From: an uncultured Hyphomicrobiales bacterium
GTDB taxonomy: Bacteria; Pseudomonadota; Alphaproteobacteria; Rhizobiales; Beijerinckiaceae
Length of the DNA: 64,000 nucleotides
Direction of reading: 5' to 3'
Assembly (NCBI GenBank): GCA_903902915.1
Contig: CAIUWR010000076.1
Coordinates: 1 to 64,000 of the forward strand
Made by a program: the position numbers and the translations under genes. Below the pieces are notes generated by a model. It was not told where the DNA came from. It was given only the letters and a program-made list of their open reading frames with translations, and made no database searches. Positions 1-64,000 of this stretch are shown in pieces; the stretch's first letter is position 1, and each line of letters opens with the position of its first letter.

Positions 1-98
1 CTCTCATGCGGCTCGTTAGCGCCATCCTCGTCGAAATCGATGAAAAGTGGGGCGCTGACACAAAGGCATATATAAAGTGGGGATGCCAGAATTCTTGA
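1..98 (+). mobile_element. C-terminal fragment of an IS256-like (mutator-type) transposase
   Basis: An open frame (codons in phase with base 3) enters from the left edge and stops at the TGA at 96-98. It encodes about 31 residues, including LVSAILVEIDEKW and DTKAYIKW. This matches my recollection of the C-terminus of IS256/mutator-type transposases, but there is too little for a firm assignment. Only the tail is in the window; the catalytic DDE residues would lie upstream. The right end of the element should fall between about 100 and 130, almost touching the next gene. I could not define the terminal inverted repeat without the other end. Confidence 0.5.
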
Positions 99-129
99 AC
101 AACGCTCAATACAATTTCCAGACGACAGG

Positions 130-969
130 TTGCACAATCTTGTTTTCGTCGGCCCGACGGCTCTTGGCGCCTTTTCGTCAGGGTCGCCACATGCGCCGAT
201 TCTCGCGAACCAATTCGCTATGTCGACCGCACAGGCGCTCAAGGCGGTTCCTGAGCGCGCGCCCATGCTTATCGCTGAGGCGTCCATGGAGCCCCCGGCG
301 ATTCCCTTACCGCCCGCCAACCCATTCCGCCTTGAAACACCCGAACCTGCCGCTGTCGCGAGCAAGCGATTGCGGGCGGCCGCGCACCCTCAGCAGACAA
401 ATCAGGCCTCGACACCCACTGACGCTCCGGAGAAACCGGGGTTCCTGCATCGCTTGTTCGGGTTTGGCGAGCGTAGAAGCGAACCTGCCCTCGCCTATGC
501 GCCGGTTGAGACCGACAGCTTGAATGGCTGGCCTGCCCCGCCAAAGCGCAGCGTCGTCGGCGAAAGAACGGCGATCTACGATATCTCCACCAAAACCGTC
601 AGTTTGCCGAACGGCCGACGGCTGGAAGCGCATTCGGGACTCGGCGAATTTCTGGACGATCCACGTTCGATGCATATCAAGAGCCGTGGGGTGACGCCGC
701 CGAACGTCTATTCACTGCGCCTGCGTGAATCGCTGTTCCATGGCGTGCGCGCGATCCGGCTGGTTCCGGTCAACGAAAACAAGATGTTCGGTCGAGACGG
801 CATACTGGCGCACACCTATATGCTGGGCGAACGTGGCGATTCCAACGGATGCGTTTCCTTCAAGGATTACGACGCTTTTCTCAATGCGTTCCTGAACGGA
901 GAAGTGACGAGGCTCATCGTCACGGAAAACGCCTCCGCGCTCCTTGCGCTCGCGACCGAAACGCGCTGA
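130..969 (+). CDS. DUF2778 (Tlde1-like) cell-wall-active domain protein
   Basis: 279 residues from a TTG at 130; an ATG at 220 (residue 31) is an alternative. Residues 40-140 are Pro/Ala-rich and probably disordered. Residues 148-262 form a DUF2778 domain with the family signature: a YDxSTKTVSLPNG-type strand near 150-162, then His228 in HTYMLGERG and Cys241 in SNGCVSF. His and Cys in this arrangement are the active-site pair of the Tlde1 family, which act as L,D-transpeptidase-like peptidoglycan enzymes. Family members usually start with a membrane or export segment. Here the frame is closed by a stop at 73-75 just inside the insertion-element remnant, so the N-terminus may be cut. Whether the product is exported is therefore uncertain. 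Confidence 0.75.
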   Translation: MHNLVFVGPTALGAFSSGSPHAPILANQFAMSTAQALKAVPERAPMLIAEASMEPPAIPLPPANPFRLETPEPAAVASKRLRAAAHPQQTNQASTPTDAPEKPGFLHRLFGFGERRSEPALAYAPVETDSLNGWPAPPKRSVVGERTAIYDISTKTVSLPNGRRLEAHSGLGEFLDDPRSMHIKSRGVTPPNVYSLRLRESLFHGVRAIRLVPVNENKMFGRDGILAHTYMLGERGDSNGCVSFKDYDAFLNAFLNGEVTRLIVTENASALLALATETR

Positions 970-1104
970 GAAGTTCATGGCTGGAACGCATCGTCGGCCA
1001 ATGCCGCCGCTCGCCCCACATATCCCATTCGAGAATATGGCGCGCTGGCATAACTTCGGCGTCAACACTTTGCGCCTGATCGCCCCGACTTCATCCGCAT
1101 TTCA

Positions 1105-1647
1105 TCATACGGACAGGCCTCCAAAACTCAAAGTCAGGTAGATGAGCCCGACGCTAAGCACCAGCCAATATGGGCTAAGTTTGGTAAAAAACAGCAAGAG
1201 GCCGCAAAGCGTCGTCGTGGCGAGGGTAAACCAGGTCATCGGCCCCGCCTCAATGACAGCGACGGCGCCCGCAAACATCAGGCCCATGGCGACCGGGCCC
1301 AAAGAGCGCTCGAAGGAACGTTTGAACCGCGTGTCGCCGGTTCTCTGCCACCACGAGGCAGTGATTGAAACCACGATGGATGAAGGAATGTAAATGGCCA
1401 AAGTCGCGACCACCGCGCCGATGAAGCCGGCGACCTGATACCCGATCAACGCCGCTATGAGCGTGCTTGGCCCGGGGGCCGCTCGCGAAATGCCATAGGC
1501 GTCGCTGAATTGCGGGCCGGTCAACCATCCCCATTGGATAACGGTCTGATGCTGGATGTCGGCTATAACCGCCTGACCGCCGCCGAACGACAAAAGCGAT
1601 AACGGGACGAAGACGATCAGCAGTCCAAGCAGGCGATTATCTTCCAT
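1105..1647 (-). CDS. Chromate transporter, second half-size CHR subunit
   Basis: 180-residue hydrophobic protein with one CHR domain. LLSFGGGQAVIADIQ near the N-terminus and AAPGPSTLIAALIGYQ around residues 55-70 are the conserved CHR motifs. Full-length ChrA proteins (about 400 residues) carry two such domains; here the halves are separate genes, as in short-chain CHR pairs. It overlaps the end of the upstream half by 11 bp, implying coupled translation and a heterodimeric inner-membrane carrier. By family, it exports chromate or a related oxyanion. No chrB or other chromate regulator is adjacent, so the real substrate is not proven. A second, diverged pair lies at 23348-24477. Confidence 0.85.
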   Translation of the reverse strand: MEDNRLLGLLIVFVPLSLLSFGGGQAVIADIQHQTVIQWGWLTGPQFSDAYGISRAAPGPSTLIAALIGYQVAGFIGAVVATLAIYIPSSIVVSITASWWQRTGDTRFKRSFERSLGPVAMGLMFAGAVAVIEAGPMTWFTLATTTLCGLLLFFTKLSPYWLVLSVGLIYLTLSFGGLSV

Positions 1648-2230
1648 TCCCTGGCTCCTTGTCGGTCCACCAGGCCGCTGCGAAACTGACCGGAATGGCG
1701 ACGATTACGACGGGAATCATCGACCAGTGAAGAATGCCTATGACGAAGAAGACAGCGAGGACGATGACGAGCGTCAATACATTCTGGTCGAGCCTCATGG
1801 CCATTTTTACGCCAGTCGAGAGTGTCGCGGCGACGCCGGAAGCAGCCAAGCCTATCAGAACCATATGCGTGGCGGGAAACCCGGCCAGCTCACGGTAAGC
1901 GACGCCCATGAGCAGAATGACGCAGAAAGCAGGCACAACCATGCCCAGAACGGCGACCGCCGCTCCAAGGGCGCCTCGTGTCCGCAGGCCAATATAGAGA
2001 GCGAGATTTACCGGATTTGCGCCTGGAAGCACCTGAGCGATGGCGAAACCAGCAAGAAAATCTTTTTCACGAAGCCAGCGGCGACGCTCGACGGCCTCCC
2101 TATGCATCATTGGCCGGGACGCTCCCCCGAATGACGTTACCCCGATTTTGATGAACGCGATGAGAAGAGCAAGCAAACTTGCCCGCTCCAGGCTGTCTGG
2201 ATCATCTGACGTTTCTTGGCCGTCCAACAA
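1637..2230 (-). CDS. Chromate transporter, first half-size CHR subunit
   Basis: 197 residues. After a polar N-terminal stretch (1-15) comes a CHR domain with IGVTSFGGASRPMMH (about 29-43) and AQVLPGANPVNLALY (about 69-83), the variant of the motif seen in first halves. About five to six membrane segments follow, ending in a short charged tail. It is the upstream gene of the pair and overlaps the second half by 11 bp. Together they would make a full two-domain CHR carrier. About 150 bp separate it from the AIM24-like gene, so a promoter of its own is possible. Chromate export is the family role; alternatives include another oxyanion. Confidence 0.85.
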   Translation of the reverse strand: MLDGQETSDDPDSLERASLLALLIAFIKIGVTSFGGASRPMMHREAVERRRWLREKDFLAGFAIAQVLPGANPVNLALYIGLRTRGALGAAVAVLGMVVPAFCVILLMGVAYRELAGFPATHMVLIGLAASGVAATLSTGVKMAMRLDQNVLTLVIVLAVFFVIGILHWSMIPVVIVAIPVSFAAAWWTDKEPGNGR

Positions 2231-2381
2231 TGCCGATCTCCCGCTCTATCCATTGCTTATCGCATATGGCGTTCACAAACATGTCAAGCCAATTGGGCTT
2301 CACAGACATCGCCGCCAGCATCGAGACTGTCGGCACTGTACGCTCGACCTGACATCCCACTTGCGCCGCTCTTCAACGCCA

Positions 2382-3158
2382 TCAGACGCTATCGTCCTTC
2401 GAGCCGCCAAGCAGGCCCCCAAGGATGCCGCCAACGGCGGCGACGGCCGCAGCCCCGCCGACAGAACCGGAGCTGGCGTTCTCGGAATTCCTGGGCAAAT
2501 AGCGGCTCATCTCCTCGGCCAGATTCATGATCGGCATGGATTGCAACGCAACATGGCCAGGCCCCGTCAGCGTCGCCAGGAACAACCCTTCCCCGCCGAA
2601 CAGAATATTCTTGAAGCCGCGCACCATCTGAATGTCAAAACTGACCGTGGGATCCATCACGCCAACATGGCCCGCATGGACAAGCAAGCGCTCACCCGGC
2701 GCAAGATCTTTTTCCACCACCTCCCCGGACAGGTCGAGAAAGGCTGTCCCCGGACCAGTAATCTTTTGCAGGATGAAGCCTTCACCTCCGAAGAAACCGG
2801 CGCCCAGTCGCTTCTGCCAGGCAATTTCGACGGTCACTGTTTTTTCTGCGCACAGGAACGTCTCCTTGCGACAGATCAACGACTGACCAGCCGCAAGGAC
2901 CACGGGCATGATGGTCCCGGGGAATCGGGGCGCGAAGGCCACATGTCCCTCCCCTCGCGCCGTGAAATCGATGACGAAGAAACCGCCCCCACCAAGGCTG
3001 CGCTTAAGTCCGGCGAAGAACCCGCCGCCGGTATTCGTATTCATCTCAATCGCGTCGTTCATCCAGCACATGCTGTTTGTCTGACTGAAGACGACTTCGC
3101 CTGGCGCCAGGTCGATGGCCAGCGTCTGCATTACAGTTCCAGATAATTCATACCTCAT
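2382..3158 (-). CDS. AIM24 family (TIGR00266-like) protein
   Basis: 258 residues from the ATG at 3158, which follows a purine-rich GGGGGTGG stretch; longer frames upstream lack a plausible site. Repeated beta-strand segments rich in Gly and Phe (GGGFFAGLKRSLGGGGFF, residues about 45-62; GLFLATLTGPGHVALQS near the end of the domain) are typical of the AIM24/DUF124 double beta-sandwich family. The C-terminal 40 residues contain an Ala/Gly-rich segment (GGAAAVAAVGGILGGLLGG) that could be a membrane anchor or amyloid-like tail. Bacterial members have no settled biochemical role. Neighbours on both sides are unrelated in function, so context does not help. Confidence 0.8.
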   Translation of the reverse strand: MRYELSGTVMQTLAIDLAPGEVVFSQTNSMCWMNDAIEMNTNTGGGFFAGLKRSLGGGGFFVIDFTARGEGHVAFAPRFPGTIMPVVLAAGQSLICRKETFLCAEKTVTVEIAWQKRLGAGFFGGEGFILQKITGPGTAFLDLSGEVVEKDLAPGERLLVHAGHVGVMDPTVSFDIQMVRGFKNILFGGEGLFLATLTGPGHVALQSMPIMNLAEEMSRYLPRNSENASSGSVGGAAAVAAVGGILGGLLGGSKDDSV

Positions 3159-3294
3159 GAAACCACCCCCGAATCGTGCGAAGGCAATGTTGGCACAACC
3201 CGCAATGGTCGCAAGTGTCAGGATAGCTTTGGCGACACGCTCGGCGCAGAGCGCGCGAGTCGTTGAAACTCGCGCGCCGCCGCTCACACGCGGG

Positions 3295-4173
3295 TTACTT
3301 TTTATTGCCGTTGATGACGTCGTAGACGTTGCAGGCGATGCCGGTCGCCTCATAGCCGTCCTCGCCCGTCGCCTGGGCGATTGCGAACATCTGCTGGGCG
3401 AGGCCGACGAACGGCATCGGCACCTCCATCTGGCGCGCCATGTCGAGCCCGAATCCGACGTCCTTCGGCATCCAGGACTTGCGCGGCTTGTAATTGCGGC
3501 TCACCACAACCTCCATGATGCGCCGTGTCGCCACTGAATCCTGCTGCGAATTCTTGAGAATGGTCTGGAATGTCGCCTCATTGAGGCCGCCCTTCTTGAG
3601 GAGCGAGCAGATCTCGACCAGGCTCATGTGCTGGACGGCAGCCAACATGGCCATGGCGTTCTTGACGAGTTTGGCGTTGCCGAGTTCGCCGACGTGGAGG
3701 ATCGACTTGCCCATCGGCGTGAGGATCGGCTGGCATTCGTCAAACAAGGCTTTGGAGCCTGAAAGCCAGAGCGCCAGCTCACCCGCCGCCGCGACCTCCT
3801 CAACGCCTCCAGCGGACGCGTCCAAAACGCTCCAGCCCTTCGTTGCGAGCTGGCCGCTCACGTCGACGATGGTCTCTTTGTCGATGCTGCTGAAATCTAT
3901 CCATACTTTCGCGCCGGTCGTCGCCTCGGCGAGCCCACCTACGCCCAGACCGACGGCTCTGACCGCTTCGTTGGTCGGCAACATCGAGAGCACGAGATCG
4001 CAGGACTCGGCGACGGATTTGGGCGTATCCGTGAATTGCGCGCCCATAGTCTCCAGCGCCTTGGCCTGTTCGCGTCTGAGGTCGGTCACGACCAGACGAT
4101 AGCCGGCTTTGATCAAGTTGGCGGCCATGCCGCCGCCCATGCCGCCTGTGCCGATAAAACCCAAAGTCTTCAT
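3295..4173 (-). CDS. NAD(P)-dependent oxidoreductase, 3-hydroxyisobutyrate dehydrogenase family
   Basis: 292 residues. The ATG at 4173 is preferred because GGGAG sits 8-9 bases upstream and the Rossmann strand starts immediately (KTLGFIGTGGMG, residues 2-13). The beta-hydroxyacid dehydrogenase layout is present: nucleotide fold 1-160, then an all-helical domain. Lys168 and Asn172 in LGNAKLVKN match the catalytic Lys and its partner Asn. The usual substrate-binding SGG segment reads DASAGGVEE (118-126), so the substrate is probably not hydroxyisobutyrate itself. It follows the Bug/decarboxylase-like/amidohydrolase genes on the same strand, but after a 233-bp gap with a strong hairpin, so it may be transcribed separately. 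Likely role: oxidation or reduction of a hydroxyacid from the same pathway. Confidence 0.8.
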   Translation of the reverse strand: MKTLGFIGTGGMGGGMAANLIKAGYRLVVTDLRREQAKALETMGAQFTDTPKSVAESCDLVLSMLPTNEAVRAVGLGVGGLAEATTGAKVWIDFSSIDKETIVDVSGQLATKGWSVLDASAGGVEEVAAAGELALWLSGSKALFDECQPILTPMGKSILHVGELGNAKLVKNAMAMLAAVQHMSLVEICSLLKKGGLNEATFQTILKNSQQDSVATRRIMEVVVSRNYKPRKSWMPKDVGFGLDMARQMEVPMPFVGLAQQMFAIAQATGEDGYEATGIACNVYDVINGNKK

Positions 4174-4367
4174 GTGTGACGCTCCCTCGATTGCCGCTCT
4201 TATGCGTTCAGCCATATCTCAAGCACTCAGAAACGAACAGCATCGAGTTTATTCTGGCGACAAGCGGCGTGAACTTGTCCCCATTCAGCGTCTCTCGGGG
4301 CCGGATCGAACCTCCGGTAAGCTCCTTTTCATCCGCATTGGCGCGGCGTCGTTCGGTCCGCGCGGAC

Positions 4368-4392
4368 GGACGCAGGCCACCGGCCCGCGTCC
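4368..4392 (-). terminator. Hairpin after the Bug receptor gene
   Basis: GGACGC-A-GGCC-ACC-GGCC-C-GCGTCC folds into a ten-pair stem with one mismatch and a three-base loop, 14 bases beyond the stop of the Bug gene. No T-run follows on the minus strand, so it may attenuate or stabilise the 3' end rather than act as a classic intrinsic terminator. Confidence 0.4.
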
Positions 4393-4406
4393 GATTTCAA
4401 AAGCCC

Positions 4407-5435
4407 TTATCCCTTGAATGCGACCGCCGCCTTTTCGACCACGTCGGGCGGCGTCTTCACGATTTCGTCCGAATAGCCCTGCACGATCGTCCCCGACGTT
4501 GGGTCGAGTTCCAGGTTCCGCTTGGTGGCCATTTCAATCATTGCGGGATCGGCGACCATCTTGTCGAAGAGCTCGCGCAGATAGGCGATGCGATCTTCCG
4601 GAATGCCGGGAGGCGCAAGAAGGGCGCGGCCGATCATGGCGCCGGCGGAGGAAAATTCGATGACCTTCTTGGCCATGGCATCATCGACGAGTTCCTGCAT
4701 CAGCGGCACATCGGGCAATTCGTGGTTCCGTTTCAAACCCGTCTGAATGACCGCGACCAAATCGCCATTTCCAAGCTGGCGGCTATGCGTCACACGCCAT
4801 GAATTCCATGCGGAGGAGACAAGGTCGATCTCGCCGCGCTCCAGCGCCACAGAATATTCATTCGCGCCGGGATAGCCGCAGATCATCTTGAATTTGAAGC
4901 CGCCCAGCACCTTGAGCAGCGCCGGATATTGGTAGGACTGCGCCGTCGTGCCCGTGCAGCCGACGATGGTCTCCTTTTGCTTCATGTCTTCGGGGGTCTT
5001 GGAGGGCGAATCCTTGCGCCGGACGAAGGCTGTGTTCACGGGGGCGAAGGAGCCGATGTAGCGCATGTCCTGCACCTTCCACTTGCCGACATCAGGCTCC
5101 AGAACCTGCGTGTTGCCTATGGTCTCGGGCAAAACGGCCAGAACCGTGCCGTCGCGCGGCGCCTGAGCGTAGAGGTAGCTCGTGGCGAGAAGCCCGCCGC
5201 CGCCTGGCTTGTTCTCGACGATGACGGCCTTCGCCTGCGGCAGGTAGACCCGCAGCATGTCGGCCGCCAGCCGCGCGTAGAAGTCGTAGGATCCGCCTGG
5301 CGGATGCCCCACGAGCACCCTTACCGTCTTGTCACGGTAGAAGTCCGCCGGGGATTGCGCCTGCGCGAGGCAGGCTGGCGCAAGCGCCATGGAAAAGGCG
5401 AGGATCCGCAGCGCGCCTCGATGCAGACTGGACAT
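4407..5435 (-). CDS. Bug/TctC-family periplasmic solute-binding protein
   Basis: 342 residues with a Sec signal peptide (about 1-26, LACLAQA-like cleavage region). The mature protein starts DFYRDKTVRVLVGHPPGGSYD, the Bug motif that contacts a carboxylate ligand, followed by AKAVIVENKPGGGG, also characteristic. GGAAA is well placed upstream of the ATG. Bug proteins bind carboxylic acids in the periplasm, classically for TctAB permeases, but no tctA or tctB is present in the window. It sits 53 bp after the decarboxylase-like gene, in one operon with it and the amidohydrolase. The ligand is therefore probably an aromatic or pyrone carboxylate handled by those enzymes. Confidence 0.85.
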   Translation of the reverse strand: MSSLHRGALRILAFSMALAPACLAQAQSPADFYRDKTVRVLVGHPPGGSYDFYARLAADMLRVYLPQAKAVIVENKPGGGGLLATSYLYAQAPRDGTVLAVLPETIGNTQVLEPDVGKWKVQDMRYIGSFAPVNTAFVRRKDSPSKTPEDMKQKETIVGCTGTTAQSYQYPALLKVLGGFKFKMICGYPGANEYSVALERGEIDLVSSAWNSWRVTHSRQLGNGDLVAVIQTGLKRNHELPDVPLMQELVDDAMAKKVIEFSSAGAMIGRALLAPPGIPEDRIAYLRELFDKMVADPAMIEMATKRNLELDPTSGTIVQGYSDEIVKTPPDVVEKAAVAFKG

Positions 5436-5488
5436 AGGCTTTTCCTTTCAAGCGCAGGACGGGTGATCCCGCCTGCCCGGAGACTTGA

Positions 5489-6388
5489 CTACGCGTCGCC
5501 GAGCACGGCCCGCGCTTCAGCGAATAGTTCCTCGACGCTATAGCGCTCGGGGATGATCTTCTGCTCGTAGGCGAGCTGAACCGCCAGATCGAGGGAGGGC
5601 GCTACGGCATCCCAGCCCAGGGGCCGCATGTCGATGGCGCCCGGCGCGAGCGGCGCCGCCTCCTTCGACTGCTTGAACAGGCCATAGAGCTCGCGCACCA
5701 GATCGGGACGGAAGCGCAGCAGGTCACGTTTCACGCAGAGCAGGTGATTGATCGGCAGCAAGCCGGTCTTGTCATGCCAGGCGCGGCCCGCCTTGGCGGC
5801 GTCCGGGATCACGGCCCTGATCTTCGGATCGTCCGGCAGATCATTGCCAAGGATGCCCGCATCGACCTGCCCGGACATCAGCATGGGCAGAAGCTTCGTG
5901 CCGGCTGGCGCGCGCTGGACGAAGGATGGCTCTTGATATTCCGCAAGATGGGCGCCCTCGAAGATCGTCCACTCCACGCTTTCCAGATCCAGCCCATGTT
6001 CCTGCGACAGGATGTTGCGGACCCAGGCGCCGGTCGTCTGCGTGTAAGCGCGCACGCCGACCTTCTTGCCAACCAGCATGGCTGGCGTCAGCTCCTTGTG
6101 GAAGTCGGTGTTGTAGACGATGCAGCCATGCTGGAAGCGGGACGCGAGCACCACCGGCAGCATCACGATGGGCTTCTTGAAGCAATAGGCCTGAAGGAAG
6201 GTGAAGACCGCCATTTCGCTCACGTCGAAACGCTGCTCGCGCGCCATCGGCTTGAAGGCGTCATGGATCGGCTCGATCTCATGAAAATCGAAATGGAAGT
6301 TCGGCGAAGTGAGTTCGCCCGCCAACAGCGCCTGCGTGGTCGGATAGCGCTTCAGGGCGGTCGAAAGAGTGGGGATCGCGTCAGCCAT
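5489..6388 (-). CDS. 4,5-dihydroxyphthalate decarboxylase-like / substrate-binding-fold protein
   Basis: 299 residues from the ATG at 6388, with GAGG six bases upstream. The sequence follows the Pht5-like family: LSTALKRYPTTQALLAGE at the N-terminus, FDVSEMAVFTFLQAY around 54-68, then KVGVRAYTQTTGAWVRNIL around 115-133. Pht5-type proteins share the type II periplasmic-binding fold and some decarboxylate 4,5-dihydroxyphthalate to protocatechuate; others have been annotated as ABC binding proteins. There is no signal peptide, favouring a cytoplasmic enzyme. It lies 8 bp downstream of the amidohydrolase and upstream of the Bug receptor. Decarboxylation of an aromatic carboxylate is the best inference; activity is not proven by sequence. 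Confidence 0.7.
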   Translation of the reverse strand: MADAIPTLSTALKRYPTTQALLAGELTSPNFHFDFHEIEPIHDAFKPMAREQRFDVSEMAVFTFLQAYCFKKPIVMLPVVLASRFQHGCIVYNTDFHKELTPAMLVGKKVGVRAYTQTTGAWVRNILSQEHGLDLESVEWTIFEGAHLAEYQEPSFVQRAPAGTKLLPMLMSGQVDAGILGNDLPDDPKIRAVIPDAAKAGRAWHDKTGLLPINHLLCVKRDLLRFRPDLVRELYGLFKQSKEAAPLAPGAIDMRPLGWDAVAPSLDLAVQLAYEQKIIPERYSVEELFAEARAVLGDA

Positions 6389-6396
6389 GGGTCGCC

Positions 6397-7257
6397 TCAC
6401 TTCAATACGGGATAGAGGCGCAGCGCTGTGCCGCTAAGGATATTCGCGCGATCCGCATCGGACAGGCACGCCAGCACATGCAGCGTCTCTTTCACGATAT
6501 TGGGCAGCGTGTCGTCATGGGCCGGGTAATTCGAGCCCCAGAGAATGTGGTCGGAGCCGAAAGCCTCGACCAGTTTGGACATGAAGGTCTCGGGCGTCGC
6601 CTTGCCAGCCTGACAATGTTCGACCGTGCGGCTGGTGAGCTTGAGATAGATATTCTTGTATTGCGCAATCGCCCAAAGACTGTCCGCCGCCGCATAGGGA
6701 GGGCCATCGTTGATGACCGGGCGGGCGAGATGGTCGAGCAGGAAATTCGTGCCCGGAAAGGCCTTCACGATTTTCAGCAACAGCGGAATGCCCTCGGCGG
6801 TCATCTGCATGGCGACGGGCAGCTTCAGCTCGCCAGCCTTCTTCCACACCGGAAAGGCGCGCTCGTCGTCAAGCCAGGTCTGCTGACCCGGCATGGTGGA
6901 GCCCGTGGTGAAGACGCGCATGCCGGTCATCCCGAGCGAGACCCAGTGGTCCATTTGCTCAAGCGCCTTGGGGTCCAGCGGATCAATCGAGAAGACGCCC
7001 GTGAAGCGCGCGGGCGAATGTTTGAGCGAGTCCGCGAGATACGAAGAATTGTGGCCATAGGCGGTCGAGGCCTGCACCACGGCGGCCTTTGCGACGCCAG
7101 CGGCGTCCATGGCGGCGAGCAGCTGCTCGGGGGTGGTGGGGCGCTCCGACGACCAGTCGGACTGTTTGCCGCCAATCGGCGCCAGCGGATAGGTTTCGCG
7201 ATCCGGCGAAACCACGTGGCAATGAACATCAATGATCATCGGAATAGTCCCGCTCAT
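6397..7257 (-). CDS. Amidohydrolase family protein (2-pyrone-4,6-dicarboxylate lactonase-like)
   Basis: 286 residues from the ATG at 7257, preceded by GGGGGA at good spacing. IIDVHCHVVSP (8-18) carries the metal-binding HxH (His12, His14) of a TIM-barrel amidohydrolase. Later landmarks are FLLDHLARP in mid-protein and HILWGSNYPAHDD near the C-terminus, where Asp closes the metal site in relatives and NYP/DYP is the family signature. Members hydrolyse lactones (PDC lactonase, LigI) or decarboxylate aromatic acids. It is the first gene of a leftward operon, divergent from the two-HTH LysR gene, which probably regulates it. The substrate is not identifiable from sequence. Confidence 0.8.
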   Translation of the reverse strand: MSGTIPMIIDVHCHVVSPDRETYPLAPIGGKQSDWSSERPTTPEQLLAAMDAAGVAKAAVVQASTAYGHNSSYLADSLKHSPARFTGVFSIDPLDPKALEQMDHWVSLGMTGMRVFTTGSTMPGQQTWLDDERAFPVWKKAGELKLPVAMQMTAEGIPLLLKIVKAFPGTNFLLDHLARPVINDGPPYAAADSLWAIAQYKNIYLKLTSRTVEHCQAGKATPETFMSKLVEAFGSDHILWGSNYPAHDDTLPNIVKETLHVLACLSDADRANILSGTALRLYPVLK

Positions 7258-7392
7258 GGCGTCCCCCTGCTGAAACAATTCTGGCGCGCCCTCGCGCCTT
7301 GCGCTGCGACGACCTTATGCCAAGCGCCTGCGCAGCCCCTATTCAATCAACGGCGATGGGTATAGATTTTCCCTTATTTTGAAAGGGTGGCC

Positions 7393-8619
7393 ATGCGCGA
7401 TCGCGATGCTGTTCCAAGTTTGCGCCGTCTGCGGGCCTTCCAGGCGGTTGCGCAAGCGACCTCATTGTCAGCCGCCGCACAGACTCTGCGCCTCAGCCAG
7501 CCTGCCCTGACGCATTCGATCGCTCTACTCGAGGCCGGGCTTGGCGCCCGTCTTTTCGAGCGTACTCCCGAAGGGGCTTTTCTGAACGAGGCGGGGCGCG
7601 TGTTCCACAGGCGGTCGGAACGCTTCTTCAATCAGGTCCACATGGCGCTCTGCGGCGCCAATGGGCTCGGGCTCGATGACCCGGCGATTGACCAGCAGGC
7701 GTCGAAACTCGCCAGCGCGCAGGTGCGCAGCCTTCTCGCCATTTGGCGCTCGGGATCCTTTCGCGCAGCAGCCCGCTCCCTTGGGCTCGCCGATCCCAGC
7801 TTGCAACGTCCAGCCAGAGAGCTTGAGCAGATCATTGGAGCGCCGCTATATCGGCGCTCGGCGGCTGGCCTGACGGTAAACCTGGCAGGCGCCGAGCTCG
7901 CCCGTCGGCTTGCGCTCGCCATTGGTGAAATCCGAGCGGGCGCCGAGGAGCTAGACGCAGCCACACATTCGCGAGCGAGTCTGCGCGTGGGCGTTCTTGC
8001 GCTCGCACCCAGATCTCTCCTCGCCGAAGCCGCTGACGCGGTGCTGGCGGACAATGGGACGCACTCCATCAAGATCGTCGAAGGCCCTTATGCGCAGATC
8101 ATCCAGGATCTGCATTACGGCGCGCTTGATCTCATTTTCGGCGCCCTGCGAGCGCCGCCGCCCTTTGAAGAACTTGTCGAGGAGCCGTTATTTGAAGATC
8201 CATACACGATAGTATGCCGCCGCGGACATCCGCTCACGCGTCTGCCTCAGGCCAGCGCGGAGGATCTCGCCCGGTACACCTGGGTGCATCCTACCGCCGA
8301 TCTGCCCCGGCGGACTGTGCTTGATAAAATGATAACGGATTGGGGGCTCGATCAAAACATAAGTTTTGAAACCAATTGCCTCTCCACGATCACGTCCTTT
8401 CTATCCGCCAGCGATCGACTTTCGATCCTCTCGAAGAAACATGTCGAGGCCGATCAACGACTGGCGAGCGTGAATCATCCACCCATTGAGCACGAACCAC
8501 GCCATGTTGGGCTGACCATCCGCAAGAATTGGCTGCCAACGCCTCTGCAATCACGGTTTCTTGAAAATTTGCGCAACATGGCGGCAAAATTTGCAAGTCA
8601 TCCCCGTCATTCAAAATGA
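7393..8619 (+). CDS. LysR-family regulator with two N-terminal HTH domains
   Basis: 408 residues, about 100 longer than a standard LysR protein. The ATG at 7393 follows AAAGGG; a GTG six bases earlier is possible. Residues about 9-68 are a normal LysR HTH (LRAFQAVAQATSLSAAAQTL, then QPALTHSIALLEAGLGARLFER). Residues about 110-170 repeat the same architecture (VRSLLAIWRSGSFRAAARSL, LQRPARELEQIIGAPLYRR). The effector domain runs from about 195 to 395. It is divergent from the amidohydrolase operon across 135 bp. Aromatic-acid catabolism is the likely regulon. The duplicated DNA-binding domain could let one subunit occupy both half-sites. Confidence 0.85.
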   Translation: MRDRDAVPSLRRLRAFQAVAQATSLSAAAQTLRLSQPALTHSIALLEAGLGARLFERTPEGAFLNEAGRVFHRRSERFFNQVHMALCGANGLGLDDPAIDQQASKLASAQVRSLLAIWRSGSFRAAARSLGLADPSLQRPARELEQIIGAPLYRRSAAGLTVNLAGAELARRLALAIGEIRAGAEELDAATHSRASLRVGVLALAPRSLLAEAADAVLADNGTHSIKIVEGPYAQIIQDLHYGALDLIFGALRAPPPFEELVEEPLFEDPYTIVCRRGHPLTRLPQASAEDLARYTWVHPTADLPRRTVLDKMITDWGLDQNISFETNCLSTITSFLSASDRLSILSKKHVEADQRLASVNHPPIEHEPRHVGLTIRKNWLPTPLQSRFLENLRNMAAKFASHPRHSK

Positions 8620-8817
8620 GTCGAACGCGCACAGCGCCAGACGATAGAATGTGTCCGCCAGCGCCTTCTGGCGTGAGGTCCAATACCGCTTCGCCAGAAC
8701 GCTACTGAAACTAGAGGGTCAGCGCGCCGTGGCGAGGACCAAAGTCCGAAACATGGAAGCTTTCCTAATCGAAAGCTGAACCATGGGGACCGCCTAATGC
8801 CAGGCGCGCCGCTTTCG

Positions 8818-9417
8818 TCAGCCGAAGATCTTGATGGCGGCTTTTGCAACCAACTCGCCCTGATGATGGGCGCCCGCCAGATCGGTGGCGACAGGCTGCC
8901 GGGAACCATCGCCCCCTGCAATAGTGGTTGCGCCATAGGGCGAGCCGCCGACGATCTCATCCATGCTCATCTGACCCTGATGGCTGTAAGGCAGCCCCAC
9001 GATCATCATCCCGAAATGGAGAAGATTGGTGATGATGGAAAACAAGGTCGTTTCCTGCCCGCCATGCTGCGTCGCAGTGCTGGAGAAGGCCGCGCCAATC
9101 TTGCCGTTCAAGGCGCCACGCGCCCACAGGCCGCCCGCCTGATCCAGAAACGCGGCCATCTGAGAGGACATGCGACCGAACCGCGTGCCGGTTCCAACGA
9201 TGATCGCATCGTAATGTTCAAGATCGGCGATGGTGGCGACGGGCGCAGCCTGATCGAGCTTGAAATGCGACTGCTGCGCGATTTCAAGCGGAACGGTCTC
9301 CGGCACACGCTTGATGTCGACCTGCGCGCCGGCGCTGCGCGCACCAGCCGCGATAGCGGAAGCCATCGTTTCGATATGTCCGTAGGTCGAGTAGTAAAGC
9401 ACGAGAACCTTAGCCAT
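8818..9417 (-). CDS. wrbA: NAD(P)H:quinone oxidoreductase, WrbA family
   Basis: 199 residues. [16 protein letters not shown] (4-19) is the flavodoxin-like FMN phosphate loop of Wrb[14 protein letters not shown] around 75-87 is the family's FMN-ring segment and [12 protein letters not shown] around 111-122 completes the match. Length equals the family norm. AGGAAA precedes the ATG. The enzyme makes two-electron reductions of quinones in the cytoplasm as a tetramer. It is the last gene of a leftward doxX-pirin-wrbA operon, 23 bp after pirin and divergent from a LysR gene. This grouping is common and fits detoxification of quinones or other electrophiles. Confidence 0.92.
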
Positions 9418-9440
9418 GATATTTCCTTTTGATCTGAGAT

Positions 9441-10145
9441 TCAGGGGAGGTCGAAGAGCAGGATTTCGGTTTTCTCGTCGCTCGCTGTCATCGAAACGAC
9501 CTCTTCAGCCTCGATTGCAAATCCATCGCCTGCCGACGCAGCCACGCCGTTGATGTGACCGCCGCCCTGGACGATCTGCACCCACGCCTTGCGACCGGTT
9601 TGCAGGCGGTGTTCGATGGCGTCGCCTCTGTCGAGCACGGCTGCAAAAATATCGGCGTCCTGATTGATGAGGATCGACCCATCCCGCGCCGCCTTTGACG
9701 CGATCAGTCGCAGACGACCACGCTTTTCCGCCTCCAAAAACGATTTCTGATCGTAGCGTGGGGCGATGTCTCGGCGATCAGGCATCAGCCAGATCTGGAG
9801 GAAATGAACTGGCTCGACCTTCGAATGATTGAATTCGCTGTGGCGAATGCCAGTCCCCGCCGACATGATCTGAACATCGCCTGGCCGAATGACCGAGCCT
9901 GTGCCGATGCTGTCCTTATGCTCAAGCGCGCCTTCGATGACATAGGAGAGGATCTCCATGTCACGATGACCATGAGCGCCGAAACCAGCGCCCGCTTGCA
10001 CCCGATCTTCATTGATCACGCGCAGCGGGCCAAAGCCCATATGCCTTGGATCATGATAATCGGCGAAAGAGAAGGTGTGGAAGCTGTTCAGCCAACCGTG
10101 GTCAGCATGGCCACGGTCCTGAGCCGGTCGAATGATTGTGGACAT
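9441..10145 (-). CDS. Pirin family protein (YhaK/quercetinase-like bicupin)
   Basis: 234 residues with the pirin layout: [20 protein letters not shown] (26-45), then the metal site His58 and His60 in GAHGHRDME, and His102 and Glu104 in GIRHSEFN. All four ligands expected for the single iron of pirin are present. Bacterial pirins such as YhaK and YhhW can act as quercetin 2,3-dioxygenases or redox sensors. The gene lies between doxX and wrbA in a leftward operon. A role in handling aromatic electrophiles is inferred from this context. Confidence 0.9.
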
Positions 10146-10181
10146 TGCTACGCTCCTTTTTCGCGCGACCTGTAAAAGGGC

Positions 10182-10652
10182 TTAAAATTCGCGGCCGATC
10201 AAAGCGTCGACCGAGTAACGCCCACCGCCCCGGATCACGAAGGACAGCGCTGTGAGGCCCCAGAACACAGGATATTCGAAGCCCCCGCTGGTCCAGAAAA
10301 ACCCGAGTTGCAGGTGAACTGAAAGCGTGGCGACAGCCATCATCCCGAACACCAGCGCTGCGACAGGACGGGTCATGAAGCCCGCAGCAAGCATCAGGCC
10401 CCCGAAGAACTCGATGAGACCCGCCAGCAAGGCAAGAGACGCGGGCAGTCCCAACGTGGTGGCAAAGAACTGGCCGGTCGCCTCAACGCCATAGCCGCCA
10501 AACCAGCCGAACAGCTTCTGCGCACCGTGGGGAACAAGAAGCAGGCCAGTAGTCACACGCACAAGCGGCTCGCCCAAGGGCGCAAGGAGGTTTGTGACAG
10601 GCTGAAGCGCCGGGATGAGGGGCTGAGCGGGGGTGGATTGGGCAAAGGACAT
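10182..10652 (-). CDS. DoxX family membrane protein
   Basis: 156 residues from the ATG at 10652, which has GGAG seven bases upstream inside an earlier in-frame ATG. Four membrane segments are visible: about 30-50, 68-90, 94-115 and 127-145. LLLVPHGAQKLFGWFGGYG is the hallmark of the DoxX family, and LLAGLIEFFGGLMLAAGF marks the second half. DoxX proteins are inner-membrane redox-associated subunits whose catalytic role is unclear in most species. It heads the leftward doxX-pirin-wrbA operon, divergent from a LysR gene across 118 bp. Confidence 0.88.
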   Translation of the reverse strand: MSFAQSTPAQPLIPALQPVTNLLAPLGEPLVRVTTGLLLVPHGAQKLFGWFGGYGVEATGQFFATTLGLPASLALLAGLIEFFGGLMLAAGFMTRPVAALVFGMMAVATLSVHLQLGFFWTSGGFEYPVFWGLTALSFVIRGGGRYSVDALIGREF

Positions 10653-10739
10653 TGGAAGCTCCGGCATACAGCGCGACAGTTGCGCTTTCCATGCATCCGA
10701 ACTTAGAGCTGGCGCTTTCGAGGAACAATTCTTATAATG

Positions 10740-10755
10740 GGAACCTATCTGTTCC
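10740..10755. promoter_or_regulatory. Palindrome in the doxX/LysR divergent promoter
   Basis: GGAAC-N6-GTTCC lies 16 bases before the LysR start and about 88 bases before doxX. A second GGAAC half-site occurs around 10731-10735. Placement and dyad symmetry suit a LysR operator controlling both directions. The assignment to this regulator is inference. Confidence 0.45.
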
Positions 10756-10770
10756 TAATTCGGCAACAAT

Positions 10771-11679
10771 ATGAACCGCCTCTCCGCAATCGAATCGTTC
10801 GTGAAGGTCGCTGAGCTGAAATCTTTCTCAGGGGCGGCGGCGCGGCTCCATACGTCCAAGTCCGTCGTCAGCCGACATGTCACCGCCCTTGAAGGTGAGC
10901 TTGGGTTACGACTGTTCCACCGCACGACGCGCGCCCTCACCCTGACGGAAGCGGGCCGAGGCTACTTCGAGCGGGTGTCCCAAATCCTCATTGATCTGGA
11001 GGAAGCGGAACAATCCGTCACCCATTTGCAGGTGGTCCCAAGAGGGCGCCTGAAGATCACGGCGCCGATGAGCTTCGGCTTTCTACATCTGGCGCCCGCG
11101 TTGCCTGATTTCCTCACAGCATATCCAGAACTCGATGTTGACGTGACAATGAGCGACCGCTTCGCCGATCTCGTCGAGGATGGGTTTGATGTGGCGGTCC
11201 GGATCGCCGCGCTGGCAGAATCAAGCCTGATCGCCAGAAAACTGGCTCCCATTCGCCTCGTCATATGCGCAAGCCCGCAATATCTCGAAGCGCATGGAAC
11301 GCCAAGAATTCCAAAAGATCTGCGCGAGCATCAGTGTCTTTGCAACAGCAACGCATCGGGGAACGAATGGCGCTTCACCATGCCCGACGGAAAGCCCGTC
11401 ATGGTGGCCGTCGATGGCAGGATAACGATGAACAATGGCGACGCGCTGCGTGTTGCGGCGCTCAATCATCTGGGCCTGATCAGCCTTCCAACGTTCATCG
11501 TTGGCAGCGATCTTCAGGCAGGAACATTGATCAGCGTGCTTGAGGATTATGTGCCGCAGACGCTGGCGCTGCATGCTGTCTATTCACATGCGCGCCACCT
11601 ATCTCCCAAGGTGCGCGCCTTTATCGACTTTCTCGCCAGTCGATTTGGCCCTCGGCCCTATTGGGATCCGGCGGAATAA
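10771..11679 (+). CDS. LysR-family transcriptional regulator (CrgA/YhjC type)
   Basis: 302 residues. The HTH is at 1-60 (FVKVAELKSFSGAAARLHTS, then VVSRHVTALEGELGLRLFHRTTR). The effector domain at 90-295 contains ADLVEDGFDVAVRIA and the ICASPQYLEAHGTP segment typical of the CrgA-like subgroup, which often responds to quinones or electrophiles. It is divergent from doxX-pirin-wrbA and probably activates or represses that operon through the dyad at 10740-10755. It resembles the LysR gene at 55309-56217 in domain signatures, though the two sit in different contexts. Confidence 0.9.
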   Translation: MNRLSAIESFVKVAELKSFSGAAARLHTSKSVVSRHVTALEGELGLRLFHRTTRALTLTEAGRGYFERVSQILIDLEEAEQSVTHLQVVPRGRLKITAPMSFGFLHLAPALPDFLTAYPELDVDVTMSDRFADLVEDGFDVAVRIAALAESSLIARKLAPIRLVICASPQYLEAHGTPRIPKDLREHQCLCNSNASGNEWRFTMPDGKPVMVAVDGRITMNNGDALRVAALNHLGLISLPTFIVGSDLQAGTLISVLEDYVPQTLALHAVYSHARHLSPKVRAFIDFLASRFGPRPYWDPAE

Positions 11680-11721
11680 CAAACAACAGGGGTCGTCGTA
11701 TTTAAGGCGTTCCGCAGCCGG

Positions 11722-12204
11722 TCAGCTATCCTCGGGTCGGTGCGGTTTGCCCCCGCGCAAGGGGGCGCGACTGCGGGCGTTTCCTGCGCTCGTCATCTTG
11801 CTCAGCAAAGCGACGAAGGTTTCACGCTCCTCCTTCGACAGCAATGCGACGATATCGTCCTGCACCCGGTCCACCCAGGGACGCGCACGCTCCAGAATGT
11901 CAGCCCCTTCGGCGCCCAGCATGAGAATCTTCGCGCGCCGGTCGGTGGGATTCACCTCCCGGACCACGAAGTTCTTTTGCACCAACCGGTCGATGACGCC
12001 GCCGATCGTGACGCGATCATAGGCGATCAAGCCCGCAAGCGTCTGCTGGTCGAGACCGGGATGATCCCGCAGAGTGGCCAGCGCCGCGAACTGAACGGAG
12101 GTGAGGTCCAGTCCCGCCTCGGCCATGCGGGCGGCGAAGAGCGAAACCGAAATTTGCTGGACCCGGCGAATGAGATGGCCGGGCAAAATATCGAGTTCGC
12201 TCAT
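11722..12204 (-). CDS. MarR-family regulator, likely MobR-like controller of mobA
   Basis: 160 residues from the ATG at 12204 (MSELDILPGHLIRR); the open frame extends further but the family N-terminus begins here. The winged helix is clear: FAALATLRDHPGLDQQTLAGLIAYDRVTIGGVIDRL followed by DRRAKILML in the wing, with the conserved Asp-Arg pair of MarR proteins. It lies 56 bp downstream of the 3-hydroxybenzoate 4-monooxygenase gene on the same strand. In Comamonas, mobA is controlled by a MarR protein, MobR. This one is the natural candidate here, binding the inverted repeats upstream of mobA and releasing them with an aromatic acid. Confidence 0.85.
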   Translation of the reverse strand: MSELDILPGHLIRRVQQISVSLFAARMAEAGLDLTSVQFAALATLRDHPGLDQQTLAGLIAYDRVTIGGVIDRLVQKNFVVREVNPTDRRAKILMLGAEGADILERARPWVDRVQDDIVALLSKEERETFVALLSKMTSAGNARSRAPLRGGKPHRPEDS

Positions 12205-12260
12205 GATGATCCGCTCATTCCCAAAGCTGAGGCCGCCAAGGATGCCGACGGCCGCCGCCG

Positions 12261-14147
12261 TCAGGCGCCAGCCGTCAATATCCCCGCAAAATAGTCGGTC
12301 AGTTCTGTATGGGCGTCGAGCGGCAGAACCTGCGCCACATATTGGTCGGGACGCACGACCACCATGCAGCCTTGCTGACGATTGACGCATCGCATGTCAT
12401 AGATATCCCCCGCCTTCGCATCGACGCAGAAGGCCTTTTCATAATCGCGCAACCCGAACCGGCCCTTGGTCGGCCACAGCAGCTCCGGCAAGGCGTCCAT
12501 CGACAGCGACTGATGCGGCTGCTGGAAGATCGCGCGAATGTCGAACAGAGCGTCGATGTCCATATCGGCGCGCGTGTGGCGGCGCACAGGAGAGGTGGGA
12601 TTGTGGGCGAGAAAGTCACAAAGCCCCGCCAGACGCGAGCCCGGCGCCAGTCCGTCCGCCCCGGCGAAGAGGTAGATCCGCCAGCGGCCGTCCGCTTCAG
12701 CCACATGGCCAAGATGCAACGGCTTTGCATCCGCAAGCCGGACGACGGGCGCAGAATGAAACCGCATGCCGACCACAAAGCCATCCGCCAGATATTGATG
12801 CGTTCTAGCACCGGTCAATAAGGAGGGCTCATAACGTGTCGCGGTGCCCGCCGTGAAACGGCCCTGTTTGACGAAATAGCGCTGAAATTCAGCGGGATCG
12901 ACGCCGTCGTCATCCGCCTCGGTTTTCGGCTTGGCACTGAACATCCTGGCGAACTCGCGGTCGAAATCGATCAATTCCTTCGCGATTGACTGCCTTTCGC
13001 CCGAATAGCTGTGCAGCAGCGCAGGCATGGCCCAACCTTGGAGCACGGCGGCCAGCTTCCACCCCAGATTGAAAGCGTCTTGCATGGACACGTTCATTCC
13101 CTGACCAGCCTTCGGGCTATGGGTATGACAGGCGTCGCCCGTGATGAAGACCCGCGGCAAACGCGACCCTTCCTGCCCTAAAGTCACATCATCGAACTTG
13201 TCGCAGAGCCTCTGCCCGATCTCATAGACAGACCACCAGGCCACCTGCTTCACGTCCAGCACATAGGGATGGAGAATACGCTGCGCCGCAGCGATCAGCT
13301 GATCCTGCGTAATGTTCTTCGCCACGACCCGCTCATCCTCGCCCAGCTTGTCGAGTTCGATGTAGAGCCGCACCAGATAGCCGCCCTCGCGGGGAATGAT
13401 CAGGATGTTGCCATCGTTGGCCGAATGGATCGCGCACTTCAGGCGGATGTCGGGAAAATCGCTATAGGCCAGCACATCCATCACGCCCCAGGCCTGATTG
13501 GCGGACTCCCCGTGCAGTTCGCGCCCCATGGCCTTGCGAACGCCGCTTCTGGCGCCATCGCAGCCCACCACATAGCGCGCGCGGACGATTTCGATCCCCT
13601 CATCGCCCGCTTGCAGACGAACGGTCACCGGTTCCGCCGGGTCATCGCCTATTGTGAGGTCGAGCAGGCGCAAGCCGTAATCAGGAATGAGACGGCCGGG
13701 CGCATGGCGCATCCGTTCCAGATAGAAATCATGCACCCGGGCCTGATTCAGGATCACATGTGGAAACTCCGAAAGGCCTTCCTCGGTGTCTGGAATGCGG
13801 CCATGGCGAACGATTTGTCGCGTCGCGCTGTCGTCTGGCTTCCAGAAACTGGTCTCATTGACCCAATAGGCCTCCTTCATGACCTGGTCGACAAAGCCGA
13901 AAGCGTTGAACATCTCCATCGTACGGCAGGCGATGCCGTCCGCCTGCCCAAGTTCGAGCGGCCCCTTCTTCTGTTCGACAATGCGTGTGCGGATAGAGGG
14001 AAAGCGCGCCAGTTGAGCGCCCAAGGTCAAGCCGGCAGGCCCGCAACCAACGATCAGAACATCAATCACGTCCGAATGCGAAGCGGCAGGGGCAGCTTCC
14101 AGAACCGACGGGTCACCGGAGCGGAAACCATTCAGGTGAAATTGCAT
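12261..14147 (-). CDS. mobA: 3-hydroxybenzoate 4-monooxygenase (FAD-dependent)
   Basis: 628 residues from the ATG at 14147, preceded by GAGGGAG. The N-terminus MQFHLNGF and the whole layout match Comamonas MobA as I recall it. FAD motifs are in order: VDVLIVGCGPAGLTLGAQLA-type Rossmann loop (about 28-47), the VGCDGARSGVRKAMG motif in mid-protein, and FITGDACHTHSPKAGQGMN, the GD motif that binds the FAD ribityl chain. A C-terminal thioredoxin-like domain ends VVVRPDQYVAQVLPL. The enzyme hydroxylates 3-hydroxybenzoate to protocatechuate with NADPH and oxygen in the cytoplasm. It is followed by a MarR gene and preceded by two inverted repeats. No protocatechuate ring-cleavage genes are nearby. 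Confidence 0.92.
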   Translation of the reverse strand: MQFHLNGFRSGDPSVLEAAPAASHSDVIDVLIVGCGPAGLTLGAQLARFPSIRTRIVEQKKGPLELGQADGIACRTMEMFNAFGFVDQVMKEAYWVNETSFWKPDDSATRQIVRHGRIPDTEEGLSEFPHVILNQARVHDFYLERMRHAPGRLIPDYGLRLLDLTIGDDPAEPVTVRLQAGDEGIEIVRARYVVGCDGARSGVRKAMGRELHGESANQAWGVMDVLAYSDFPDIRLKCAIHSANDGNILIIPREGGYLVRLYIELDKLGEDERVVAKNITQDQLIAAAQRILHPYVLDVKQVAWWSVYEIGQRLCDKFDDVTLGQEGSRLPRVFITGDACHTHSPKAGQGMNVSMQDAFNLGWKLAAVLQGWAMPALLHSYSGERQSIAKELIDFDREFARMFSAKPKTEADDDGVDPAEFQRYFVKQGRFTAGTATRYEPSLLTGARTHQYLADGFVVGMRFHSAPVVRLADAKPLHLGHVAEADGRWRIYLFAGADGLAPGSRLAGLCDFLAHNPTSPVRRHTRADMDIDALFDIRAIFQQPHQSLSMDALPELLWPTKGRFGLRDYEKAFCVDAKAGDIYDMRCVNRQQGCMVVVRPDQYVAQVLPLDAHTELTDYFAGILTAGA

Positions 14148-14168
14148 CTCTCGCTCCCTCACAAACGA

Positions 14169-14187
14169 TACGACGTTTCTGGTCGTA
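14169..14187. promoter_or_regulatory. Inverted repeat upstream of mobA (candidate MarR operator 1)
   Basis: TACGAC-N7-GTCGTA is a perfect dyad 22 bases ahead of the mobA start codon, in the leader or core promoter. Size and position fit a MarR dimer site. The regulator encoded at 11722-12204 is the likely ligand. Confidence 0.55.
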
Positions 14188-14206
14188 GACAATGACTTGT
14201 TGAAAT

Positions 14207-14219
14207 ACGTAGTATACGT
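14207..14219. promoter_or_regulatory. Second inverted repeat upstream of mobA (candidate MarR operator 2)
   Basis: ACGTA-GTA-TACGT lies about 20 bases beyond the first dyad. Two closely spaced palindromes sharing a TACG core suggest cooperative binding of the MarR-like protein over the mobA promoter. Confidence 0.5.
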
Positions 14220-14301
14220 CCTTTTAGGGCGCGTCAAGGGACGTGAGGGGCGGAAGGTCACGCCCGGTGATTGAAGCAAAAGCGAAAGCTGCCGCGCGCG
14301 T

Positions 14302-14589
14302 CTACTCGCGGTTGCGCGAAAATGCCGTTTTCAACCGGACCTTCGCCGCCTCAAGCACCTTTCGACGACTTTCAGGCAAGTTGCGCCCGGCCCGGTTCAT
14401 ATAAAAATTCAGCATGGAGAGTGCCGAACGATAGGGTTCTGATTTGCGGCGGGTGCTGTTCTTGGCGGACCGCATCAGCGACGCGGCGATTTCGTCGGCC
14501 GATTTCTTGAACACGCCCTCCTCCAGATCCAGAGCGTTGCTATGTCGTGTGACCTCGGCGGACCATCTATCTTGTTTCCGGATAGACAA
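14302..14589 (-). CDS. DUF3175 family small protein
   Basis: 95 residues. WSAEVTRHSNALDLEEGVF (9-27), then IAASLMRSAKNSTRRK and SALSMLNFYMNRAGRNLP, is the DUF3175 pattern, and the length is normal for the family. The protein is basic and helical, with no signal or membrane segment. Function is unknown; relatives are often found with stress genes. The upstream neighbour on the same strand is a KGG-repeat stress protein, which agrees with a general-stress setting. Confidence 0.8.
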   Translation of the reverse strand: MSIRKQDRWSAEVTRHSNALDLEEGVFKKSADEIAASLMRSAKNSTRRKSEPYRSALSMLNFYMNRAGRNLPESRRKVLEAAKVRLKTAFSRNRE

Positions 14590-14607
14590 TTCAGGCCCCC
14601 TTTCCCG

Positions 14608-14633
14608 CCCCCGCCACAGCGATGCGGCGGGGG
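14608..14633 (-). terminator. GC-rich hairpin between the KGG and DUF3175 genes
   Basis: CCCCCGCC and GGCGGGGG pair across a ten-base loop, downstream of the KGG gene and upstream of DUF3175. There is no T-run on the minus strand, so the call as a terminator is weak; it may separate two transcription units. Confidence 0.3.
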
Positions 14634-14683
14634 CCAGATCTTGCTTGGAGAGGTTAGCGCCAACTGGCGACTAACGGGGGGAG

Positions 14684-14905
14684 TTAGCGCTGGCCGCCCT
14701 TTTTACCGGCCTCGGAAGCCTTTTCCCGATCATGCGCGAAATTCCCACCAGAAGCCTGTCCACCCTTGTGTCCAGCTTCGGAGGCCCGCTCTGGATCATT
14801 CTTGAAATTACCACCTGACGCGTGTCCGCCTTTGCTCGCGATTTCACGCTGTTTTTTCTCGTCCATCGAAGCAAACCCTCGATTGGAACCATGCTGTTCA
14901 GCCAT
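14684..14905 (-). CDS. KGG-repeat stress-induced protein (YciG/GsiB-like)
   Basis: 73 residues, very hydrophilic. Three KGG units are visible: REIASKGGHASGGNF, ASEAGHKGGQASGGNF and ASEAGKKGG. This is the arrangement of small general-stress proteins such as YciG and GsiB, which are glycine-rich and likely disordered or hydration-type proteins. There is no signal peptide. The gene stands about 150 bp from the tetR gene and precedes DUF3175 on the same strand. Expression under general-stress control is expected from the family, but I did not identify a promoter. Confidence 0.88.
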   Translation of the reverse strand: MAEQHGSNRGFASMDEKKQREIASKGGHASGGNFKNDPERASEAGHKGGQASGGNFAHDREKASEAGKKGGQR

Positions 14906-15055
14906 CTCGGCCTCCTCGCTCTCGCCCCCCAGGGAGCGGAAAAACGGGATGAAATAAAAATAGTTCCCGAGCGCAACTTGGGCGATTTGTCGGCAGCGTC
15001 ACACCGGGTTCACTCGAAACTCCTTGTCGCGAGCCTATGCAAAAAACTCAGCGCA

Positions 15056-15721
15056 CTATTTATCCGTTGGTGCATAAGCTCGCATAAATATATCAATTGC
15101 ATTCTCGATCGACTTGCCAATCTCTTCCGACGAAACAGATTCGACCATTCCAAACATCTGCGACTTGACGATCTCGGAGTGGGAAAGATTCATGAAATTT
15201 GAAGCAGCAGTGGCCGTGTCCTGAATATTCAGCAAACCGGCCGCCACCTGTTGGTCGAGATATAAGGTCAATTTTTCGAGTCCAAATTTTGGGCCTGCTT
15301 CATAAAACGCACGCCCGATTTCCGGAAACTTGCCGACCACGCCGATCACCATGCGCAATATCGCGACATTGTCCGGCTGCGTCAGCATCTCGACCATCCT
15401 GCGACCAACACCGCGCAGCGTCGTTACGATATCCGCTTCGCCCGTCGCGAATGAACACACCCGCTCAGCCTGACCATGCTTTTCATTGCGAACAAGAGCC
15501 TGGAAAAGCGCCTCCTTGGAGTCGAAATACGCATAAAGCGTGCCTTTCGAGACGCCCGCCGCGCGGGCGATGTCATTCATGCTCGCGCCATCAAACCCAT
15601 CGGAAAGGAACACCTTTCGGGCTCCATCGAGGATTTGATGCAACTTGGCGCTTTCACGGACCTGATCCCGCGAGGCTTCCGGGTCAGAGGCCCTATCGAG
15701 GATCCGCGCCGTTGCGACCAT
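15056..15721 (-). CDS. TetR/AcrR-family repressor of the adjacent efflux pump
   Basis: 221 residues. The HTH lies at about 27-73: ILDGARKVFLSDGFDGASMNDIARAAGVSKGTLYAYFDSKEALF, with the TLYAYF recognition helix. The C-terminal ligand domain includes FYEAGPKFGLEKLTLYLDQQ, typical of AcrR-type regulators that sense drugs or lipophilic compounds. It is divergent from an emrA/emrB-like pair with a 32-bp near-perfect palindrome between them. Repression of itself and the pump, relieved by a pump substrate, is the straightforward reading. Confidence 0.9.
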   Translation of the reverse strand: MVATARILDRASDPEASRDQVRESAKLHQILDGARKVFLSDGFDGASMNDIARAAGVSKGTLYAYFDSKEALFQALVRNEKHGQAERVCSFATGEADIVTTLRGVGRRMVEMLTQPDNVAILRMVIGVVGKFPEIGRAFYEAGPKFGLEKLTLYLDQQVAAGLLNIQDTATAASNFMNLSHSEIVKSQMFGMVESVSSEEIGKSIENAIDIFMRAYAPTDK

Positions 15722-15792
15722 GTTCCACCCGAAAAATATTGAACCTGCTGCTCAGTTACACTTGAGATAGTCTGCGATCATGAGTATGTCAA

Positions 15793-15824
15793 ATTGATTG
15801 ACCGAACCGTTCGGTTCAATCAAT
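15793..15824. promoter_or_regulatory. 32-bp TetR-type operator palindrome
   Basis: ATTGATTG-ACCGAA-CCG-TTCGGT-T-CAATCAAT is symmetric on both outer (8 bp) and inner (6 bp) arms, with a single-base offset between them. It ends 12 bases before the pump's ATG at 15837 and lies about 72 bases from the tetR start. Bound repressor would block the pump's translation-initiation region and promoter. Confidence 0.7.
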
Positions 15825-15836
15825 GGTGACTTTCAA

Positions 15837-17054
15837 ATGCTCGACAATGCAATTCCCCATCATCCTCTGGTGGACCCCCAGGACGCCGCCCATGCGAGCA
15901 TCTCGCCGATAGCCTCCTCCGGCGCATCTCCGCTTCCCTTGGCGACAGCGCCCAAGCCCAAGCTCAACCCGAAACGTTTCATCCTTCGTACCTGCGCCAT
16001 CGCCGCGCTCTGCGTAGGCGCGCATTACCTTTGGGACTGGTATGTGGTCGGTCGATTTGTCGTTTCCACCGACGACGCCTATGTCCGCGCAGATGTCGCC
16101 GTGATCGCAGCCAAGGTCTCGGGCTATGTGACCAGCGTCGCGGTGACCGACAACCAGATGGTCTCGCCCGGCCAGCTTCTGGCGACAATTGACGGTGGAG
16201 ACTACCGCCTCGCCGTGGATGCCGCCCAGAGCAAAATTGCCACGCAAGAGGCGACAATTGCGCGGATTCGCATGCAGGCGGACGCCCAGCGCGCGGTGAT
16301 CGAACAAACTGAGGCACAGTTGACATCCGTGCGCGCTGACGAACAGCGGGCCGCAAGCGAATTTGAACGTTCCACCCGCGTGATGCAAAATGGCGCCGGC
16401 ACTCAACAGCGACTTGACCTCGCCCTTGCGGACCGCGACCGAACGGTCGCTGCCGTCAGAAATGCCCAAGCCGCGCAATTGGCGGCGCAAGCAAATCTGG
16501 GCGTTCTCGAAGCCGAGCGGGTCGAGGCGGAACAAACACGCAATGAACTGATGATCGCGCTCGAAAAATCCAGGCGCGATCTGTCGTTCACTGAAATCCG
16601 AGCGCCCTTCGCAGGCGTCATTGGCAACCGGGCCATCGAAACCGGACAGTTGGTGCAAATCGGAACGAGACTTTTGTCGATCGTTCCTCTCGAAAGCGCT
16701 TACGTCGAGGCCAATTTCAAGGAAACACAGATCACGCGCATGAAACCCGGCCAGAAAGTCTCGATCCATATCGACGCCCTCCCAGGCCGCGCCATCGAAG
16801 GGACTCTCGAAAGCCTCTCACCGGCGTCAGGCGCACAATTCTCGTTATTGCCACCTGAAAATGCGACGGGCAATTTTACCAAGATCGTCCAGCGATTGCC
16901 GGTGCGGATCCACGTGCCGCTGGCGCTTGCGGCCGAAGGCGTGCTGCGTCCTGGCTTGTCAGTCACGGCGGACGTGGACACATGGCCCGCGGGCGAGCAG
17001 CGACCGACTTTGTCCAGCGTCCTCGGACTAGGTGCTGAACGGCCAGGCCTATGA
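15837..17054 (+). CDS. HlyD/EmrA-family membrane fusion protein of a multidrug pump
   Basis: 405 residues from the ATG at 15837; a TTG further upstream falls inside the operator and is unlikely. An N-terminal cytoplasmic tail is followed by one membrane helix (about 48-68), then DDAYVRADVAVIAAKVSGYV, the EmrA/HlyD biotinyl-lipoyl-like strand. Long coiled-coil hairpins rich in Ala, Gln and Arg fill about 125-245, and LSFTEIRAPFAGVIGNRAIETGQLV closes the lipoyl domain. It overlaps the MFS gene by ATGA. The pair exports lipophilic compounds across the envelope with an outer-membrane channel encoded elsewhere. Confidence 0.9.
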   Translation: MLDNAIPHHPLVDPQDAAHASISPIASSGASPLPLATAPKPKLNPKRFILRTCAIAALCVGAHYLWDWYVVGRFVVSTDDAYVRADVAVIAAKVSGYVTSVAVTDNQMVSPGQLLATIDGGDYRLAVDAAQSKIATQEATIARIRMQADAQRAVIEQTEAQLTSVRADEQRAASEFERSTRVMQNGAGTQQRLDLALADRDRTVAAVRNAQAAQLAAQANLGVLEAERVEAEQTRNELMIALEKSRRDLSFTEIRAPFAGVIGNRAIETGQLVQIGTRLLSIVPLESAYVEANFKETQITRMKPGQKVSIHIDALPGRAIEGTLESLSPASGAQFSLLPPENATGNFTKIVQRLPVRIHVPLALAAEGVLRPGLSVTADVDTWPAGEQRPTLSSVLGLGAERPGL

Positions 17055-18643
17055 CTGCGTCAGCCGCAATCACGCCGTCCACCGCTTCGTTCAACACGTC
17101 ACCCGGGCGTTCGTTTGGCGCGCGGCGGGTCATTGCTTTCATAGCGATGGTGTTCGGCATGTTTATGGCGATCCTCGACATTCAGATCGTGTCGGCGTCG
17201 CTCGCGGAAATTCAAGCCGGACTATCGGCGAGCGCCGACGAAGTGTCGTGGGTGCAGACCGCCTATCTTGTGGCCGAAGTCGTAATGATTCCGCTTTCCG
17301 GCTTTCTGTCTCGCGCGTTTTCAACACGCATCGTGTTCGTGGCTTCCGCAGCCGGCTTCACCCTGTTCAGCATACTTTGCGCCACCGCAGGCTCCATCAA
17401 CGAAATGATCCTGTGGCGGGCGCTCCAGGGTTTCATTGGCGGCGGCATGATACCGACTGTTTTTTCGGCGGCCTTCACGATTTTTCCGCGCGAAAAGCAG
17501 TCCATTGTTGGCCCTGTGATTGGTCTGGTGGCGACATTGGCGCCAACCATCGGGCCCACGTTCGGCGGCCTGCTGACAGATGCATTTTCGTGGCACTGGC
17601 TGTTTCTGGTGAACGTGCTTCCGGGGGCGGTCGTGACGACAGTGTGCTGGGCATTGATCGACTTCGATGAACCCGATCTATCCCTGCTGAAAAGCTTCGA
17701 CTGGACCGGCCTTTTGGGCTTGGCCGCCTTCTTGGGAGCGCTCGAATATCTGCTTGAGGAAGGGCCCTCGAAGGGCTGGTTTGACGAGAATATCGTCGTA
17801 TTTTCAGCCCTTGTTTCGTTGACCGGCGGAATATTGTTCTTCTGGCGCGCTTTCACAGCGATCAATCCAATCGTCGACCTGACGGCTTTTCGTGATCGCA
17901 ACTTCTGGACGGGTTCACTATTCTCCATGACGCTCGGCGTGGGGCTTTATGGATTGACCTATCTTTACCCCGTCTATCTGGCGCGCGTTCGCGACTATTC
18001 CGCGCTTATGATCGGCAAGACGGTGTTTGTGTCCGGCATATGCAGTTTTTTATCTGCGCCCTTCATTGGACGCCTCGCGATGAAAATTGATTCCCGCAAA
18101 TTGATCGGAATTGGCTTCACGCTATTCGCCGCCAGCACATGGCGACTCTCCTATGTGATGAAGGATTGGGACTTCTACGATTTGTTATTTCCGCAGGTTC
18201 TGCGCGGAGTCGCGCTGATGATGTGCATGGTGCCCATTACCAATCTGGCGCTTGGCACCCTGCCGCCGGACCGGCTCAAAAACGCTTCTGGTCTCTTCAA
18301 CCTGACGCGCAACCTTGGTGGAGCCCTCGGACTCGCGCTGATTAATACGATCCTCAATGATCGAACCGATCTCCACCTGAACCGATTGCACGAAAGCATG
18401 GCTTGGGGTCGCGACGCCGCCGAGGAAACCCTTGCAAATCTCACGCTGCTTTATGCGCCTCTGGGCTCGGACGCACCACTTGCGGCAACGAAACGTCTGG
18501 CGCTTTTGGTGCGGCGGGAGGCGATCGTCATGGCGCTCGGTGACGTGTTCTTGACTATGACCGTTCTTTTTCTGTGTTTGGTGCCTTTGACTCTCATGAT
18601 GCGTCGCCCGAAGGCGCATGGCGGTGGTTCCGGGGGACATTGA
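17051..18643 (+). CDS. DHA2-family (EmrB/QacA) MFS multidrug exporter
   Basis: 530 residues with about 14 membrane segments. MFMAILDIQIVSASLAEIQ is the first-helix motif of EmrB-type exporters, and the SADEVSWVQTAYLVAEVVMIPLSGFLSR segment is diagnostic of the DHA2 branch. The start overlaps the emrA-like stop codon (ATGA), so synthesis is coupled. It should use the proton gradient to feed drugs into the fusion-protein channel. Control is by the divergent TetR gene. The substrate is not predictable; phenolic or fatty-acid-like compounds would fit the aromatic-degrading neighbourhood. Confidence 0.92.
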   Translation: MTASAAITPSTASFNTSPGRSFGARRVIAFIAMVFGMFMAILDIQIVSASLAEIQAGLSASADEVSWVQTAYLVAEVVMIPLSGFLSRAFSTRIVFVASAAGFTLFSILCATAGSINEMILWRALQGFIGGGMIPTVFSAAFTIFPREKQSIVGPVIGLVATLAPTIGPTFGGLLTDAFSWHWLFLVNVLPGAVVTTVCWALIDFDEPDLSLLKSFDWTGLLGLAAFLGALEYLLEEGPSKGWFDENIVVFSALVSLTGGILFFWRAFTAINPIVDLTAFRDRNFWTGSLFSMTLGVGLYGLTYLYPVYLARVRDYSALMIGKTVFVSGICSFLSAPFIGRLAMKIDSRKLIGIGFTLFAASTWRLSYVMKDWDFYDLLFPQVLRGVALMMCMVPITNLALGTLPPDRLKNASGLFNLTRNLGGALGLALINTILNDRTDLHLNRLHESMAWGRDAAEETLANLTLLYAPLGSDAPLAATKRLALLVRREAIVMALGDVFLTMTVLFLCLVPLTLMMRRPKAHGGGSGGH

Positions 18644-18830
18644 CAACCTGGCGCCGTCGAAAGGCTCGATCTGAAAGCGACGTGGCGAGCAATCGGCGAC
18701 AATGACGCATTCGTCGGCGCCCTCTCAAACAAGACGACCACTTCGAGGGGCCTAGTCGATCTGATTGCGTGCGCTGATCTTCGTCGTCCGTTCCTCCTTA
18801 AAAGTTGACGCTTGTGCGCAGCTGATTTAG

Positions 18831-18855
18831 GGTTATAAATGCTGACTACATAACC
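18831..18855. promoter_or_regulatory. Candidate ModE-binding Mo-box upstream of modE
   Basis: GGTTAT-N13-ATAACC forms a dyad 18 bases upstream of the modE start. GTTAT/ATAAC arms resemble ModE boxes, though arm and spacer differ from the E. coli consensus. If real, molybdate-bound ModE represses its own operon. Confidence 0.45.
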
Positions 18856-18873
18856 AAGTCGAGAGGCTCTTGG

Positions 18874-19662
18874 ATGATCGAAGCCACGGTCTCGCTGAAA
18901 AGCGAGTCTTCCGCGAGTGTGGGAAGGGACCGCATTCGGCTTTTGCAGGTTGTTGCGCGGGAGGGCAGCATATCCTCTGGCGCGAAGGCGTTCGGGCTTA
19001 GTTACAAGGCGGCGTGGGATGCGCTTGACGCCATGGCGAACCTTTTCGGGCGGCCTCTCCTGACGACCAAAAGCGGCGGCGCTGCGGGCGGTGGGTCTGT
19101 GTTGACGCCAACCGGCGTCAAGGTCATCGAAGCCTATGCACGCATGGAGGCGGAGATGGCGCGGGTCGTCCGCCTTCTTGAGCCAGACCTGGCGGGCAGC
19201 GGGGTCACGCCTCTCAATCTCATGTCGGGGTTCCTCATGCGCACCAGCGCACGCAACGCTTTGCGCGGCGTCGTAACGTCCGTAAATAGCGACCAACTGA
19301 ACGCCGAGGTCGCAGTTGAGGTCTCCGCCTCCACGACAATCTTCGCTTCCGTGACCAATGAAAGCGTCCGCTCGCTTGGCCTTTGCGTCGGGCGCGAGGC
19401 GATTGTGCTGATCAAGGCGCCGTTTGTCATGGTCGCGCTCGACGAAGAGGGGCTGAAGACGTCGGCGCGCAACGCCATCCCCGGGGTGGTGCTACGCAGT
19501 GAAACCTCGGCGATCAACGCCGAAGTCGTCATCGACATCGGCGGGGGCAAGACGCTCGCAGCCCATATCAGCGCCCACAGCGCCAAAGCCTTGAACATCG
19601 AGGCCGGGACAAAAGTGCAGGCGCTCTTCGACGCCAGCCACGTCATCCTCGCCATCGATTGA
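18874..19662 (+). CDS. modE: Molybdate-responsive regulator ModE
   Basis: 262 residues. The N-terminal winged helix (about 18-100) has LLQVVAREGSISSGAKAFGLSYKAAWDALDAMANLFGRPL, the typical ModE recognition region, and a GGSVLTPTG wing. Two MopI/TOBE-like molybdate-binding domains follow: TSARNALRGVVTSVNSDQLNAEV (about 125-147) and TSARNAIPGVVLRSETSAINAEV (about 196-218). Length equals E. coli ModE. It is 13 bp upstream of modA in a single operon. The protein senses intracellular molybdate and normally represses modABC. Confidence 0.93.
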   Translation: MIEATVSLKSESSASVGRDRIRLLQVVAREGSISSGAKAFGLSYKAAWDALDAMANLFGRPLLTTKSGGAAGGGSVLTPTGVKVIEAYARMEAEMARVVRLLEPDLAGSGVTPLNLMSGFLMRTSARNALRGVVTSVNSDQLNAEVAVEVSASTTIFASVTNESVRSLGLCVGREAIVLIKAPFVMVALDEEGLKTSARNAIPGVVLRSETSAINAEVVIDIGGGKTLAAHISAHSAKALNIEAGTKVQALFDASHVILAID

Positions 19663-19675
19663 AACGGGAGTTTCC

Positions 19676-20443
19676 ATGAGGCAGCTGAAATTCATGGCCG
19701 CAGTCTTTGGCGTCGCCGCAGTCTGGCTGGGCGCCACCGAGGCCATGGCCGGAAGCGCCAATGTTGCGGTGGCCGCCAACTTCACCGACGCCGCCAAGGA
19801 GATCGCCGCCCTATTCAAGGAAAAGACCGGCGATGACGCGATCTTGAGTTTCGGCGCCTCCGGCCCCTTCTATGCGCAGATCAAGGAGGGCGCGCCGTTT
19901 CAGGTGTTTCTGTCCGCCGATGATGAGCGCCCCAAGAAACTGGCCGAAGAAGGGCTCGCGGTTTCCGATACACGATTCACCTACGCCATTGGCAAGCTGG
20001 TCCTCTGGAGCAAGGATCCAAACGGGGTGAAGGGCGAAGAGACGCTGAAGGCCAACGCATTCTCAAAACTCTCCATCGCCAACCCCACGGCGGCGCCTTA
20101 TGGCGCGGCGGCCATCGAGACGCTGAAGGCGTTGAAGATCCATGACGCTGTGCGACCGAAGATCGTCTTGGGCGCGACCATCGCGCAGGCGTTCCAGTTC
20201 ATCGACACTGGCAATGCTGAAATCGGTTTCGTTGCGCTCTCTCAACTGGCGGGAGACGCAGGCGGCTCGCGCTGGATGGTTCCGCAGAACCTCTACGGAG
20301 AGATCCGGCAAGACGCGATCCTTTTGGAAACGGGCGCCGACAACGACACAGCCAAAGCGTTCCTCGCCTTCCTGAAAGGCCCCGAAGCGCGCGCCGTGAT
20401 CGAGACGTTCGGTTATGCGCTGGCCCCGAAGTCCGGTTCCTGA
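19676..20443 (+). CDS. modA: Molybdate ABC transporter substrate-binding protein
   Basis: 255 residues with a Sec signal peptide ending AMA-G near residue 25. The mature sequence [19 protein letters not shown] and [33 protein letters not shown] is the ModA pattern, and the Ser/Ala contacts to molybdate are retained in SFGASG. The protein captures molybdate in the periplasm. GGGAG precedes the start and the stop overlaps modB by one base. Molybdate uptake fits the window's oxidative metabolism, although no molybdoenzyme is encoded here. Confidence 0.95.
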
Positions 20444-21129
20444 TGCTGGGCCTGACCGCAGAAATCTGGCAGCCGGTCCGCCTGACGCTGCAATTGGCGC
20501 TGCTCACGACGGTGATCCTCATCCTCATGGGGGCGCCGCTGGCGTTCTGGCTGGCGCGCTCTCGCTGGCGCTGGAAGGAGGTCGTTGGCGCCCTCGTCGC
20601 GATCCCGCTGGTGCTGCCGCCAACTGTGCTCGGCTTCTATCTGCTTGTCGCTCTCGGGCCACATGGTCCGGGCGGATGGCTCGCCTCGCTCTGGGGCGGG
20701 CGCACCCTCGCCTTCTCCTTCCCCGGCCTCGTCTTTGGCTCGGTCCTCTTCTCCATGCCTTTTGTGGTGCAACCGATCCGCAACGCATTCGAGGCCATGG
20801 GGGATCGGCCGTTGGAGGTCGCCGCCACCCTGCGCGCCTCGCCCTGGCGGGCGTTCTGGACCGTCGCCGTTCCCCTCGCGCGGCCCGGGTTTCTGACCGG
20901 CGCGATTCTTGGCTTCGCCCATACAGTCGGCGAGTTCGGCGTCGTCCTGATGATCGGCGGCAATATTCCGGGCGAGACGAACGTGCTGTCGATCGCCATC
21001 TTCGATTATGTCGAGACCTCCCAATGGGCGCAGGCCAATCTGCTGGCGGGAGGCATGGTCGTCTTCTCCTTCTGCGCCATTCTCGCGATGATGCTGATCG
21101 AGAAACGCATCGGCGGAACCGCCTCATGA
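20443..21129 (+). CDS. modB: Molybdate ABC transporter permease
   Basis: 228 residues, five or so membrane helices. The cytoplasmic EAA loop that couples to ModC is seen in [34 protein letters not shown], and [22 protein letters not shown] is specific for ModB. It starts on the last base of the modA stop codon and overlaps modC by ATGA, so the three subunits are translationally coupled. It forms the homodimeric channel for molybdate in the inner membrane. Confidence 0.95.
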
Positions 21130-22262
21130 ACCTCCATGCCCGTTTTTGCGCCCATCTAGGCGACTTCGCGCTTGAAGTGGAATTTCAAGTTCCCGCCCGT
21201 GGCGTGACAGCGCTGTTCGGCCCCTCCGGCTGCGGCAAGACAAGTCTGCTGCGCGCCATTGCGGGACTCAACCGCGTCGCCGACGGCTACTTCGCAATAG
21301 GTGGCGACGTCTGGCAGGATGCGGCCCGTTTTCGGCCCGTTCATCAACGTCCGATTGGCTATGTATTCCAGGAGGCCAGCCTCTTTCCGCATCTGAACGT
21401 GAGCGGCAATCTTGTCTACGGCGCCCCGAAGCGTTTTGACCCCAACGCCATCCGTTTCAATGAGGTCGTGGACCTGCTGGGCCTCGGCAAGCTGCTGGAT
21501 CGCTCGCCACGCCATCTGTCCGGCGGCGAGCGTCAGCGTGTCGCCATCGGCCGCGCGCTCCTCTCCCAACCCAAGTTGCTGTTGATGGACGAGCCATTGT
21601 CGGGCCTCGACAAGCTGACCAAGGACGAGATCCTGCCGTTCCTGGAACGGCTCCACGAAACGCTGTCGTTGCCCGTGCTCTATGTCAGCCATGACATGAG
21701 CGAAATCGAGCGGCTCGCCGACCAACTCGTGCTTATGCAGAGCGGCCGCGTGCTGGCGGCAGGCCCCATCAGCCAACTGCAAAGCGACCCCGAATTACCG
21801 CTTGTCTCGTCGCCCGACGCGGCCGTGAGCCTCGACGCTACCGTTGATGCGCATGACCCGTCAGACGGAATGACGAGCCTTGTTGTGCCGGGCGGCCGAT
21901 TTCTGGTCCCATCGGCAGGAGCGCTGGCGGGTGAGCGCCGGCGCCTGCGTATTCTCGCAGGAGACGTCAGCCTCGCGCGCGAGCCGCCAAACCGGAGCAC
22001 CATCCTCAACATTCTGCGCGCGCGGATCATTTCGGCGCAGGAGACCGGAGATCACCAGATGACGGCTGTGCTTGGCCTTGGGGACGATGGGCTTGGCGCC
22101 CGCCTCCTCACACGCGTGACCCGTCGATCATGGAACAATCTCGGTCTCGCCCCGGGCGTGACTGTCTATGCGCAGGTGAAGAGCGTCGCGCTTGTGCGGC
22201 GACGTGGCGCCGCCATCAGCGAACGTGCGAACGTCCCGGCGCTTGCCACGCGCCACGCTTAA
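21126..22262 (+). CDS. modC: Molybdate ABC transporter ATP-binding protein
   Basis: 378 residues from the ATG overlapping the modB stop. Walker A is [10 protein letters not shown] (31-40), the signature [10 protein letters not shown] and Walker [13 protein letters not shown] are intact, and the H-loop His is in YVSHDMSE. The C-terminal third contains a TOBE/Mop-like domain ([15 protein letters not shown] and following) that binds molybdate for feedback inhibition in this family. It completes modE-modABC. An SBF-like transporter gene follows 40 bp later on the same strand. Confidence 0.95.
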
Positions 22263-22302
22263 CGTGCATAGGACGACAGTTCCCTCTGCCTTGGAGTGTC
22301 CC

Positions 22303-23322
22303 GTGTTCCGTCGCCTCATCCCCGACCCATTCCTCGTGGCGCTGGTCTGCGTCGTCGCGCTGGCGGCCGTTCTGCCCTGCTCGGGTCGGGGCGCCGAAAT
22401 CGTCGATACATTGGCGACCCTCGCCATAGCCATGCTGTTCTTCCTGCAAGGCGCGCGGCTGGCGCCGGAGACAGTGGTGAGCGGCTTCACCCATTGGCGG
22501 CTGCATCTGCTGGTGCTGGCCTGCACGTTCATCATGTTCCCGGTTCTGGGCCTGGCGCTGCATGCGGCGATGCCGCACTTGCTCAGCGAACCGCTCTGGA
22601 TCGGCGTTCTCTTTCTGTGCGCCCTGCCCTCCACAGTGCAATCGTCCATCGCTTTCACGTCGATCGGCAAGGGCAATATTCCGGGCGCCATATGCTCGGC
22701 GACGGCCTCCAATCTGCTTGGCATTTTCATCACGCCGGTTCTTGTCGGCCTGCTGCTCAGCACACAGGGCGGCGGCGGCGGCGGCGACATCAGCCAGATT
22801 GGAAAGATCGTCCTCCAATTGCTGGCGCCTTTCATCCTCGGGCAGGTGTTGCGGCCCAGGATTGGCGCCTTCGTACTGCGCAACAAAAAGATCTTGTCGA
22901 TGAGCGATCGCGGCTCGATCCTGCTCGTCGTCTATTCCGCTTTCAGCGCCGCCGTCGTCAACGGCATCTGGCAGCGGCTCAGCATCTCCGAATTGCTGGT
23001 GGTGCTGGTGCTGGACATGGTGCTTTTGGCCCTTGTGCTCACAGTCACCACCGTGGCGGCGCGGCTGCTCGGCTTCAACAAGCCCGATGAAGTGACCATC
23101 GTGTTCTGCGGCTCCAAGAAGACGCTTGCGAGCGGCGTTCCGATGGCCAACGTGCTCTTTCCCGGCCCGGAGGCCGGCACGATCATCCTGCCGCTGATGG
23201 TTTTTCATCAAGTGCAATTAATGGTCTGCGCCGCCTTGGCCCAGCGATATGCACGCATCATCGGCGCCGGCGCATCCAAGCCGCCGGTGTCGAGCAGCGT
23301 CGATGCGCAGCGCCCGAACTGA
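22303..23322 (+). CDS. SBF-like (bile acid:sodium symporter superfamily, YfeH type) transporter
   Basis: 339 residues from a GTG at 22303, chosen because GGAG lies seven bases upstream and the first helix follows directly. Nine or ten membrane segments are present. LATLAIAMLFFLQGARLAPE, ALPSTVQSSIAFTSIGKGN and GSKKTLASGVPMANVLF are conserved blocks of the SBF-like family related to YfeH. A glycine run interrupts the middle loop. Substrates of this branch are largely unknown. It may be cotranscribed with modABC (40-bp gap), but a link to molybdate is not established. Confidence 0.85.
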   Translation: MFRRLIPDPFLVALVCVVALAAVLPCSGRGAEIVDTLATLAIAMLFFLQGARLAPETVVSGFTHWRLHLLVLACTFIMFPVLGLALHAAMPHLLSEPLWIGVLFLCALPSTVQSSIAFTSIGKGNIPGAICSATASNLLGIFITPVLVGLLLSTQGGGGGGDISQIGKIVLQLLAPFILGQVLRPRIGAFVLRNKKILSMSDRGSILLVVYSAFSAAVVNGIWQRLSISELLVVLVLDMVLLALVLTVTTVAARLLGFNKPDEVTIVFCGSKKTLASGVPMANVLFPGPEAGTIILPLMVFHQVQLMVCAALAQRYARIIGAGASKPPVSSSVDAQRPN

Positions 23323-23347
23323 GGCGACAAGCGGCGGCAACGCCCCA

Positions 23348-23890
23348 TCAAGCCATATAGCCAAGCCTGCCAGCGGCCACGCCAATGGTGATGGCGAACA
23401 AGATCGCTATCAATGGATTCACCTTCGTCAGGGCGACGAAAATCGCCACGCCCAAAGCGATGATGACCCCTACCGCGCCATCGACAGCCAGTTTCGCTGT
23501 GACGAAGCCACTCGCGATCATCAGGCCCGCCACGATGGGAGGAAGGCTTCCCCTCACGATCTGGAAATTTTTCGAGGCTGAAAGTCGGGCGTCTGTCCGC
23601 CTCGCGACGACAGCCATGACGCCTGTGGGAAGGACGATAGCCAAGGTCGCGACCAATAAACCGGCTATCCCGAAGGCGCGCCAGCCAATGAGGCTCATCA
23701 GCATGATGTTTGGACCCGGCGCCATCTGGGACACGGCGAAGGCGCTCGAAAATTCGGCGTCGCTCGCCCAGTGAAAGACCTGGACCGATTGCCGATGGAT
23801 TTCCGGCACCATCACCAGAATGCCGCCAAAGGAGACCATGGCGGTCGTCGCAAAGGATACCGCCAGAGAAACGAGGCCGCCAAAGTTCAT
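23348..23890 (-). CDS. Chromate transporter, second CHR subunit (second pair)
   Basis: 180 residues with one CHR domain: AMVSFGGILVMVPEIHRQ near 17-34 and AVSQMAPGPNIMLMSLIGW around 52-70. It overlaps its partner by four bases (ATGA), so the pair is coupled. Motif details (MVPEIHRQ, APGPN) differ clearly from the pair at 1105-2230, so this is an old paralogue or separately acquired copy, not a recent duplication. It converges on the SBF-like gene with a 25-bp gap. Export of chromate or another oxyanion is inferred from the family. Confidence 0.85.
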   Translation of the reverse strand: MNFGGLVSLAVSFATTAMVSFGGILVMVPEIHRQSVQVFHWASDAEFSSAFAVSQMAPGPNIMLMSLIGWRAFGIAGLLVATLAIVLPTGVMAVVARRTDARLSASKNFQIVRGSLPPIVAGLMIASGFVTAKLAVDGAVGVIIALGVAIFVALTKVNPLIAILFAITIGVAAGRLGYMA

Positions 23891-24477
23891 TTATTCCTCC
23901 AGAGATAATCGAAGAAACAAGCGACCACCAGCAAACAGATCATTGCGGGTATCATGGGAGCGCGAAAGATACCGATAACGACAAAAGACAAAATGGCGAT
24001 AAGAATCTTCGGCGCGCTTCGAAGCACACGAACAGAAACCTTCATCGCCGTGCCCAGACTCAAGCCAGCGGCGGCGGCTACAGAGGCCACGGTTCCATAG
24101 TGGACCTCGGGAACATCTGCAAAGCGGTCATAGACAAGCGCCAGCAGGATCAGGCTGCATAAAGGGACGCACAGGAGACCTCCGATAGCGCAGACAACGC
24201 CGACGAGACCCTGGAAACGATCAGCGATCATAATCGACGTATTGATGGGTGCCGCCCCGGGCAGCATCTGGGCCAAGCCAAATGTCAGCGTATAGTCCTC
24301 GGCCGTGAGCCATTTTCTCTTATCTACGACGACATGAAACAGAGCGTTCGCAATACCGCCAAAACCGATCATCCCCACCGTCAAAAAACCCGAAAGCAGA
24401 TCCAGACAAGAAACGTTTCGGGGTCGATCCCCATCGCATGGTCTTGCTGTGTCCTCTATGCCGTCCATATCATCCAC
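23887..24477 (-). CDS. Chromate transporter, first CHR subunit (second pair)
   Basis: 196 residues; a polar N-terminal 22 residues precede the CHR domain with VGMIGFGGIANALFHVVV and LAQMLPGAAPINTSIMI. About five membrane helices follow. It starts the second split chromate-transporter operon. The upstream region carries AT-rich promoter-like sequence next to the decayed gene at 24600-25011. No chromate-specific regulator is adjacent. Confidence 0.85.
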   Translation of the reverse strand: MDDMDGIEDTARPCDGDRPRNVSCLDLLSGFLTVGMIGFGGIANALFHVVVDKRKWLTAEDYTLTFGLAQMLPGAAPINTSIMIADRFQGLVGVVCAIGGLLCVPLCSLILLALVYDRFADVPEVHYGTVASVAAAAGLSLGTAMKVSVRVLRSAPKILIAILSFVVIGIFRAPMIPAMICLLVVACFFDYLWRNK

Positions 24478-24599
24478 CTGTCGAGATCAAATATTTTTGT
24501 CAGATAGCTACGTGACGCCGCCAAGCGCCACGATTGCTCCCGGCCATTTTGGGCGACATCTGCAAGTTTGCGGCGTCGAAGCCGGAACGACCAGCCCCC

Positions 24600-25011
24600 A
24601 ATCAACGTCTTACACCCAAAGACCGAGCCGATTGACGAGCAGTCAACTGCCGACACCACCGGCCTTGCCGCCCAATATGGTTGGCAAAATCGTCATTGAC
24701 AAGCAAGGAATAAGATCCTCCGCCAAACAACCCGGACGCGATCTGGATGTTCGAGCCAGTTCTGAGTGGTGTCGCAGTTCCGAACGCGATCATAAACTTG
24801 GCGTTCTTAGATGTCGGGCCATCGTTGGAACGGCGTCCGGGAGCAATTCAAATTTAATAAATGCTACAACGATAGATCCCCTCGGAGGCCATCCTGCTCA
24901 GGAAATAATCTCCACCCTTCAAATGGGCTCAGCTATCGTGGAGAGATATACAAAGACAATCATCATCAACACTGGGCCAGATCCGCACGTCCCTTGGATT
25001 GCGCCGTTCAT
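24600..25011 (-). pseudogene. Decayed third gene of the Rieske-MmgE operon, product not recognised
   Basis: An ATG at 25009-25011 overlaps the MmgE stop codon as ATGA, the usual sign of a coupled next gene. It opens a 30-codon frame containing CGSGPVLMMIVFVYLSTIAE, then stops. Other minus-strand frames continue with protein-like stretches: GGDYFLSRMASEG, then VAFIKFELLPDAVPTMARHL, then MIAFGTATPLRTGSNIQ and GGGSYSLLVNDDFANHIG. At least three frame changes are needed to join them. I read this as a gene inactivated by several indels. I could not assign a family; the N-terminal part looks membrane-associated. Confidence 0.4.
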
Positions 25012-26351
25012 GGCGACAGCGCGGTGGAAATGTCCTCTGCTTTGGCGAAGTCAGCAAGACGCGTGGCCCAGGCAAATGCGCGCTCGCGGCCAACGACTGG
25101 GGTAGCGTTGTGAATAAGTTTGTCAGCAGACCGATCCCGGAGCAGCGGCCGCGCCGCATGGCCTGAGCCAGCTATCAGCGAACCCTCGAAGCGACGTCCC
25201 CCCGCCATGACTGTAACGCGCGCGGGTGCCTGTTTTGGCCAAGCGGAGGAATGGGAGGGATCCTCCACTACGCGCACCCTGCGGGTGAGCGCGCGCACGG
25301 CGCCGTCGTGAACGCCCGCTTCGATATCGTGGTGACGCACCTGCCCCCGCAACAGCGCCAGAGCCACCATGAAGGGGATGCTGTGGTCGGCGGTCTCGCG
25401 ATTCTCAGGCTCCCAGAGAGCCGGAATGGAGCCCGCCCAATGGATCCCGAAAGCATGGGTCGCCACCTCGATCTCGTCAATCGGCGCCACCAGATCGGCG
25501 CCCATCTCATCGCGCAGCATGAGCGCGATCTCACAGGGCGCCTGCGCGTGAAAAACGGCGGGGAAGCGTTTGAGATGGGTGTCGCCGCTTCGATCGCGCG
25601 CGCGGTCGAGCTCCAGATGCAGATCGCCGCAGACGACCTCGAGAAACCCGAGCCGTCCCTCAAAGACCGGATCGGGGCCGGAGACGTCGGCCTTGGCCAG
25701 CGCAGTGACGAACAGCGCGTTGCGCAGCGCCTGAGGGGACGCGAGGCTGCGCCATGTCGAGACCTTCGCCGAGCGGGCAAGCAGCATGTTGTTCGCGGCG
25801 GTCACCATGGAAATCGCATGGGCGAATTGCGCGGGGTTGAGGCCGCGCAGCAGGCCGACCGCCACGGTGGCCGCTATGCCGATATAGGTCGCATGGTCCC
25901 AGCCTCGCGCCAGCGCGTTGGAGCCGTCGCACATGTCGAGCATGACATGTTGCCCAACGCCGATGGCGCGCAGCACCTCGTCGCCGCCGCACTGCGCCTC
26001 CTCGCCCGCCGCGAGGGCTGCGGCGATGATGTCGGAGGGATGGCCCCCATTCCTGCCCACATAGGTGTCGTTCCAATCATGGAAACGCACCATCATGCCG
26101 TTCAGAAAGGCGGCGGTCTCCACGGAGCCGCGCCCCAGCATCAGCGCCGTGCACGGGCCAGCCTCGCCCGCAAATCCAAGGGCGGCGGCGACGCGGCGCA
26201 CCTCTTCGTCCTCACTGGCCGCAATGGCGCAACCCAGCGCGTCCATGATGCGCGCTGTCAGGGCGTCACGACGCAGCTCATCGAGCGGAAGCGCGTAGCT
26301 CGCGAAAGCGAAATCGACAATGGCGCGGGTGATGCTGTCATGCGTCACCAC
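25008..26351 (-). CDS. MmgE/PrpD family protein
   Basis: 447 residues across the whole MmgE/PrpD fold. FHDWNDTYVGRNGGHPSDIIAAALAAGE (about 90-117) is the family active-site region, with the expected Asp and His, and NNMLLARSAKVSTWRSLASPQALRNALF follows in the helical domain. Members include 2-methylcitrate dehydratase, cis-aconitate decarboxylase and iminodisuccinate epimerase. Its start lies inside the end of the Rieske oxygenase gene (7-bp overlap), so the two are coupled. That pairing suggests a dehydratase or decarboxylase step on an oxygenated product, not propionate metabolism. Confidence 0.85.
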   Translation of the reverse strand: MVTHDSITRAIVDFAFASYALPLDELRRDALTARIMDALGCAIAASEDEEVRRVAAALGFAGEAGPCTALMLGRGSVETAAFLNGMMVRFHDWNDTYVGRNGGHPSDIIAAALAAGEEAQCGGDEVLRAIGVGQHVMLDMCDGSNALARGWDHATYIGIAATVAVGLLRGLNPAQFAHAISMVTAANNMLLARSAKVSTWRSLASPQALRNALFVTALAKADVSGPDPVFEGRLGFLEVVCGDLHLELDRARDRSGDTHLKRFPAVFHAQAPCEIALMLRDEMGADLVAPIDEIEVATHAFGIHWAGSIPALWEPENRETADHSIPFMVALALLRGQVRHHDIEAGVHDGAVRALTRRVRVVEDPSHSSAWPKQAPARVTVMAGGRRFEGSLIAGSGHAARPLLRDRSADKLIHNATPVVGRERAFAWATRLADFAKAEDISTALSP

Positions 26352-27616
26352 TTGGCTCGGATCTCCGGCGCGAACACTTCGCGCCAGTCTTGCCCCGCCT
26401 TCACGAAATGATCGAAGGGCCGCATGTCCCGATGGGTCTGCGGGTCGGCGCCCGGCGCTTCACCGCCCTTTTCCACGGCGTCTATCGCGCGCAGCAACAT
26501 GGCGCGCATGGTTATGATCGCCCGGTCGGTGGACCCAAGATGTTCGCGGCTACGGTCAACGATAGGGCCCATGCCCTCCTGCAAGGCGAAATCCTGGGTG
26601 TTGATGCCGGTGATGCCGGTAAAGACCTTCTCCTTCTGAAGCCGTCGGTCGATCATATAGTCGTTGGCCTTGTTCTTCTTCAGCCTGTAAGTGCCGGGGA
26701 TCATGTCGTCCGGGCCGCGGCCGTAGAAAATTTCTGTTGCGTCGCGATGGGCCTGATCCACGGGCGTCGTGTCGTCATAGGTGTGATGCCAATTGTAGAC
26801 ATAGGTGGTGTAGTCGTCGATCGGCGCCCAGATATGCCCGTCGAGGGCGGGAGACTTGCGGCGTTCGCCGCTGAATTCGTGAATGCCGCCGCGCATTTGC
26901 TGGAAGGGCATCACATAGTGATACAGGCGCACATAGGTGTCGCCTCCGCCCATCTGGCGCGTGGAAACATAGTTGTAGCCATAGTCCGTCGGATTCACGT
27001 CAAGGCGCGGGGACTTGTCCTTCAGGCGCGGATCGCTCTTGGCGGCCATGTTGTTGTTGTGGGCGTAGGAGGAATGGGCGGTGTCAAGCCCACCTTCCAG
27101 CGCCTGCAAATAATTGCATTCCTGATAGGTCTTCGACACATGCAGGAAGTCGTGCGGGACGCGGGTCCATTCATAGTCCGGCGGCGGGGGCTTGCGGTTG
27201 GGCGGCCCCATATAGGCCCAGACTATGCCGCCGCGTTCTACGGTGGGATAGGCCTTGATCTTCGTCTTTTGTTTCATCACCTCGTTGCCGGGCTCGGTCG
27301 GCATGTCCATGCAGTCGCCGTTGCGATCAAATTTCCAGCCATGATAAGCGCAGCGTAGCCCGCATTCTTCATTACGGCCAAAGAACATGGGAGCCATGCG
27401 ATGTGGGCAATGGGCGTCGACGAGGCCGACAGCCCCATCCGTATCGCGAAACGCCAGCAGATCCTCGCCCAGCAGGCGCACGCGCACCGGCGCACCATCT
27501 TTTTCAGGGACTTCCTCGCAGAGCACGGCTGGCTGCCAGTAGCGGCGGAACAGTTCCCCGGCGGGCGTTCCCGGCCCCACCCGGACCAGGCGTTCGTTTT
27601 GCTCTCGCGTCAGCAC
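26345..27616 (-). CDS. Rieske non-heme iron oxygenase, phthalate dioxygenase type
   Basis: 423 residues. The Rieske cluster ligands are Cys70, His72, Cys89 and His92 (HCPHR and CAYHGW). The mononuclear iron site is Asp178, His181 and His186 in ALEGGLDTAHSSYAH, with Asp342 in NTQDFALQEG as the third ligand. The layout and QALEGG motif place it with the phthalate 4,5-dioxygenase branch of oxygenase alpha subunits, which work with a separate reductase. No ferredoxin or reductase gene is nearby. It heads the leftward operon with the MmgE/PrpD gene. Substrate unknown; an aromatic acid or ether is most likely. Confidence 0.9.
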   Translation of the reverse strand: MLTREQNERLVRVGPGTPAGELFRRYWQPAVLCEEVPEKDGAPVRVRLLGEDLLAFRDTDGAVGLVDAHCPHRMAPMFFGRNEECGLRCAYHGWKFDRNGDCMDMPTEPGNEVMKQKTKIKAYPTVERGGIVWAYMGPPNRKPPPPDYEWTRVPHDFLHVSKTYQECNYLQALEGGLDTAHSSYAHNNNMAAKSDPRLKDKSPRLDVNPTDYGYNYVSTRQMGGGDTYVRLYHYVMPFQQMRGGIHEFSGERRKSPALDGHIWAPIDDYTTYVYNWHHTYDDTTPVDQAHRDATEIFYGRGPDDMIPGTYRLKKNKANDYMIDRRLQKEKVFTGITGINTQDFALQEGMGPIVDRSREHLGSTDRAIITMRAMLLRAIDAVEKGGEAPGADPQTHRDMRPFDHFVKAGQDWREVFAPEIRAKW

Positions 27617-27899
27617 GGCGTTTTCTCCCCGATTTATGTCGACTTTCGTTGACGAAATGCCGATTGGACCGACAATTTGCCTCCGCGGCTCGTTCTTGAC
27701 AAGCGCTGTTATTCAGCACCTCGGAGCGCCGCCAGCCTGAGAGGGCTCAAGCTTCGCCTTTGATCAATATCGATAGCTCCTAAAGACCATGGTCGAGCAC
27801 GCAGGCCCGCCCACGCTCCGTTAGGCGCTATCGTCGCAAGCAACCGCCTAAAATGGCGCGCAAGCAACCCGCCAAACAGCGTGTCTCGAAGAGGCCAGA

Positions 27900-30800
27900 T
27901 TAAAGGAGCGCTATCTGCTGATAAGCCGATAGCGCCTGTATCTGTTGTGGAGACAAAGCCACAACTTGTTTTTGCGTCCACATTGCAATTTGCGCCGTGG
28001 TGAGGGCCGCCTCCTGATCCGTGGAGAAAGAGGCGATCTGGGAGGTCGTCAAACTGGCGACTTGCGACGCCGTAAGGGCCGCGATGGAATCGGGCGTGAG
28101 CGCGGCGAATTGTGACGACGTCAGACGGCGCAGCGCTGCGGCCGAGAGGGACTGGATTTGACCCGTCGTCAGGCCACCGATCTCTGCTGTCGTCAGGGCG
28201 ACGACTTGCTGTGCGGTCAAGGCGCCGATCTGCGCGGAACTCAAGGCCGCGACCTCGTCCGATCCTAACGCCTGAATTTGCGATGTCGTAAGCCCCTTGA
28301 GGCCAGCAATCGAGAGCGCCCCGACCTGATCGGCGGCCAGAGCACCGATCTCTGACGTCGTCAAACTGCCCACTTCATTTTTAGTGAGGGCAGCGACTTG
28401 CGCCGTAGTGAGCGCCGCCTCCTGATCGGTGGAGAAAGCGGCGATCTGGGAGGTCGTCAAACTGGCGACTTGCGACGGCGTGAGGGCCGCGATGGAATCA
28501 GGCGTGAGCGCGGCGAATTGTGACGACGTCAGGCCGCGCAGCGCCGCAGCCGAGAGAGACTGGATTTGACCCGTCGTCAGGCCAGCGATCTCTGCCGTCG
28601 TCAAGGCGACGATTTGCGGCGCGGTCAAGGCGCCGATCTGCGCTGAGCTCAGGGCCGCGACCTCGTCCGCCCCCAACGCCTGAATTTGCGATGTCGTAAG
28701 CCCCTTGAGGCCCGCAACCGAAAGCGCCCCGACCTGATCATCAGCCAGAGCCCCGATCTCGGACGTCGTCAAACTGCCCACTTCCATCTTGGTGAGGGCC
28801 GCGACTTGCGCCGTGGTGAGGGCGGCTTCCTGGTCGGTGGAGAAGGAGGCGATCTGGGAGGTCGTCAAACTGGCGACTTGCGACGCCGTGAAGGCCGCGA
28901 TGGAATCGGGCGTGAGCGCCGCGAATTGTGACGACGTCAGGCCGCGCAGCGCGGCTGCTGAGAGTGACTGGATTTGCCCCGTCGTCAGGCCCGCGATCTC
29001 AGCTGTCGTCAAGGCGACGACTTGCGGCGCGGTCAAGGCGCCGATCTGCGCGGCGCTCAAGGCCGCGACCTCGTCCGCCCCAAACGCCTGAATTTGCGAT
29101 GTCGAAAGCCCCTTGAGGCCCGCAACCGAGAGCGCCCCGACCTGATCATCAGTCAGAGCCCCAATCTCTGACGTCGTCAAACTGCCCACTTCCATCTTGG
29201 TGAGGGCCGCCACTTGCGCCGTGGTGAGCGCGGCCTCCTGATCGGTGGAGAAAGCGGCGATCTGGGAGGTCGTCAAACTGGCCACTTGAGAGACCGTGAA
29301 GGCCGCGATGGAATCAGGCGTGAGGGCCGCGAATTGTGACGACGTCAGGCCGCGCAGCGCCGCAGCCGAGAGAGACTGGATTTGACCCGTCGTCAGGCCA
29401 GCGATCTCTGCCGTCGTCAAGGCGACGATTTGCGGCGCGGTCAAGGCGCCGATCTGCGCGGAGCTCAAGGCCGCAACTTCGTCCGCCCCTAACGCCTGAA
29501 TTTGCGATGTCGTCAGGCCCTTGAGGCCTGCAACCGAAAGCGCTCCAACCTGATCGGCGGTCAGAGCCCCGATCTCGGACGTCGCGAAGCTGCCGACTTC
29601 ATTTTTAGTGAGGGCCGCGACTTGCGCCGTGGTGAGGGCCGCTTCCTGGTCGGTGGAGAAAGCGGCGATCTGGGAGGTCGTCAAACTGGCCACTTGCGAG
29701 ACCGTGAAGGCCGCGATGGAATCGGGCGTGAGGGCCGCGAATTGTGACGATGTCAGACCACGCAGCGCCGCAGCCGAGAGGGACTGGATTTGCCCCGTCG
29801 TCAGGCCAGCGATCTCAGCTGTCGTCAAGGCGACGATTTGCGGCGCGGTCAAGGCGCCGATCTGCGCGGAACTCAAGGCCGCAACCTCGTCAGCGCCCAA
29901 CGCCTGAATTTGCGATGTCGTCAGGCCCTTGAGGCCCGCAATCGAGAGCGCCCCGACCTGATCGGCGGCCAGAGCACCTATCTCGGACGTCGTGAAGCTG
30001 CCCACTTCATTTTTAGTGAGGGCCGCGACTTGCGCCGTGGTGAGGGCCGCCTCCTGGTCCGTGGAGAAAGCGGCGATCTGGGACGTCGTCAAACTGGCGA
30101 CTTGCGACGCCGTGAAGGCCGCGATGGAATCGGGCGTGAGCGCGGCGAATTGTGACGACGTCAGACCGCGCAGCGCCGCCGCCGAGAGGGACTGGATTTG
30201 CCCCGTCGTCAGGCCAGCGATCTCTGCTGTCGTCAAGGCGACGATTTGCGGCGCGGTCAAGGCGCCGATCTGCGCTGAGCTCAAGGCCGCGACCTCGTCC
30301 GCCCCCAACGCCTGAATTTGCGATGTCGTCAGGCCCTTGAGGCCCGCAATCGAGAGCGCCCCGACCTGATCGGCGGCCAGAGCACCTATCTCGGACGTCG
30401 TGAAGCTGCCCACTTCCATCTTGGTGAGGGCCCCGACTTGCGCCGTGGTGAGGGCCGCTTCCTGGTCGGTGGAGAAGGAGGCGATCTGGGAGGTCGTCAA
30501 ACTGGCCACTTGCGAGACCGTGAAGGCCGCGATGGAATCGGGCGTGAGCGCCGCGAATTGTGACGACGTCAGACCACGAAGCGCAGCTGCCGAGAGGGAC
30601 TGGATTTGGCCCGTCGTCAGGCCGGCGATCTCTGCTGTCGTCAAGGCGACGATTTGCGGCGCGGTCAATGCGCCGATCTGCGCGGAGCTCAGGGCCGCAA
30701 CCTCGTCCGCCCCTAAAGCCTGAATTTGCGAAGTCGTAAGCCCCTTGAGGCCCGCAACCGAAAGCGCCCCGACTTGATCGGCGGTCAGAGCCCCGATCTC

Positions 30801-31097
30801 GGACGTCGTCAAACTGCCCACTTCAATCTTGGTGAGGGCCGCGACTTGCGCCGTGGTGAGCGCGGCCTCTTGGTCTGACGACAATGAGGCGATCTGCGCC
30901 GTGCTCAAGGTGCTGATTTGCGTGGTCGTGAGCAGAGCAATCGCATCCGCCAACACGGAAGCGAACTGTTCCGTCGTGAAGCTACTAAGTGAGGTCGCCC
31001 CACTCAAAGCGCCCGAATGTGAATTTGTAACGGAAGAAACAGTCACGACGGAACCCTTCAGGCGGACTTGGAATGACCCTAGTCCGTCGCGCAGCAT
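27900..31097 (-). CDS. Giant octapeptide-repeat protein (LTxxQIxA repeats)
   Basis: 1065 residues, almost entirely eight-residue units of the form L-[TS]-x-x-[QE]-[IVL]-x-[AGS]. Seventeen successive octads make a 136-residue block, and seven blocks follow one another with few substitutions. A unique N-terminus of about 45 residues and a divergent C-terminal cap (MWTQKQVVALSPQQIQ) flank them. No signal peptide or anchor is visible from the ATG at 31097, whose ribosome site is weak. Thr/Ser followed three residues later by Gln/Glu is a helix capping box, so each octad may be a short helix in a superhelical solenoid; beta-solenoid is the alternative. Similar repeats occur in proteins loosely labelled surface or haem-utilisation proteins. 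It lies behind an autotransporter-like gene on the same strand. Confidence 0.75.
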   Translation of the reverse strand: MLRDGLGSFQVRLKGSVVTVSSVTNSHSGALSGATSLSSFTTEQFASVLADAIALLTTTQISTLSTAQIASLSSDQEAALTTAQVAALTKIEVGSLTTSEIGALTADQVGALSVAGLKGLTTSQIQALGADEVAALSSAQIGALTAPQIVALTTAEIAGLTTGQIQSLSAAALRGLTSSQFAALTPDSIAAFTVSQVASLTTSQIASFSTDQEAALTTAQVGALTKMEVGSFTTSEIGALAADQVGALSIAGLKGLTTSQIQALGADEVAALSSAQIGALTAPQIVALTTAEIAGLTTGQIQSLSAAALRGLTSSQFAALTPDSIAAFTASQVASLTTSQIAAFSTDQEAALTTAQVAALTKNEVGSFTTSEIGALAADQVGALSIAGLKGLTTSQIQALGADEVAALSSAQIGALTAPQIVALTTAEIAGLTTGQIQSLSAAALRGLTSSQFAALTPDSIAAFTVSQVASLTTSQIAAFSTDQEAALTTAQVAALTKNEVGSFATSEIGALTADQVGALSVAGLKGLTTSQIQALGADEVAALSSAQIGALTAPQIVALTTAEIAGLTTGQIQSLSAAALRGLTSSQFAALTPDSIAAFTVSQVASLTTSQIAAFSTDQEAALTTAQVAALTKMEVGSLTTSEIGALTDDQVGALSVAGLKGLSTSQIQAFGADEVAALSAAQIGALTAPQVVALTTAEIAGLTTGQIQSLSAAALRGLTSSQFAALTPDSIAAFTASQVASLTTSQIASFSTDQEAALTTAQVAALTKMEVGSLTTSEIGALADDQVGALSVAGLKGLTTSQIQALGADEVAALSSAQIGALTAPQIVALTTAEIAGLTTGQIQSLSAAALRGLTSSQFAALTPDSIAALTPSQVASLTTSQIAAFSTDQEAALTTAQVAALTKNEVGSLTTSEIGALAADQVGALSIAGLKGLTTSQIQALGSDEVAALSSAQIGALTAQQVVALTTAEIGGLTTGQIQSLSAAALRRLTSSQFAALTPDSIAALTASQVASLTTSQIASFSTDQEAALTTAQIAMWTQKQVVALSPQQIQALSAYQQIALL
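28015..30870 (-). repeat. Seven tandem copies of a 408-bp coding repeat
   Basis: A landmark 17-mer that starts tgaatttgcgatgtcgt (with one substitution in one copy) recurs at 28273, 28681, 29089, 29497, 29905, 30313 and 30721, exactly 408 bp apart each time. 408 bp equals 136 codons, or 17 octads. Copies differ by scattered substitutions but no length changes, so the frame and octad register are kept. This points to unequal crossover with purifying selection on length. Confidence 0.9.
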
Positions 31098-31304
31098 TTT
31101 TCATGCCAAAGCTTTGTTCCCAATGGCTGAGGCGCCTGAGCAGATACAGTGGTCAATGCCTGCTTGTAGCGTTCGCCGCCGATTAGGGCGCAAAGTCCCA
31201 TGGAGCGCTCATCGAAAGATGCAGCCGGAACTATTCGATAATGATGACGTCGCCACCAAAGCTGGATATGAGCGACCTAAGCGAACACCGCAATAAACAT
31301 GCGT

Positions 31305-31328
31305 CTCCGGGCCCCATCGGGCCCGGAG
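31305..31328 (-). terminator. Strong hairpin after the autotransporter barrel gene
   Basis: CTCCGGGCCC-CATC-GGGCCCGGAG is a perfect ten-pair stem with a four-base loop, 53 bases beyond the barrel ORF stop and about 208 bases ahead of the repeat gene. There is no long T-run on the minus strand. It probably ends or attenuates the autotransporter transcript. Confidence 0.5.
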
Positions 31329-31380
31329 ATTTGAATGTAATATCCCCGGATCCGCCTCCACCTGTCGTCAGGAGGGAGGC

Positions 31381-32418
31381 TTAAAATCTGACGGTCAGGC
31401 TCAGCTCGCCGCTATTGGAGTTTCTTGTTGACGAGCGAACGAAGGACGCCTTCGCGCCCAGCTCGACGGCATTATCTAGCCTGCCTCGCAAACCAAGATC
31501 GTAACGGGTCAGGTTCGCCGCGGGCGAGATGCCGTCAACCCGCCAATAGTAACCCGGCGCCGCAAGCGACGACGCAATCAAGCTTCGCTGCAAGCTCGCT
31601 TCGTGCGACCAGCTGACCTTCGCCATGGGGCTGATCTGGTAGCCAGCCACTTCGAATAACGAATCCAGTTGAATGCCCGAAGACGTGAGGCGCGACATCT
31701 GTCGCATCGTTTCGAAGCGGTTTCCATATACCGTATTGTCTTCATTGTAGGCGGGCTGGCTCAACTCGTCGATTTGCGCGGCGACGAAAGGAGTGATCCC
31801 GAGGAACCCAAGTTGTCGACGCATGCCGACCTCACTCTTGCCTCCAAGCGCTGTAGTGTCATGTGACGCGGCGACCATGTTCCCTAAAGCGTAGCGTGTG
31901 TAGTCATTGACGAAAGCGCCTACTGAAACGGCGCCCTTCAAGTAGAGGCCGACGTCAGAGGTCACGGCGCCATAAGCGGCGAAATTGGCGCCGGTCACGG
32001 AGCCCGATGTCCAGCGGTCAGCCACATCGAAGTTCGACGAGCCGATCCCGGCCGCCAAGCCTAGCATCAGATAAGGCTGCACAAGCTTCTCATATCCGCC
32101 CGTTAGATTATAGGCGCCGGCGAAGCTGGAAGCAGAATTGCTGTTGCCGTCCTGCCAGACATTCAGGCGCGAGGCCGAAGCCCACACGCGTTCAAGCTTC
32201 TTGCACTCCACGCGCGTCGCTTCATAGGGTTCACGTGAGCAGTTCGCCAACGAGTCCGTATCATTCAGAACCGCGTCGAAGAATTGAGACCGCATGTCGA
32301 ATGTCGCTTGCTGGGTCGCTGTCGTTCCCTCGCCAGTCAATGAATCGTAGGCCTTCTTCAGATCGTCGCAGTTGGAGATTTGAAACAGCTGATTGGCGAT
32401 GATCTGGTAATTCGGCAC
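31381..32418 (-). CDS. Autotransporter beta-barrel domain (downstream piece of a frameshifted gene)
   Basis: The open frame gives 345 residues from a GTG at 32418, but protein-like sequence continues upstream in this frame to about 32464 (NRLNLGNTINDIQTDG). Residues about 90-345 are alternating amphipathic strands such as GLAAGIGSSNFDV and LYLKGAVSVGAFVNDY, ending SGELSLTVRF; a terminal Phe is typical of barrels recognised by the BAM complex. The N-terminal 80 residues, with two Cys-containing segments, would be the linker. The passenger part lies upstream in another frame. As written, this piece has no signal peptide and could not reach the outer membrane alone. Confidence 0.7.
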   Translation of the reverse strand: MPNYQIIANQLFQISNCDDLKKAYDSLTGEGTTATQQATFDMRSQFFDAVLNDTDSLANCSREPYEATRVECKKLERVWASASRLNVWQDGNSNSASSFAGAYNLTGGYEKLVQPYLMLGLAAGIGSSNFDVADRWTSGSVTGANFAAYGAVTSDVGLYLKGAVSVGAFVNDYTRYALGNMVAASHDTTALGGKSEVGMRRQLGFLGITPFVAAQIDELSQPAYNEDNTVYGNRFETMRQMSRLTSSGIQLDSLFEVAGYQISPMAKVSWSHEASLQRSLIASSLAAPGYYWRVDGISPAANLTRYDLGLRGRLDNAVELGAKASFVRSSTRNSNSGELSLTVRF

Positions 32419-33533
32419 GCCATCTGTCTGGATGTCGTTGATGGTGTTGCCCAGGTTGAGCCGGTTATGCCAGCGCCGCCCGCGCCGCCATATCCACCGA
32501 TGCCGCCGATCCCCGCGTCACCCCCTTGGCCACCGGTCGAACGCAAAGAAAACGCCACGACGCCGTTGCCGGGTACGTTGATGGACGAAGCATTGATGTT
32601 CATTGAAACAGGAACGCCACCGACGCCCGCCAGTCCATTGACGCCGGACGGAACAAGACCGCTCACCTGACTGGTGGTCAATGTCGAAGAACCTGTCGTG
32701 AGAAGGTTCACCGAAAGTCCGCCAACCGTCACCACATTGGTGGGCGACGGCGTTTGAGGGGCGCCGTTTATCGTGTAGATCGCATCCTGCGAGGTCGCCC
32801 CGAGCGGGGTGTAGGTCACGCCGTTGTAGGTTGTCGCCGCAGGCGGCATGAAGGTAAGACCCGTGACACCGACGGGGCCAGCGAGAAGCGCGCCGCTCCC
32901 ATCACGCGCCTGCGTGACCAGCGTAAAATCGTGGCCAGAGCCTGACGGACCGACAACCGTCAGCACGGGATCGCTGCCGACTCGCGTGCTGATCGTTGCG
33001 GTAAATCCAGTCTGCGTGTTGATCGCATCCCTGACGTCTGCAAGCGTCTTGCCCGCCGGAATGTTCAGAACGGTGGCGCTTCCCCCCTGCGGCGTCAGAA
33101 TGACGTCGAACGCATTGCCCCCGTTCAACGCCTGACCTGCGGTTGGACTCGCGCTTAGCTGCATTGCGCTGGCGAGTTGGGTCACTGTGATCGGATAGGC
33201 GCCATTCGTGGGCGTCGTACCCACGACCTGACTGGCGCTCAACACGGCGTTATTGCTGTTGGTGATGCTTAGCGCCGCGGAACCACCCAAGGCGTCTTGG
33301 CCGTTCGAGCCATTATAGGTGGAGTACGAGCCGAAACTGTATATGGCGGCGCAAGCGGCGCCCCAGGACATCTGGTTGCAGTTATATCCAGCGGAACTGC
33401 CCTGCGCTCCGGCAGGCCCGGTTCCCGGCGAGCCCGTCCTGGGGGCGGCTGTCGGCGTCGTTGCGACCTGAATTGTCGGCGTCGAATAGCTGGGATCCGT
33501 GGCGAATGCAGGCTGGGCGAACGCAGCCGTCAA
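32358..33533 (-). CDS. Autotransporter passenger domain (upstream piece of a frameshifted gene)
   Basis: 391 codons from a TTG at 33533; meaningful sequence stops near 32465, after which the frame runs into unrelated residues. The frame is open upstream to 33572 and there encodes a classic signal core (AATLAVLLTAAFAQPAFA), but the only in-frame ATG (33579-33581) is followed by GGA and TAA. The passenger includes TLADVRDAINTQTGFTATI, reminiscent of flagellar-cap/hook-associated folds, and a Gly-rich tail before the break. It also holds one octad, STLTTSQVSGL, like those of the repeat protein downstream. A one-base loss or two-base gain near 32464-32475 would restore one protein of about 710 residues. 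Confidence 0.65.
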   Translation of the reverse strand: MTAAFAQPAFATDPSYSTPTIQVATTPTAAPRTGSPGTGPAGAQGSSAGYNCNQMSWGAACAAIYSFGSYSTYNGSNGQDALGGSAALSITNSNNAVLSASQVVGTTPTNGAYPITVTQLASAMQLSASPTAGQALNGGNAFDVILTPQGGSATVLNIPAGKTLADVRDAINTQTGFTATISTRVGSDPVLTVVGPSGSGHDFTLVTQARDGSGALLAGPVGVTGLTFMPPAATTYNGVTYTPLGATSQDAIYTINGAPQTPSPTNVVTVGGLSVNLLTTGSSTLTTSQVSGLVPSGVNGLAGVGGVPVSMNINASSINVPGNGVVAFSLRSTGGQGGDAGIGGIGGYGGAGGAGITGSTWATPSTTSRQMACRITRSSPISCFKSPTATI

Positions 33534-33983
33534 AAGGACGGCAAGGGTGGCGGCGCATCGAAGCTGCGTCGATTATCCCATTGAGTATTGCTTCGCGTTC
33601 AAGCGGACACGAGCACAGCAAACACTGCCAATCATATGCATAGATCTCTCGCCATCCAATTTAGTAACTTTTCATGTTACAAAATTATGCCTACGAATTG
33701 TTCTAACATTTACGATTTGTAAACGAAATGACTTTTCATCATGAAAATTGACGATGAACATAATCGCTGCATTTTCGGGAAGGCGTCATAGGCCCAGTTT
33801 TACTCGGGATCGCCCCGCGCGACTGAGACGACACTTACAGTCACGCGCGCTGCCTGAAGCCACTGCATGAGCTTACGCACGAGGAACTCATCGCGAGCGT
33901 GTGGACAAATGAGTCGACGAGCTGCGAATGCGATTCGCACCGATTCTCCACGACGCAACGGCGGGCGAAGGCCTCGCCCTCAT
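33534..33983. other. Intergenic region upstream of the autotransporter gene
   Basis: 450 bp between the dnaE2 stop and the autotransporter frame. Bases about 33640-33775 are strikingly AT-rich compared with the rest of the window, with runs such as TTACAAAATTATG, and probably carry the promoter. Bases 33790-33980 are GC-rich with no convincing gene on either strand. Confidence 0.4.
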
Positions 33984-36900
33984 TTAGTGGAAGTTGCGTC
34001 CCTTGGGCATCACAGCCGCCTCCGCCGCCAGCGCAAGGCGCTGCGCGCGGTCGAATTGTTTGGGCCGGTCCTGCGGGTGGCGCAGTTCGTCCGCATGGGC
34101 GAGGTTCGACAATTGCGCACCCTCCTGGCTGAGCAGTCCCAGCATGGGCGTCAGATCCTCGAAGCTTTCCGCCACCACATGGATCACCCCCGCCTCGTTC
34201 TGCACCCGCCCGGTGATGGCGATGAAGCGGCCGCCCAGCACCACGGCGCGGCTCTGTTCGAAGATCTTCGGCCAGACGATGGCGTTGGCGACGCCTGTCT
34301 CGTCCTCCAGCGTGATGAAGATCACCCCATTGGCCGAGCCCGGCCGCTGGCGCACCAGCACGAGGCCCGCCACCGTGGCGGAGCGCAGCCGCCCCAGATC
34401 CTCGCAGCGCGCGATGCGTTTGGCCGCCAGATATTTGCGCAGAAAGGCGACGGGATGCGCTTTCAGGGACAGCGACAGATGGCGGTAATCCTCCACCACC
34501 TGCTCGCCCGGCGGCATGGGCGGGAGGGCGGCGTCGGGCTCGCGCTCGGCGCCTGCGGCGGCGGCGAAGAGGGGCAGATCATCCTTGTCCCCCGCGCGGT
34601 TAAGCCCGCGCACGGCCCATAGCGCATCGCGCCGGTCAAGTCCGAGCGAGCGGAAGGCGTCGGCGCTGGCGAGGCGCTCCAGCGCGGCGGGCGACAGGCC
34701 CGTGCGCAGCCAAAGATCACGCACGGAATCATAGCCGCGCCCGCGCAGCTCCGCGATGCGGCGCATGTCCTCCCGCCGCGCGCCGCTGATCTCGCAAAAG
34801 CCCAGCCGCACCGCGCAGCGCGTGCCGATATCATCAGCCATATCCGCGTGGCGGGGATGCAGGCGCTCAAGCGGCGCGATCTCCAGCGGCTCCAGCGTGC
34901 AGTCCCAGTCGCTATCGTTGATATCGACCGGCCGCACCGCCACCCCATGTTCGCGCGCGTCCCGCACAATCTGCGCTGGCGCGTAAAAGCCCATGGGTTG
35001 CGAATTGAGCAAAGCGCAGGCGAAGACGTCGGGGTAGCGGCATTTCATCCAGGCGGAGGCATAGACCAGCAACGCGAAAGAGGCCGCGTGGCTTTCGGGA
35101 AACCCATAGGTGCCGAAACCCTCGATCTGCTTGAAGCAGCGCTCGGCGAAGTCGCGCGTATAGCCGCGCGCCAACATGCCATCGACCATCTTGGCGAAGA
35201 AAGTGTGGATCGTGCCGACGCGCTTGAAGGTCGCCATGGCCCTGCGCAACTTGTCCGCTTCGCTGGGCGTGAAGCCCGCCGCGACGATGGCGATCTTCAT
35301 CGCCTGTTCCTGAAACAAGGGCACGCCAAGGGTGCGCCCCAGCACCTCTTCCAGCTCCCTTGATGGATAGGTGACGCGCTCGAAGCCTTGCCTGCGCCGC
35401 AGATAGGGATGCACCATGTCGCCCTGAATGGGGCCAGGCCGCACGATGGCGACTTCGATGACGAGATCGTAGAATTCTTTCGGCTTGAGGCGCGGCAGCA
35501 TGGACATTTGCGCGCGGCTTTCGATCTGGAAAACGCCCACCGTATCGGCGCGCTGGATCATGCGATAGGTCGCAGGGTCTTCGGCGGGAATGGTGGCGAG
35601 GGTCAGGCGCGCGCCATAGTGTTTCTCATAGAGATCGAAGCCGCGCCGCAGGGCGCTCAACATGCCAAGCGCAAGAACGTCGATCTTCAGAATGCCCAAG
35701 GCGTCGAGATCGTCCTTGTCCCATTCGATGGTGGTGCGATCCTCCATCGCGGCGTTGGCGATGGGCACCACCTCGTCGAGCCGCGAACGGGTGATGACGA
35801 AGCCGCCCGTATGTTGCGACAGATGGCGCGGGAAACCCGCCAATTCGCGCGAGAGCTGCAACGCCAGCGCCAGCCTGTGCTCGTCAGGATCAAAGCCGAT
35901 CTTGCGTAATTCGTTCAGGTCCACGGTCCCCGACCACCAGCCCGCGATGGTGGCTGACAGCGCGCCGATTTCGCTTTCGCTGAAGCCGAAGACCTTGGCG
36001 ACCTCGCGCGTGGAGGAGCGCGCGCGATAGGTGATGACGGTGGCGGTGAGGCCTGCGCGCTCGCGGCCATAGCGCGCATAGATATATTGCATCACCTCTT
36101 CGCGCCGCTCATGTTCGAAATCGACATCAATGTCGGGCGGTTCGCGCCGCTCCGCCGAGATGAACCGCTCGAACAAAAGCGCATGTTTCGTCGGATCGAC
36201 TTCAGTGATCCCCAGACAAAAACAGATGGTGGAATTGGCCGCCGAGCCGCGCCCCTGACACAGAATGCCGCGCTCCCGCGCAAAGCGCACGATGTCATGC
36301 ACGGTTAGAAAATAGGCGGCGTAGCCAAGCTGCGCGACGATGGCGAGTTCGTGCTTGATGGCGGCTTCCACATGGGGCGGCGGCCCGACGGGATAACGCT
36401 GGCGCGCGCCCTCCCATGAGAAGGCTTCCAGCGCCTCTTGCTGGCTGGCGAAGCCCTCGCGCAATTCGTCGGGATAATCGTGGCGCAATTCGTCGAGGCT
36501 GAAGGTGAGCCCTTTTGCGAAAAGCAGGGTCTGCGCGACGGCCTGCGGCGCCTCCTCGAAGATACGCGCCATTTCGCCGGGCGTCTTGAGATGGCGCTCG
36601 GCGTTGACATGCAGCAAGCGCCCGGCCTCCTCGATGGTGACGCCCTCGCGGATGCAGATCGCCACATCGGCCAGCGCGCGGCGCTGCGGGCTGTGCATCA
36701 TCACATCATTGGTGGCGAGCAGCGGCAGGCGCAACTCTTTCGACAAAGCAACGCGCGCGGCCAGATCGCGGCGTATATGCACGCCATAAAGCATGCTCGC
36801 CGCCAGCCACACGCGCCCCGGCGCAGCGCGGGCCAGCGCCAGAATGCGCGTGGAAGCCTCCGCCGCGTCGATGGTCTGCGGCGCCTCATGACTCGTTTGC

Positions 36901-37292
36901 GCCATGACGGCGAAGCGCAGGCCTTCGCAGAAGTCGAGCACGTCTTCGAAGCGCAGCAGGCAGGAGCCCTTTTGCGCGCGCAGATTGCCGCGCGTCAGCA
37001 ACCGCGTCAGCCGTCCCCAGGCCGCGCGGTCCTGTGGATAGGCGAGCATGTCGGGCGTGCCGTCGCAGAGCACCAGCCGCGCGCCGCAGAAAAAGCGGAA
37101 GTGCTTCGCCTGTTCGCGGTTCTCGCGCAGATAGACATGCGCCCGCACCACGCCCGCCACCGAATTGCGGTCGGCGAGGCCGACGCCGTCCAGCCCCAGC
37201 GCGATGGCCTGCGCCATCAGCTCCTCGGGATGGGACGCGCCGCGCAGGAAGGTGAAATTGCTGGCGAGGCCGAATTCGACGAAGCCCGTCAT
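33984..37292 (-). CDS. dnaE2: Error-prone DNA polymerase DnaE2 (ImuC)
   Basis: 1102 residues from the ATG at 37292; the N-terminus FVEFGLASNFTFLRGASHPEEL is the conserved DnaE2 start. An N-terminal PHP domain is followed by the C-family polymerase core, with the catalytic acidic cluster in PDIDVDFEHERREEV (about 388-402). Tandem HhH motifs and an OB-fold (VAGLVLVRQRPGSANGVIFITLEDETG, about 965-995) complete it. It synthesises across damaged DNA together with ImuA and ImuB. It starts four bases after the imuB stop, in one SOS-controlled operon. Length and domains are normal. Confidence 0.95.
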   Translation of the reverse strand: MTGFVEFGLASNFTFLRGASHPEELMAQAIALGLDGVGLADRNSVAGVVRAHVYLRENREQAKHFRFFCGARLVLCDGTPDMLAYPQDRAAWGRLTRLLTRGNLRAQKGSCLLRFEDVLDFCEGLRFAVMAQTSHEAPQTIDAAEASTRILALARAAPGRVWLAASMLYGVHIRRDLAARVALSKELRLPLLATNDVMMHSPQRRALADVAICIREGVTIEEAGRLLHVNAERHLKTPGEMARIFEEAPQAVAQTLLFAKGLTFSLDELRHDYPDELREGFASQQEALEAFSWEGARQRYPVGPPPHVEAAIKHELAIVAQLGYAAYFLTVHDIVRFARERGILCQGRGSAANSTICFCLGITEVDPTKHALLFERFISAERREPPDIDVDFEHERREEVMQYIYARYGRERAGLTATVITYRARSSTREVAKVFGFSESEIGALSATIAGWWSGTVDLNELRKIGFDPDEHRLALALQLSRELAGFPRHLSQHTGGFVITRSRLDEVVPIANAAMEDRTTIEWDKDDLDALGILKIDVLALGMLSALRRGFDLYEKHYGARLTLATIPAEDPATYRMIQRADTVGVFQIESRAQMSMLPRLKPKEFYDLVIEVAIVRPGPIQGDMVHPYLRRRQGFERVTYPSRELEEVLGRTLGVPLFQEQAMKIAIVAAGFTPSEADKLRRAMATFKRVGTIHTFFAKMVDGMLARGYTRDFAERCFKQIEGFGTYGFPESHAASFALLVYASAWMKCRYPDVFACALLNSQPMGFYAPAQIVRDAREHGVAVRPVDINDSDWDCTLEPLEIAPLERLHPRHADMADDIGTRCAVRLGFCEISGARREDMRRIAELRGRGYDSVRDLWLRTGLSPAALERLASADAFRSLGLDRRDALWAVRGLNRAGDKDDLPLFAAAAGAEREPDAALPPMPPGEQVVEDYRHLSLSLKAHPVAFLRKYLAAKRIARCEDLGRLRSATVAGLVLVRQRPGSANGVIFITLEDETGVANAIVWPKIFEQSRAVVLGGRFIAITGRVQNEAGVIHVVAESFEDLTPMLGLLSQEGAQLSNLAHADELRHPQDRPKQFDRAQRLALAAEAAVMPKGRNFH

Positions 37293-37296
37293 GACG

Positions 37297-38739
37297 TCAC
37301 GCGAAAAGCCCTTGCATGAACCAGCGCGGACGCGGCGCTTCAATGCCGTAAAGCCCTTCGCGATACATCCAGAAGCGGCGGCCCTCGCGATCCTCCACGC
37401 GGAAATAATCGCGGGTGAGAGCATGCGCCTCCTGCCGCCACCATTGGGAGGACATGCGCTCCGGCCCCTCGATGGCCGCGACCTCGTGCATCACGCGCCG
37501 CCAGCGAAAGCGCAGCGGCGGCCCATCGGGCACTTCGGCCATGGTCTCCACCAATTCGGGACGCTCGAACATGCGGATGGGGCGCGGCAATGGCGGTTGC
37601 GCATCCCATGGCGCATGGCCGGCCCCGCGCATCTGCGCCGCAGGCTGGGCGCTGACGGCGAACTCGGGGAGATGCGCGTCTTGCGGAACAAGGCGCATCA
37701 CCTGCCGTAGGCCAAGCCGCGCCCCCAGCCGGTCGATCAGATCGGCCATTTCATCATCCACCGCGAAGCTTGCGCCATTGGCCACCGCGCGGCGTTTGGC
37801 GGGCATGGGCGCGGGGGAGAGATCGACGAGGGGCGCGAAATCCTGCCGCCCGAGGGCCTCCTGCCGAGCGCCCAGGGTCTCGACCTCCAACGCGGCGAGC
37901 CGCATCAGATCAAAGCCATAGCCGCTGTCGAGCGGGTCTTCGTCGCGCGCCTCGCCAGCGGCCTTGATGCGCTCGCGGAACAGGCGGCTGATGGCGTCGG
38001 CGTCGCGCAAGGGGCGGCTGGAGGCGGCGGAAATGCGGCGCACGGCGCCATCGGTGCGGAACAGGGTCGCCTCCAACTGGCGCGCCCCCTCGCCGTGCCG
38101 TTCGAGCAAGCGGGTCAGATCCCCCGCCAGCATTGCGAGCACGCCCTCCACATCCTCACGCCTTGAGATGGGATCGGCGAAGCGCCGCTCCACCAGATAG
38201 ACCGGCGCCTCGAACCGTGGTGTGATGGGGCTGCGCGCGCGGCCCATGAGCCCATCGAGCCGAGCATGGACCTGCTCGCCAAACCGCGCGGCGATGGGCG
38301 CGCGCGGGCGCAGAATGAGATCGTCGATACGCTTCAGCCCGGCTTGCGAGAGCGCATAGGCGGTCTTGGGATCAAGGCGCAGGGCCTCGACCGGCATGGC
38401 GCCCAGCAGACGCCGCAGACCCTTCTCGTCCGCGCCTTCGGGGATCGCCCGCGCGGTTCCATAGCGCGCCAGCGCCCAGGCGGCCTCGGGCGTGTCGGCC
38501 AGCGCTGCGTTGGCCTCATAGCCGAGCTTGGCCAGCCGCGTTTCGATCTCCTTGGCCAACGCCGCCTCGCCACCAAACAGATGCGCCGCGCCCGCGATGT
38601 CCAGCATCGCGCCGTCGGGTGCGTCGGGTGCGGCCAGCGGGGTGAAGCGCCTGCACCAGTCGGCGAGGCGGATGGGGCTGAGAATGGGCGCGTCAGGCGA
38701 GCTTTTGCCGCCGATCCGCACCGAGAGATAGCGGGTCAC
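37297..38739 (-). CDS. imuB: ImuB, Y-family polymerase-like mutagenesis protein, N-terminally shortened
   Basis: 480 residues. From LADWCRRFTPLAAPDAPDGAMLDIAGAAHLFGGEAAL (about 25-61) onward the match to ImuB is continuous, including HhH and little-finger regions and a C-terminus ending WFMQGLFA. ImuB is catalytically inactive as a polymerase and acts as the hub that binds DnaE2, ImuA and the sliding clamp. Family members usually have about 60-70 residues between the opening RYLSV strand and the ADWC segment. Here only some 18 residues (including GGKSSPDAPILSP) connect them, so the first palm segment is missing. The gene overlaps imuA by 47 bp. Confidence 0.88.
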   Translation of the reverse strand: MTRYLSVRIGGKSSPDAPILSPIRLADWCRRFTPLAAPDAPDGAMLDIAGAAHLFGGEAALAKEIETRLAKLGYEANAALADTPEAAWALARYGTARAIPEGADEKGLRRLLGAMPVEALRLDPKTAYALSQAGLKRIDDLILRPRAPIAARFGEQVHARLDGLMGRARSPITPRFEAPVYLVERRFADPISRREDVEGVLAMLAGDLTRLLERHGEGARQLEATLFRTDGAVRRISAASSRPLRDADAISRLFRERIKAAGEARDEDPLDSGYGFDLMRLAALEVETLGARQEALGRQDFAPLVDLSPAPMPAKRRAVANGASFAVDDEMADLIDRLGARLGLRQVMRLVPQDAHLPEFAVSAQPAAQMRGAGHAPWDAQPPLPRPIRMFERPELVETMAEVPDGPPLRFRWRRVMHEVAAIEGPERMSSQWWRQEAHALTRDYFRVEDREGRRFWMYREGLYGIEAPRPRWFMQGLFA

Positions 38740-39457
38740 CGGAGGGTCCTTTCAGTTGCGGGGCGTCTCGACCCCAGATCATTTCGCGGCGCCGTTCCAT
38801 GTCGGGGCGCCCGTGCTGGCCCTCGGCGGCGCGCATTTTCAAAACGCGCACGCCCCAGGCCGGATGGGTGGGAATGGGCCGTCGGCCGCCAGCAGAAGCC
38901 AGCCCCGGCCCCGGCAGGCTCGACACTTCGAACCGGGTTTCGGAAGCGGTGGAGAGCGCTGGCGCCGGCTTGCCATGCAGCAGGATTGCCTCGCTGCGCC
39001 CGGCGCGGGCGGCCAGCGTCAGGCGGCGGGTGGCGGTAAGGTCGAAATGGCGGGCGCCATCGCGCAGCTCGCCCACGGCGGCGGCGCAGGCCCGCGATTT
39101 CAACGCTTCCTCCAGCGCCCACAGGGCCTGTTGCGGCCCCGCGACCCGCACCAGCACGAAACGCTCCATGGGCAGGCCATGGTGATGCAGCCCCGGCCCA
39201 TAGGGCGCCCCCGTCTCGTGAAAGGCGAAATCCTCCACCACCCAGAGGATCAACCCCGGCCGCGCCGCCGCCGCGATGGCCAGCGAGAGAGCGAAGCCAC
39301 AAGCCGCCGCCCCATCGCCGGGGGTGGCGGGCACAATTTCGCATACGCGCCCACGCGCGACGCTCAAGGCGAGCGCCCCCGCCGGGTTCTGCGCCTCGAT
39401 CCGCGCGATGGCCGCGCGCAAAAAGCCGATCCGTTCCGAACTGCCGCCCTGCGACAT
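38693..39457 (-). CDS. imuA: ImuA, RecA-like SOS mutagenesis protein
   Basis: 254 residues from the ATG at 39457; an earlier in-frame ATG would put the LexA box inside the gene. The RecA-like core reads GDGAAACGFALSLAIAAAA then LILWVVEDFAFHETGAPYGPGL, and WALEEALKSRACAAAVGEL is a conserved ImuA segment. HPAWGVRVLKMRAA lies near the C-terminus. The Walker A loop is degenerate, as usual in ImuA. The protein supports DnaE2-dependent mutagenesis with ImuB. It heads imuA-imuB-dnaE2 and sits 21 bp behind a LexA box. Confidence 0.9.
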   Translation of the reverse strand: MSQGGSSERIGFLRAAIARIEAQNPAGALALSVARGRVCEIVPATPGDGAAACGFALSLAIAAAARPGLILWVVEDFAFHETGAPYGPGLHHHGLPMERFVLVRVAGPQQALWALEEALKSRACAAAVGELRDGARHFDLTATRRLTLAARAGRSEAILLHGKPAPALSTASETRFEVSSLPGPGLASAGGRRPIPTHPAWGVRVLKMRAAEGQHGRPDMERRREMIWGRDAPQLKGPSGDPLSLGADRRQKLA

Positions 39458-39477
39458 CGGTCTGTTACTCCAAAGGT

Positions 39478-39492
39478 GTTCTACATTTGTTC
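39478..39492 (-). promoter_or_regulatory. LexA (SOS) box of the imuA-imuB-dnaE2 operon
   Basis: GTTC-TACATTT-GTTC on the plus strand is the direct-repeat GTTC-N7-GTTC operator used by alphaproteobacterial LexA (GAAC-N7-GAAC in the direction of transcription). It lies 21 bases before the imuA ATG, so LexA would cover the promoter and DNA damage would induce the cassette. Confidence 0.88.
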
Positions 39493-39666
39493 TTATTAAT
39501 CTCCAATTGATGAAGAGAGTCAACCCGCCATGCCGCGCTCCATATTTTTTCGCCGGTCTGGTCAATATGCATGCGGACGGTCATATCGCCCAAAAAAGCC
39601 AAGCTTTAGTTTCAGTCACGGCGACTAACCACACCAGCAGAGTTCAGCCTGTCGCGGGAGGTCGAT

Positions 39667-40602
39667 CTAGCCAGCGTCCGCCTTGACGGCGCCAGGAACA
39701 AGCGCCCGCCGGACGACATCACGCAGCCAGATTTGCGCTGTGTCGAATTCTGCGCGTGGATGCCAAACCTGCAAAAAAACCAGTTCAGGCACGGGGAATG
39801 GAACCGGCACCGGCATGACGACCAAATTGCTTGCGGAACGGAAAACGTCGATCAGCTTGCGCCGCGAATGCGCCACGAGGTCGGTGCCCGAAATCAGCGA
39901 GGGAATCGCCAGATAATGCGGCACGCTCGCCACGATCCGCCGCGTCATGCCCATGGCGCTGAGAATGTCGTCGAGCTGGATGCCCGAATCGCTGCTCGGC
40001 GCGACAGTTACATGCGGACAGTTGAGGAAAGCCTGCAGCGTCAGCTTGCCGTTTCTCAGGCGCGGGTTCGCGCGATCGGCGATGCAGACCAGCTTGTCAC
40101 GATACAATTCCTCACTGCGCAACCCTTCCGGCAAGGTCGGAAAAACACCAAGCACAAGATCCGCCTTGTCCTCCAGCAGCAGGCGACACGAATGCACAGG
40201 CCCGCCGGTCTCAACCAGCACGTCGACATTGGGCGCCTCGCGTCGCACCAGCCGCACGATGCTCGGCAAGCCCTCGACGGTCATCGCATCGCTCATCGCC
40301 AGACGAAAGACGCGCTGCGACCGAACAGGATCGAATGCGCGCGCCGAAGACAGCAGCGCCTCGATTTCCCCCATGGCGCGCTTGAGCGGCTCGCGCAACG
40401 CCTGCGCGCAGGCCGTTGCGCGCATCACTGCGCCATCGCGAACCAGCAGGGGATCGCCGAAAATTTCGCGCAGCCGCTTCAGCGCATGGCTGACCGCCGA
40501 CTGCGTGACGTTGAGGCGCTGCGCAGATTTCGACACGCTTTCGGTGCGTAGCAAAGCGTCGAGCGCCTTCAGCAAATTAAGGTCGAGCGTAGCTATGTTC
40601 AA
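39667..40602 (-). CDS. LysR-family regulator (NodD/SyrM-like subgroup)
   Basis: 311 residues from a TTG at 40602, chosen because GGAG sits 7-10 bases upstream and the frame then begins NIATLDLNLLKALDALL, the subgroup's standard start. The HTH is at about 8-65 (TESVSKSAQRLNVTQSAVSHALKRL). The effector domain includes VFRLAMSDAMTVEGLPSIV and ADLVLGVFP, as in NodD/PcpR-like regulators. It is divergent from the DHDPS-like/amidohydrolase/MFS operon. A perfect dyad overlaps its own ribosome-binding region, suggesting autorepression. The inducer is unknown, probably an aromatic or carboxylated substrate of that operon. Confidence 0.9.
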   Translation of the reverse strand: MNIATLDLNLLKALDALLRTESVSKSAQRLNVTQSAVSHALKRLREIFGDPLLVRDGAVMRATACAQALREPLKRAMGEIEALLSSARAFDPVRSQRVFRLAMSDAMTVEGLPSIVRLVRREAPNVDVLVETGGPVHSCRLLLEDKADLVLGVFPTLPEGLRSEELYRDKLVCIADRANPRLRNGKLTLQAFLNCPHVTVAPSSDSGIQLDDILSAMGMTRRIVASVPHYLAIPSLISGTDLVAHSRRKLIDVFRSASNLVVMPVPVPFPVPELVFLQVWHPRAEFDTAQIWLRDVVRRALVPGAVKADAG

Positions 40603-40611
40603 GGCTCTGCT

Positions 40612-40630
40612 CCATGAATGAAATTCATGG
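40612..40630. promoter_or_regulatory. Perfect palindrome in the LysR/catabolic-operon divergent promoter
   Basis: CCATGAAT-GAA-ATTCATGG has eight-base arms and contains a LysR-type T-N11-A core. It overlaps the Shine-Dalgarno of the leftward lysR gene and lies 78 bases before the rightward operon, as expected for a LysR recognition site. Confidence 0.65.
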
Positions 40631-40707
40631 CTATATGATAAATTAGAGCCTTGCAATCATAGTCTCGGCGCCCCGATACTAGACATGAAAAATCAGGGAG
40701 CAAATGC

Positions 40708-41694
40708 ATGAAGACCGTCGGGCACCGCCGCTATGTCGCGGCTCTCCTTCCCATGAATAGCGACATGACCATCGACGAGCAGGCCTATCGCCGCTTCATC
40801 CGGCATTTTGTGGACGACAAGGAATTCGTCAAAGAGGGCGGGCTTTGCGTCAATCCGGAAGCCGCCGAAATCTTCTATCTGACGCGCGCGGAAAAACGCC
40901 GCGTGCTCGAAATCTCGATGGAAGAGGCCTACGGCAAACTGCCGATCATCGCGGGCACATGGGCGATCACCACCGCCGAAACTGTCGAAACCGCCAAGGA
41001 CTGCAAGGCGCTCGGCGTCGATGGCATTTTCGTGACGCCGCCTGGTGGCGCGCAGGACGTCACCTCCTGCTGGGACGCCGACACCTATCCGGAAATCTGG
41101 ATGGACCAGATCAAGGCGCAGGACCGCGCGGTCGACCTGCCGATCGTCACGCATCCGGTCGGCGGCGCCAAGCCGCCCTTCTATCCAGGCTTGCCGCTCA
41201 ACGCGACGCTGCGCATCTGCAAGGAAATCCCGAACATCGTCGGCTGGAAGATGACTTACACCTACGAGGGATTCCGGCTGATCGCCAAGGGCCTGCGCGG
41301 CCTCGACCGCGACGTGGCGGTGATGGGCGCGCTCGCTTCTCGCTTCCATGAATACCGCCTCACGAACATGTTCGACGGCACCTTGTCAGGCTTCTGGAAT
41401 TTCGCGAAGGAGCCGATGCTCGCCCATCTCGACGCATGGGACCGCCGCGACGTCGAGGCCGCCTGCAAGATATGGGACAGCGGCCTCGCCGACCTTCATG
41501 AATATGTGGCCGACATGGGTCGCCTGCACATTCGCTACAAGACGGCGACCTGGCTGCGGGGCCTGATTCCCAATCCGTTCATGCGGCCGCCAATGCCCAA
41601 GCCCATGCAGATAGAAATCGACACGATGTATCGCTTGCTGAAGCGTCTCGACCTCAGTTTGATCGACGAGAAGGACACGAAACTCGACCTTTGA
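40708..41694 (+). CDS. Dihydrodipicolinate synthase/N-acetylneuraminate lyase family aldolase
   Basis: 328 residues of TIM-barrel type. Lys181 in IVGWKMTYTYEGF is the Schiff-base lysine of the family. The usual GTTGE loop reads CVNPEAAEIF (47-56), and the Tyr-containing YNxP segment is IVTHPVGGA (146-154), so the proton-relay Tyr is absent. This is therefore not lysine-pathway DapA but a catabolic aldolase or hydratase acting on a pyruvate-derived compound. GGGAG precedes the start. It leads a tightly packed operon with two ACMSD-type amidohydrolases and an MFS permease, opposite a LysR gene. Confidence 0.82.
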   Translation: MKTVGHRRYVAALLPMNSDMTIDEQAYRRFIRHFVDDKEFVKEGGLCVNPEAAEIFYLTRAEKRRVLEISMEEAYGKLPIIAGTWAITTAETVETAKDCKALGVDGIFVTPPGGAQDVTSCWDADTYPEIWMDQIKAQDRAVDLPIVTHPVGGAKPPFYPGLPLNATLRICKEIPNIVGWKMTYTYEGFRLIAKGLRGLDRDVAVMGALASRFHEYRLTNMFDGTLSGFWNFAKEPMLAHLDAWDRRDVEAACKIWDSGLADLHEYVADMGRLHIRYKTATWLRGLIPNPFMRPPMPKPMQIEIDTMYRLLKRLDLSLIDEKDTKLDL

Positions 41695-41762
41695 GCCGCG
41701 CGCGGCGCGAGGACCTCACGACCGGCGCAAACGTTGGCGTGACACGTACAAGGGAGGTGACA

Positions 41763-42845
41763 ATGGCGTCGCTCGACAACACATGCCGCCTGTCCGGTTG
41801 CGCTTGCCATCCTTCGCGTCGGGGCTTCATCGCCCTGGCGGCGAGCGCGATGGCGGCCGGAGCCGGCGCAGGCGCTGCGCAGGCGGAAGCGTCCTCACAA
41901 AACGCCCCGACGCGCATCGATGTCCATCACCACATCCTGCCACCGCAATATGTGGCGGTGGCGCGCGACCGACTGCTCTCCTTCGCGCCGAATTATGCTT
42001 CGGTGCTGAACTGGACCCCTGCGCAATCTATAGAGCAGATGGACCGTTTTGGCGTCCGCACGGCGATGACCTCGCTCTCCAATCCCGGCACATGGTTCGG
42101 AAAGGCGGACGAGGCGCGCGCGCTGGCGCGCATGTCGAACGAATATGCCGCGCAGATGGCGCGCGACTATCCGGGTCGCTTCGGCGTGCTGGCGGCGCTG
42201 TCCCTCCCCGATGTCGAGGGTAGCCTCGCCGAGATCGCCTACGCCTATGACGTGCTCAAGGCGGATGGCGTCGCGATGTTGACTAGCTATGGCGACAAAT
42301 GGCCAGGCGACGAGGCCTTCGCGCCCGTCTTCGAGGAGCTCAACCGCCGCGGCGCGACGGTCTATTTTCATCCGACCGCCGCCGATTGCTGTTCGGCGCT
42401 CATCAAAGACGTTCCGGCGCCGGCGGTCGAATATATGTTCGACACGACGCGGGCGATCACCAGCCTTCTGTTCAGCGGCGCGCTGTCGCGTTGGCGGAAC
42501 ATGAATTTCATCTTCTCGCACGCGGGCGGCGCCACCGCCCCCATCGTTGAGCGCATCATCCGCCTCGCCTCCATCGACAAGGCTGTCCTCGCCCGCATGC
42601 CCGAGGGGCCCGCCGCCGATCTCAAGCGGCTCTATTTCGACACCGCGACATCGACCAGCCCGGAGAATCTCGGCGCGATCATGAAATTGTCGGGGCCGGA
42701 CAAAATCCTGCTCGGCACCGACTATCCGTTCCTTCCCATGCAGGCGACCTTGCCGGGGCTCGCGAAGATGGGCTTCGACGCACAGACGATGCAGGCCATC
42801 GAGCGCGAAAATGCACTGAGGCTATTTCCGAGGCTGCGCAAATGA
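41763..42845 (+). CDS. Tat-exported amidohydrolase (ACMSD/6-methylsalicylate decarboxylase-like)
   Basis: 360 residues from the ATG at 41763, with GGGAGG upstream. SRRGFIALAASAMAAGAGAG (about 19-38) is a twin-arginine signal peptide, unusual for this family. The mature enzyme opens with IDVHHHILPPQY, holding the HxH metal ligands, and closes with KILLGTDYPFLP, carrying the conserved Asp. Other landmarks are YFHPTAADCC and FIFSHAGG, where His residues complete the site. Members decarboxylate or hydrolyse aromatic or semialdehyde carboxylates. It overlaps the next amidohydrolase by ATGA. A periplasmic location would put one catalytic step before uptake. Confidence 0.82.
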   Translation: MASLDNTCRLSGCACHPSRRGFIALAASAMAAGAGAGAAQAEASSQNAPTRIDVHHHILPPQYVAVARDRLLSFAPNYASVLNWTPAQSIEQMDRFGVRTAMTSLSNPGTWFGKADEARALARMSNEYAAQMARDYPGRFGVLAALSLPDVEGSLAEIAYAYDVLKADGVAMLTSYGDKWPGDEAFAPVFEELNRRGATVYFHPTAADCCSALIKDVPAPAVEYMFDTTRAITSLLFSGALSRWRNMNFIFSHAGGATAPIVERIIRLASIDKAVLARMPEGPAADLKRLYFDTATSTSPENLGAIMKLSGPDKILLGTDYPFLPMQATLPGLAKMGFDAQTMQAIERENALRLFPRLRK

Positions 42846-43855
42846 CCGACGCTTCAGCGCAAGTGATCGACATCCATGCACATGTGCTGCATCCGGCGGT
42901 CTATGCGCGCACAATCAACAAGAATGTCATCAGCGGCTTCGGCGCCCGCATCATGGAAGAACGCCCGACACCGGACTCGCCGCGCTGGTCGCTATTTTCT
43001 AAAATGATCATCCCCGAAGCGCAGATCGCCGATATGGACGCGCGCGGCGTCTCGCACGCCGTGATCGCCACCAGCACGGTCTCGCAGAGCACTTTCTTCG
43101 CGGACGGCGCACTCGCCGCCGAACTCGACAGGCAGGCCAATGAGGGAATTGCCGACTGGGTACGCGCGCATCCAGATCGCTTCACCGGAACATTCACGCT
43201 GCCGTTGCAGAGCATCGATCGCGCGCTTGCAGAACTCGATCATGCTGCAAGCATTGGGCTGAAAATCGCAAACCTGCCGGCGAGCGTCAACGGCAAATAT
43301 CTGGGCGCCGCATACTTCGAGCCGCTCTGGACCGAGATTGAACGGCGCAGCCTGATCGCCATCATTCATCCTGATGGAATCAAGGATCCGGCGTTCCAGG
43401 ATTTCTCCCTCTGGAACGCCATCGGCCAAGGGATTGAAGAGACGCGCGTGATGGCGTCGCTCATCTATGAGGGCGTGCTGGAGCGCCATACGGAACTCAC
43501 CATCATCATGGCCCATGCTGGCGGTTTTCTGCCAACATATATCGCGCGGCTTGACCGCAACGCGACCGTCCACCCCGCCAGCATGAAGAACCTCAGCCGC
43601 AAGCCCAGTGAATATCTTCGGCGATTCTACTACGACACGGTGACTTATGATCCGCTCGTCATCGAAATCCTGCGTCGGCGCGTCGGCGCTGACCGCATCA
43701 TGTTCGGAAGCGACTATCCGTTCGGAGAAACGGACCCGCTCGCATTTATCGACGCCTGCGGCTTCGACGCCGCCACGAAATGCGCCATCATGCACGACAA
43801 CGCCGCTGCGCTGATCAACAGCACGCAAAAAAACAAGGACGGAGCGCGCCCATGA
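42842..43855 (+). CDS. Cytoplasmic amidohydrolase, ACMSD-like decarboxylase/hydrolase
   Basis: 337 residues, no signal peptide. VIDIHAHVLHP supplies the HxH metal ligands, IAIIHPDG and IIMAHAGGFLP hold further His residues, and RIMFGSDYPFGE carries the C-terminal Asp. The overall pattern matches amidohydrolase_2 enzymes that decarboxylate aminocarboxymuconate semialdehyde, resorcylate or related acids. It overlaps both neighbours by ATGA, placing the exported amidohydrolase, this enzyme and the MFS permease in strict coupling. It is clearly not a recent duplicate of the preceding gene. Confidence 0.85.
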   Translation: MTDASAQVIDIHAHVLHPAVYARTINKNVISGFGARIMEERPTPDSPRWSLFSKMIIPEAQIADMDARGVSHAVIATSTVSQSTFFADGALAAELDRQANEGIADWVRAHPDRFTGTFTLPLQSIDRALAELDHAASIGLKIANLPASVNGKYLGAAYFEPLWTEIERRSLIAIIHPDGIKDPAFQDFSLWNAIGQGIEETRVMASLIYEGVLERHTELTIIMAHAGGFLPTYIARLDRNATVHPASMKNLSRKPSEYLRRFYYDTVTYDPLVIEILRRRVGADRIMFGSDYPFGETDPLAFIDACGFDAATKCAIMHDNAAALINSTQKNKDGARP

Positions 43856-45225
43856 CCCTGCACACCAACGACGACGCCATCACGCAAAGGGAAGTCGTGT
43901 CGCGACTTGAACGCCTTCCGCTCTCAGCCTGGCAGGTCAAGACGCGCGTCATTGTCGGGACGGCGACCTTCTTCGACGCCTTCGACGCGCTCGCCATCGC
44001 CTTCATTTTGCCCGCCATCATTCCGCTCTGGCAGATGAAGCCGGCGGACATCGGTTGGCTGATCTCGATGGGCTATGTCGGCCAATTGATCGGCGCGCTC
44101 GTCGGCGGCTGGCTCGCGGAGCGCTTCGGGCGTCGGCCGGTGATCGTTGCGTCGATTCTGTGGTTCGGGCTGCTCAGCATCGCCTGCGCCTTCGCAACGG
44201 ATTATAATTCCCTTCTCCTCCTCCGCACATTGCAGGGGCTCGGGCTGGGCGCCGAAGTGCCGGTGGCGGCGACCTACATCAGCGAACTCGCAAGGGCGCA
44301 GGGGCGCGGCCGTTTCGTTTTGCTGTTCGAGCTCGTCTTTCCGGTCGGCATTCTCATGGCCGCCCTTCTCGGCCGGTGGATCGTACCGCATCTCGGTTGG
44401 CAATATATGTTCTATATTGGCGGGCTACCCGCCCTTCTGGCCCTGTACATGATGCGCCTGACGCCAGAAAGCCCGCGCTGGCTCGCCAGCCGCGGCCGCA
44501 TGGATGCGGCCAAGACGTCAATACTCGACATCGAAGCCCGCGTGGAGCGCGCCACCGGCAAGCCGCTGCCACCCGTCGTCGATATGGACGTCAATCTCTT
44601 TCCCAAGCGCGCAAGCTGGAGCGACCTGTTTCTAGGCATCTACGCAAAGCGCACGATCGTGCTGTGGGTCTGCTGGTTCGCGACCTACCTCGCCAATTAC
44701 GGCCTTACGACCTGGCTGCCGAGCGTCTATCAGCAGGTCTTCAAGCTGCCGATCGAACAGGCTTTGAGCTATGGATTGATTGCGAACATCCTGGGCCTCG
44801 CGAGCAGCGTCGCCTGCGCGCTGCTGATCGACAAGGTCGGCCGCCGTATCTGGTTCACCGCAGCTTTCGCCGGTTCGGCGATCTCGCTTCTGACCCTCTG
44901 GGCGATCGGTGCGACGACGCCCGAGCGCGTGCTGATCTGCTCGACGCTGAGCTTCATGTGCGTCAGCACATTGTCGCTGGCCTTGTACCTCTACACGTCG
45001 GAAATGTACCCAACGCGCATGCGCGCACTGGGTACGGGCGCCGCGACGGCTTGGTTGCGCATCGCCTCCATCATCGGGCCTATCACCGTGGGCACGCTGG
45101 TGGCGGCCGGAGGCCTTGACACCGTGTTCGGCCTGTTCGGCAGCGTGGTGTTGATCGCCGCCGTCGTCATCTTCCTCTTCGGCACGGAGACAAAGGGCAA
45201 GGTGCTGGAAGACGTGTCGCCCTGA
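43852..45225 (+). CDS. MFS metabolite:proton symporter (NiaP/aromatic-acid type)
   Basis: 457 residues from the ATG overlapping the previous stop, with 12 membrane helices. ATFFDAFDALAIAFILPAI in helix 1 and LAERFGRRPVIV in loop 2-3 are MFS signatures, TPESPRWL after helix 6 is shared with sugar-porter and NiaP-like proteins, and TSEMYPTRMRALGTG marks helix 10. It should import the substrate, or the product of the exported amidohydrolase. The acidic residue in helix 1 (FDAFDA) is like that in aromatic-acid symporters. Last gene of the four-gene operon; a hairpin follows. Confidence 0.87.
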   Translation: MTLHTNDDAITQREVVSRLERLPLSAWQVKTRVIVGTATFFDAFDALAIAFILPAIIPLWQMKPADIGWLISMGYVGQLIGALVGGWLAERFGRRPVIVASILWFGLLSIACAFATDYNSLLLLRTLQGLGLGAEVPVAATYISELARAQGRGRFVLLFELVFPVGILMAALLGRWIVPHLGWQYMFYIGGLPALLALYMMRLTPESPRWLASRGRMDAAKTSILDIEARVERATGKPLPPVVDMDVNLFPKRASWSDLFLGIYAKRTIVLWVCWFATYLANYGLTTWLPSVYQQVFKLPIEQALSYGLIANILGLASSVACALLIDKVGRRIWFTAAFAGSAISLLTLWAIGATTPERVLICSTLSFMCVSTLSLALYLYTSEMYPTRMRALGTGAATAWLRIASIIGPITVGTLVAAGGLDTVFGLFGSVVLIAAVVIFLFGTETKGKVLEDVSP

Positions 45226-45277
45226 ATGGCGCAGATGCACCTGAGAGCGGACGCGGCGCGGCGCCTTCCTTCACGGA

Positions 45278-45304
45278 GGCGTCGCTTGCGCGGGCGCAAA
45301 CGCC
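45278..45304 (+). terminator. Possible terminator hairpin after the MFS gene
   Basis: GGCGT and ACGCC enclose an inner TTGCG/CGCAA stem, about 53 bases after the MFS stop. No T-run follows. It separates the four-gene operon from the Bug/ligase/isomerase operon 200 bp later. Confidence 0.3.
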
Positions 45305-45511
45305 GACCAGGCGGCGGCGTCTGTTCGCCCATGATGACGACCCACTGACGCCGCCTTAGAGACGCCGCGAGATCGACAGATGGAAGGCGGATTCTAAAGC
45401 CATTCAAAACACCAGATGGAAACGACGCACAATGAGCCTTGCGGGTTTTGTCGCTTGCCTCAAGGCTTGGCGTCACGATAACATTGATCGATAACACTCT
45501 GGGAGGAAATG

Positions 45512-46480
45512 ATGCTGATTTCTCGGCGCACAGCTTTGTCTATGGCCGCAACCGCAGCACTTCCCATCCATGCCCGCGCTGACGACTATCCAAATCGGCC
45601 GATCAAAATTATCGTCCCCTATCCGCCCGGCGATGGCCCCGACGTGATCGCGCGTGCGCTTGGCGAACTTTTGTATCAGCGACTGAAGCAAACTTTCATC
45701 ATCGAGAACCAGGCGGGCGCGGGCACGACATTGGCCGCCGCAAGCCTTAAAAGGGCTGAGCCCGACGGTTATACGTTGATGTTTGGCGGCTCCACAGGCC
45801 TCGCCGTCGCCCCGGCCCTCTATTCCAATCTGCGCTATGACCCTGTCAAGGATTTCACGCTCGTCTGCACGGTCGCCAAGTCGCCTTTCGCGCTCTTCGT
45901 ATCCAAGGATGGGCCAAAGACGCTTGCGGAGCTTGTGGCGCGCGCGAAGGCTGACCCAGAGTGGTTTACCTATGGGTCGGCGGGCTCGGGCTCCCCGCAT
46001 CATTTGCTTGGCTCCATGCTGGTTCGCGCCACCGGCATCAAGGGGTCGCATGTTCCCTACAAGGGCGTGACGGCCGCGTTGAGCGATCTTCTCGCCGGGC
46101 GCATTCAAGCCAGCTTCTCCCATATCGCCGCGGCTCTGGGACTGCTGCAAAATGGCGACCTTCGCGCGATTGCGGTTGCGCCGCCTGAGGGCATCCCCGC
46201 GCTCGCTGGGGTGCCAAGCTTCGCCGATCTCGGCTACCAAGGCTTTCAGGACGCCGCATGGCTCGGTCTCGTTGCGCCTGCCGGCCTGCCGCCGCAGATT
46301 GCTGAACGCCTGTCGCAAGCGACGCTGGAGGTGGTCAAAAGCCCCGAGGGTCGCAAACGTATTGAAGCCTTGTTCCTCACGCCCGATCCGCGTGGCTATG
46401 GGGAGCTTAAGACCTATGTTGCATCGGAGGTCGAGCGTTGGGCGCCCATCGTGAAGGCGTCCGGAGCTGAAGTGAACTGA
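45512..46480 (+). CDS. Bug/TctC-family periplasmic receptor
   Basis: 322 residues. Two adjacent ATGs exist at 45509 and 45512; GGGAGG at 45501-45506 suits the second better. The N-terminus SRRTALSMAATAALPIHARA is a Tat-like or Sec signal. The mature part starts DDYPNRPIKIIVPYPPGDGPD and has FIIENQAGAGTTLAA, both Bug signatures, plus YGSAGSGSPHHLLG for the carboxylate contact. It leads an operon with an acyl-CoA ligase and an HCCA-isomerase-like gene. The probable ligand is an aromatic carboxylate later activated by the ligase. No TctAB partner is present. Confidence 0.88.
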   Translation: MLISRRTALSMAATAALPIHARADDYPNRPIKIIVPYPPGDGPDVIARALGELLYQRLKQTFIIENQAGAGTTLAAASLKRAEPDGYTLMFGGSTGLAVAPALYSNLRYDPVKDFTLVCTVAKSPFALFVSKDGPKTLAELVARAKADPEWFTYGSAGSGSPHHLLGSMLVRATGIKGSHVPYKGVTAALSDLLAGRIQASFSHIAAALGLLQNGDLRAIAVAPPEGIPALAGVPSFADLGYQGFQDAAWLGLVAPAGLPPQIAERLSQATLEVVKSPEGRKRIEALFLTPDPRGYGELKTYVASEVERWAPIVKASGAEVN

Positions 46481-46481
46481 C

Positions 46482-48344
46482 GTGACCCAGCCAGCGCCAT
46501 TGCGTCCGCAATTTTCGAACCGCGCCGATATCCGATCCATTGAAGCGGGCGGCGCGGATATGGTGCCGGTCGCGACAATATTCGAACTTCTGACACGAAC
46601 GGCGACAGAGCACCCAACCCGTCCGGCCATCAGCCTGCTGGCGACAGGCAGCGCGGAGGATGATCCGCACGTCGTCACCTATGCAGAGTTGTTCGCCCGC
46701 GTGAAGCGCTGCGCCAACGCCTTTCGATCGCTAGGGATTGAGCGCGATGATGTTGTGGCGTTCTTGCTGCCGACACTGCCGGATACGTTTGTTACGATTT
46801 TCGCCGCACAGATCGCCGGTGTCGTGTGCCCCATCAATCATATGTTGGCGCCAACTCATATTGTGGGGCTTTTACGCGCCGTCAACGCCAAAGTGCTGGT
46901 CGCTCTTGGTCCAGATAGCGACTTCCAGATCACGGAAAAAGTCGTGGAGATCAAATCGGCGCTTCCCCGTCTCACGGTCGTCCAGATCGGCGTTCGCGTA
47001 GACGAGGCTCATCTCGACTTCGAAGATCTTCTCGAACAGCAGCCCGGCGAACTCGTATTCGATCCCCAGTTGACGAAGGCGCACACAGCAGCGCTGTTCC
47101 ACACGGGTGGTACGACCGGGGCCCCCAAACTGGTGCGCCACACCCATGAAAATGAGGTTTATGCGAGCTGGCTCATGGGTCTCGCCTATGGTTTCAGCCA
47201 TCGCGACGTCGTTCTGAATGGCTTTCCGCTCTTCCATGTAGCGGGCGTTTTTTGTCACGGCCTAGCAGAGATCGCAGCCGGGGCACATATCCTCATCCCC
47301 TCGAAGCTTGGAATGCGCAACCAGCGTTTCGTCGCCGATCACTGGAAGATCGTCGAGCGTCACAAGGTGTCAATCCTTACCGGTGGCCCGACTTTCATGA
47401 CAACGTTGCTGAATGGCGAGCAGCCGAGCGAAGACATCTCAAGCGTGCGCGTTCTGATCACAGGCGGCTCACCATTGCCACCTGAACTCGCCACGACGTT
47501 TGAAGAACGGTTCGGCGTGGCCGTGCGCGGCATGTTTGGCATGACGGAAGCCTGCGGCGTGGTGAGCGTTGAGCCGCTCAATGCACCGCGTGTTGCGCAT
47601 TCCTGTGGCTTTGCACTCCCCTTCAGCGAGGTCCGTGTCATTCCGCTAGGCGCGTCTGGCAATGATCCGGGTAAAGCGTTGCGACCTGGCCAGACGGGAC
47701 AGCTCATCATTCGCGGCAAGCAGATCAGCCCAGGCTATACGGATAGCGCGCGCAATGCCGATGCATTTCTAGCGGGAGGCTGGTTGAAGTCCGGCGATGT
47801 CGGTCACATTGATGACGACGGACGCATCTTCATCACTGGCCGCGCGAAAGACGTCATCATTCGCAGCGGCCATAATATCGACCCATCTCTCATTGAAGAG
47901 GCTTTGCTACGACACCCCGCCGTTGAATTATGCGCAGCTGTGGGCCAACCAGATCCCTATGCTGGCGAATTGCCTGTCGCCTTTGTGCAGCTGCGACCCG
48001 GCGCCTCTTGCCCCATTGACGAGCTGATGCAGATCGCCAACACCCATATTCCAGAGCGACCTGCATTCCCCAAACGCATCTGGCAAGTCGAGCGCTTCGC
48101 TATGACCGCAACCGGCAAAATTCTGAAACCAGAGCTGCGTCGTATCGCGGCAGAACGCGCGGTAACAGATGCGCTTGTTGTTTTCGCTAAGGACGCAAGG
48201 CGACTTGAAGTCGCCGCCATCGCAGGCGAGGCTGCAACAACTTTGCTCGTTGAGGTCGACGGCGCGGCACCGGCGACCATCGACGCCATTCGGAAAACGC
48301 TCGCCTCCTTCCGCTTGGCTTTTGAGCTCAGGACAAATGCATGA
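46482..48344 (+). CDS. Acyl-CoA synthetase (AMP-forming)
   Basis: 620 residues from a GTG right after the Bug stop; the segment FSNRADIRSIEAGG upstream of the first internal Met resembles the N-terminus of this acyl-CoA synthetase group, so the longer start is kept. The AMP-binding P-loop is LFHTGGTTGAPKLVRHTH, the A5-like motif is FGMTEACGVVS, the hinge is ITGRAKDVIIRSGHNIDP, and the catalytic lysine is in TATGKILKPELRR. It activates a carboxylic acid to its CoA thioester. It overlaps the HCCA-isomerase gene by ATGA. Substrate may be the acid delivered by the Bug system. Confidence 0.88.
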   Translation: MTQPAPLRPQFSNRADIRSIEAGGADMVPVATIFELLTRTATEHPTRPAISLLATGSAEDDPHVVTYAELFARVKRCANAFRSLGIERDDVVAFLLPTLPDTFVTIFAAQIAGVVCPINHMLAPTHIVGLLRAVNAKVLVALGPDSDFQITEKVVEIKSALPRLTVVQIGVRVDEAHLDFEDLLEQQPGELVFDPQLTKAHTAALFHTGGTTGAPKLVRHTHENEVYASWLMGLAYGFSHRDVVLNGFPLFHVAGVFCHGLAEIAAGAHILIPSKLGMRNQRFVADHWKIVERHKVSILTGGPTFMTTLLNGEQPSEDISSVRVLITGGSPLPPELATTFEERFGVAVRGMFGMTEACGVVSVEPLNAPRVAHSCGFALPFSEVRVIPLGASGNDPGKALRPGQTGQLIIRGKQISPGYTDSARNADAFLAGGWLKSGDVGHIDDDGRIFITGRAKDVIIRSGHNIDPSLIEEALLRHPAVELCAAVGQPDPYAGELPVAFVQLRPGASCPIDELMQIANTHIPERPAFPKRIWQVERFAMTATGKILKPELRRIAAERAVTDALVVFAKDARRLEVAAIAGEAATTLLVEVDGAAPATIDAIRKTLASFRLAFELRTNA

Positions 48345-48949
48345 CGGATTTGCTTGAATTCTATTTCGATTTCATCTCACCTTTCGGTTGGCTCGCAAGC
48401 TTGCGCGTTGATGCGCTCGCAGCGCGCCATGGCTATGAGACACGCTGGCAGTCGATGCTGCTCGGCGTCAGCGTGCTCAAAGTCATGGGAATGAAGCCTT
48501 TGCGCCAATACCCGCTCAAGGGCGATTATTTGAAGCATGACCTTCTGCGCTATCTTCGTAGGCACGAGATCAAAACAGCACGAGATCTCGATTCAGCGCC
48601 CGCGAATCCTCTGGCTGCTGGCCGTATCTTTCACATCCTGGATGCAGCCGATCCCGCGCTCGCGAAGACTGTAACGCGCGCGCTTCTTCATGCCTATTGG
48701 GGAGAGGCGCGAGATATCGGCGACGCAGATCTTGCGGTCGCAATCGCAAGTCAGGCGGGCGCAGATCGCAACAGGCTGAAAGACGCGCTCGCCTCTGGCG
48801 AGGGTGATCAGTTGCTGCGTGCGGCGGTTGATCGCTCCCTCGCGCGAGGCGTTTTCGGCTCGCCGTTTTTCATTGTGAAGGACGAACCATTCTTCGGGCT
48901 CGAAAAGATGGAGATTCTCGAAGAATGGCTCGCAGAGCGTGGGTGGTGA
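48341..48949 (+). CDS. 2-hydroxychromene-2-carboxylate isomerase-like protein (GST-kappa/DsbA fold)
   Basis: 202 residues. EFYFDFISPFGWLASLRVDALA (6-27) is the glutathione-binding start of HCCA isomerases, and GVFGSPFFIVKDEPFFGLEKMEILEEWLAERG is the family C-terminus with the cis-Pro SPFF segment. The helical insertion between about 60 and 150 is normal. The best-known reaction is glutathione-dependent isomerisation of 2-hydroxychromene-2-carboxylate in naphthalene breakdown, but the family is broad. Coupling to an acyl-CoA ligase suggests a different aromatic or alicyclic substrate. Confidence 0.85.
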   Translation: MTDLLEFYFDFISPFGWLASLRVDALAARHGYETRWQSMLLGVSVLKVMGMKPLRQYPLKGDYLKHDLLRYLRRHEIKTARDLDSAPANPLAAGRIFHILDAADPALAKTVTRALLHAYWGEARDIGDADLAVAIASQAGADRNRLKDALASGEGDQLLRAAVDRSLARGVFGSPFFIVKDEPFFGLEKMEILEEWLAERGW

Positions 48950-49086
48950 ACTTCAATTCTTCGGCTTTTAAGGCCATTATCCCTCAAAGGCATCGGGCAG
49001 ACGAAAGTTTCGCGGATCCGTTCATTCGCCAATTCACTGATAGCATCATGGCTGAGTCATCTATTTATGAGCGGGACGCCACGCTC

Positions 49087-50049
49087 TCATTCCAATCGCG
49101 CGCCTGATGCTTCCACAATGCCCTTCCATTTAGCAAAGTCCTCGCGGACAAGGGTCTGAAACTGAGCGATCGAGAAGCTCATCGGCTCCAGATAGGAGGC
49201 GTCGAATTTCTTCAACACCTCGGCGTCCGTCGTCATCTCCCGCAGATAGCCGTTGAGCCGTTGAATGATCGCGGGATCCGTGCCCGTCGGCGCCACGATC
49301 CCGAACCATGTCGTGGCGTTGTAATTGTCGAGGCCAGCTTCGGCGACCGTCATCTGGTCCGGCAAGGTCTTCAAGCGATTGGGGGCGGCGACGCCCAGCG
49401 ATCTGAGCGCCCCAGCCTGGATGTGTTGAATCACTGGAGCGGCGGCCACGGCCATGAAATCTATGTGCCCACCAATGAGATCATTGACAGCGGGCGCAGC
49501 GCCCCGAAACGGCACATGCACCATCTCGACGCCTGTAGCGCGCGCGAATGCGTCGGCGGCCAGATGGTTTGTCGTGCCCACGCCCGCTGATCCATAGGAT
49601 ATTTTGCCCGGATGAGCCTTGGCGTAGGCGATGAACTCCGTCAGGTTCTTGGCCGGAACGGTCGAGGATATGACAAGCAATTGCGGCGCCTCTGCGATGA
49701 CCGCGATGGGCGCCACATCTTTCAATGCGTCGAAGGGCATTTTCGCGAACAAATGGGGATTGATGGCCAGATTGCCCGTCGCCACAAGGCCCAGAGTATA
49801 ACCATCCTTGCCCGCCTTGATCATCTGGGCGATGCCTGTGTTGCCGCCTGCGCCCGGAACATTCTCGACGATCACCGCCTGATTGAGTTTTGCGCCAAGG
49901 AACTCGGCGGAGACGCGCGCGACGACATCCGTCACCCCGCCTGCGGCGAAAGGAACGATCAGTTTCAAGGGACGGTCGGGGTAATCCCCGGCCATGGCGG
50001 GCAGGCCCGAGAGAAGCGACAGCGTCGCCGCGATGATCCAGTTGCGCAT
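49087..50049 (-). CDS. Bug/TctC-family periplasmic receptor
   Basis: 320 residues from the ATG at 50049; the longer open frame upstream overlaps the GntR gene and is not protein-like. A signal peptide is present (NWIIAATLSLLSGLPAMA-G). The mature start DYPDRPLKLIVPFAAGGVTDVVAR and the segment AVIVENVPGAGGNTGIAQ are Bug hallmarks. It lies 35 bp downstream of a GntR/FCD regulator on the same strand, which probably controls it. It is the third orphan Bug receptor in the window. Confidence 0.9.
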   Translation of the reverse strand: MRNWIIAATLSLLSGLPAMAGDYPDRPLKLIVPFAAGGVTDVVARVSAEFLGAKLNQAVIVENVPGAGGNTGIAQMIKAGKDGYTLGLVATGNLAINPHLFAKMPFDALKDVAPIAVIAEAPQLLVISSTVPAKNLTEFIAYAKAHPGKISYGSAGVGTTNHLAADAFARATGVEMVHVPFRGAAPAVNDLIGGHIDFMAVAAAPVIQHIQAGALRSLGVAAPNRLKTLPDQMTVAEAGLDNYNATTWFGIVAPTGTDPAIIQRLNGYLREMTTDAEVLKKFDASYLEPMSFSIAQFQTLVREDFAKWKGIVEASGARLE

Positions 50050-50084
50050 GATATCCTGTGGTTTGTTGGTCTGGCGTTCGGCCA

Positions 50085-50891
50085 TCAGCCCGTTTGGGCT
50101 GCGCCGTTGCCCTGGGGTGAAATCAAAGCAAGGGAGGCTCTGACGCAAACGGGGTCGTATTCGGGCGCTATGTCCGTCAGGATCTCCAGAGCCGAGCGAG
50201 CGAGATGTCGCCCGAGCTGGCGCACGACCCCCTCCATGTCGCGCATCACGAAGAGCTCCGCGATGGCCTGGTGTTCGATCTCGCCGCGTCGCCACCACCC
50301 ATCCGGGTAACGCGATTTCAGCAAGGATCTATACCGCTGGGTGCGTGCAATTCTGTCCTCCAGAGCCTGCTGGAGCGGCGTTGGCGCGCGCGAGATCAGC
50401 GTGGCGTGGAAGGCCTTGTGCGGGACTTGCCAGACGTTGAAGTCGGCATGGGCCTGTGCGGAATTCATGTCGTCGATCCGCCGCTTGACGACCAGATGAT
50501 CGTCGGTCGTCGCGACTTTGGTGGTGATCTGCGCGGCGAGGGTTTCCAGAAGGATACGCTCGCCATAGGCCGAGTCGATGAGCTCGGGCGTGAAGCTTAC
50601 GACGCGGCATCTGAAGTTGGGCTCGCCTTCGACCAGCCCTTCCTGCTGCAACATGCGCAGGGCTTCGCGGACCGGCGTGCGGCTGACATCCAGTCGCCGC
50701 GCCACATCGACCTGAGAGAGCACAGTCCCCGGCTTCAAAGCCCCCGAGAGGAGGCATCCGCGCAGATGTTCCAGAACATCGAGCGCGGTTCGCCGCGCGC
50801 CTGAACCCGAAGATGGTTTCAGACACGCAAGATCGTCCCCATCGACTACAGTCATCGCGCCGTTTTGCTTTAACGGCGATCTTTTTTCCAT
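50085..50891 (-). CDS. GntR-family (FCD) transcriptional regulator
   Basis: 268 residues from the ATG at 50891. The winged helix is at about 35-100 (LKPGTVLSQVDVARRLDVSRTPVREALRMLQQEGLVEG), the signature of the FadR branch. An all-helical FCD domain follows, with metal-site residues in HKAFHATLI and a later EHQAIAELF segment where the conserved His sits. FCD regulators sense carboxylates. It lies between an exported isochorismatase-like gene and a Bug receptor, all on the minus strand, and probably controls both. An inverted repeat begins at its start codon. Confidence 0.88.
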   Translation of the reverse strand: MEKRSPLKQNGAMTVVDGDDLACLKPSSGSGARRTALDVLEHLRGCLLSGALKPGTVLSQVDVARRLDVSRTPVREALRMLQQEGLVEGEPNFRCRVVSFTPELIDSAYGERILLETLAAQITTKVATTDDHLVVKRRIDDMNSAQAHADFNVWQVPHKAFHATLISRAPTPLQQALEDRIARTQRYRSLLKSRYPDGWWRRGEIEHQAIAELFVMRDMEGVVRQLGRHLARSALEILTDIAPEYDPVCVRASLALISPQGNGAAQTG

Positions 50892-50932
50892 GGTGGGCTT
50901 CCTTACGATTTCCAGCATGAGAAAGCCTACCA
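50891..50932. promoter_or_regulatory. Inverted repeat at the GntR start
   Basis: TGGTGGGCTTCC (50891-50902) and GAAAGCCTACCA (50921-50932) match as inverted repeats in 10 of 12 positions across an 18-base spacer. The inner arm touches the GntR start codon. An autoregulatory operator is one reading; a leader hairpin that masks the start is another. Confidence 0.4.
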
Positions 50933-50971
50933 CAGGTCCCCTGTTTCAGACTGCGGGACGCTCGCCCGGGA

Positions 50972-51709
50972 TCACGGCTTCGTCGCGCCCTTGGGCTGGT
51001 CGAAGAGCGCGAGGAATTCGGCGTTCTTCACGGGGGTCGACCACATCGGATAGACGTTGGTCACCATCTGCTTGGCCATGTCTTCGAAGAAGCCGGGGAT
51101 CGCTTCCGACAGCGCATAGACGTGGTAGCCCAAATCATATCCGGCGAGGATCGTCGCCAGCACGCAGACATCCGCCGTATAGCCAGCGACCGCGATGTTC
51201 TTGATGCCCTTGGAGCGCAAGATCTCGTTGAGCCCCGTGCCGCCAAAGCCGCTCACCTGGACGCGCGGGGGCAGGAACAGGTCGCCATCCTTCGGGCCGG
51301 GACGCAGCGGCTCGTAATAGGCGGCCTCCGGGCTCCCGATTTTCCAGGCCTGACGGGCCAGTTGCCCGCGGTGGAATCCGCCCGGATTGCTTTGATCGAG
51401 TTCGCGATAGTCCTGCGTATAGCCCTCGGTCACATGCACCACGAGAATGCCCTTGGCGCGCGCCTGTTTCACCAGATCGACCGTGCGGTCGAGCATTTTG
51501 GTCTTGTCGTAATAGTCCTTGAAGCGCGTGTACCAGGCGCCGTCCGGCGAGGTGAAGTTCGCCTGGAAATCAACGAGGATGATCGCGGTCTCCTCGGCTT
51601 TCACCGGGCCGGGATTGGTCTGTGCGGTCACGGCTGTCGAGCTGACTGCGAGCATGAGCGCCGCGCTTGTGGCGATGGCGCGGGCGACGCGAGCAAAATA
51701 GCGGATCAT
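50972..51709 (-). CDS. Exported isochorismatase-family cysteine hydrolase
   Basis: 245 residues with a signal peptide (about 1-30, ending STAVTA-Q); most relatives are cytoplasmic. Asp47 in IILVDFQANF and Cys182 in GYTADVCVLAT are two members of the Asp-Lys-Cys triad. The usual Lys, six residues before the Phe of the SAF/SGF motif, appears to be Arg149 in PPRVQVSGFGGTGL. Substrates in this family are amides, vinyl ethers or N-formyl compounds. GGGAGG precedes the ATG. It lies 80 bp before the GntR gene, divergent from an FMN reductase. Confidence 0.82.
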   Translation of the reverse strand: MIRYFARVARAIATSAALMLAVSSTAVTAQTNPGPVKAEETAIILVDFQANFTSPDGAWYTRFKDYYDKTKMLDRTVDLVKQARAKGILVVHVTEGYTQDYRELDQSNPGGFHRGQLARQAWKIGSPEAAYYEPLRPGPKDGDLFLPPRVQVSGFGGTGLNEILRSKGIKNIAVAGYTADVCVLATILAGYDLGYHVYALSEAIPGFFEDMAKQMVTNVYPMWSTPVKNAEFLALFDQPKGATKP

Positions 51710-51735
51710 TGTTGCCTCCCTTGTTTATCCGAAAA

Positions 51736-51745
51736 GTGTATCCAC
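51736..51745. promoter_or_regulatory. GTGTATCCAC site upstream of the isochorismatase gene
   Basis: A GTG-N-AT-N-CAC quasi-palindrome within AAAAGTGTATCCACAATTTT, 27 bases before the isochorismatase start. Its exact reverse complement occurs at 51934-51943. GntR/FCD proteins often bind short GTATAC-like dyads of this kind. Confidence 0.45.
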
Positions 51746-52096
51746 AATTTTCCAGGCGTCAACAAATTTCTTGCGCGATTCCGACTCCCGCAAGCGTTCG
51801 ATTTGGGCGAGTTGAAGGAACATCCGGCCATCATGCCGGGCGTCGCTGGGGATGCGGCGCGTGGATTCGGCCGCCAACTTGGCGATGGCGCAGAGCGAGC
51901 GGAGAATCGAAGGCCACTTGACGGGCGGAAAAAGTGGATACACTATTTCGAGCGTGTTCGATGTAGCGCTTTCCCGCAGATTTTTGAAAGCTCGCGTTGA
52001 CGGGCATCGCGCCAAGGCCTCGGAGATTGGTGTGAACGCATAAAGCGCGTCGTAATTCCACGGCGGCGATCAAGGCAGCTTCAAGGAGGAGTCGAT
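51746..52096. other. Divergent intergenic region, isochorismatase / FMN reductase
   Basis: About 350 bp hold the promoters of both genes and two matching dyads. Minus-strand bases 51725-52015 form a 96-codon frame with some helical-looking sequence (FLQLAQIERLRESESRKKF). It has no recognisable domain and no clear ribosome site, so I do not call it a gene. Confidence 0.35.
51934..51943. promoter_or_regulatory. GTGGATACAC site upstream of the FMN reductase gene
   Basis: Reverse complement of the site at 51736-51745, in a similar A/T-rich frame (AAAAAGTGGATACACTATTT), 154 bases before the reductase start. The inverted pair, one per divergent promoter, suggests one regulator for both directions. 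Confidence 0.45.
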
Positions 52097-52663
52097 ATGA
52101 GTCAGGTTTTCGACGTTGCGGTTCTGGTAGGAAGTCTTCGCAAGGAATCGTTCAATCTCAAGATCGCCAAGGCGGCGATGCAATTGGCGCCGCCGTCCTT
52201 AAAACTCAGATTGGTCGATCTTTCGCATCTTCCCATGTACAATCAGGATTACGATGAAGCCTCGCCTGCGGAATTCGTTCGGTTCCGAGACGAAATCCGA
52301 GCTGCGGACGCGCTGCTTTTCTTGACGCCGGAATACAACCGCTCCATGCCCGGTGTGCTCAAGAATGCTCTTGACGTCGGCTCCAGGCCTTATGGACAGA
52401 GTGTCTGGAACGGCAAGCCCTCGGCCGTGATCAGCTCGTCGATGGGCGGAATCGGCGGCTTCGGCGCCAATCATCACCTGCGTCAATCGCTCGCGTTTTT
52501 GAATACGCCAATGATGTTGCAGCCCGAGGCCTATATCGGCGGCGCGCATCAGTTGTTCGATGAGGCGGGGACCCTGCAAAAAGCGGAGACCCGCGAATTT
52601 CTCGAGCGATTCCTGGCCAGTTTCGCCAACTGGGTCGCGACGGTTCTAGCTAATCATCATTAA
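52097..52663 (+). CDS. NADPH-dependent FMN reductase
   Basis: 188 residues of flavodoxin-like fold. VAVLVGSLRKESFNLKIAKAA is the FMN phosphate loop of this family, and FLTPEYNRSMPGVLKNALDVGSRPYG is the flavin-ring loop. Length is normal. GGAGG precedes the ATG. Such enzymes give reduced flavin to monooxygenases or reduce quinones and azo compounds. It is divergent from the isochorismatase/GntR/Bug genes and may share their regulator through the paired GTGTATCCAC sites. No flavin-dependent partner oxygenase is adjacent. Confidence 0.9.
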   Translation: MSQVFDVAVLVGSLRKESFNLKIAKAAMQLAPPSLKLRLVDLSHLPMYNQDYDEASPAEFVRFRDEIRAADALLFLTPEYNRSMPGVLKNALDVGSRPYGQSVWNGKPSAVISSSMGGIGGFGANHHLRQSLAFLNTPMMLQPEAYIGGAHQLFDEAGTLQKAETREFLERFLASFANWVATVLANHH

Positions 52664-52985
52664 GGTCAAGTCCGGCGGTCGTCCTCTTGATGAGGGAGCG
52701 ATCCGATGTTCCGGCCAATATCAAGGGGCGGATCGAAAACATCGGCGCCCCGCCGGACATGCTATTGTTGCTGGCGCTCCGCGACATCCTGCGATGCGCG
52801 GCCAGCGCAAGCCGCAGTCAGCCGCGATCACACAGAAGGTCGAGGCTCCCTACCCGCCATGGACAGCGTAGATTGACCGGGTGCTCGAGCGCCACAGCTT
52901 TTCTCCGGGCGGCTCAATCGTAATTTTTTGGGTGACTTTCGATCTGTACCCTAAACTTGGGAAACATGTTTTGATGAGGTCTTCC
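52664..52985. other. Intergenic region before the outer-membrane barrel gene
   Basis: 322 bp without a convincing gene; a 78-codon frame at 52687-52923 has low-complexity Arg/Ser-rich sequence. The last 60 bases are AT-rich and probably contain the barrel gene promoter. Confidence 0.35.
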
Positions 52986-53714
52986 ATGAAATCCGCTATT
53001 TTGGCCACCGTTTCGGCTTTTGCATTGACTGGAAGCTTTGCAATAGCTGCTGATTTGCCAGCGCGTACCAATAAGCTCCAAGGGCCAGCGCCCGTTTTTA
53101 CTTGGAGCGGACTCTATGTTGGCGCCAGCCTTGGCGGCCTCACGGCCCATTCGAAGGTCGATGAGTTGACCTATTACGGGACTGCCGCTGGCTTCCCAAT
53201 GACGTCGGCGAACGGCGCTGGCGCGATCGCGTCGCTTAACCTTGGGTATAATGTTCAGGTCGGCAATATCGTGACCGGCGTTGAGGCCGATATCGGGTGG
53301 ACAAACGCCCGGGCGCGCGGATCCGAATTCGTTTCAGGTGAATATAATTTCATCAGAATTGATTATTCAACATTGGGTTCGCTTCGTGCGCGCTTGGGTT
53401 ATGCTTTTGATCGCCTGCTGGTTTACGGGACGGGTGGATTGGCGATGGCGGATGTTAAATCGGTTGGCGACCATCAGTACCTGCCTGGAGGAACCCCCTA
53501 TAACGGAATAGCCATCCATAACCATAGCCGGAATGGCTGGATTTTCGGGGGCGGGCTTGAGTATGCTGTGACGCAGAATTATTCGCTGAAGGCTGAAGCG
53601 CTCTATCAGGACTTGGGAAACGTCACCAGCGGCGTTGCGTCCAGCGGCTGCAGGTTTGGCTTCAAGAAAAACACATCAAGCATCGTCAGAGCTGGCGTCA
53701 ATTACAAGTTTTGA
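52986..53714 (+). CDS. Outer-membrane beta-barrel protein, Omp25/Omp31 type
   Basis: 242 residues from the ATG at 52986, with GAGG six bases upstream. A signal peptide (KSAILATVSAFALTGSFAIA-A) is followed by the DLPAR start and FTWSGLYVGASLGGL, the opening strand typical of rhizobial Omp25/31 and haem-binding porin-like proteins. Eight amphipathic strands follow (for example GSLRARLGYAFDRLLVYGTGGLA), ending RAGVNYKF with terminal Phe. Structural or adhesion roles are usual. It stands alone between the FMN reductase and a convergent adenylating enzyme. Confidence 0.87.
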   Translation: MKSAILATVSAFALTGSFAIAADLPARTNKLQGPAPVFTWSGLYVGASLGGLTAHSKVDELTYYGTAAGFPMTSANGAGAIASLNLGYNVQVGNIVTGVEADIGWTNARARGSEFVSGEYNFIRIDYSTLGSLRARLGYAFDRLLVYGTGGLAMADVKSVGDHQYLPGGTPYNGIAIHNHSRNGWIFGGGLEYAVTQNYSLKAEALYQDLGNVTSGVASSGCRFGFKKNTSSIVRAGVNYKF

Positions 53715-53809
53715 CGCCTTAGTCTCTGGCGTCGCACACGAGCAGCGATGTGCGGGGTCACAGCCGACGTCGCTATGGAGATGAGAGGCCCGAGACTTGA
53801 AATCGGGTC

Positions 53810-55228
53810 TCAATTGTTGAGTAATTTTTTCCGCATTGCATGTCTGACTATCTTGCCCATCTTGTTCCTGTCGATCAACGGCGAGAATGTGATCCGAGCG
53901 ATGGTCCACAATGGGTTTTTCATCGCAAGAAAAGTCCGAATTCCCGCTTCATCGACGCCGGTCTGTGAAGCGATGACCAACCAGATTTCCTGCTGATGAT
54001 TGGCGGCAGGCATGCCAAGCGCCGCCACATCGTCAATGCCGGGGAACCCATACAAAGCCCGCTCGATCGCCTCGGGGGCGACAAGGGTGTCGTCAATCAT
54101 AATTGCGTCGCTGGCCCTGCCAATCAGGGACAGCGCCCCATTGGGGGATATCGACCCGAAGTCGCCAGTGTACATCCAGTCCCCGGCGGCCTCTGGTCCG
54201 ATTTTCAGATCATAGCCTTGCCAAGGACTTTTAACACGCAGCCTTCCTTCCCTACCCGCTGCAACGGGTTTGCCTTCGGTGTCCACGATTTCAACCTTGA
54301 CCCAAGGCGCTATCATGCCGGTTACCCCACTCTTGTCGAAAATATGAGCATTATCTCCCAATGCGATCGGACCAGTTTCTGTGGAGCTATAAACGCAGAG
54401 CATGTCTTTACAGAATTTTTTCTGGACAAGCAGCGCAAGTTCCAATGGGAGCGAGTCGCCCCCATATTTGATCAGTTTTAGTGAGGGCGTTTGGACGGGC
54501 ATGTCGTGATGCGCTTCGACCATGGCCTGAAGATGCTGAGGATTGCACACAAGCAGGTCTACTGCGTGAAGCCCAATCATTTCCAGTGCGTCGGTCGCAG
54601 ATTCAGCGATAACGACGGAGCGCCCATAAGCAAGGGCTTGCAAGGCAGACCCAAAACCAAGGCTGCTGGTCAGCAATGGCAGGCAGAGCATTCGATCCCA
54701 TTGCGTGATCGCCAGCGTCTGGTGGCCGATCGCGATCCGGTCTTCCACCGTTTTCACCGTATGTCCGATCGCCTTGGGAATGCCGGTGGTTCCCGACGAC
54801 ATGATGATCCGCGCTAACTGGGTGTCGCTCGCGAACCCAAGGATTTGATGCTCTGGATTGACGCCAAGCGTGAACCACTCATCTTTCAACGTAATGGTGC
54901 GCCCAACTCTCATGGGGGATTGCAGCCCATCCGAGATGGTTGCGTCTATTTTGAAACCAGCGCTGATCGGATCTTCCTGCCCCGAAAGGGACACTGAGAC
55001 AACGCCAAGCCGGTAAAGCGCGCTAACGACGATCAAATGTCTGATCTGGTTCTCAATGCGAACGCCAATTGTTTGCCCGCGCTCAATCCCGGACGAGAGG
55101 ATGGCGGACGTGACTGATCGTATTCCCGAGGCGACCATGCCGAATGTAACAGCGCGGTCGGGCAACTGAATAGCAACCTTCTCGGGGTTCGAAGCCCCAT
55201 GGTTCATAAGCGCATCAACGAAGCGCAT
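53810..55228 (-). CDS. Stand-alone AMP-binding (adenylating) enzyme
   Basis: 472 residues from the ATG at 55228, preceded by GGGGAG. The core P-loop is IIMSSGTTGIPKAIGHT, the A5 region is VYSSTETGPIAL, DWMYTGDFGSISPNG is the Asp that binds ribose, and the catalytic Lys is in RNKMGKIVRHAM. The N-terminal part is shorter and more divergent than in typical acyl-CoA ligases. It might activate a fatty or aromatic acid to an adenylate or CoA ester. No carrier protein or partner enzyme is adjacent; the next upstream gene is a LysR regulator, 80 bp away. Confidence 0.82.
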   Translation of the reverse strand: MRFVDALMNHGASNPEKVAIQLPDRAVTFGMVASGIRSVTSAILSSGIERGQTIGVRIENQIRHLIVVSALYRLGVVSVSLSGQEDPISAGFKIDATISDGLQSPMRVGRTITLKDEWFTLGVNPEHQILGFASDTQLARIIMSSGTTGIPKAIGHTVKTVEDRIAIGHQTLAITQWDRMLCLPLLTSSLGFGSALQALAYGRSVVIAESATDALEMIGLHAVDLLVCNPQHLQAMVEAHHDMPVQTPSLKLIKYGGDSLPLELALLVQKKFCKDMLCVYSSTETGPIALGDNAHIFDKSGVTGMIAPWVKVEIVDTEGKPVAAGREGRLRVKSPWQGYDLKIGPEAAGDWMYTGDFGSISPNGALSLIGRASDAIMIDDTLVAPEAIERALYGFPGIDDVAALGMPAANHQQEIWLVIASQTGVDEAGIRTFLAMKNPLWTIARITFSPLIDRNKMGKIVRHAMRKKLLNN

Positions 55229-55308
55229 GTCACTCCACTCCCCTATCACCGTCCTGTATGACGTCAGTCGACGCCAGATTTTCGTCGGCGCTGTTGAGAT
55301 TTCAATTT

Positions 55309-56217
55309 TCAACTCGGCGCCAGATGAAGCGCAAATGCTTGGACCTTGGCGGATTGACGCCGTTGGGGTGGGCTCACCAGGTGAATCGGCAGAGGTGACG
55401 CGGGCCAGTCCGGCAAAAGCACTTGCAACTCCCCGCGGGCCATTTCTTCTTGAAACAACCAGGTGGGTGAGTGGCCGATGCCCATTCCTGACAGCACGGA
55501 GGCGCGGATCACCTCACTGCTGTTGGATTGCAGATTGCCTTGCGCACGGATGGTGATCTTTGCGCCTTCCGTTGCTGGCGCCCCGGGACCTGCAGTGAAG
55601 GTCCAGGCGTTCTGCGTGGCGAGTTCTGAATAGACGATGCAATTGTGTTGCAACAAATCCTGCGGCACGCGTGGCGCTTTCAGGCCTTTTGGCAATGAAC
55701 GCAGATATTGGCGGCTGGCCAGCAACACCCGCTGCGTCGTGCCGATTCGCCTCGCCATCAGGGAACTGTCCGCCAGTTCACCAATGCGCACCGCCACATC
55801 GATACCCTCTTCAACCAGGTCGATGAAGCCGTCATTGAGCCTCAGGTCGATTTTCACGTTTGGGTGGGCGGCCAGGAAGCTTTTGACCAGCGGCAACAGT
55901 TTGAGGCGCCCATAGCCCACTGAAGCGGCCACGCGCAGCCAGCCGCTTAACTGCTTCTCGCCCTGCAACAGCTCCGCCTCGGCCTCGGCGATTTCGTCCA
56001 CCAAGCGTCGCGCTTGAGCGAAATAGCGCTCGCCCGCTTCGGTCAGCGCCAATGAACGGGTCGTGCGGCTCAGCAATTTCGCGCCCAGTGCGCGTTCCAG
56101 CGCCGCCACCTGTTTGCTCACGCCGCTCTGCGTCGTGCGGGTTTCGCGCGCCACGGCCGAAAAACTTCCGCTTTCCACCACACGCACGAAGGCTTGCATG
56201 GCTGCCAATCGATCCAT
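55309..56217 (-). CDS. LysR-family transcriptional regulator
   Basis: 302 residues with a typical HTH at 1-60 (FVRVVESGSFSAVARETRTTQSGVSKQVAALERALGAKLLSRTTR) and an effector domain with GFIDLVEEGIDVAVRIGEL. It belongs to the CrgA/DsdC-like group, as does the gene at 10771-11679. It is divergent from a carboxymuconolactone-decarboxylase-family gene, with a perfect dyad between them. This arrangement (LysR, CMD protein, EamA transporter) looks like a module imported as a unit; the transporter is truncated. Confidence 0.9.
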   Translation of the reverse strand: MDRLAAMQAFVRVVESGSFSAVARETRTTQSGVSKQVAALERALGAKLLSRTTRSLALTEAGERYFAQARRLVDEIAEAEAELLQGEKQLSGWLRVAASVGYGRLKLLPLVKSFLAAHPNVKIDLRLNDGFIDLVEEGIDVAVRIGELADSSLMARRIGTTQRVLLASRQYLRSLPKGLKAPRVPQDLLQHNCIVYSELATQNAWTFTAGPGAPATEGAKITIRAQGNLQSNSSEVIRASVLSGMGIGHSPTWLFQEEMARGELQVLLPDWPASPLPIHLVSPPQRRQSAKVQAFALHLAPS

Positions 56218-56229
56218 GGTCTTTCCTTA

Positions 56230-56245
56230 TCCAGTCTTGACTGGA
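56230..56245. promoter_or_regulatory. Perfect dyad in the LysR/CMD divergent promoter
   Basis: TCCAGTC-TT-GACTGGA lies 13 bases before the LysR start and 88 before the CMD-family gene. Its position and symmetry suit the operator of the adjacent LysR protein. Confidence 0.6.
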
Positions 56246-56332
56246 ATAAATAATAATCAGCTAAACTGTCTAGCGCAATGAACGAGGTGTAATCACACTC
56301 CATGGCATCGGTTTACATCCAAGGAGGCCATC

Positions 56333-56872
56333 ATGAGCGCATTCACCATCCCGACCCACGCCACCGTAAGCCCCGCCAATCAAGTGCTCTTCGCCAACCT
56401 GAAGAACGGCTTGGGCATGGTGCCCAACCTTTATGCGACGTTTGCGCATTCCGATACCGCCTTGGGCAACTACCTGAGCTTGCAGAACGCCAAGAGCAGC
56501 ATCAACGGCAAGGCGCGCGAAGTGGTGAATCTGGTGGTCAGCCAGGTCAACCGCTGTGAGTACTGTCTGGCCGCACACACCGTCGTCGGTGGAATGGTGG
56601 GCTTCACCCCCGATCAGATGATCGAAATTCGCCAAGGCCGCGCGACTTTTGACGCCAAGCTCGACGCCCTCGCTCGCTTGGTGCGCAACATCGCAACAGA
56701 GCGCGGCCACGCTGACGCCACATTGGTCGACGCCTTCTTTGCAGCAGGCTGGACTGCGGGCAACTTGGTCGATGCAATCGTGGTCATTGGCGACAAGATC
56801 GTGTCCAACTACCTGCACGGCGCGACCAATGTGCCCATCGATTTCCCCCCCGCGCCAGCGCTTCCCGACTGA
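56333..56872 (+). CDS. Carboxymuconolactone decarboxylase family (AhpD-like) protein
   Basis: 179 residues, helical. Glu63, Cys75, Cys78 and His82 (AREVVNLVV, NRCEYCLAAH) reproduce the AhpD-type redox site. The protein probably acts as a peroxidase or peroxiredoxin partner in the cytoplasm rather than as a true decarboxylase. AAGGAGG is well placed before the ATG. It is divergent from a LysR gene and followed 28 bp later by a truncated EamA transporter. Induction by oxidants or electrophiles is plausible. Confidence 0.88.
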   Translation: MSAFTIPTHATVSPANQVLFANLKNGLGMVPNLYATFAHSDTALGNYLSLQNAKSSINGKAREVVNLVVSQVNRCEYCLAAHTVVGGMVGFTPDQMIEIRQGRATFDAKLDALARLVRNIATERGHADATLVDAFFAAGWTAGNLVDAIVVIGDKIVSNYLHGATNVPIDFPPAPALPD

Positions 56873-56900
56873 GCGTATTCCTTTAAACGGGGGCATCGGG

Positions 56901-57158
56901 ATGAACGCCAGCACCTTGATCAGCACGAAGACGGGTCATGCCGATCGCAGCCAATTTGCGAGAGGCATTGCGGTGGGCCTTGTCGCAGCCAGCATCGGCG
57001 GTTTGTACACCGTCTTTGCTCGCTGGGGCGTCGCCCGCGGACTATCGTCTCCAGACCTCACGGTGCTGCGATTCGGCGTCGCTGGCGTTCTTATGCTGCC
57101 GGTGTTGGTCCTCGCCTGTCAACGCGATCCGGCACAGCGAACCGTAAGCCCCATCTGA
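56901..57158 (+). pseudogene. Truncated EamA/DMT-family transporter (first ~75 residues only)
   Basis: 85 codons from the ATG at 56901. GIAVGLVAASIGGLYTVFARWGVARGLSSPDLTVLRFGVAGVLMLPVLVLA contains the first two membrane helices of an EamA-type exporter, including the conserved TVLRFGVAG start of helix 2. The family has about 280-300 residues and ten helices. Here the frame switches to unrelated residues and stops after QRDPAQ. The break lies next to a lone parA gene, so a rearrangement or insertion probably removed the rest. Confidence 0.7.
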
Positions 57159-57192
57159 AAGCCGTGAAATCGCTGGAACTCCATCCTTGCCT

Positions 57193-57822
57193 TTAAGATC
57201 GAAAGAGATGGTTCAGCATGGCTTTCTCTACAGCTTCCGCGCTTTGCCGAAGATATGGATTGCTGACCTCGCTACCCGCCCGCCCACTATCAAATTCCGC
57301 TTGAAACCCGTCTCGTTGTGGCCAAACAGCTTCCAATAAAGCAAATCCGGCGTTCTCGATCAGCGTTCGAGCTTCTTCGATCTGTCGCTCTGACCGGCCT
57401 GTTTTCGATAGGATTAGCACAACTTTGTCTGGGTTCGTGTTGCGTGCGATTTTACGCGCAAGCGCAAGGGTGGGCCGCAAATCATCCATTGACGTCCCTG
57501 TGGGAAGGAAAACGATGTCACTTTCCTTGCTGACATCATCGGTGAGGTCATCCGCAAGTCCGCGTGTATCGACCACGACAAGGTCAAAACCTTCAACAGT
57601 CTTTCGAAGTTTCTTTAAACTCTTGAAAGCGCGTGATTCAACCTCTGGGAATTGACCAAGGCGCAAGCGCGCTGCGCTCCACTCGACACAAGAGAGTTGC
57701 TCGAGATCAAAGTCCGCAATCAGAACATTTTTTGATCGCCTCGCAGCTGCAACTGCCAGAACCCTGGCAAGGGCGCTTTTGCCGACGCCACCTTTTTGAC
57801 CAACGAACGAAGCTACTAACAT
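57193..57822 (-). CDS. Solo ParA-family ATPase
   Basis: 209 residues. The deviant Walker A motif KGGVGKSALA (10-19) with its signature first lysine is followed by VLIADFDLEQLSCVEWSAAR and VVVDTRGLADDLT, the Walker A' and B regions of the plasmid-type ParA/MinD family. There is no N-terminal HTH and no parB gene nearby. Short ParA proteins of this kind occur on plasmids, integrative elements and near VirC1-like functions. The frameshifted remnant at 58016-58299 precedes it on the same strand. It probably belongs to inserted accessory DNA. Confidence 0.85.
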   Translation of the reverse strand: MLVASFVGQKGGVGKSALARVLAVAAARRSKNVLIADFDLEQLSCVEWSAARLRLGQFPEVESRAFKSLKKLRKTVEGFDLVVVDTRGLADDLTDDVSKESDIVFLPTGTSMDDLRPTLALARKIARNTNPDKVVLILSKTGRSERQIEEARTLIENAGFALLEAVWPQRDGFQAEFDSGRAGSEVSNPYLRQSAEAVEKAMLNHLFRS

Positions 57823-58015
57823 TTGTTTTCCTTAGGCGTTAATCGCTCTGCAGTCCGGAGTTTGTCCCCAAATCCAGACTTCAGGACAATGTCTTGATTT
57901 TCGTTGGCTTTAGCAGGCGCAGGGCTGAGCTTGGGCTAACGAAAATACATTTGTCTCGCTTGTCAATCTAAAAATGAAGCGGCATCGGCGCATCTGGATG
58001 AGAAAGGGACGGCGA

Positions 58016-58299
58016 TTATGTCCACTTGAGCGTGATCGCTTTCGACAGATCAGCCAAACCATGCCGCGCATCCAACTTGCGAACCATTTCACACATTTTA
58101 ATATGAGTCTCCTCACGTGAGAATCGCGACACATTTTCTCAGGCTCTATGCCGATATGCCCGCAGAGCAACCGGTAGACTTCCGAATCCGCGCGCGTGGC
58201 TGCAGGGCGGTCAAACCATTCAAGCAAGTTGACGACCCGGCCATGGGAAGGAGTTTCCGACTTATTCTGACAGTTTTGGTCTTGATAATGAAATTTCAC
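58016..58299 (-). pseudogene. Frameshifted small gene upstream of parA, family not recognised
   Basis: Two minus-strand frames together read as one protein of roughly 95 residues. The upstream frame (from a possible GTG at 58299) includes RVVNLLEWFDRPAATRADSE and VYRLLCGHIGIEPE; the downstream frame continues SREETHIKMCEMVRKLDARH and LADLSKAITLKWT, then stops at 58016. A single indel near 58120-58135 separates them. Neither half matches a domain I know. Being upstream of parA on the same strand, it may be the partner gene of the ParA module. No other gene is visible in 57823-58015. Confidence 0.4.
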
Positions 58300-58578
58300 T
58301 GTAGGATTGGCCAGTGTATGGGGAAACCTCGTCACAATGGCTGTAAAACGACATTCCGGCTCGCGGGGAAAACCGCTCGACGAACGTAATAAAATAAGAA
58401 ATAAAGTTTTAAAAATTTTGATATTTGTGCGCAAAATAGATAATTTTCTTATGTAAAAATGTTAATTTCCCGCGTTTTTCCAAGAAAATTGATAGTCCAT
58501 TGAAGTATTCATATTCGTGTCATCCGGCCATCTTACCCAGCGTTAACGTAGCTTAACTTTTGGTAAGGATAAGTATCT
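58300..58578. other. AT-rich region upstream of the TonB operon
   Basis: About 280 bp with no gene. Bases 58385-58480 are extremely AT-rich for this genome. They probably contain the promoter of exbD-tonB-receptor-exbB. I looked for Fur, RirA or Irr boxes and saw no clear match. Confidence 0.4.
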
Positions 58579-58983
58579 ATGCGCTCTTGGCCAGCGCCAG
58601 TCGAACGGCGGGCTCGCATCGAGATCATTCCTATGATCGATGTGATGATGTTTCTGCTCGTCTTCTTCGTGCTGATCAGCATCAACGTCCTTCCCGCGCT
58701 TGGACTTAAAATTACCCCGCCGACGTCAGGTTCCCCGGACAAGATCGTAGAGCGTGTTCGCTTGACGGTGGGAATTGATGGCGATGGGCTGACTTTTCTC
58801 GACGGCGTCTCCGTCCCCCTCACCGAATTGCCCGACCGGGTGAAGGCTGCCGCCGGCGAAAAAGGCGCTTCCGTCATCGTCACCGGAGATCAGGGCGCGT
58901 CGCTCCAGAACGTCGTGAGCGTGATGGACGCGCTGAAACTCGCAGGCGTTTCCAGCATCCAACTCGTGACGCGGCAGAAATAA
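58579..58983 (+). CDS. exbD: ExbD/TolR-family proton-channel subunit
   Basis: 134 residues. A basic N-terminus is followed by one membrane helix (about 19-42) with Asp21 in IPMIDVMMFLLVFFVL, the protonatable residue of ExbD. The C-terminal periplasmic domain ends VSVMDALKLAGVSSIQLVT, as in the family. It forms the energising complex with ExbB (62258-62884) and TonB. It is first in the operon, and its usual partner exbB is placed four genes later. AAGGA-type purines precede the start. Confidence 0.88.
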   Translation: MRSWPAPVERRARIEIIPMIDVMMFLLVFFVLISINVLPALGLKITPPTSGSPDKIVERVRLTVGIDGDGLTFLDGVSVPLTELPDRVKAAAGEKGASVIVTGDQGASLQNVVSVMDALKLAGVSSIQLVTRQK

Positions 58984-58996
58984 GTGCGGACCCCCA

Positions 58997-59698
58997 GTGA
59001 CCTCAGATCGCAACGAATGGATCAGCAATGCGCTCGCGCTGGTGGGTACAGCCGCGCTCGCGTTGATCGTGCATGGATTTTCGATTCCGAAGGTCGAGGA
59101 ATTGAAGGAGCCGGAGCCTTTGGGCATGGAGATCTCGATGGCCTCCGTGGACGCCGCGCCGCCCGCCGAACCGCCAGTGACCGAGCCCCCCACGGAGGAA
59201 AAGCCGCTGCCGGACGAGCCTCCGCCACCGGAGGAGCCGCAGCCGGAGCCGGAGCTTCCACCCCCGCCGGCCCCCGAAGCCTTGCCGGAGCAGACGCCGG
59301 AAGTCGTCGCGCCGCCAGACCCCCCGCCGCCGGTCGTGCAGCCGCCGAAGCCGGAGCCGCCGACGCCGCCCAAGCCCCGGCAGCCTCCCAAGCCCCGGCC
59401 CGAGCCTGTGCATGCGGAGGAGACAGCGCCAGTGCGCTCGACCGCCAGCGCCTCAGCCAGCGTCGCTGCGGCCTTCCGCTCCTGCCTAGCGGCGGCGCCT
59501 TATCCGCAATCCAAGGACGCCCGCTTGCAAAAGCCTTCGGGGGTTGTGGGCATCTCCATCTCTGGTGGCGTCGTCACCATCACCAGAAGTTCCGGCTCCC
59601 AGATCCTCGATCAGGCGGCCCGGTCGCGCGCGTCGAACTGTTTGGAATCCGCGGGGGCGGCGACGCTCTCCGGCTCAATCAACTACATACCACGTTAA
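58997..59698 (+). CDS. TonB-family energy transducer
   Basis: 233 residues from a GTG at 58997. One N-terminal membrane helix (about 10-30) precedes a very long Pro/Glu/Lys-rich span (about 38-140, with PPPPEEPQPEPELPPPP-like runs) that can cross the periplasm. The C-terminal domain (about 150-233) ends SGSINYIPR; it is short and diverged from E. coli TonB but in the right place. It begins 13 bp after exbD and 34 bp before the receptor, so it is probably dedicated to that receptor. Confidence 0.82.
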   Translation: MTSDRNEWISNALALVGTAALALIVHGFSIPKVEELKEPEPLGMEISMASVDAAPPAEPPVTEPPTEEKPLPDEPPPPEEPQPEPELPPPPAPEALPEQTPEVVAPPDPPPPVVQPPKPEPPTPPKPRQPPKPRPEPVHAEETAPVRSTASASASVAAAFRSCLAAAPYPQSKDARLQKPSGVVGISISGGVVTITRSSGSQILDQAARSRASNCLESAGAATLSGSINYIPR

Positions 59699-59732
59699 CC
59701 AGTTGAATTTTCTCGTGAAATAGGACTGTGAC

Positions 59733-62258
59733 ATGAAACTTCGCCTTCTGACCCTTGGCCTCCTCGCCAGCACTGCCCTCCCGGGCTTCGTCCTGGCCCA
59801 GACCGCCGCGCCTGTCGCCGATGCGACCAAGCCTGAGGCCCAGCAGACCGAGCGCGCCCAACGTCCCCGCCGCGCAAAGCCTGCGCCCAAGCCCGCAGCG
59901 GCTCAGGCTGCGCCAGTTGTCGCCGCAGCGGCCTCTGCCCGTGACGCCCGCGCCCAGGCAGGCCTCACCTCCTCCCCGAGCGATTTCGGTCGCGTTGACA
60001 TCAAGGAAGGCGGCGATGGCGCGACTCCCGGCGGCGTGACCGGCAAGGACCTCGGCGGCGGCTACATGATTGAAGAAGAGGCGACCAAGACGCGCTCGAC
60101 CGTCACCCGCGACGCCATCGACAAGCTCTCGCCCACCGCCAACCCCTATCAGATGATCCAGATGCTGCCGGGCGCCAACGTCTCAAGCACGGACGCCTTT
60201 GGCCTCAACGGCGGCAACATCACGATGCGCGGCTTCAACTCCGACCAGATTGGCATGACCATCGAAGGCGCGCCGGTCAATGACTCCGGCAGCTATGCGC
60301 TCTATCCGCAGGAATACGTCGACTCTGAAAACATCGGCCAGGTGTCGATCGCTCAGGGCTCTCCCGACCTTGACAGCCCGCATATCGGCGCCACTGGCGG
60401 CGTTATGAACCTCTATATGCGCGACCCTTCCAAGAAAGCGGGCGGGATGGCGGGCGTCTCTTATGGCACCGACGCTAACACGCGCGAGTTCTTCCGTGTC
60501 GAAACCGGCCAGATCGGCGACTTCCGCGCCTTTGCGTCCTACTCCCGCTACCGGGGCGACCACTGGAACGACCCTGGCAAAAACAAGCGCGACCATGTCG
60601 ATTTCAAGGGCGTTTGGGAGCCTAGTCAGGGTAACAAAATTGCGCTGTCCGTTATTTATAACGACGCTCTCAACAACTTCTATAAGCAGCCAACATTGGC
60701 CGAATATGCAGCCGGAACGCAGTGGTCGACAGATAAGACTTCCACGAGCTACTACGGCTACCGGATAAACCCGTTCAAAAACGCAATCGTCAGCCTGCCG
60801 TCGAGCTTCAATATCAACAGCAACCTCACCTTCGATATGGTGCCGTATTACTGGTATGGGTTTGGAAATGGCGGTGGCGTCACAACCCTGGGCGGCGGAG
60901 CCGGCGGCCCGTTCTTCGGCAACACCCGGATTACCGACAGCTTTAATACATCCCCAACCGCCAATTTGATCGTTAACGGCAAGGGCGTTTATTATAATCC
61001 GTCAATCACTGAGACCAATCGTCCGGGCGTCGTCAACAAGCTGACCTATACCCTTGGCGACCACAAGCTGATCGCAGGCTATTGGCTCGAAATGGCGAAC
61101 CACAAGCAGACCGGCCCCTATGCCGCTGTCGGCGCGGATGGAACTGTCTCCGACCCCTTCCTTTCTTCGGGCGGCTATGTGATCCAGTCAGGCCCCTATG
61201 CTGGCCAGACGATGGAGAAACGCGATCAGGTTACGCGTACGACGACGAACATGTTCTTCACAGGCGACACCTGGTCCATCAATGATCGTTGGACCCTGGA
61301 AACAGGCGTAAAGCAGGCGTTTATCGCGCGCCATGTCACGAACGGCTTGCCTGGGGCCACCCCCGTTGTGGACTATTCCGATCAGGCGACGCTGCCGCAA
61401 CTGGGCCTTCGCTACAAGCTGGATGACAAGAACCAGATCTTCACCAGCCTGGGCACCTCGTTCCGCTCTACACCGAACTACACGCTGGCGGATAGCTACA
61501 GCGCTTCAACCGGCGTGAAGACGCCCTGGCAGGCGGCGCCGACGGAAAAGAGCGTTACGCTCGAACTTGGCCACCGATATCAGGGCGAAACGTTCGCCAC
61601 ATCCGTCTCGCTTTTCGGAACGCGATACAGCAACCGCCAGGTCACCACGAACGTGCCTGATCCGGCCGGTGGCACCAACTTGTTCTCGGAGACTTTGAAC
61701 GTCGGTTCGGTCAATGTCTACGGCATTGATGGCGAAATCGGAACACGTCGCATGTTCGGCGGCTGGCGCGCCTATACCTCTGGCGAACTGCTCGCCAGCA
61801 AGGTGTTGGACAACCTCCCGAACACCGTGCTTGTCGGAGGCGTTCCGGTAACTGACTATCTGCCGACGTCCGGTAAGTCGCTGCCACGCGCCCCTAACCA
61901 GACGGTCGCTTTTGGCATCGACTATGACGACAATCACCTCTTCGGCAACCTCGCCTACAAGTGGATTGGTTCCCAGTATTCGACGCTGGTGAACGATCAG
62001 CGGATCGCTGGCTTTGGTCGCGTTGACGGGGCCATCGGCTATCGGTTCGACAAGATTGGCTTCGCCAATCAGCCCGAGTTCAAGATCAATCTCTACAACA
62101 TTTTGAACGCCAAAAGCCTGACTGGCGTCTCAGGCATCCAGAACAACGCTCTGGCGACCACAGGCGTGAACGGCAACACAATCGCGGCCTCGGGTTCACC
62201 GACCTATTACGCCGGGCAAGGTTTCGCCGCCATCGCCAGCTTTAAGGTCGGCTTCTGA
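59733..62258 (+). CDS. TonB-dependent outer-membrane receptor
   Basis: 841 residues. A signal peptide (1-22, GFVLA-Q) leads into an unusual Ala/Pro/Lys-rich span (about 23-75). The plug follows with TRDAIDKLSPTANPYQMIQMLPGANV and GGNITMRGFNSDQIGMTIEGAPVND, then the barrel to a C-terminal SFKVGF. There is no STN domain, so it does not signal to an anti-sigma factor. EFKINLYNILNAKSLTG is the last-strand pattern of receptors. It is embedded in its own exbD-tonB-exbB set and followed by a nucleotidase, pointing to an organic, perhaps nucleotide-like or phosphorylated, ligand. Confidence 0.92.
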   Translation: MKLRLLTLGLLASTALPGFVLAQTAAPVADATKPEAQQTERAQRPRRAKPAPKPAAAQAAPVVAAAASARDARAQAGLTSSPSDFGRVDIKEGGDGATPGGVTGKDLGGGYMIEEEATKTRSTVTRDAIDKLSPTANPYQMIQMLPGANVSSTDAFGLNGGNITMRGFNSDQIGMTIEGAPVNDSGSYALYPQEYVDSENIGQVSIAQGSPDLDSPHIGATGGVMNLYMRDPSKKAGGMAGVSYGTDANTREFFRVETGQIGDFRAFASYSRYRGDHWNDPGKNKRDHVDFKGVWEPSQGNKIALSVIYNDALNNFYKQPTLAEYAAGTQWSTDKTSTSYYGYRINPFKNAIVSLPSSFNINSNLTFDMVPYYWYGFGNGGGVTTLGGGAGGPFFGNTRITDSFNTSPTANLIVNGKGVYYNPSITETNRPGVVNKLTYTLGDHKLIAGYWLEMANHKQTGPYAAVGADGTVSDPFLSSGGYVIQSGPYAGQTMEKRDQVTRTTTNMFFTGDTWSINDRWTLETGVKQAFIARHVTNGLPGATPVVDYSDQATLPQLGLRYKLDDKNQIFTSLGTSFRSTPNYTLADSYSASTGVKTPWQAAPTEKSVTLELGHRYQGETFATSVSLFGTRYSNRQVTTNVPDPAGGTNLFSETLNVGSVNVYGIDGEIGTRRMFGGWRAYTSGELLASKVLDNLPNTVLVGGVPVTDYLPTSGKSLPRAPNQTVAFGIDYDDNHLFGNLAYKWIGSQYSTLVNDQRIAGFGRVDGAIGYRFDKIGFANQPEFKINLYNILNAKSLTGVSGIQNNALATTGVNGNTIAASGSPTYYAGQGFAAIASFKVGF

Positions 62259-62884
62259 TGCGTCTTGATACTGCCTACTTTCACGAGATCTGCATCTATG
62301 TGCTCTATTTCTGCATTGGACTGCTGACCTTTGTGATCCTCGAAAGGCTGATCTATTTCAGCTTCCTGAACGTCCGGTTGCGGAGGATCTCGATCCTCCG
62401 CGCCAACAGAGGGAGCGCAAGCGCTCCCTCTCCCCAATTCAAAGGCTCGGATGTCTTGACCGGTTCGCTCGCCGAATATGTCGAGGCGCAAAAAGACCCA
62501 CATATCAACAGGCCCGCCATAGAAGACATTTCCATGGCGCTTTGCCTGCGTGTCGGTGAACGCATCAACGCACGGCTCTGGCTGCTCGACACCATCGTCA
62601 CCGCTGCGCCGCTACTAGGGTTGCTGGGAACCATTCTTGGAATCATGGATACGTTCAATGCACTCTCGTCGGGCGGGATTTCCGATCCCGCCGCCGTGAG
62701 CCGGGGCATCGCAGCCGCCTTGCTGGCCACTGCGGTGGGCATCTTCACTGCGCTCTACGGACTGCTGGGACATAATATCTTGCATCGGCAATCCGGGGTT
62801 GTGGACAGCGCCTTCAAGATTGCGCTCCTCGCATTTACCAGACCGGACCTGCGCGATCAGACCAAAGCGACAACCGCGCCATGA
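62258..62884 (+). CDS. exbB: ExbB/TolQ/MotA-family proton-channel subunit
   Basis: 208 residues with three membrane helices (about 9-30, 112-130 and 150-172). TAAPLLGLLGTILGIMDTF is the conserved ExbB/TolQ second helix, and ISDPAAVSRGIAAALLATAVGIFTAL is the third. It overlaps the receptor stop (TGATG) and its own stop overlaps the nucleotidase start (ATGA), so receptor, channel and nucleotidase are translationally coupled. It assembles with ExbD and TonB at the inner membrane. Confidence 0.9.
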   Translation: MRLDTAYFHEICIYVLYFCIGLLTFVILERLIYFSFLNVRLRRISILRANRGSASAPSPQFKGSDVLTGSLAEYVEAQKDPHINRPAIEDISMALCLRVGERINARLWLLDTIVTAAPLLGLLGTILGIMDTFNALSSGGISDPAAVSRGIAAALLATAVGIFTALYGLLGHNILHRQSGVVDSAFKIALLAFTRPDLRDQTKATTAP

Positions 62885-64000
62885 ACGACATATCCCGCCG
62901 TGCGGCGCTGATGGGGGCTGCTGGCTCCTTTTTTGGAGCCAATTCCGCGCGGGCGCAACGCTCCCCACGCATTCATCTGCGTGTTCTGGGCACGTCAGAT
63001 CTTCACATGTTCGCGCTGGACTGGGACTACTATCTCAACCGCCCCGATTCTACAGTTGGACTCAACAAGCTCGCGAGCCTGATTAAAAAAGCACGCAGCG
63101 AGGCTGGGAACAGTCTGTTGCTCGACAATGGCGACATCCTCCAGGGAAGTCCCATGGGTGACTTCCTCGCCACGGTCGATCAATTCAAGAGCAATCCGGC
63201 TCATCCCTTTTTCGTCGCGATGAACGCGCTCGCCTATGACGCCGCGACGCTTGGTAACCACGAATTCAACTTCGGACTGCCGTTCCTGGACCGCGCCTTG
63301 AAAAGCGCAAATTTTCCATTCGTCTGCGCCAATGTTCGTGGCGTCGGCGACAAGACGATTCTTCCGCCCTACGTCATTTTGCGGCGGCGATTGGTGGACG
63401 AGGACAACGTTGCTCACGATGTCCGCATCGGCGTCATCGGCTTCGTGCCGCCTCAGATCATGGTTTGGGATCGCTTTCACCTCGAAGGCAAGGTGAGCGC
63501 CCAGTCCATCGTCGCCAGCGCCCGCCAGTTCCTTCCGGAGCTTCGCGCTCAATCGGATCTCGTGATCGCCCTGTGCCATTCGGGAATCGGCGATGGCCGC
63601 GCCGACATCAATGCGGAAAATGTTGCCGAACAGGTCGCTGCATTCGATGAGATCGACGCCATCATCACAGGTCATTCCCATCGCGTGTTTCCGGGGCCTG
63701 ATTATGCGGGCAGGCCCGGCATAGATGCGCAAAAGGGAACGCTCAGCGGCAAGCCCGGAATCATGCCGGGCTTCTGGGGCAGCCACCTCGGCGTGATCGA
63801 TCTCATCCTCGAACAGGCGAATGGCCTCTGGCGTATCGCCAATTTTCAGGTCGAGGCGCGGCCCATCTATCGACGCGAGGGCGCAACCATTGTTTCCGCC
63901 TGCGAGCCTGACCCACAGACGGTCGCCGTCTTCGCCAGCGCCCATGCGCAGACGCAGGACTGGGTCAGCCAACCCATTGGCGAACTTGCAACGCCTCTGC
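62881..64000 (+). CDS. Bifunctional 2',3'-cyclic-nucleotide phosphodiesterase/nucleotidase-like protein (partial)
   Basis: The frame opens at the ATG overlapping exbB and runs off the window after about 373 codons. ISRRAALMGAAGSFFGANSARA is a Tat signal peptide (written here only as positions 4-25). The metallophosphatase core is clear: LGTSDLHMFALDWDYY, LLLDNGDILQGSPMGDFL, TLGNHEFNFG and IITGHSHRVFPG provide the dinuclear metal ligands of CpdB/UshA enzymes. Such enzymes release nucleosides and phosphate in the periplasm. Coupling to a complete TonB system suggests that the receptor imports a nucleotide or phosphorylated compound that this enzyme then cleaves. Confidence 0.85.
   Translation, partial: MNDISRRAALMGAAGSFFGANSARAQRSPRIHLRVLGTSDLHMFALDWDYYLNRPDSTVGLNKLASLIKKARSEAGNSLLLDNGDILQGSPMGDFLATVDQFKSNPAHPFFVAMNALAYDAATLGNHEFNFGLPFLDRALKSANFPFVCANVRGVGDKTILPPYVILRRRLVDEDNVAHDVRIGVIGFVPPQIMVWDRFHLEGKVSAQSIVASARQFLPELRAQSDLVIALCHSGIGDGRADINAENVAEQVAAFDEIDAIITGHSHRVFPGPDYAGRPGIDAQKGTLSGKPGIMPGFWGSHLGVIDLILEQANGLWRIANFQVEARPIYRREGATIVSACEPDPQTVAVFASAHAQTQDWVSQPIGELATPL

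Follow-up and report, generated by a model that had tools for sequence, protein, structure and literature searches.

GT41-type (OGT-like) enzymes are known with exported or flagellar substrates, as in the pairs of HMW1C with HMW1 and of FlmG with flagellin. In part of the ALTTAQ-repeat family considered here, a GT41-type enzyme would likewise be paired with an exported substrate, although the substrates and secretion routes of those systems differ from those of ALTTAQ. Among the titles and beginnings of abstracts searched, no tie was found between HMW1C/FlmG-type systems and ALTTAQ repeats, nor any description of the function of the ALTTAQ family (PF20080, for which Pfam shows the repeat name only), nor any report of a superhelical period or of linkage to GT41 or to a type I secretion system (T1SS). 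The papers listed as containing the string PF20080 are, by their titles, on unrelated subjects.

The gene studied lies within a 64,000-nucleotide stretch of DNA from an uncultured Hyphomicrobiales bacterium (hereafter the window). Its product scores 634.8 bits for PF20080, where the cut-off is 26.4 (E 4.2e-196, 41 stretches), and on this sequence match it is a clear member of a family that was itself already known. NCBIfam gave no family over its cut-off for this protein, and no relative was found in the viral contigs and phage records searched. The other Pfam families over cut-off (CAAP1, LRR_EndoS, NCBP3 and DIP2311-like_C) were put down to composition, as no single stretch passes except two in DIP2311-like_C.

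HeliScrew4 (PDB 9zem), a solved structure and to judge by its name a designed one, is a sequence relative of the window protein (phmmer 4.7e-19, profile 1.2e-28). Its octad pattern, L-T/S-P-E/D-Q/K-I/V/F-A-A, is like that of the window protein, and at 120 residues it is too short for a 17-octad order. The fold comparison, with a library reaching up to April 2026, contained no 9zem row. In this comparison, which used VIA-align and was limited to Foldseek's ranking, armadillo/importin-type alpha-solenoids and designed ARM proteins aligned to the model of the window protein with an rmsd mostly of 6-9 Å and 6-14% identity. Armadillo repeats have two or three long helices in about 42 residues, and an armadillo solenoid was rejected on the grounds that the model has one 5-6-residue helix per 8 residues and that no Arm family is among the Pfam matches up to E 10. 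Leucine-rich repeats contain a beta strand in every repeat; they were rejected since neither the block nor the full-length model has a strand, despite leucine-pattern matches in sequence searches. The repeat of TAL effectors, 33-35 residues long, does not fit the window protein's periods of 8 and 136, and no TAL family was among the Pfam matches. One Cereibacter relative carries the record name ice-nucleation protein. Ice-nucleation proteins have an octamer repeat that forms a beta-solenoid, and this candidate was rejected as well, with no such Pfam family up to E 10 and both models all-helical. Mesothelin, a human surface glycoprotein with short helices, gave a weak match that is a lead only, many leucine-rich proteins scoring higher in the profile comparison.

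The gene and its repeat array

The initial annotation gave the protein 1065 residues, and the minus-strand open reading frame at 27900-31097 does have 1065 codons when counted from ATG 31097. An SD-like AAGGG is found 7 nt upstream of GTG 31046, no Shine-Dalgarno-like site was seen ahead of ATG 31097, and the N-terminus read from the GTG (MTVSSVTNSHS) resembles those of relatives (MTVSPVNSSSN, MVAISSVTNSS and MSITSVNNSNN). We therefore take GTG 31046 as the likely start, which makes the product probably 1048 aa. Promoter and terminator scans gave chance level only. By eye, no Sec signal peptide is apparent in the N-terminal 38 residues and no known secretion signal was recognised in the protein; its C-terminal end is hydrophobic, like that of several T1SS-linked relatives. 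The features, with the 408-bp units delimited by in-frame dissection, are as follows.

27900..31046, minus strand: ALTTAQ-repeat gene, whose probable coding sequence (1048 aa) runs between GTG 31046 and the stop at 27900-27902, from the open reading frame, SD-like site, N-terminus and PF20080 match
30933..31046, minus strand: N-terminal 38 residues, low confidence in the full-length model
30525..30932, minus strand: 408-bp unit 1, made of 17 octads and the least like the rest (86.5-89%)
30117..30524, minus strand: 408-bp unit 2
29709..30116, minus strand: 408-bp unit 3
29301..29708, minus strand: 408-bp unit 4
28893..29300, minus strand: 408-bp unit 5
28485..28892, minus strand: 408-bp unit 6
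28077..28484, minus strand: 408-bp unit 7
27903..28076, minus strand: C-terminal 7 octads and LL end, last 24 residues low-confidence in the full-length model

Seven 408-bp repeats of 17 octads each had been annotated, and the dissection agrees. TRF reports a tandem array at 27990-30896 with period 408, 7.1 copies, 91% matches and 0% indels. The first octad is residue 56 of the ATG open reading frame, and the array totals 126 full octads: seven gap-free 408-bp copies (30932 to 28077), with units beginning at 30932, 30524, 30116, 29708, 29300, 28892 and 28484, and seven more octads in the final 58 aa. The proposed octad, L-[TS]-x-x-[QE]-[IVL]-x-A, and its repetition at two levels also hold, protein self-identity reaching 0.88 for a lag of 136 residues and 0.33 and 0.36 for lags of 8 and 16, with 0.03-0.12 at the remaining lags between 4 and 19. 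Octad position 1 is L, F or W in 126/126, position 2 is T or S in 114/126 and position 5 is Q or E in 105/126, a column regularity far above chance. Pairwise, the seven units share 86.5-94.4% DNA identity. Their dN/dS is 0.05-0.21 over 21 pairs, about 0.13 (mean dS 0.30, mean dN 0.040), which indicates purifying selection on a genuine protein.

The genome is a draft in 102 contigs and high-identity 408-bp repeats are hard for short reads, so that the copy number, or the array itself, might be an artefact of assembly. We consider this very improbable. Multiplication of one copy by the assembler is unlikely because all seven units are distinct, at 5.6-13.5% of sites and with a coding-type substitution pattern; the reading frame is moreover unbroken through the array, and in-register 136-residue units also occur in relatives on plasmid records, several of them labelled complete.

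A predicted solenoid of very short helices

For a two-unit (272-aa) block, AlphaFold2 gave a mean pLDDT of 96.0 and a pTM of 0.85, and every octad formed a single helix of 5-6 residues, 34 in total. In this model position 2 (T/S) directly precedes each helix and position 5 (Q/E) follows three residues later, the arrangement of a capping box, so the earlier suggestion of a solenoid of very short capped helices is borne out at the level of a confident model. The full-length single-sequence prediction reached a mean pLDDT of 76.3 and a pTM of 0.35, the five models spanning 31.8 to 76.3, and shows short helices of this kind along most of the array (pLDDT 60-87 in blocks of ten). Run without an alignment, it places one longer helix per unit near FSTDQEAA that is missing from the aligned block model. 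The window protein is, in the confident block model, a regular solenoid in which each octad L-T/S-x-x-Q/E-I/V/L-x-A would fold into a single helix of 5-6 residues carrying a capping box. The solenoid would be rigid and extended, and Leu1 and Ile/Val6, to judge by their constancy, would form its core.

Periodicity between octads across the family

An excess of octad identity occurs at lag 10 in 53/54 family proteins, at lag 14 in 42/54 and at lag 7 in 39/54, and is rare at lags 5, 9, 11 and 13 (5, 9, 5 and 10 of the 54 proteins). The best period per protein falls within 3.2-3.6 octads in 27/54, whereas 30 shuffles gave a mean count of 4.3 and never more than 9. An earlier test on 45 ORFs, which counts several ORFs from one locus and one probable antisense frame (L072, 720 aa), found in 35/45 a peak inside the tested band of 3.2-3.6 (mean 3.41) as high as which none of 200 shuffles came, and the overall maximum of the same ORFs lay inside the band in only 22. 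The lags of 10, 14 and 7 would suit a superhelix with about 3.4 octads in each turn, and 17 octads would then equal five turns. The lag pattern across the 54 proteins appears to be new. From this family-wide periodicity, successive octads would turn by about 106 degrees, with some 3.4 octads (27 residues) per turn, and duplicating a block five turns (17 octads) or seven turns (24 octads) long would leave the phase unchanged. The 136-residue (17-octad) unit is not confined to the window gene, being a leading period in 8/18 relatives examined, and in another 8/18 the leading period is neither 17 nor 24 octads.

The similarities at 7, 10, 14, 17 and 24 octads could instead have been left behind when blocks of 7 and 10 octads duplicated long ago. 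The sum 17 = 7 + 10 fits this account, the window gene and others plainly contain internal duplications, and lags such as 5, 12 and 20 are also among the best of the window protein. In the consensus unit of the window gene by itself, 3.4 does not stand out (permutation p 0.23, or 0.02 with the aliased harmonic), and in the mean lag profile a period of 2.0 scores slightly higher than 3.42. Against old duplications stand the near-universal excess at lag 10 together with the deficit at lags 5, 9, 11 and 13 in most proteins, the common in-band peak near 3.4 in proteins built of 17- and of 24-octad units, and a lag signal that is weakest at octad positions 1 and 6. We regard duplication alone as unlikely and keep the superhelical turn of about 3.4 octads as the preferred explanation.

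GT41 and type I secretion genes beside ALTTAQ genes

GT41 genes adjoin ALTTAQ genes in 17/40 repeat-bearing genomes where 3.2 would be expected (P about 1e-9), every unlisted genome being counted as not adjacent and gene counts being hand-entered; the class-plus-phylum part alone has 10/25 adjacent with 2.2 expected (P about 1e-5). The test over all 40 genomes is the conservative one; a first version (17/21 genomes, P 6e-22) drew on 22 hand-chosen genomes of the 40, several picked because a GT41 had already been seen, G737 was dropped for having no GT41, and its hand-entered gene counts were approximate for G476, G526 and G498. By locus, GT41 is the neighbour family present in the most genera (17/45 loci and 8/13 genera; 15/45 loci by profile), and a generic ABC ATPase cluster is found at one more locus (18/45) but in fewer genera. 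The 45 loci are the 50 examined minus L060 and L076-L079, which have no ORF passing the octad test. Pfam confirmed PF13844 in 8 loci. In the plasmid set, scored with our own GT41 profile rather than Pfam, GT41 lies beside 9/17 loci in 8/16 organisms; these 17 of 59 records comprise eight chosen among the best-scoring and then about one per genus, and L091, a near-copy of L088, is counted with it as one organism. Linkage can be missed in these counts, as the stretches covered reach at most 20 kb and a contig sometimes stops next to the gene. Presence of GT41 in the genome is weakly associated with the repeat (10/15 repeat-bearing relatives vs 16/46, Fisher p 0.039), and 5/15 repeat-bearing relatives have no GT41 anywhere.

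T1SS genes were found beside 7/45 genome loci and in 4/16 plasmid organisms (11 loci), always together with GT41. On a plasmid of the laboratory strain Cereibacter sphaeroides 2.4.1, about 18 kb take in the repeat gene together with an annotated OGT, HlyD, an ABC exporter and rfbABCD (rmlABCD). L076, a weak relative at 27% identity in which no ORF passed the octad test, also has HlyD and ABC genes next to it, with no GT41 match in its 19.9 kb. T1SS-like C-terminal domains suspected by eye in L007 and L061 had no supporting family match and were set aside.

Thr and Ser at octad positions 3 and 4 follow the linkage, with medians per octad of 1.68 in T1SS-linked proteins (11), 1.04 in those with GT41 only (14) and 0.87 in unlinked ones (33; linked vs unlinked, p = 1.4e-4). 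This comparison leaves out proteins with fewer than 24 octads; it places L064 as linked by sequence clustering alone, L065 as linked (later confirmed) and L075 as GT41-linked, its GT41 lying just past the fetched stretch.

The linkage of ALTTAQ genes to GT41 and T1SS genes appears to be new. That to GT41 might arise if the two are carried together by polysaccharide or flagellar islands, with the enzyme modifying flagellin or another protein; flagellar genes do occur near the Rhodovastum and Pseudorhizobium loci, and polysaccharide or sugar genes at several others. Yet GT41 sits directly downstream on the same strand at L029, L031, L036, L038, L047, L061, L063, L084, L085, L087 and L095, flagellar genes are present in only 2/14 annotated plasmid regions, and the Thr/Ser enrichment at positions 3-4 tracks linkage, all of which makes an island origin improbable. 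We favor instead a direct relation of enzyme and repeat, in which the adjacent GT41 would O-glycosylate Thr/Ser at octad positions 3-4, as neighbourhoods and composition suggest, with sugars supplied by nearby rml, glf or gmd genes. A subset of the family would leave the cell through the adjacent T1SS.

The setting of the window gene

The window gene has neither a GT41 neighbour nor a T1SS pair alongside. An HlyD-like stretch at 16428-16982 (plus strand), 11 kb away, scores 53.4 bits, far below the cut-off of 208.65. The single GT41 gene of the genome lies on contig C49 beside a paralogue of the window gene, and the same genome has a T1SS beside rhamnose genes. Presence of a T1SS in the genome was rejected as evidence for export of the window protein, adaptors being over cut-off in 23/26 genomes checked. 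Nor is the synteny conserved: five relatives have an orthologue, partial in one of them, of the Rieske gene that adjoins the window gene (89-93% identity), and no repeat ORF lies on the corresponding side in the three relatives where that side is visible (G015, G032 and G033; in G027 and G036 it falls off the contig).

A separate, unglycosylated branch serving as an intracellular or periplasmic scaffold or spacer, about which the GT41/T1SS branch would be uninformative, is a rival reading of the window subgroup, in favour of which GT41 and T1SS are both missing beside the gene. The window protein's S/T value at positions 3 and 4 is 0.81, as in the unlinked group. In the same direction point the 33/58 unlinked proteins, though some contigs end close to the gene, the five repeat-bearing relatives without GT41, and the annotated Shinella, Thioclava, Rhizobium rhizoryzae and Roseateles loci, where no GT41 is beside the gene. 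The window protein nevertheless shares its octad and a similar N-terminus with linked members, and its own genome carries the GT41-linked paralogue and the T1SS, so we hold this reading to be somewhat unlikely.

Our preferred reading, to which we give about an even chance, is that the gene encodes a rigid extended solenoid with some 3.4 octads per turn, that the family comprises extracellular length-adjustable rods of which a subset is exported by adjacent T1SS and O-glycosylated by adjacent GT41, and that the window member is probably an exported rod. As such it may serve in attachment or cell-surface structure and would be glycosylated in trans if at all. The length-variable surface or scaffold protein suggested in the initial annotation is in part upheld: relatives' open frames run from about 700 to >5,000 aa, and T1SS and GT41 neighbours support a surface or scaffold role for part of the family, though not directly for the window gene.

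Implications for the ALTTAQ family

The linkage to OGT-like enzymes, to sugar-nucleotide genes and partly to type I exporters leads to the hypothesis that ALTTAQ proteins are glycosylated, exported rods of adjustable length, which would act outside the cell. A bolder version, which we put forward tentatively and at a little less than even, sees them as a widespread, undescribed class of giant bacterial surface rods, superhelices in which 3.4 eight-residue helices make up a turn. In many of them OGT-family enzymes would attach dense O-glycans in the cytoplasm and dedicated type I systems would carry out the export; such rods would be a bacterial counterpart of mucin-like glycoprotein rods, and the window gene would represent a lightly or unglycosylated branch. 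The 3.4-octad period, if real, would account for the tendency of duplications to span 17 or 24 octads, and protein designers would gain a simple rule from it. Should GT41 enzymes indeed modify ALTTAQ proteins, the two would constitute natural bacterial OGT-substrate pairs.

Repeat array and family membership

The window protein is a true, regular member of a named but unexplained repeat family, the ALTTAQ repeat (Pfam PF20080); an NCBIfam search of the protein found no model above cut-off. The open reading frame (27900-31097, - strand), the octad L-[TS]-x-x-[QE]-[IVL]-x-A and the higher order of 408 bp reported in the initial annotation were all borne out, and the array is laid out as follows.

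30932 to 28077 (-): seven units, each exactly 17 octads (136 residues); after them come seven further octads and a closing LL

Translation probably starts at the GTG at 31046, which has a Shine-Dalgarno-like AAGGG and gives an N-terminus resembling that of some relatives. Base identity among the seven units is 86.5-94.4%, with a mean dS of 0.30 versus a mean dN of 0.040. Since synonymous divergence is about 8 times nonsynonymous divergence, the comparison favors a product that is translated and subject to purifying selection, and this coding-type divergence makes mere multiplication of one copy by assembly unlikely. Octad 3 of every unit reads FSTDQEAA (LSSDQEAA in unit 1), with Glu rather than Ile or Val at position 6.

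PF20080 is found in 15 of the 61 genomes of a close-relative set, while a stricter protein search found relatives in 7/387 genomes of a class sample and 20/397 of a phylum sample, the window's own genome being counted in each. Relatives are also present in 59 plasmid records, chiefly from Rhizobium, Shinella, and Cereibacter; none was found in the phage records and viral contigs searched. In named relatives the annotation reads hypothetical protein, "heme utilization," "large exoprotein," or "ICE nucleation," and literature searches, covering titles and the openings of abstracts with most subscription papers outside their scope, returned no description of the ALTTAQ repeat. One repeat protein from the same genus (locus L043, 3895-7212, - strand; L numbers denote stretches around repeat genes or related loci in this and other genomes and on plasmids) ends in a metalloprotease domain of the NF038122 family, which means that an ALTTAQ array can be joined to an enzyme.

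Predicted fold

A solenoid of very short helices with a helix capping box had been proposed for this protein, and an AlphaFold2 model of a two-unit block agrees with that proposal. Built from an alignment of the block, further segments of this protein and the relative L007, the model is very confident (mean pLDDT 96.0, pTM 0.85); every octad forms one helix of 5-6 residues, 34 in all, and no strand is present. Thr/Ser at position 2 lies just before each helix with Gln/Glu at position 5 three residues on, a capping-box-like arrangement. The full-length protein modeled without an alignment repeated this pattern less confidently (mean pLDDT 76.3, pTM 0.35), scoring low at residues 1-19, 37-39, 45-51, and 1025-1048; it also has one longer helix per unit, at octad 3, which is absent from the aligned block model. 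The nearest solved structure by sequence is HeliScrew4 (PDB 9zem), a designed protein to judge by its name. Structural comparison returned mainly armadillo-type chains and a few mesothelin chains with middling Z scores (best 8.0), matches described as frequent for models of this kind in the notes of the comparison tool itself.

Likely superhelical period

The 136-residue lag leads self-similarity in seven relatives (L029, L030, L031, L034, L035, L039, L007), and in L041 it comes second to 272 residues; a 24-octad lag leads in L036 and L038, and the leading lag differs from these in the remaining 8 of 18. The window protein and L029-L031 show further peaks at 7, 10, 24, 27, 34, 41, 44, 51, or 58 octads, values close to multiples of 3.4, with lags such as 5, 12, 14, 20, and 25 also present in some peak lists. 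To avoid long duplications, octads were compared at lags 1-16 in 54 proteins after removal of near-duplicates. Similarity was in excess at lag 10 in 53/54 proteins, lag 14 in 42, and lag 7 in 39, and at lags 5, 9, 11, and 13 in only 5, 9, 5, and 10. For 27/54 proteins the best single period fell within 3.2-3.6; 30 shuffles put 4.3 proteins there on average and never more than 9. Other best periods lay at 2.0-2.1 (11 proteins), at 2.4-2.64 (11, mostly an aliased second harmonic), and near 8.6-8.8 (5). By octad position, the period signal is lowest at 1 and 6 and highest at 5, 7, and 8. Counting against 3.4, a period of 2.0 scores higher in the mean lag profile (0.66 versus 0.60 for 3.42), and the window's own consensus unit, tested alone, does not single out 3.4 (p 0.23). 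These sequence comparisons suggest that a superhelical turn likely takes about 3.4 octads, in which case 17 octads would make five turns. An exact two-octad period of alternating octads is strong in a subset of proteins (L065, L068, L072, L073, and others).

Gene neighborhoods across the family

Genes of GT41, the OGT/SPINDLY-like glycosyltransferase family, recurrently adjoin ALTTAQ genes, and Pfam confirms the assignment in L029, L031, L036, L038, L047, L061, L062, and L070. When genes within 8 kb were clustered without prior labels (45 loci, 13 genera), GT41 was the widest neighbor family by genera (8 genera, 17 loci; 15 loci by profile alone), with generic ABC ATPases at 18 loci in 7 genera and HlyD at 7 loci in 3. 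GT41 lies within about 6 kb of the repeat gene in 17/40 repeat-bearing genomes versus 3.2 expected (P ~1e-9), in 10/25 versus 2.2 expected when only the class and phylum samples are counted, and at 9/17 loci (8/16 organisms) in the separate collection of plasmid records.

Type I secretion system (T1SS) genes adjoin the repeat gene in L036, L055, L056, L067, L069, L070, and L075 and on plasmids of two Pseudomonas, Cereibacter, and Pseudoroseomonas, and every one of these loci also has GT41. HlyD exceeded the NCBIfam cut-off in all three T1SS loci scanned, where the ABC proteins matched HlyB best yet fell below its cut-off. At L076, a weak relative (27% identity), HlyD and ABC genes are nearby and the GT41 profile had no match. 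Sugar genes lie near several loci (rmlB-like, rmlC-like, glf, GT2, rfbABCD, gmd, UDP-glucuronate decarboxylase), and Thr/Ser at octad positions 3 and 4 is higher in proteins of linked loci, those with a GT41 and/or T1SS neighbor. Beside the L065 repeat gene is a 3781-aa open reading frame with several GT41 matches in tandem (L083, 1254-12596, - strand), and flagellar genes occur near the repeat and GT41 loci L084 and L095 (Rhodovastum and Pseudorhizobium plasmids).

The window gene in its own genome

GT41, T1SS, and sugar genes are all absent beside the window gene, whose neighbors are a Rieske oxygenase, an MmgE/PrpD protein, DNA polymerase genes and an autotransporter that seems to be split over two overlapping frames, perhaps by a frameshift or a sequencing error.

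31381-33533 (-): split autotransporter
32361-33533 (-): its N-terminal part, with a Flagellin_IN motif
31384-32418 (-): its beta-barrel (PF03797, E 8.5e-32)

The open reading frame at 15798-17054 (+) was rejected as a T1SS gene, its HlyD-like stretch (16428-16982) scoring 53.4 bits versus a cut-off of 208.65. In three relatives whose sequence shows the equivalent flank of the Rieske gene, no repeat gene is present there, indicating either local gain in the window genome or loss in the relatives.

Elsewhere in the genome, contig C49 carries a second ALTTAQ gene (1970 aa) with the genome's only GT41 gene directly at its end and a GT2 gene next, and contig C7 (L082, 2627-11866) carries a T1SS adaptor (395.9 bits, over cut-off) and an ABC protein beside rmlABCD-like and RgpF-like genes. 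Because the window gene lacks linked neighbors and its product has the Thr/Ser content of unlinked members, we regard the protein as a rod with good confidence, its export as a prediction of moderate confidence, and glycosylation of this protein itself as one of low confidence. What is apparently new is the pattern at the level of the family, which combines a likely 3.4-octad period with a strong association with OGT-like glycosyltransferases and a partial association with T1SS.
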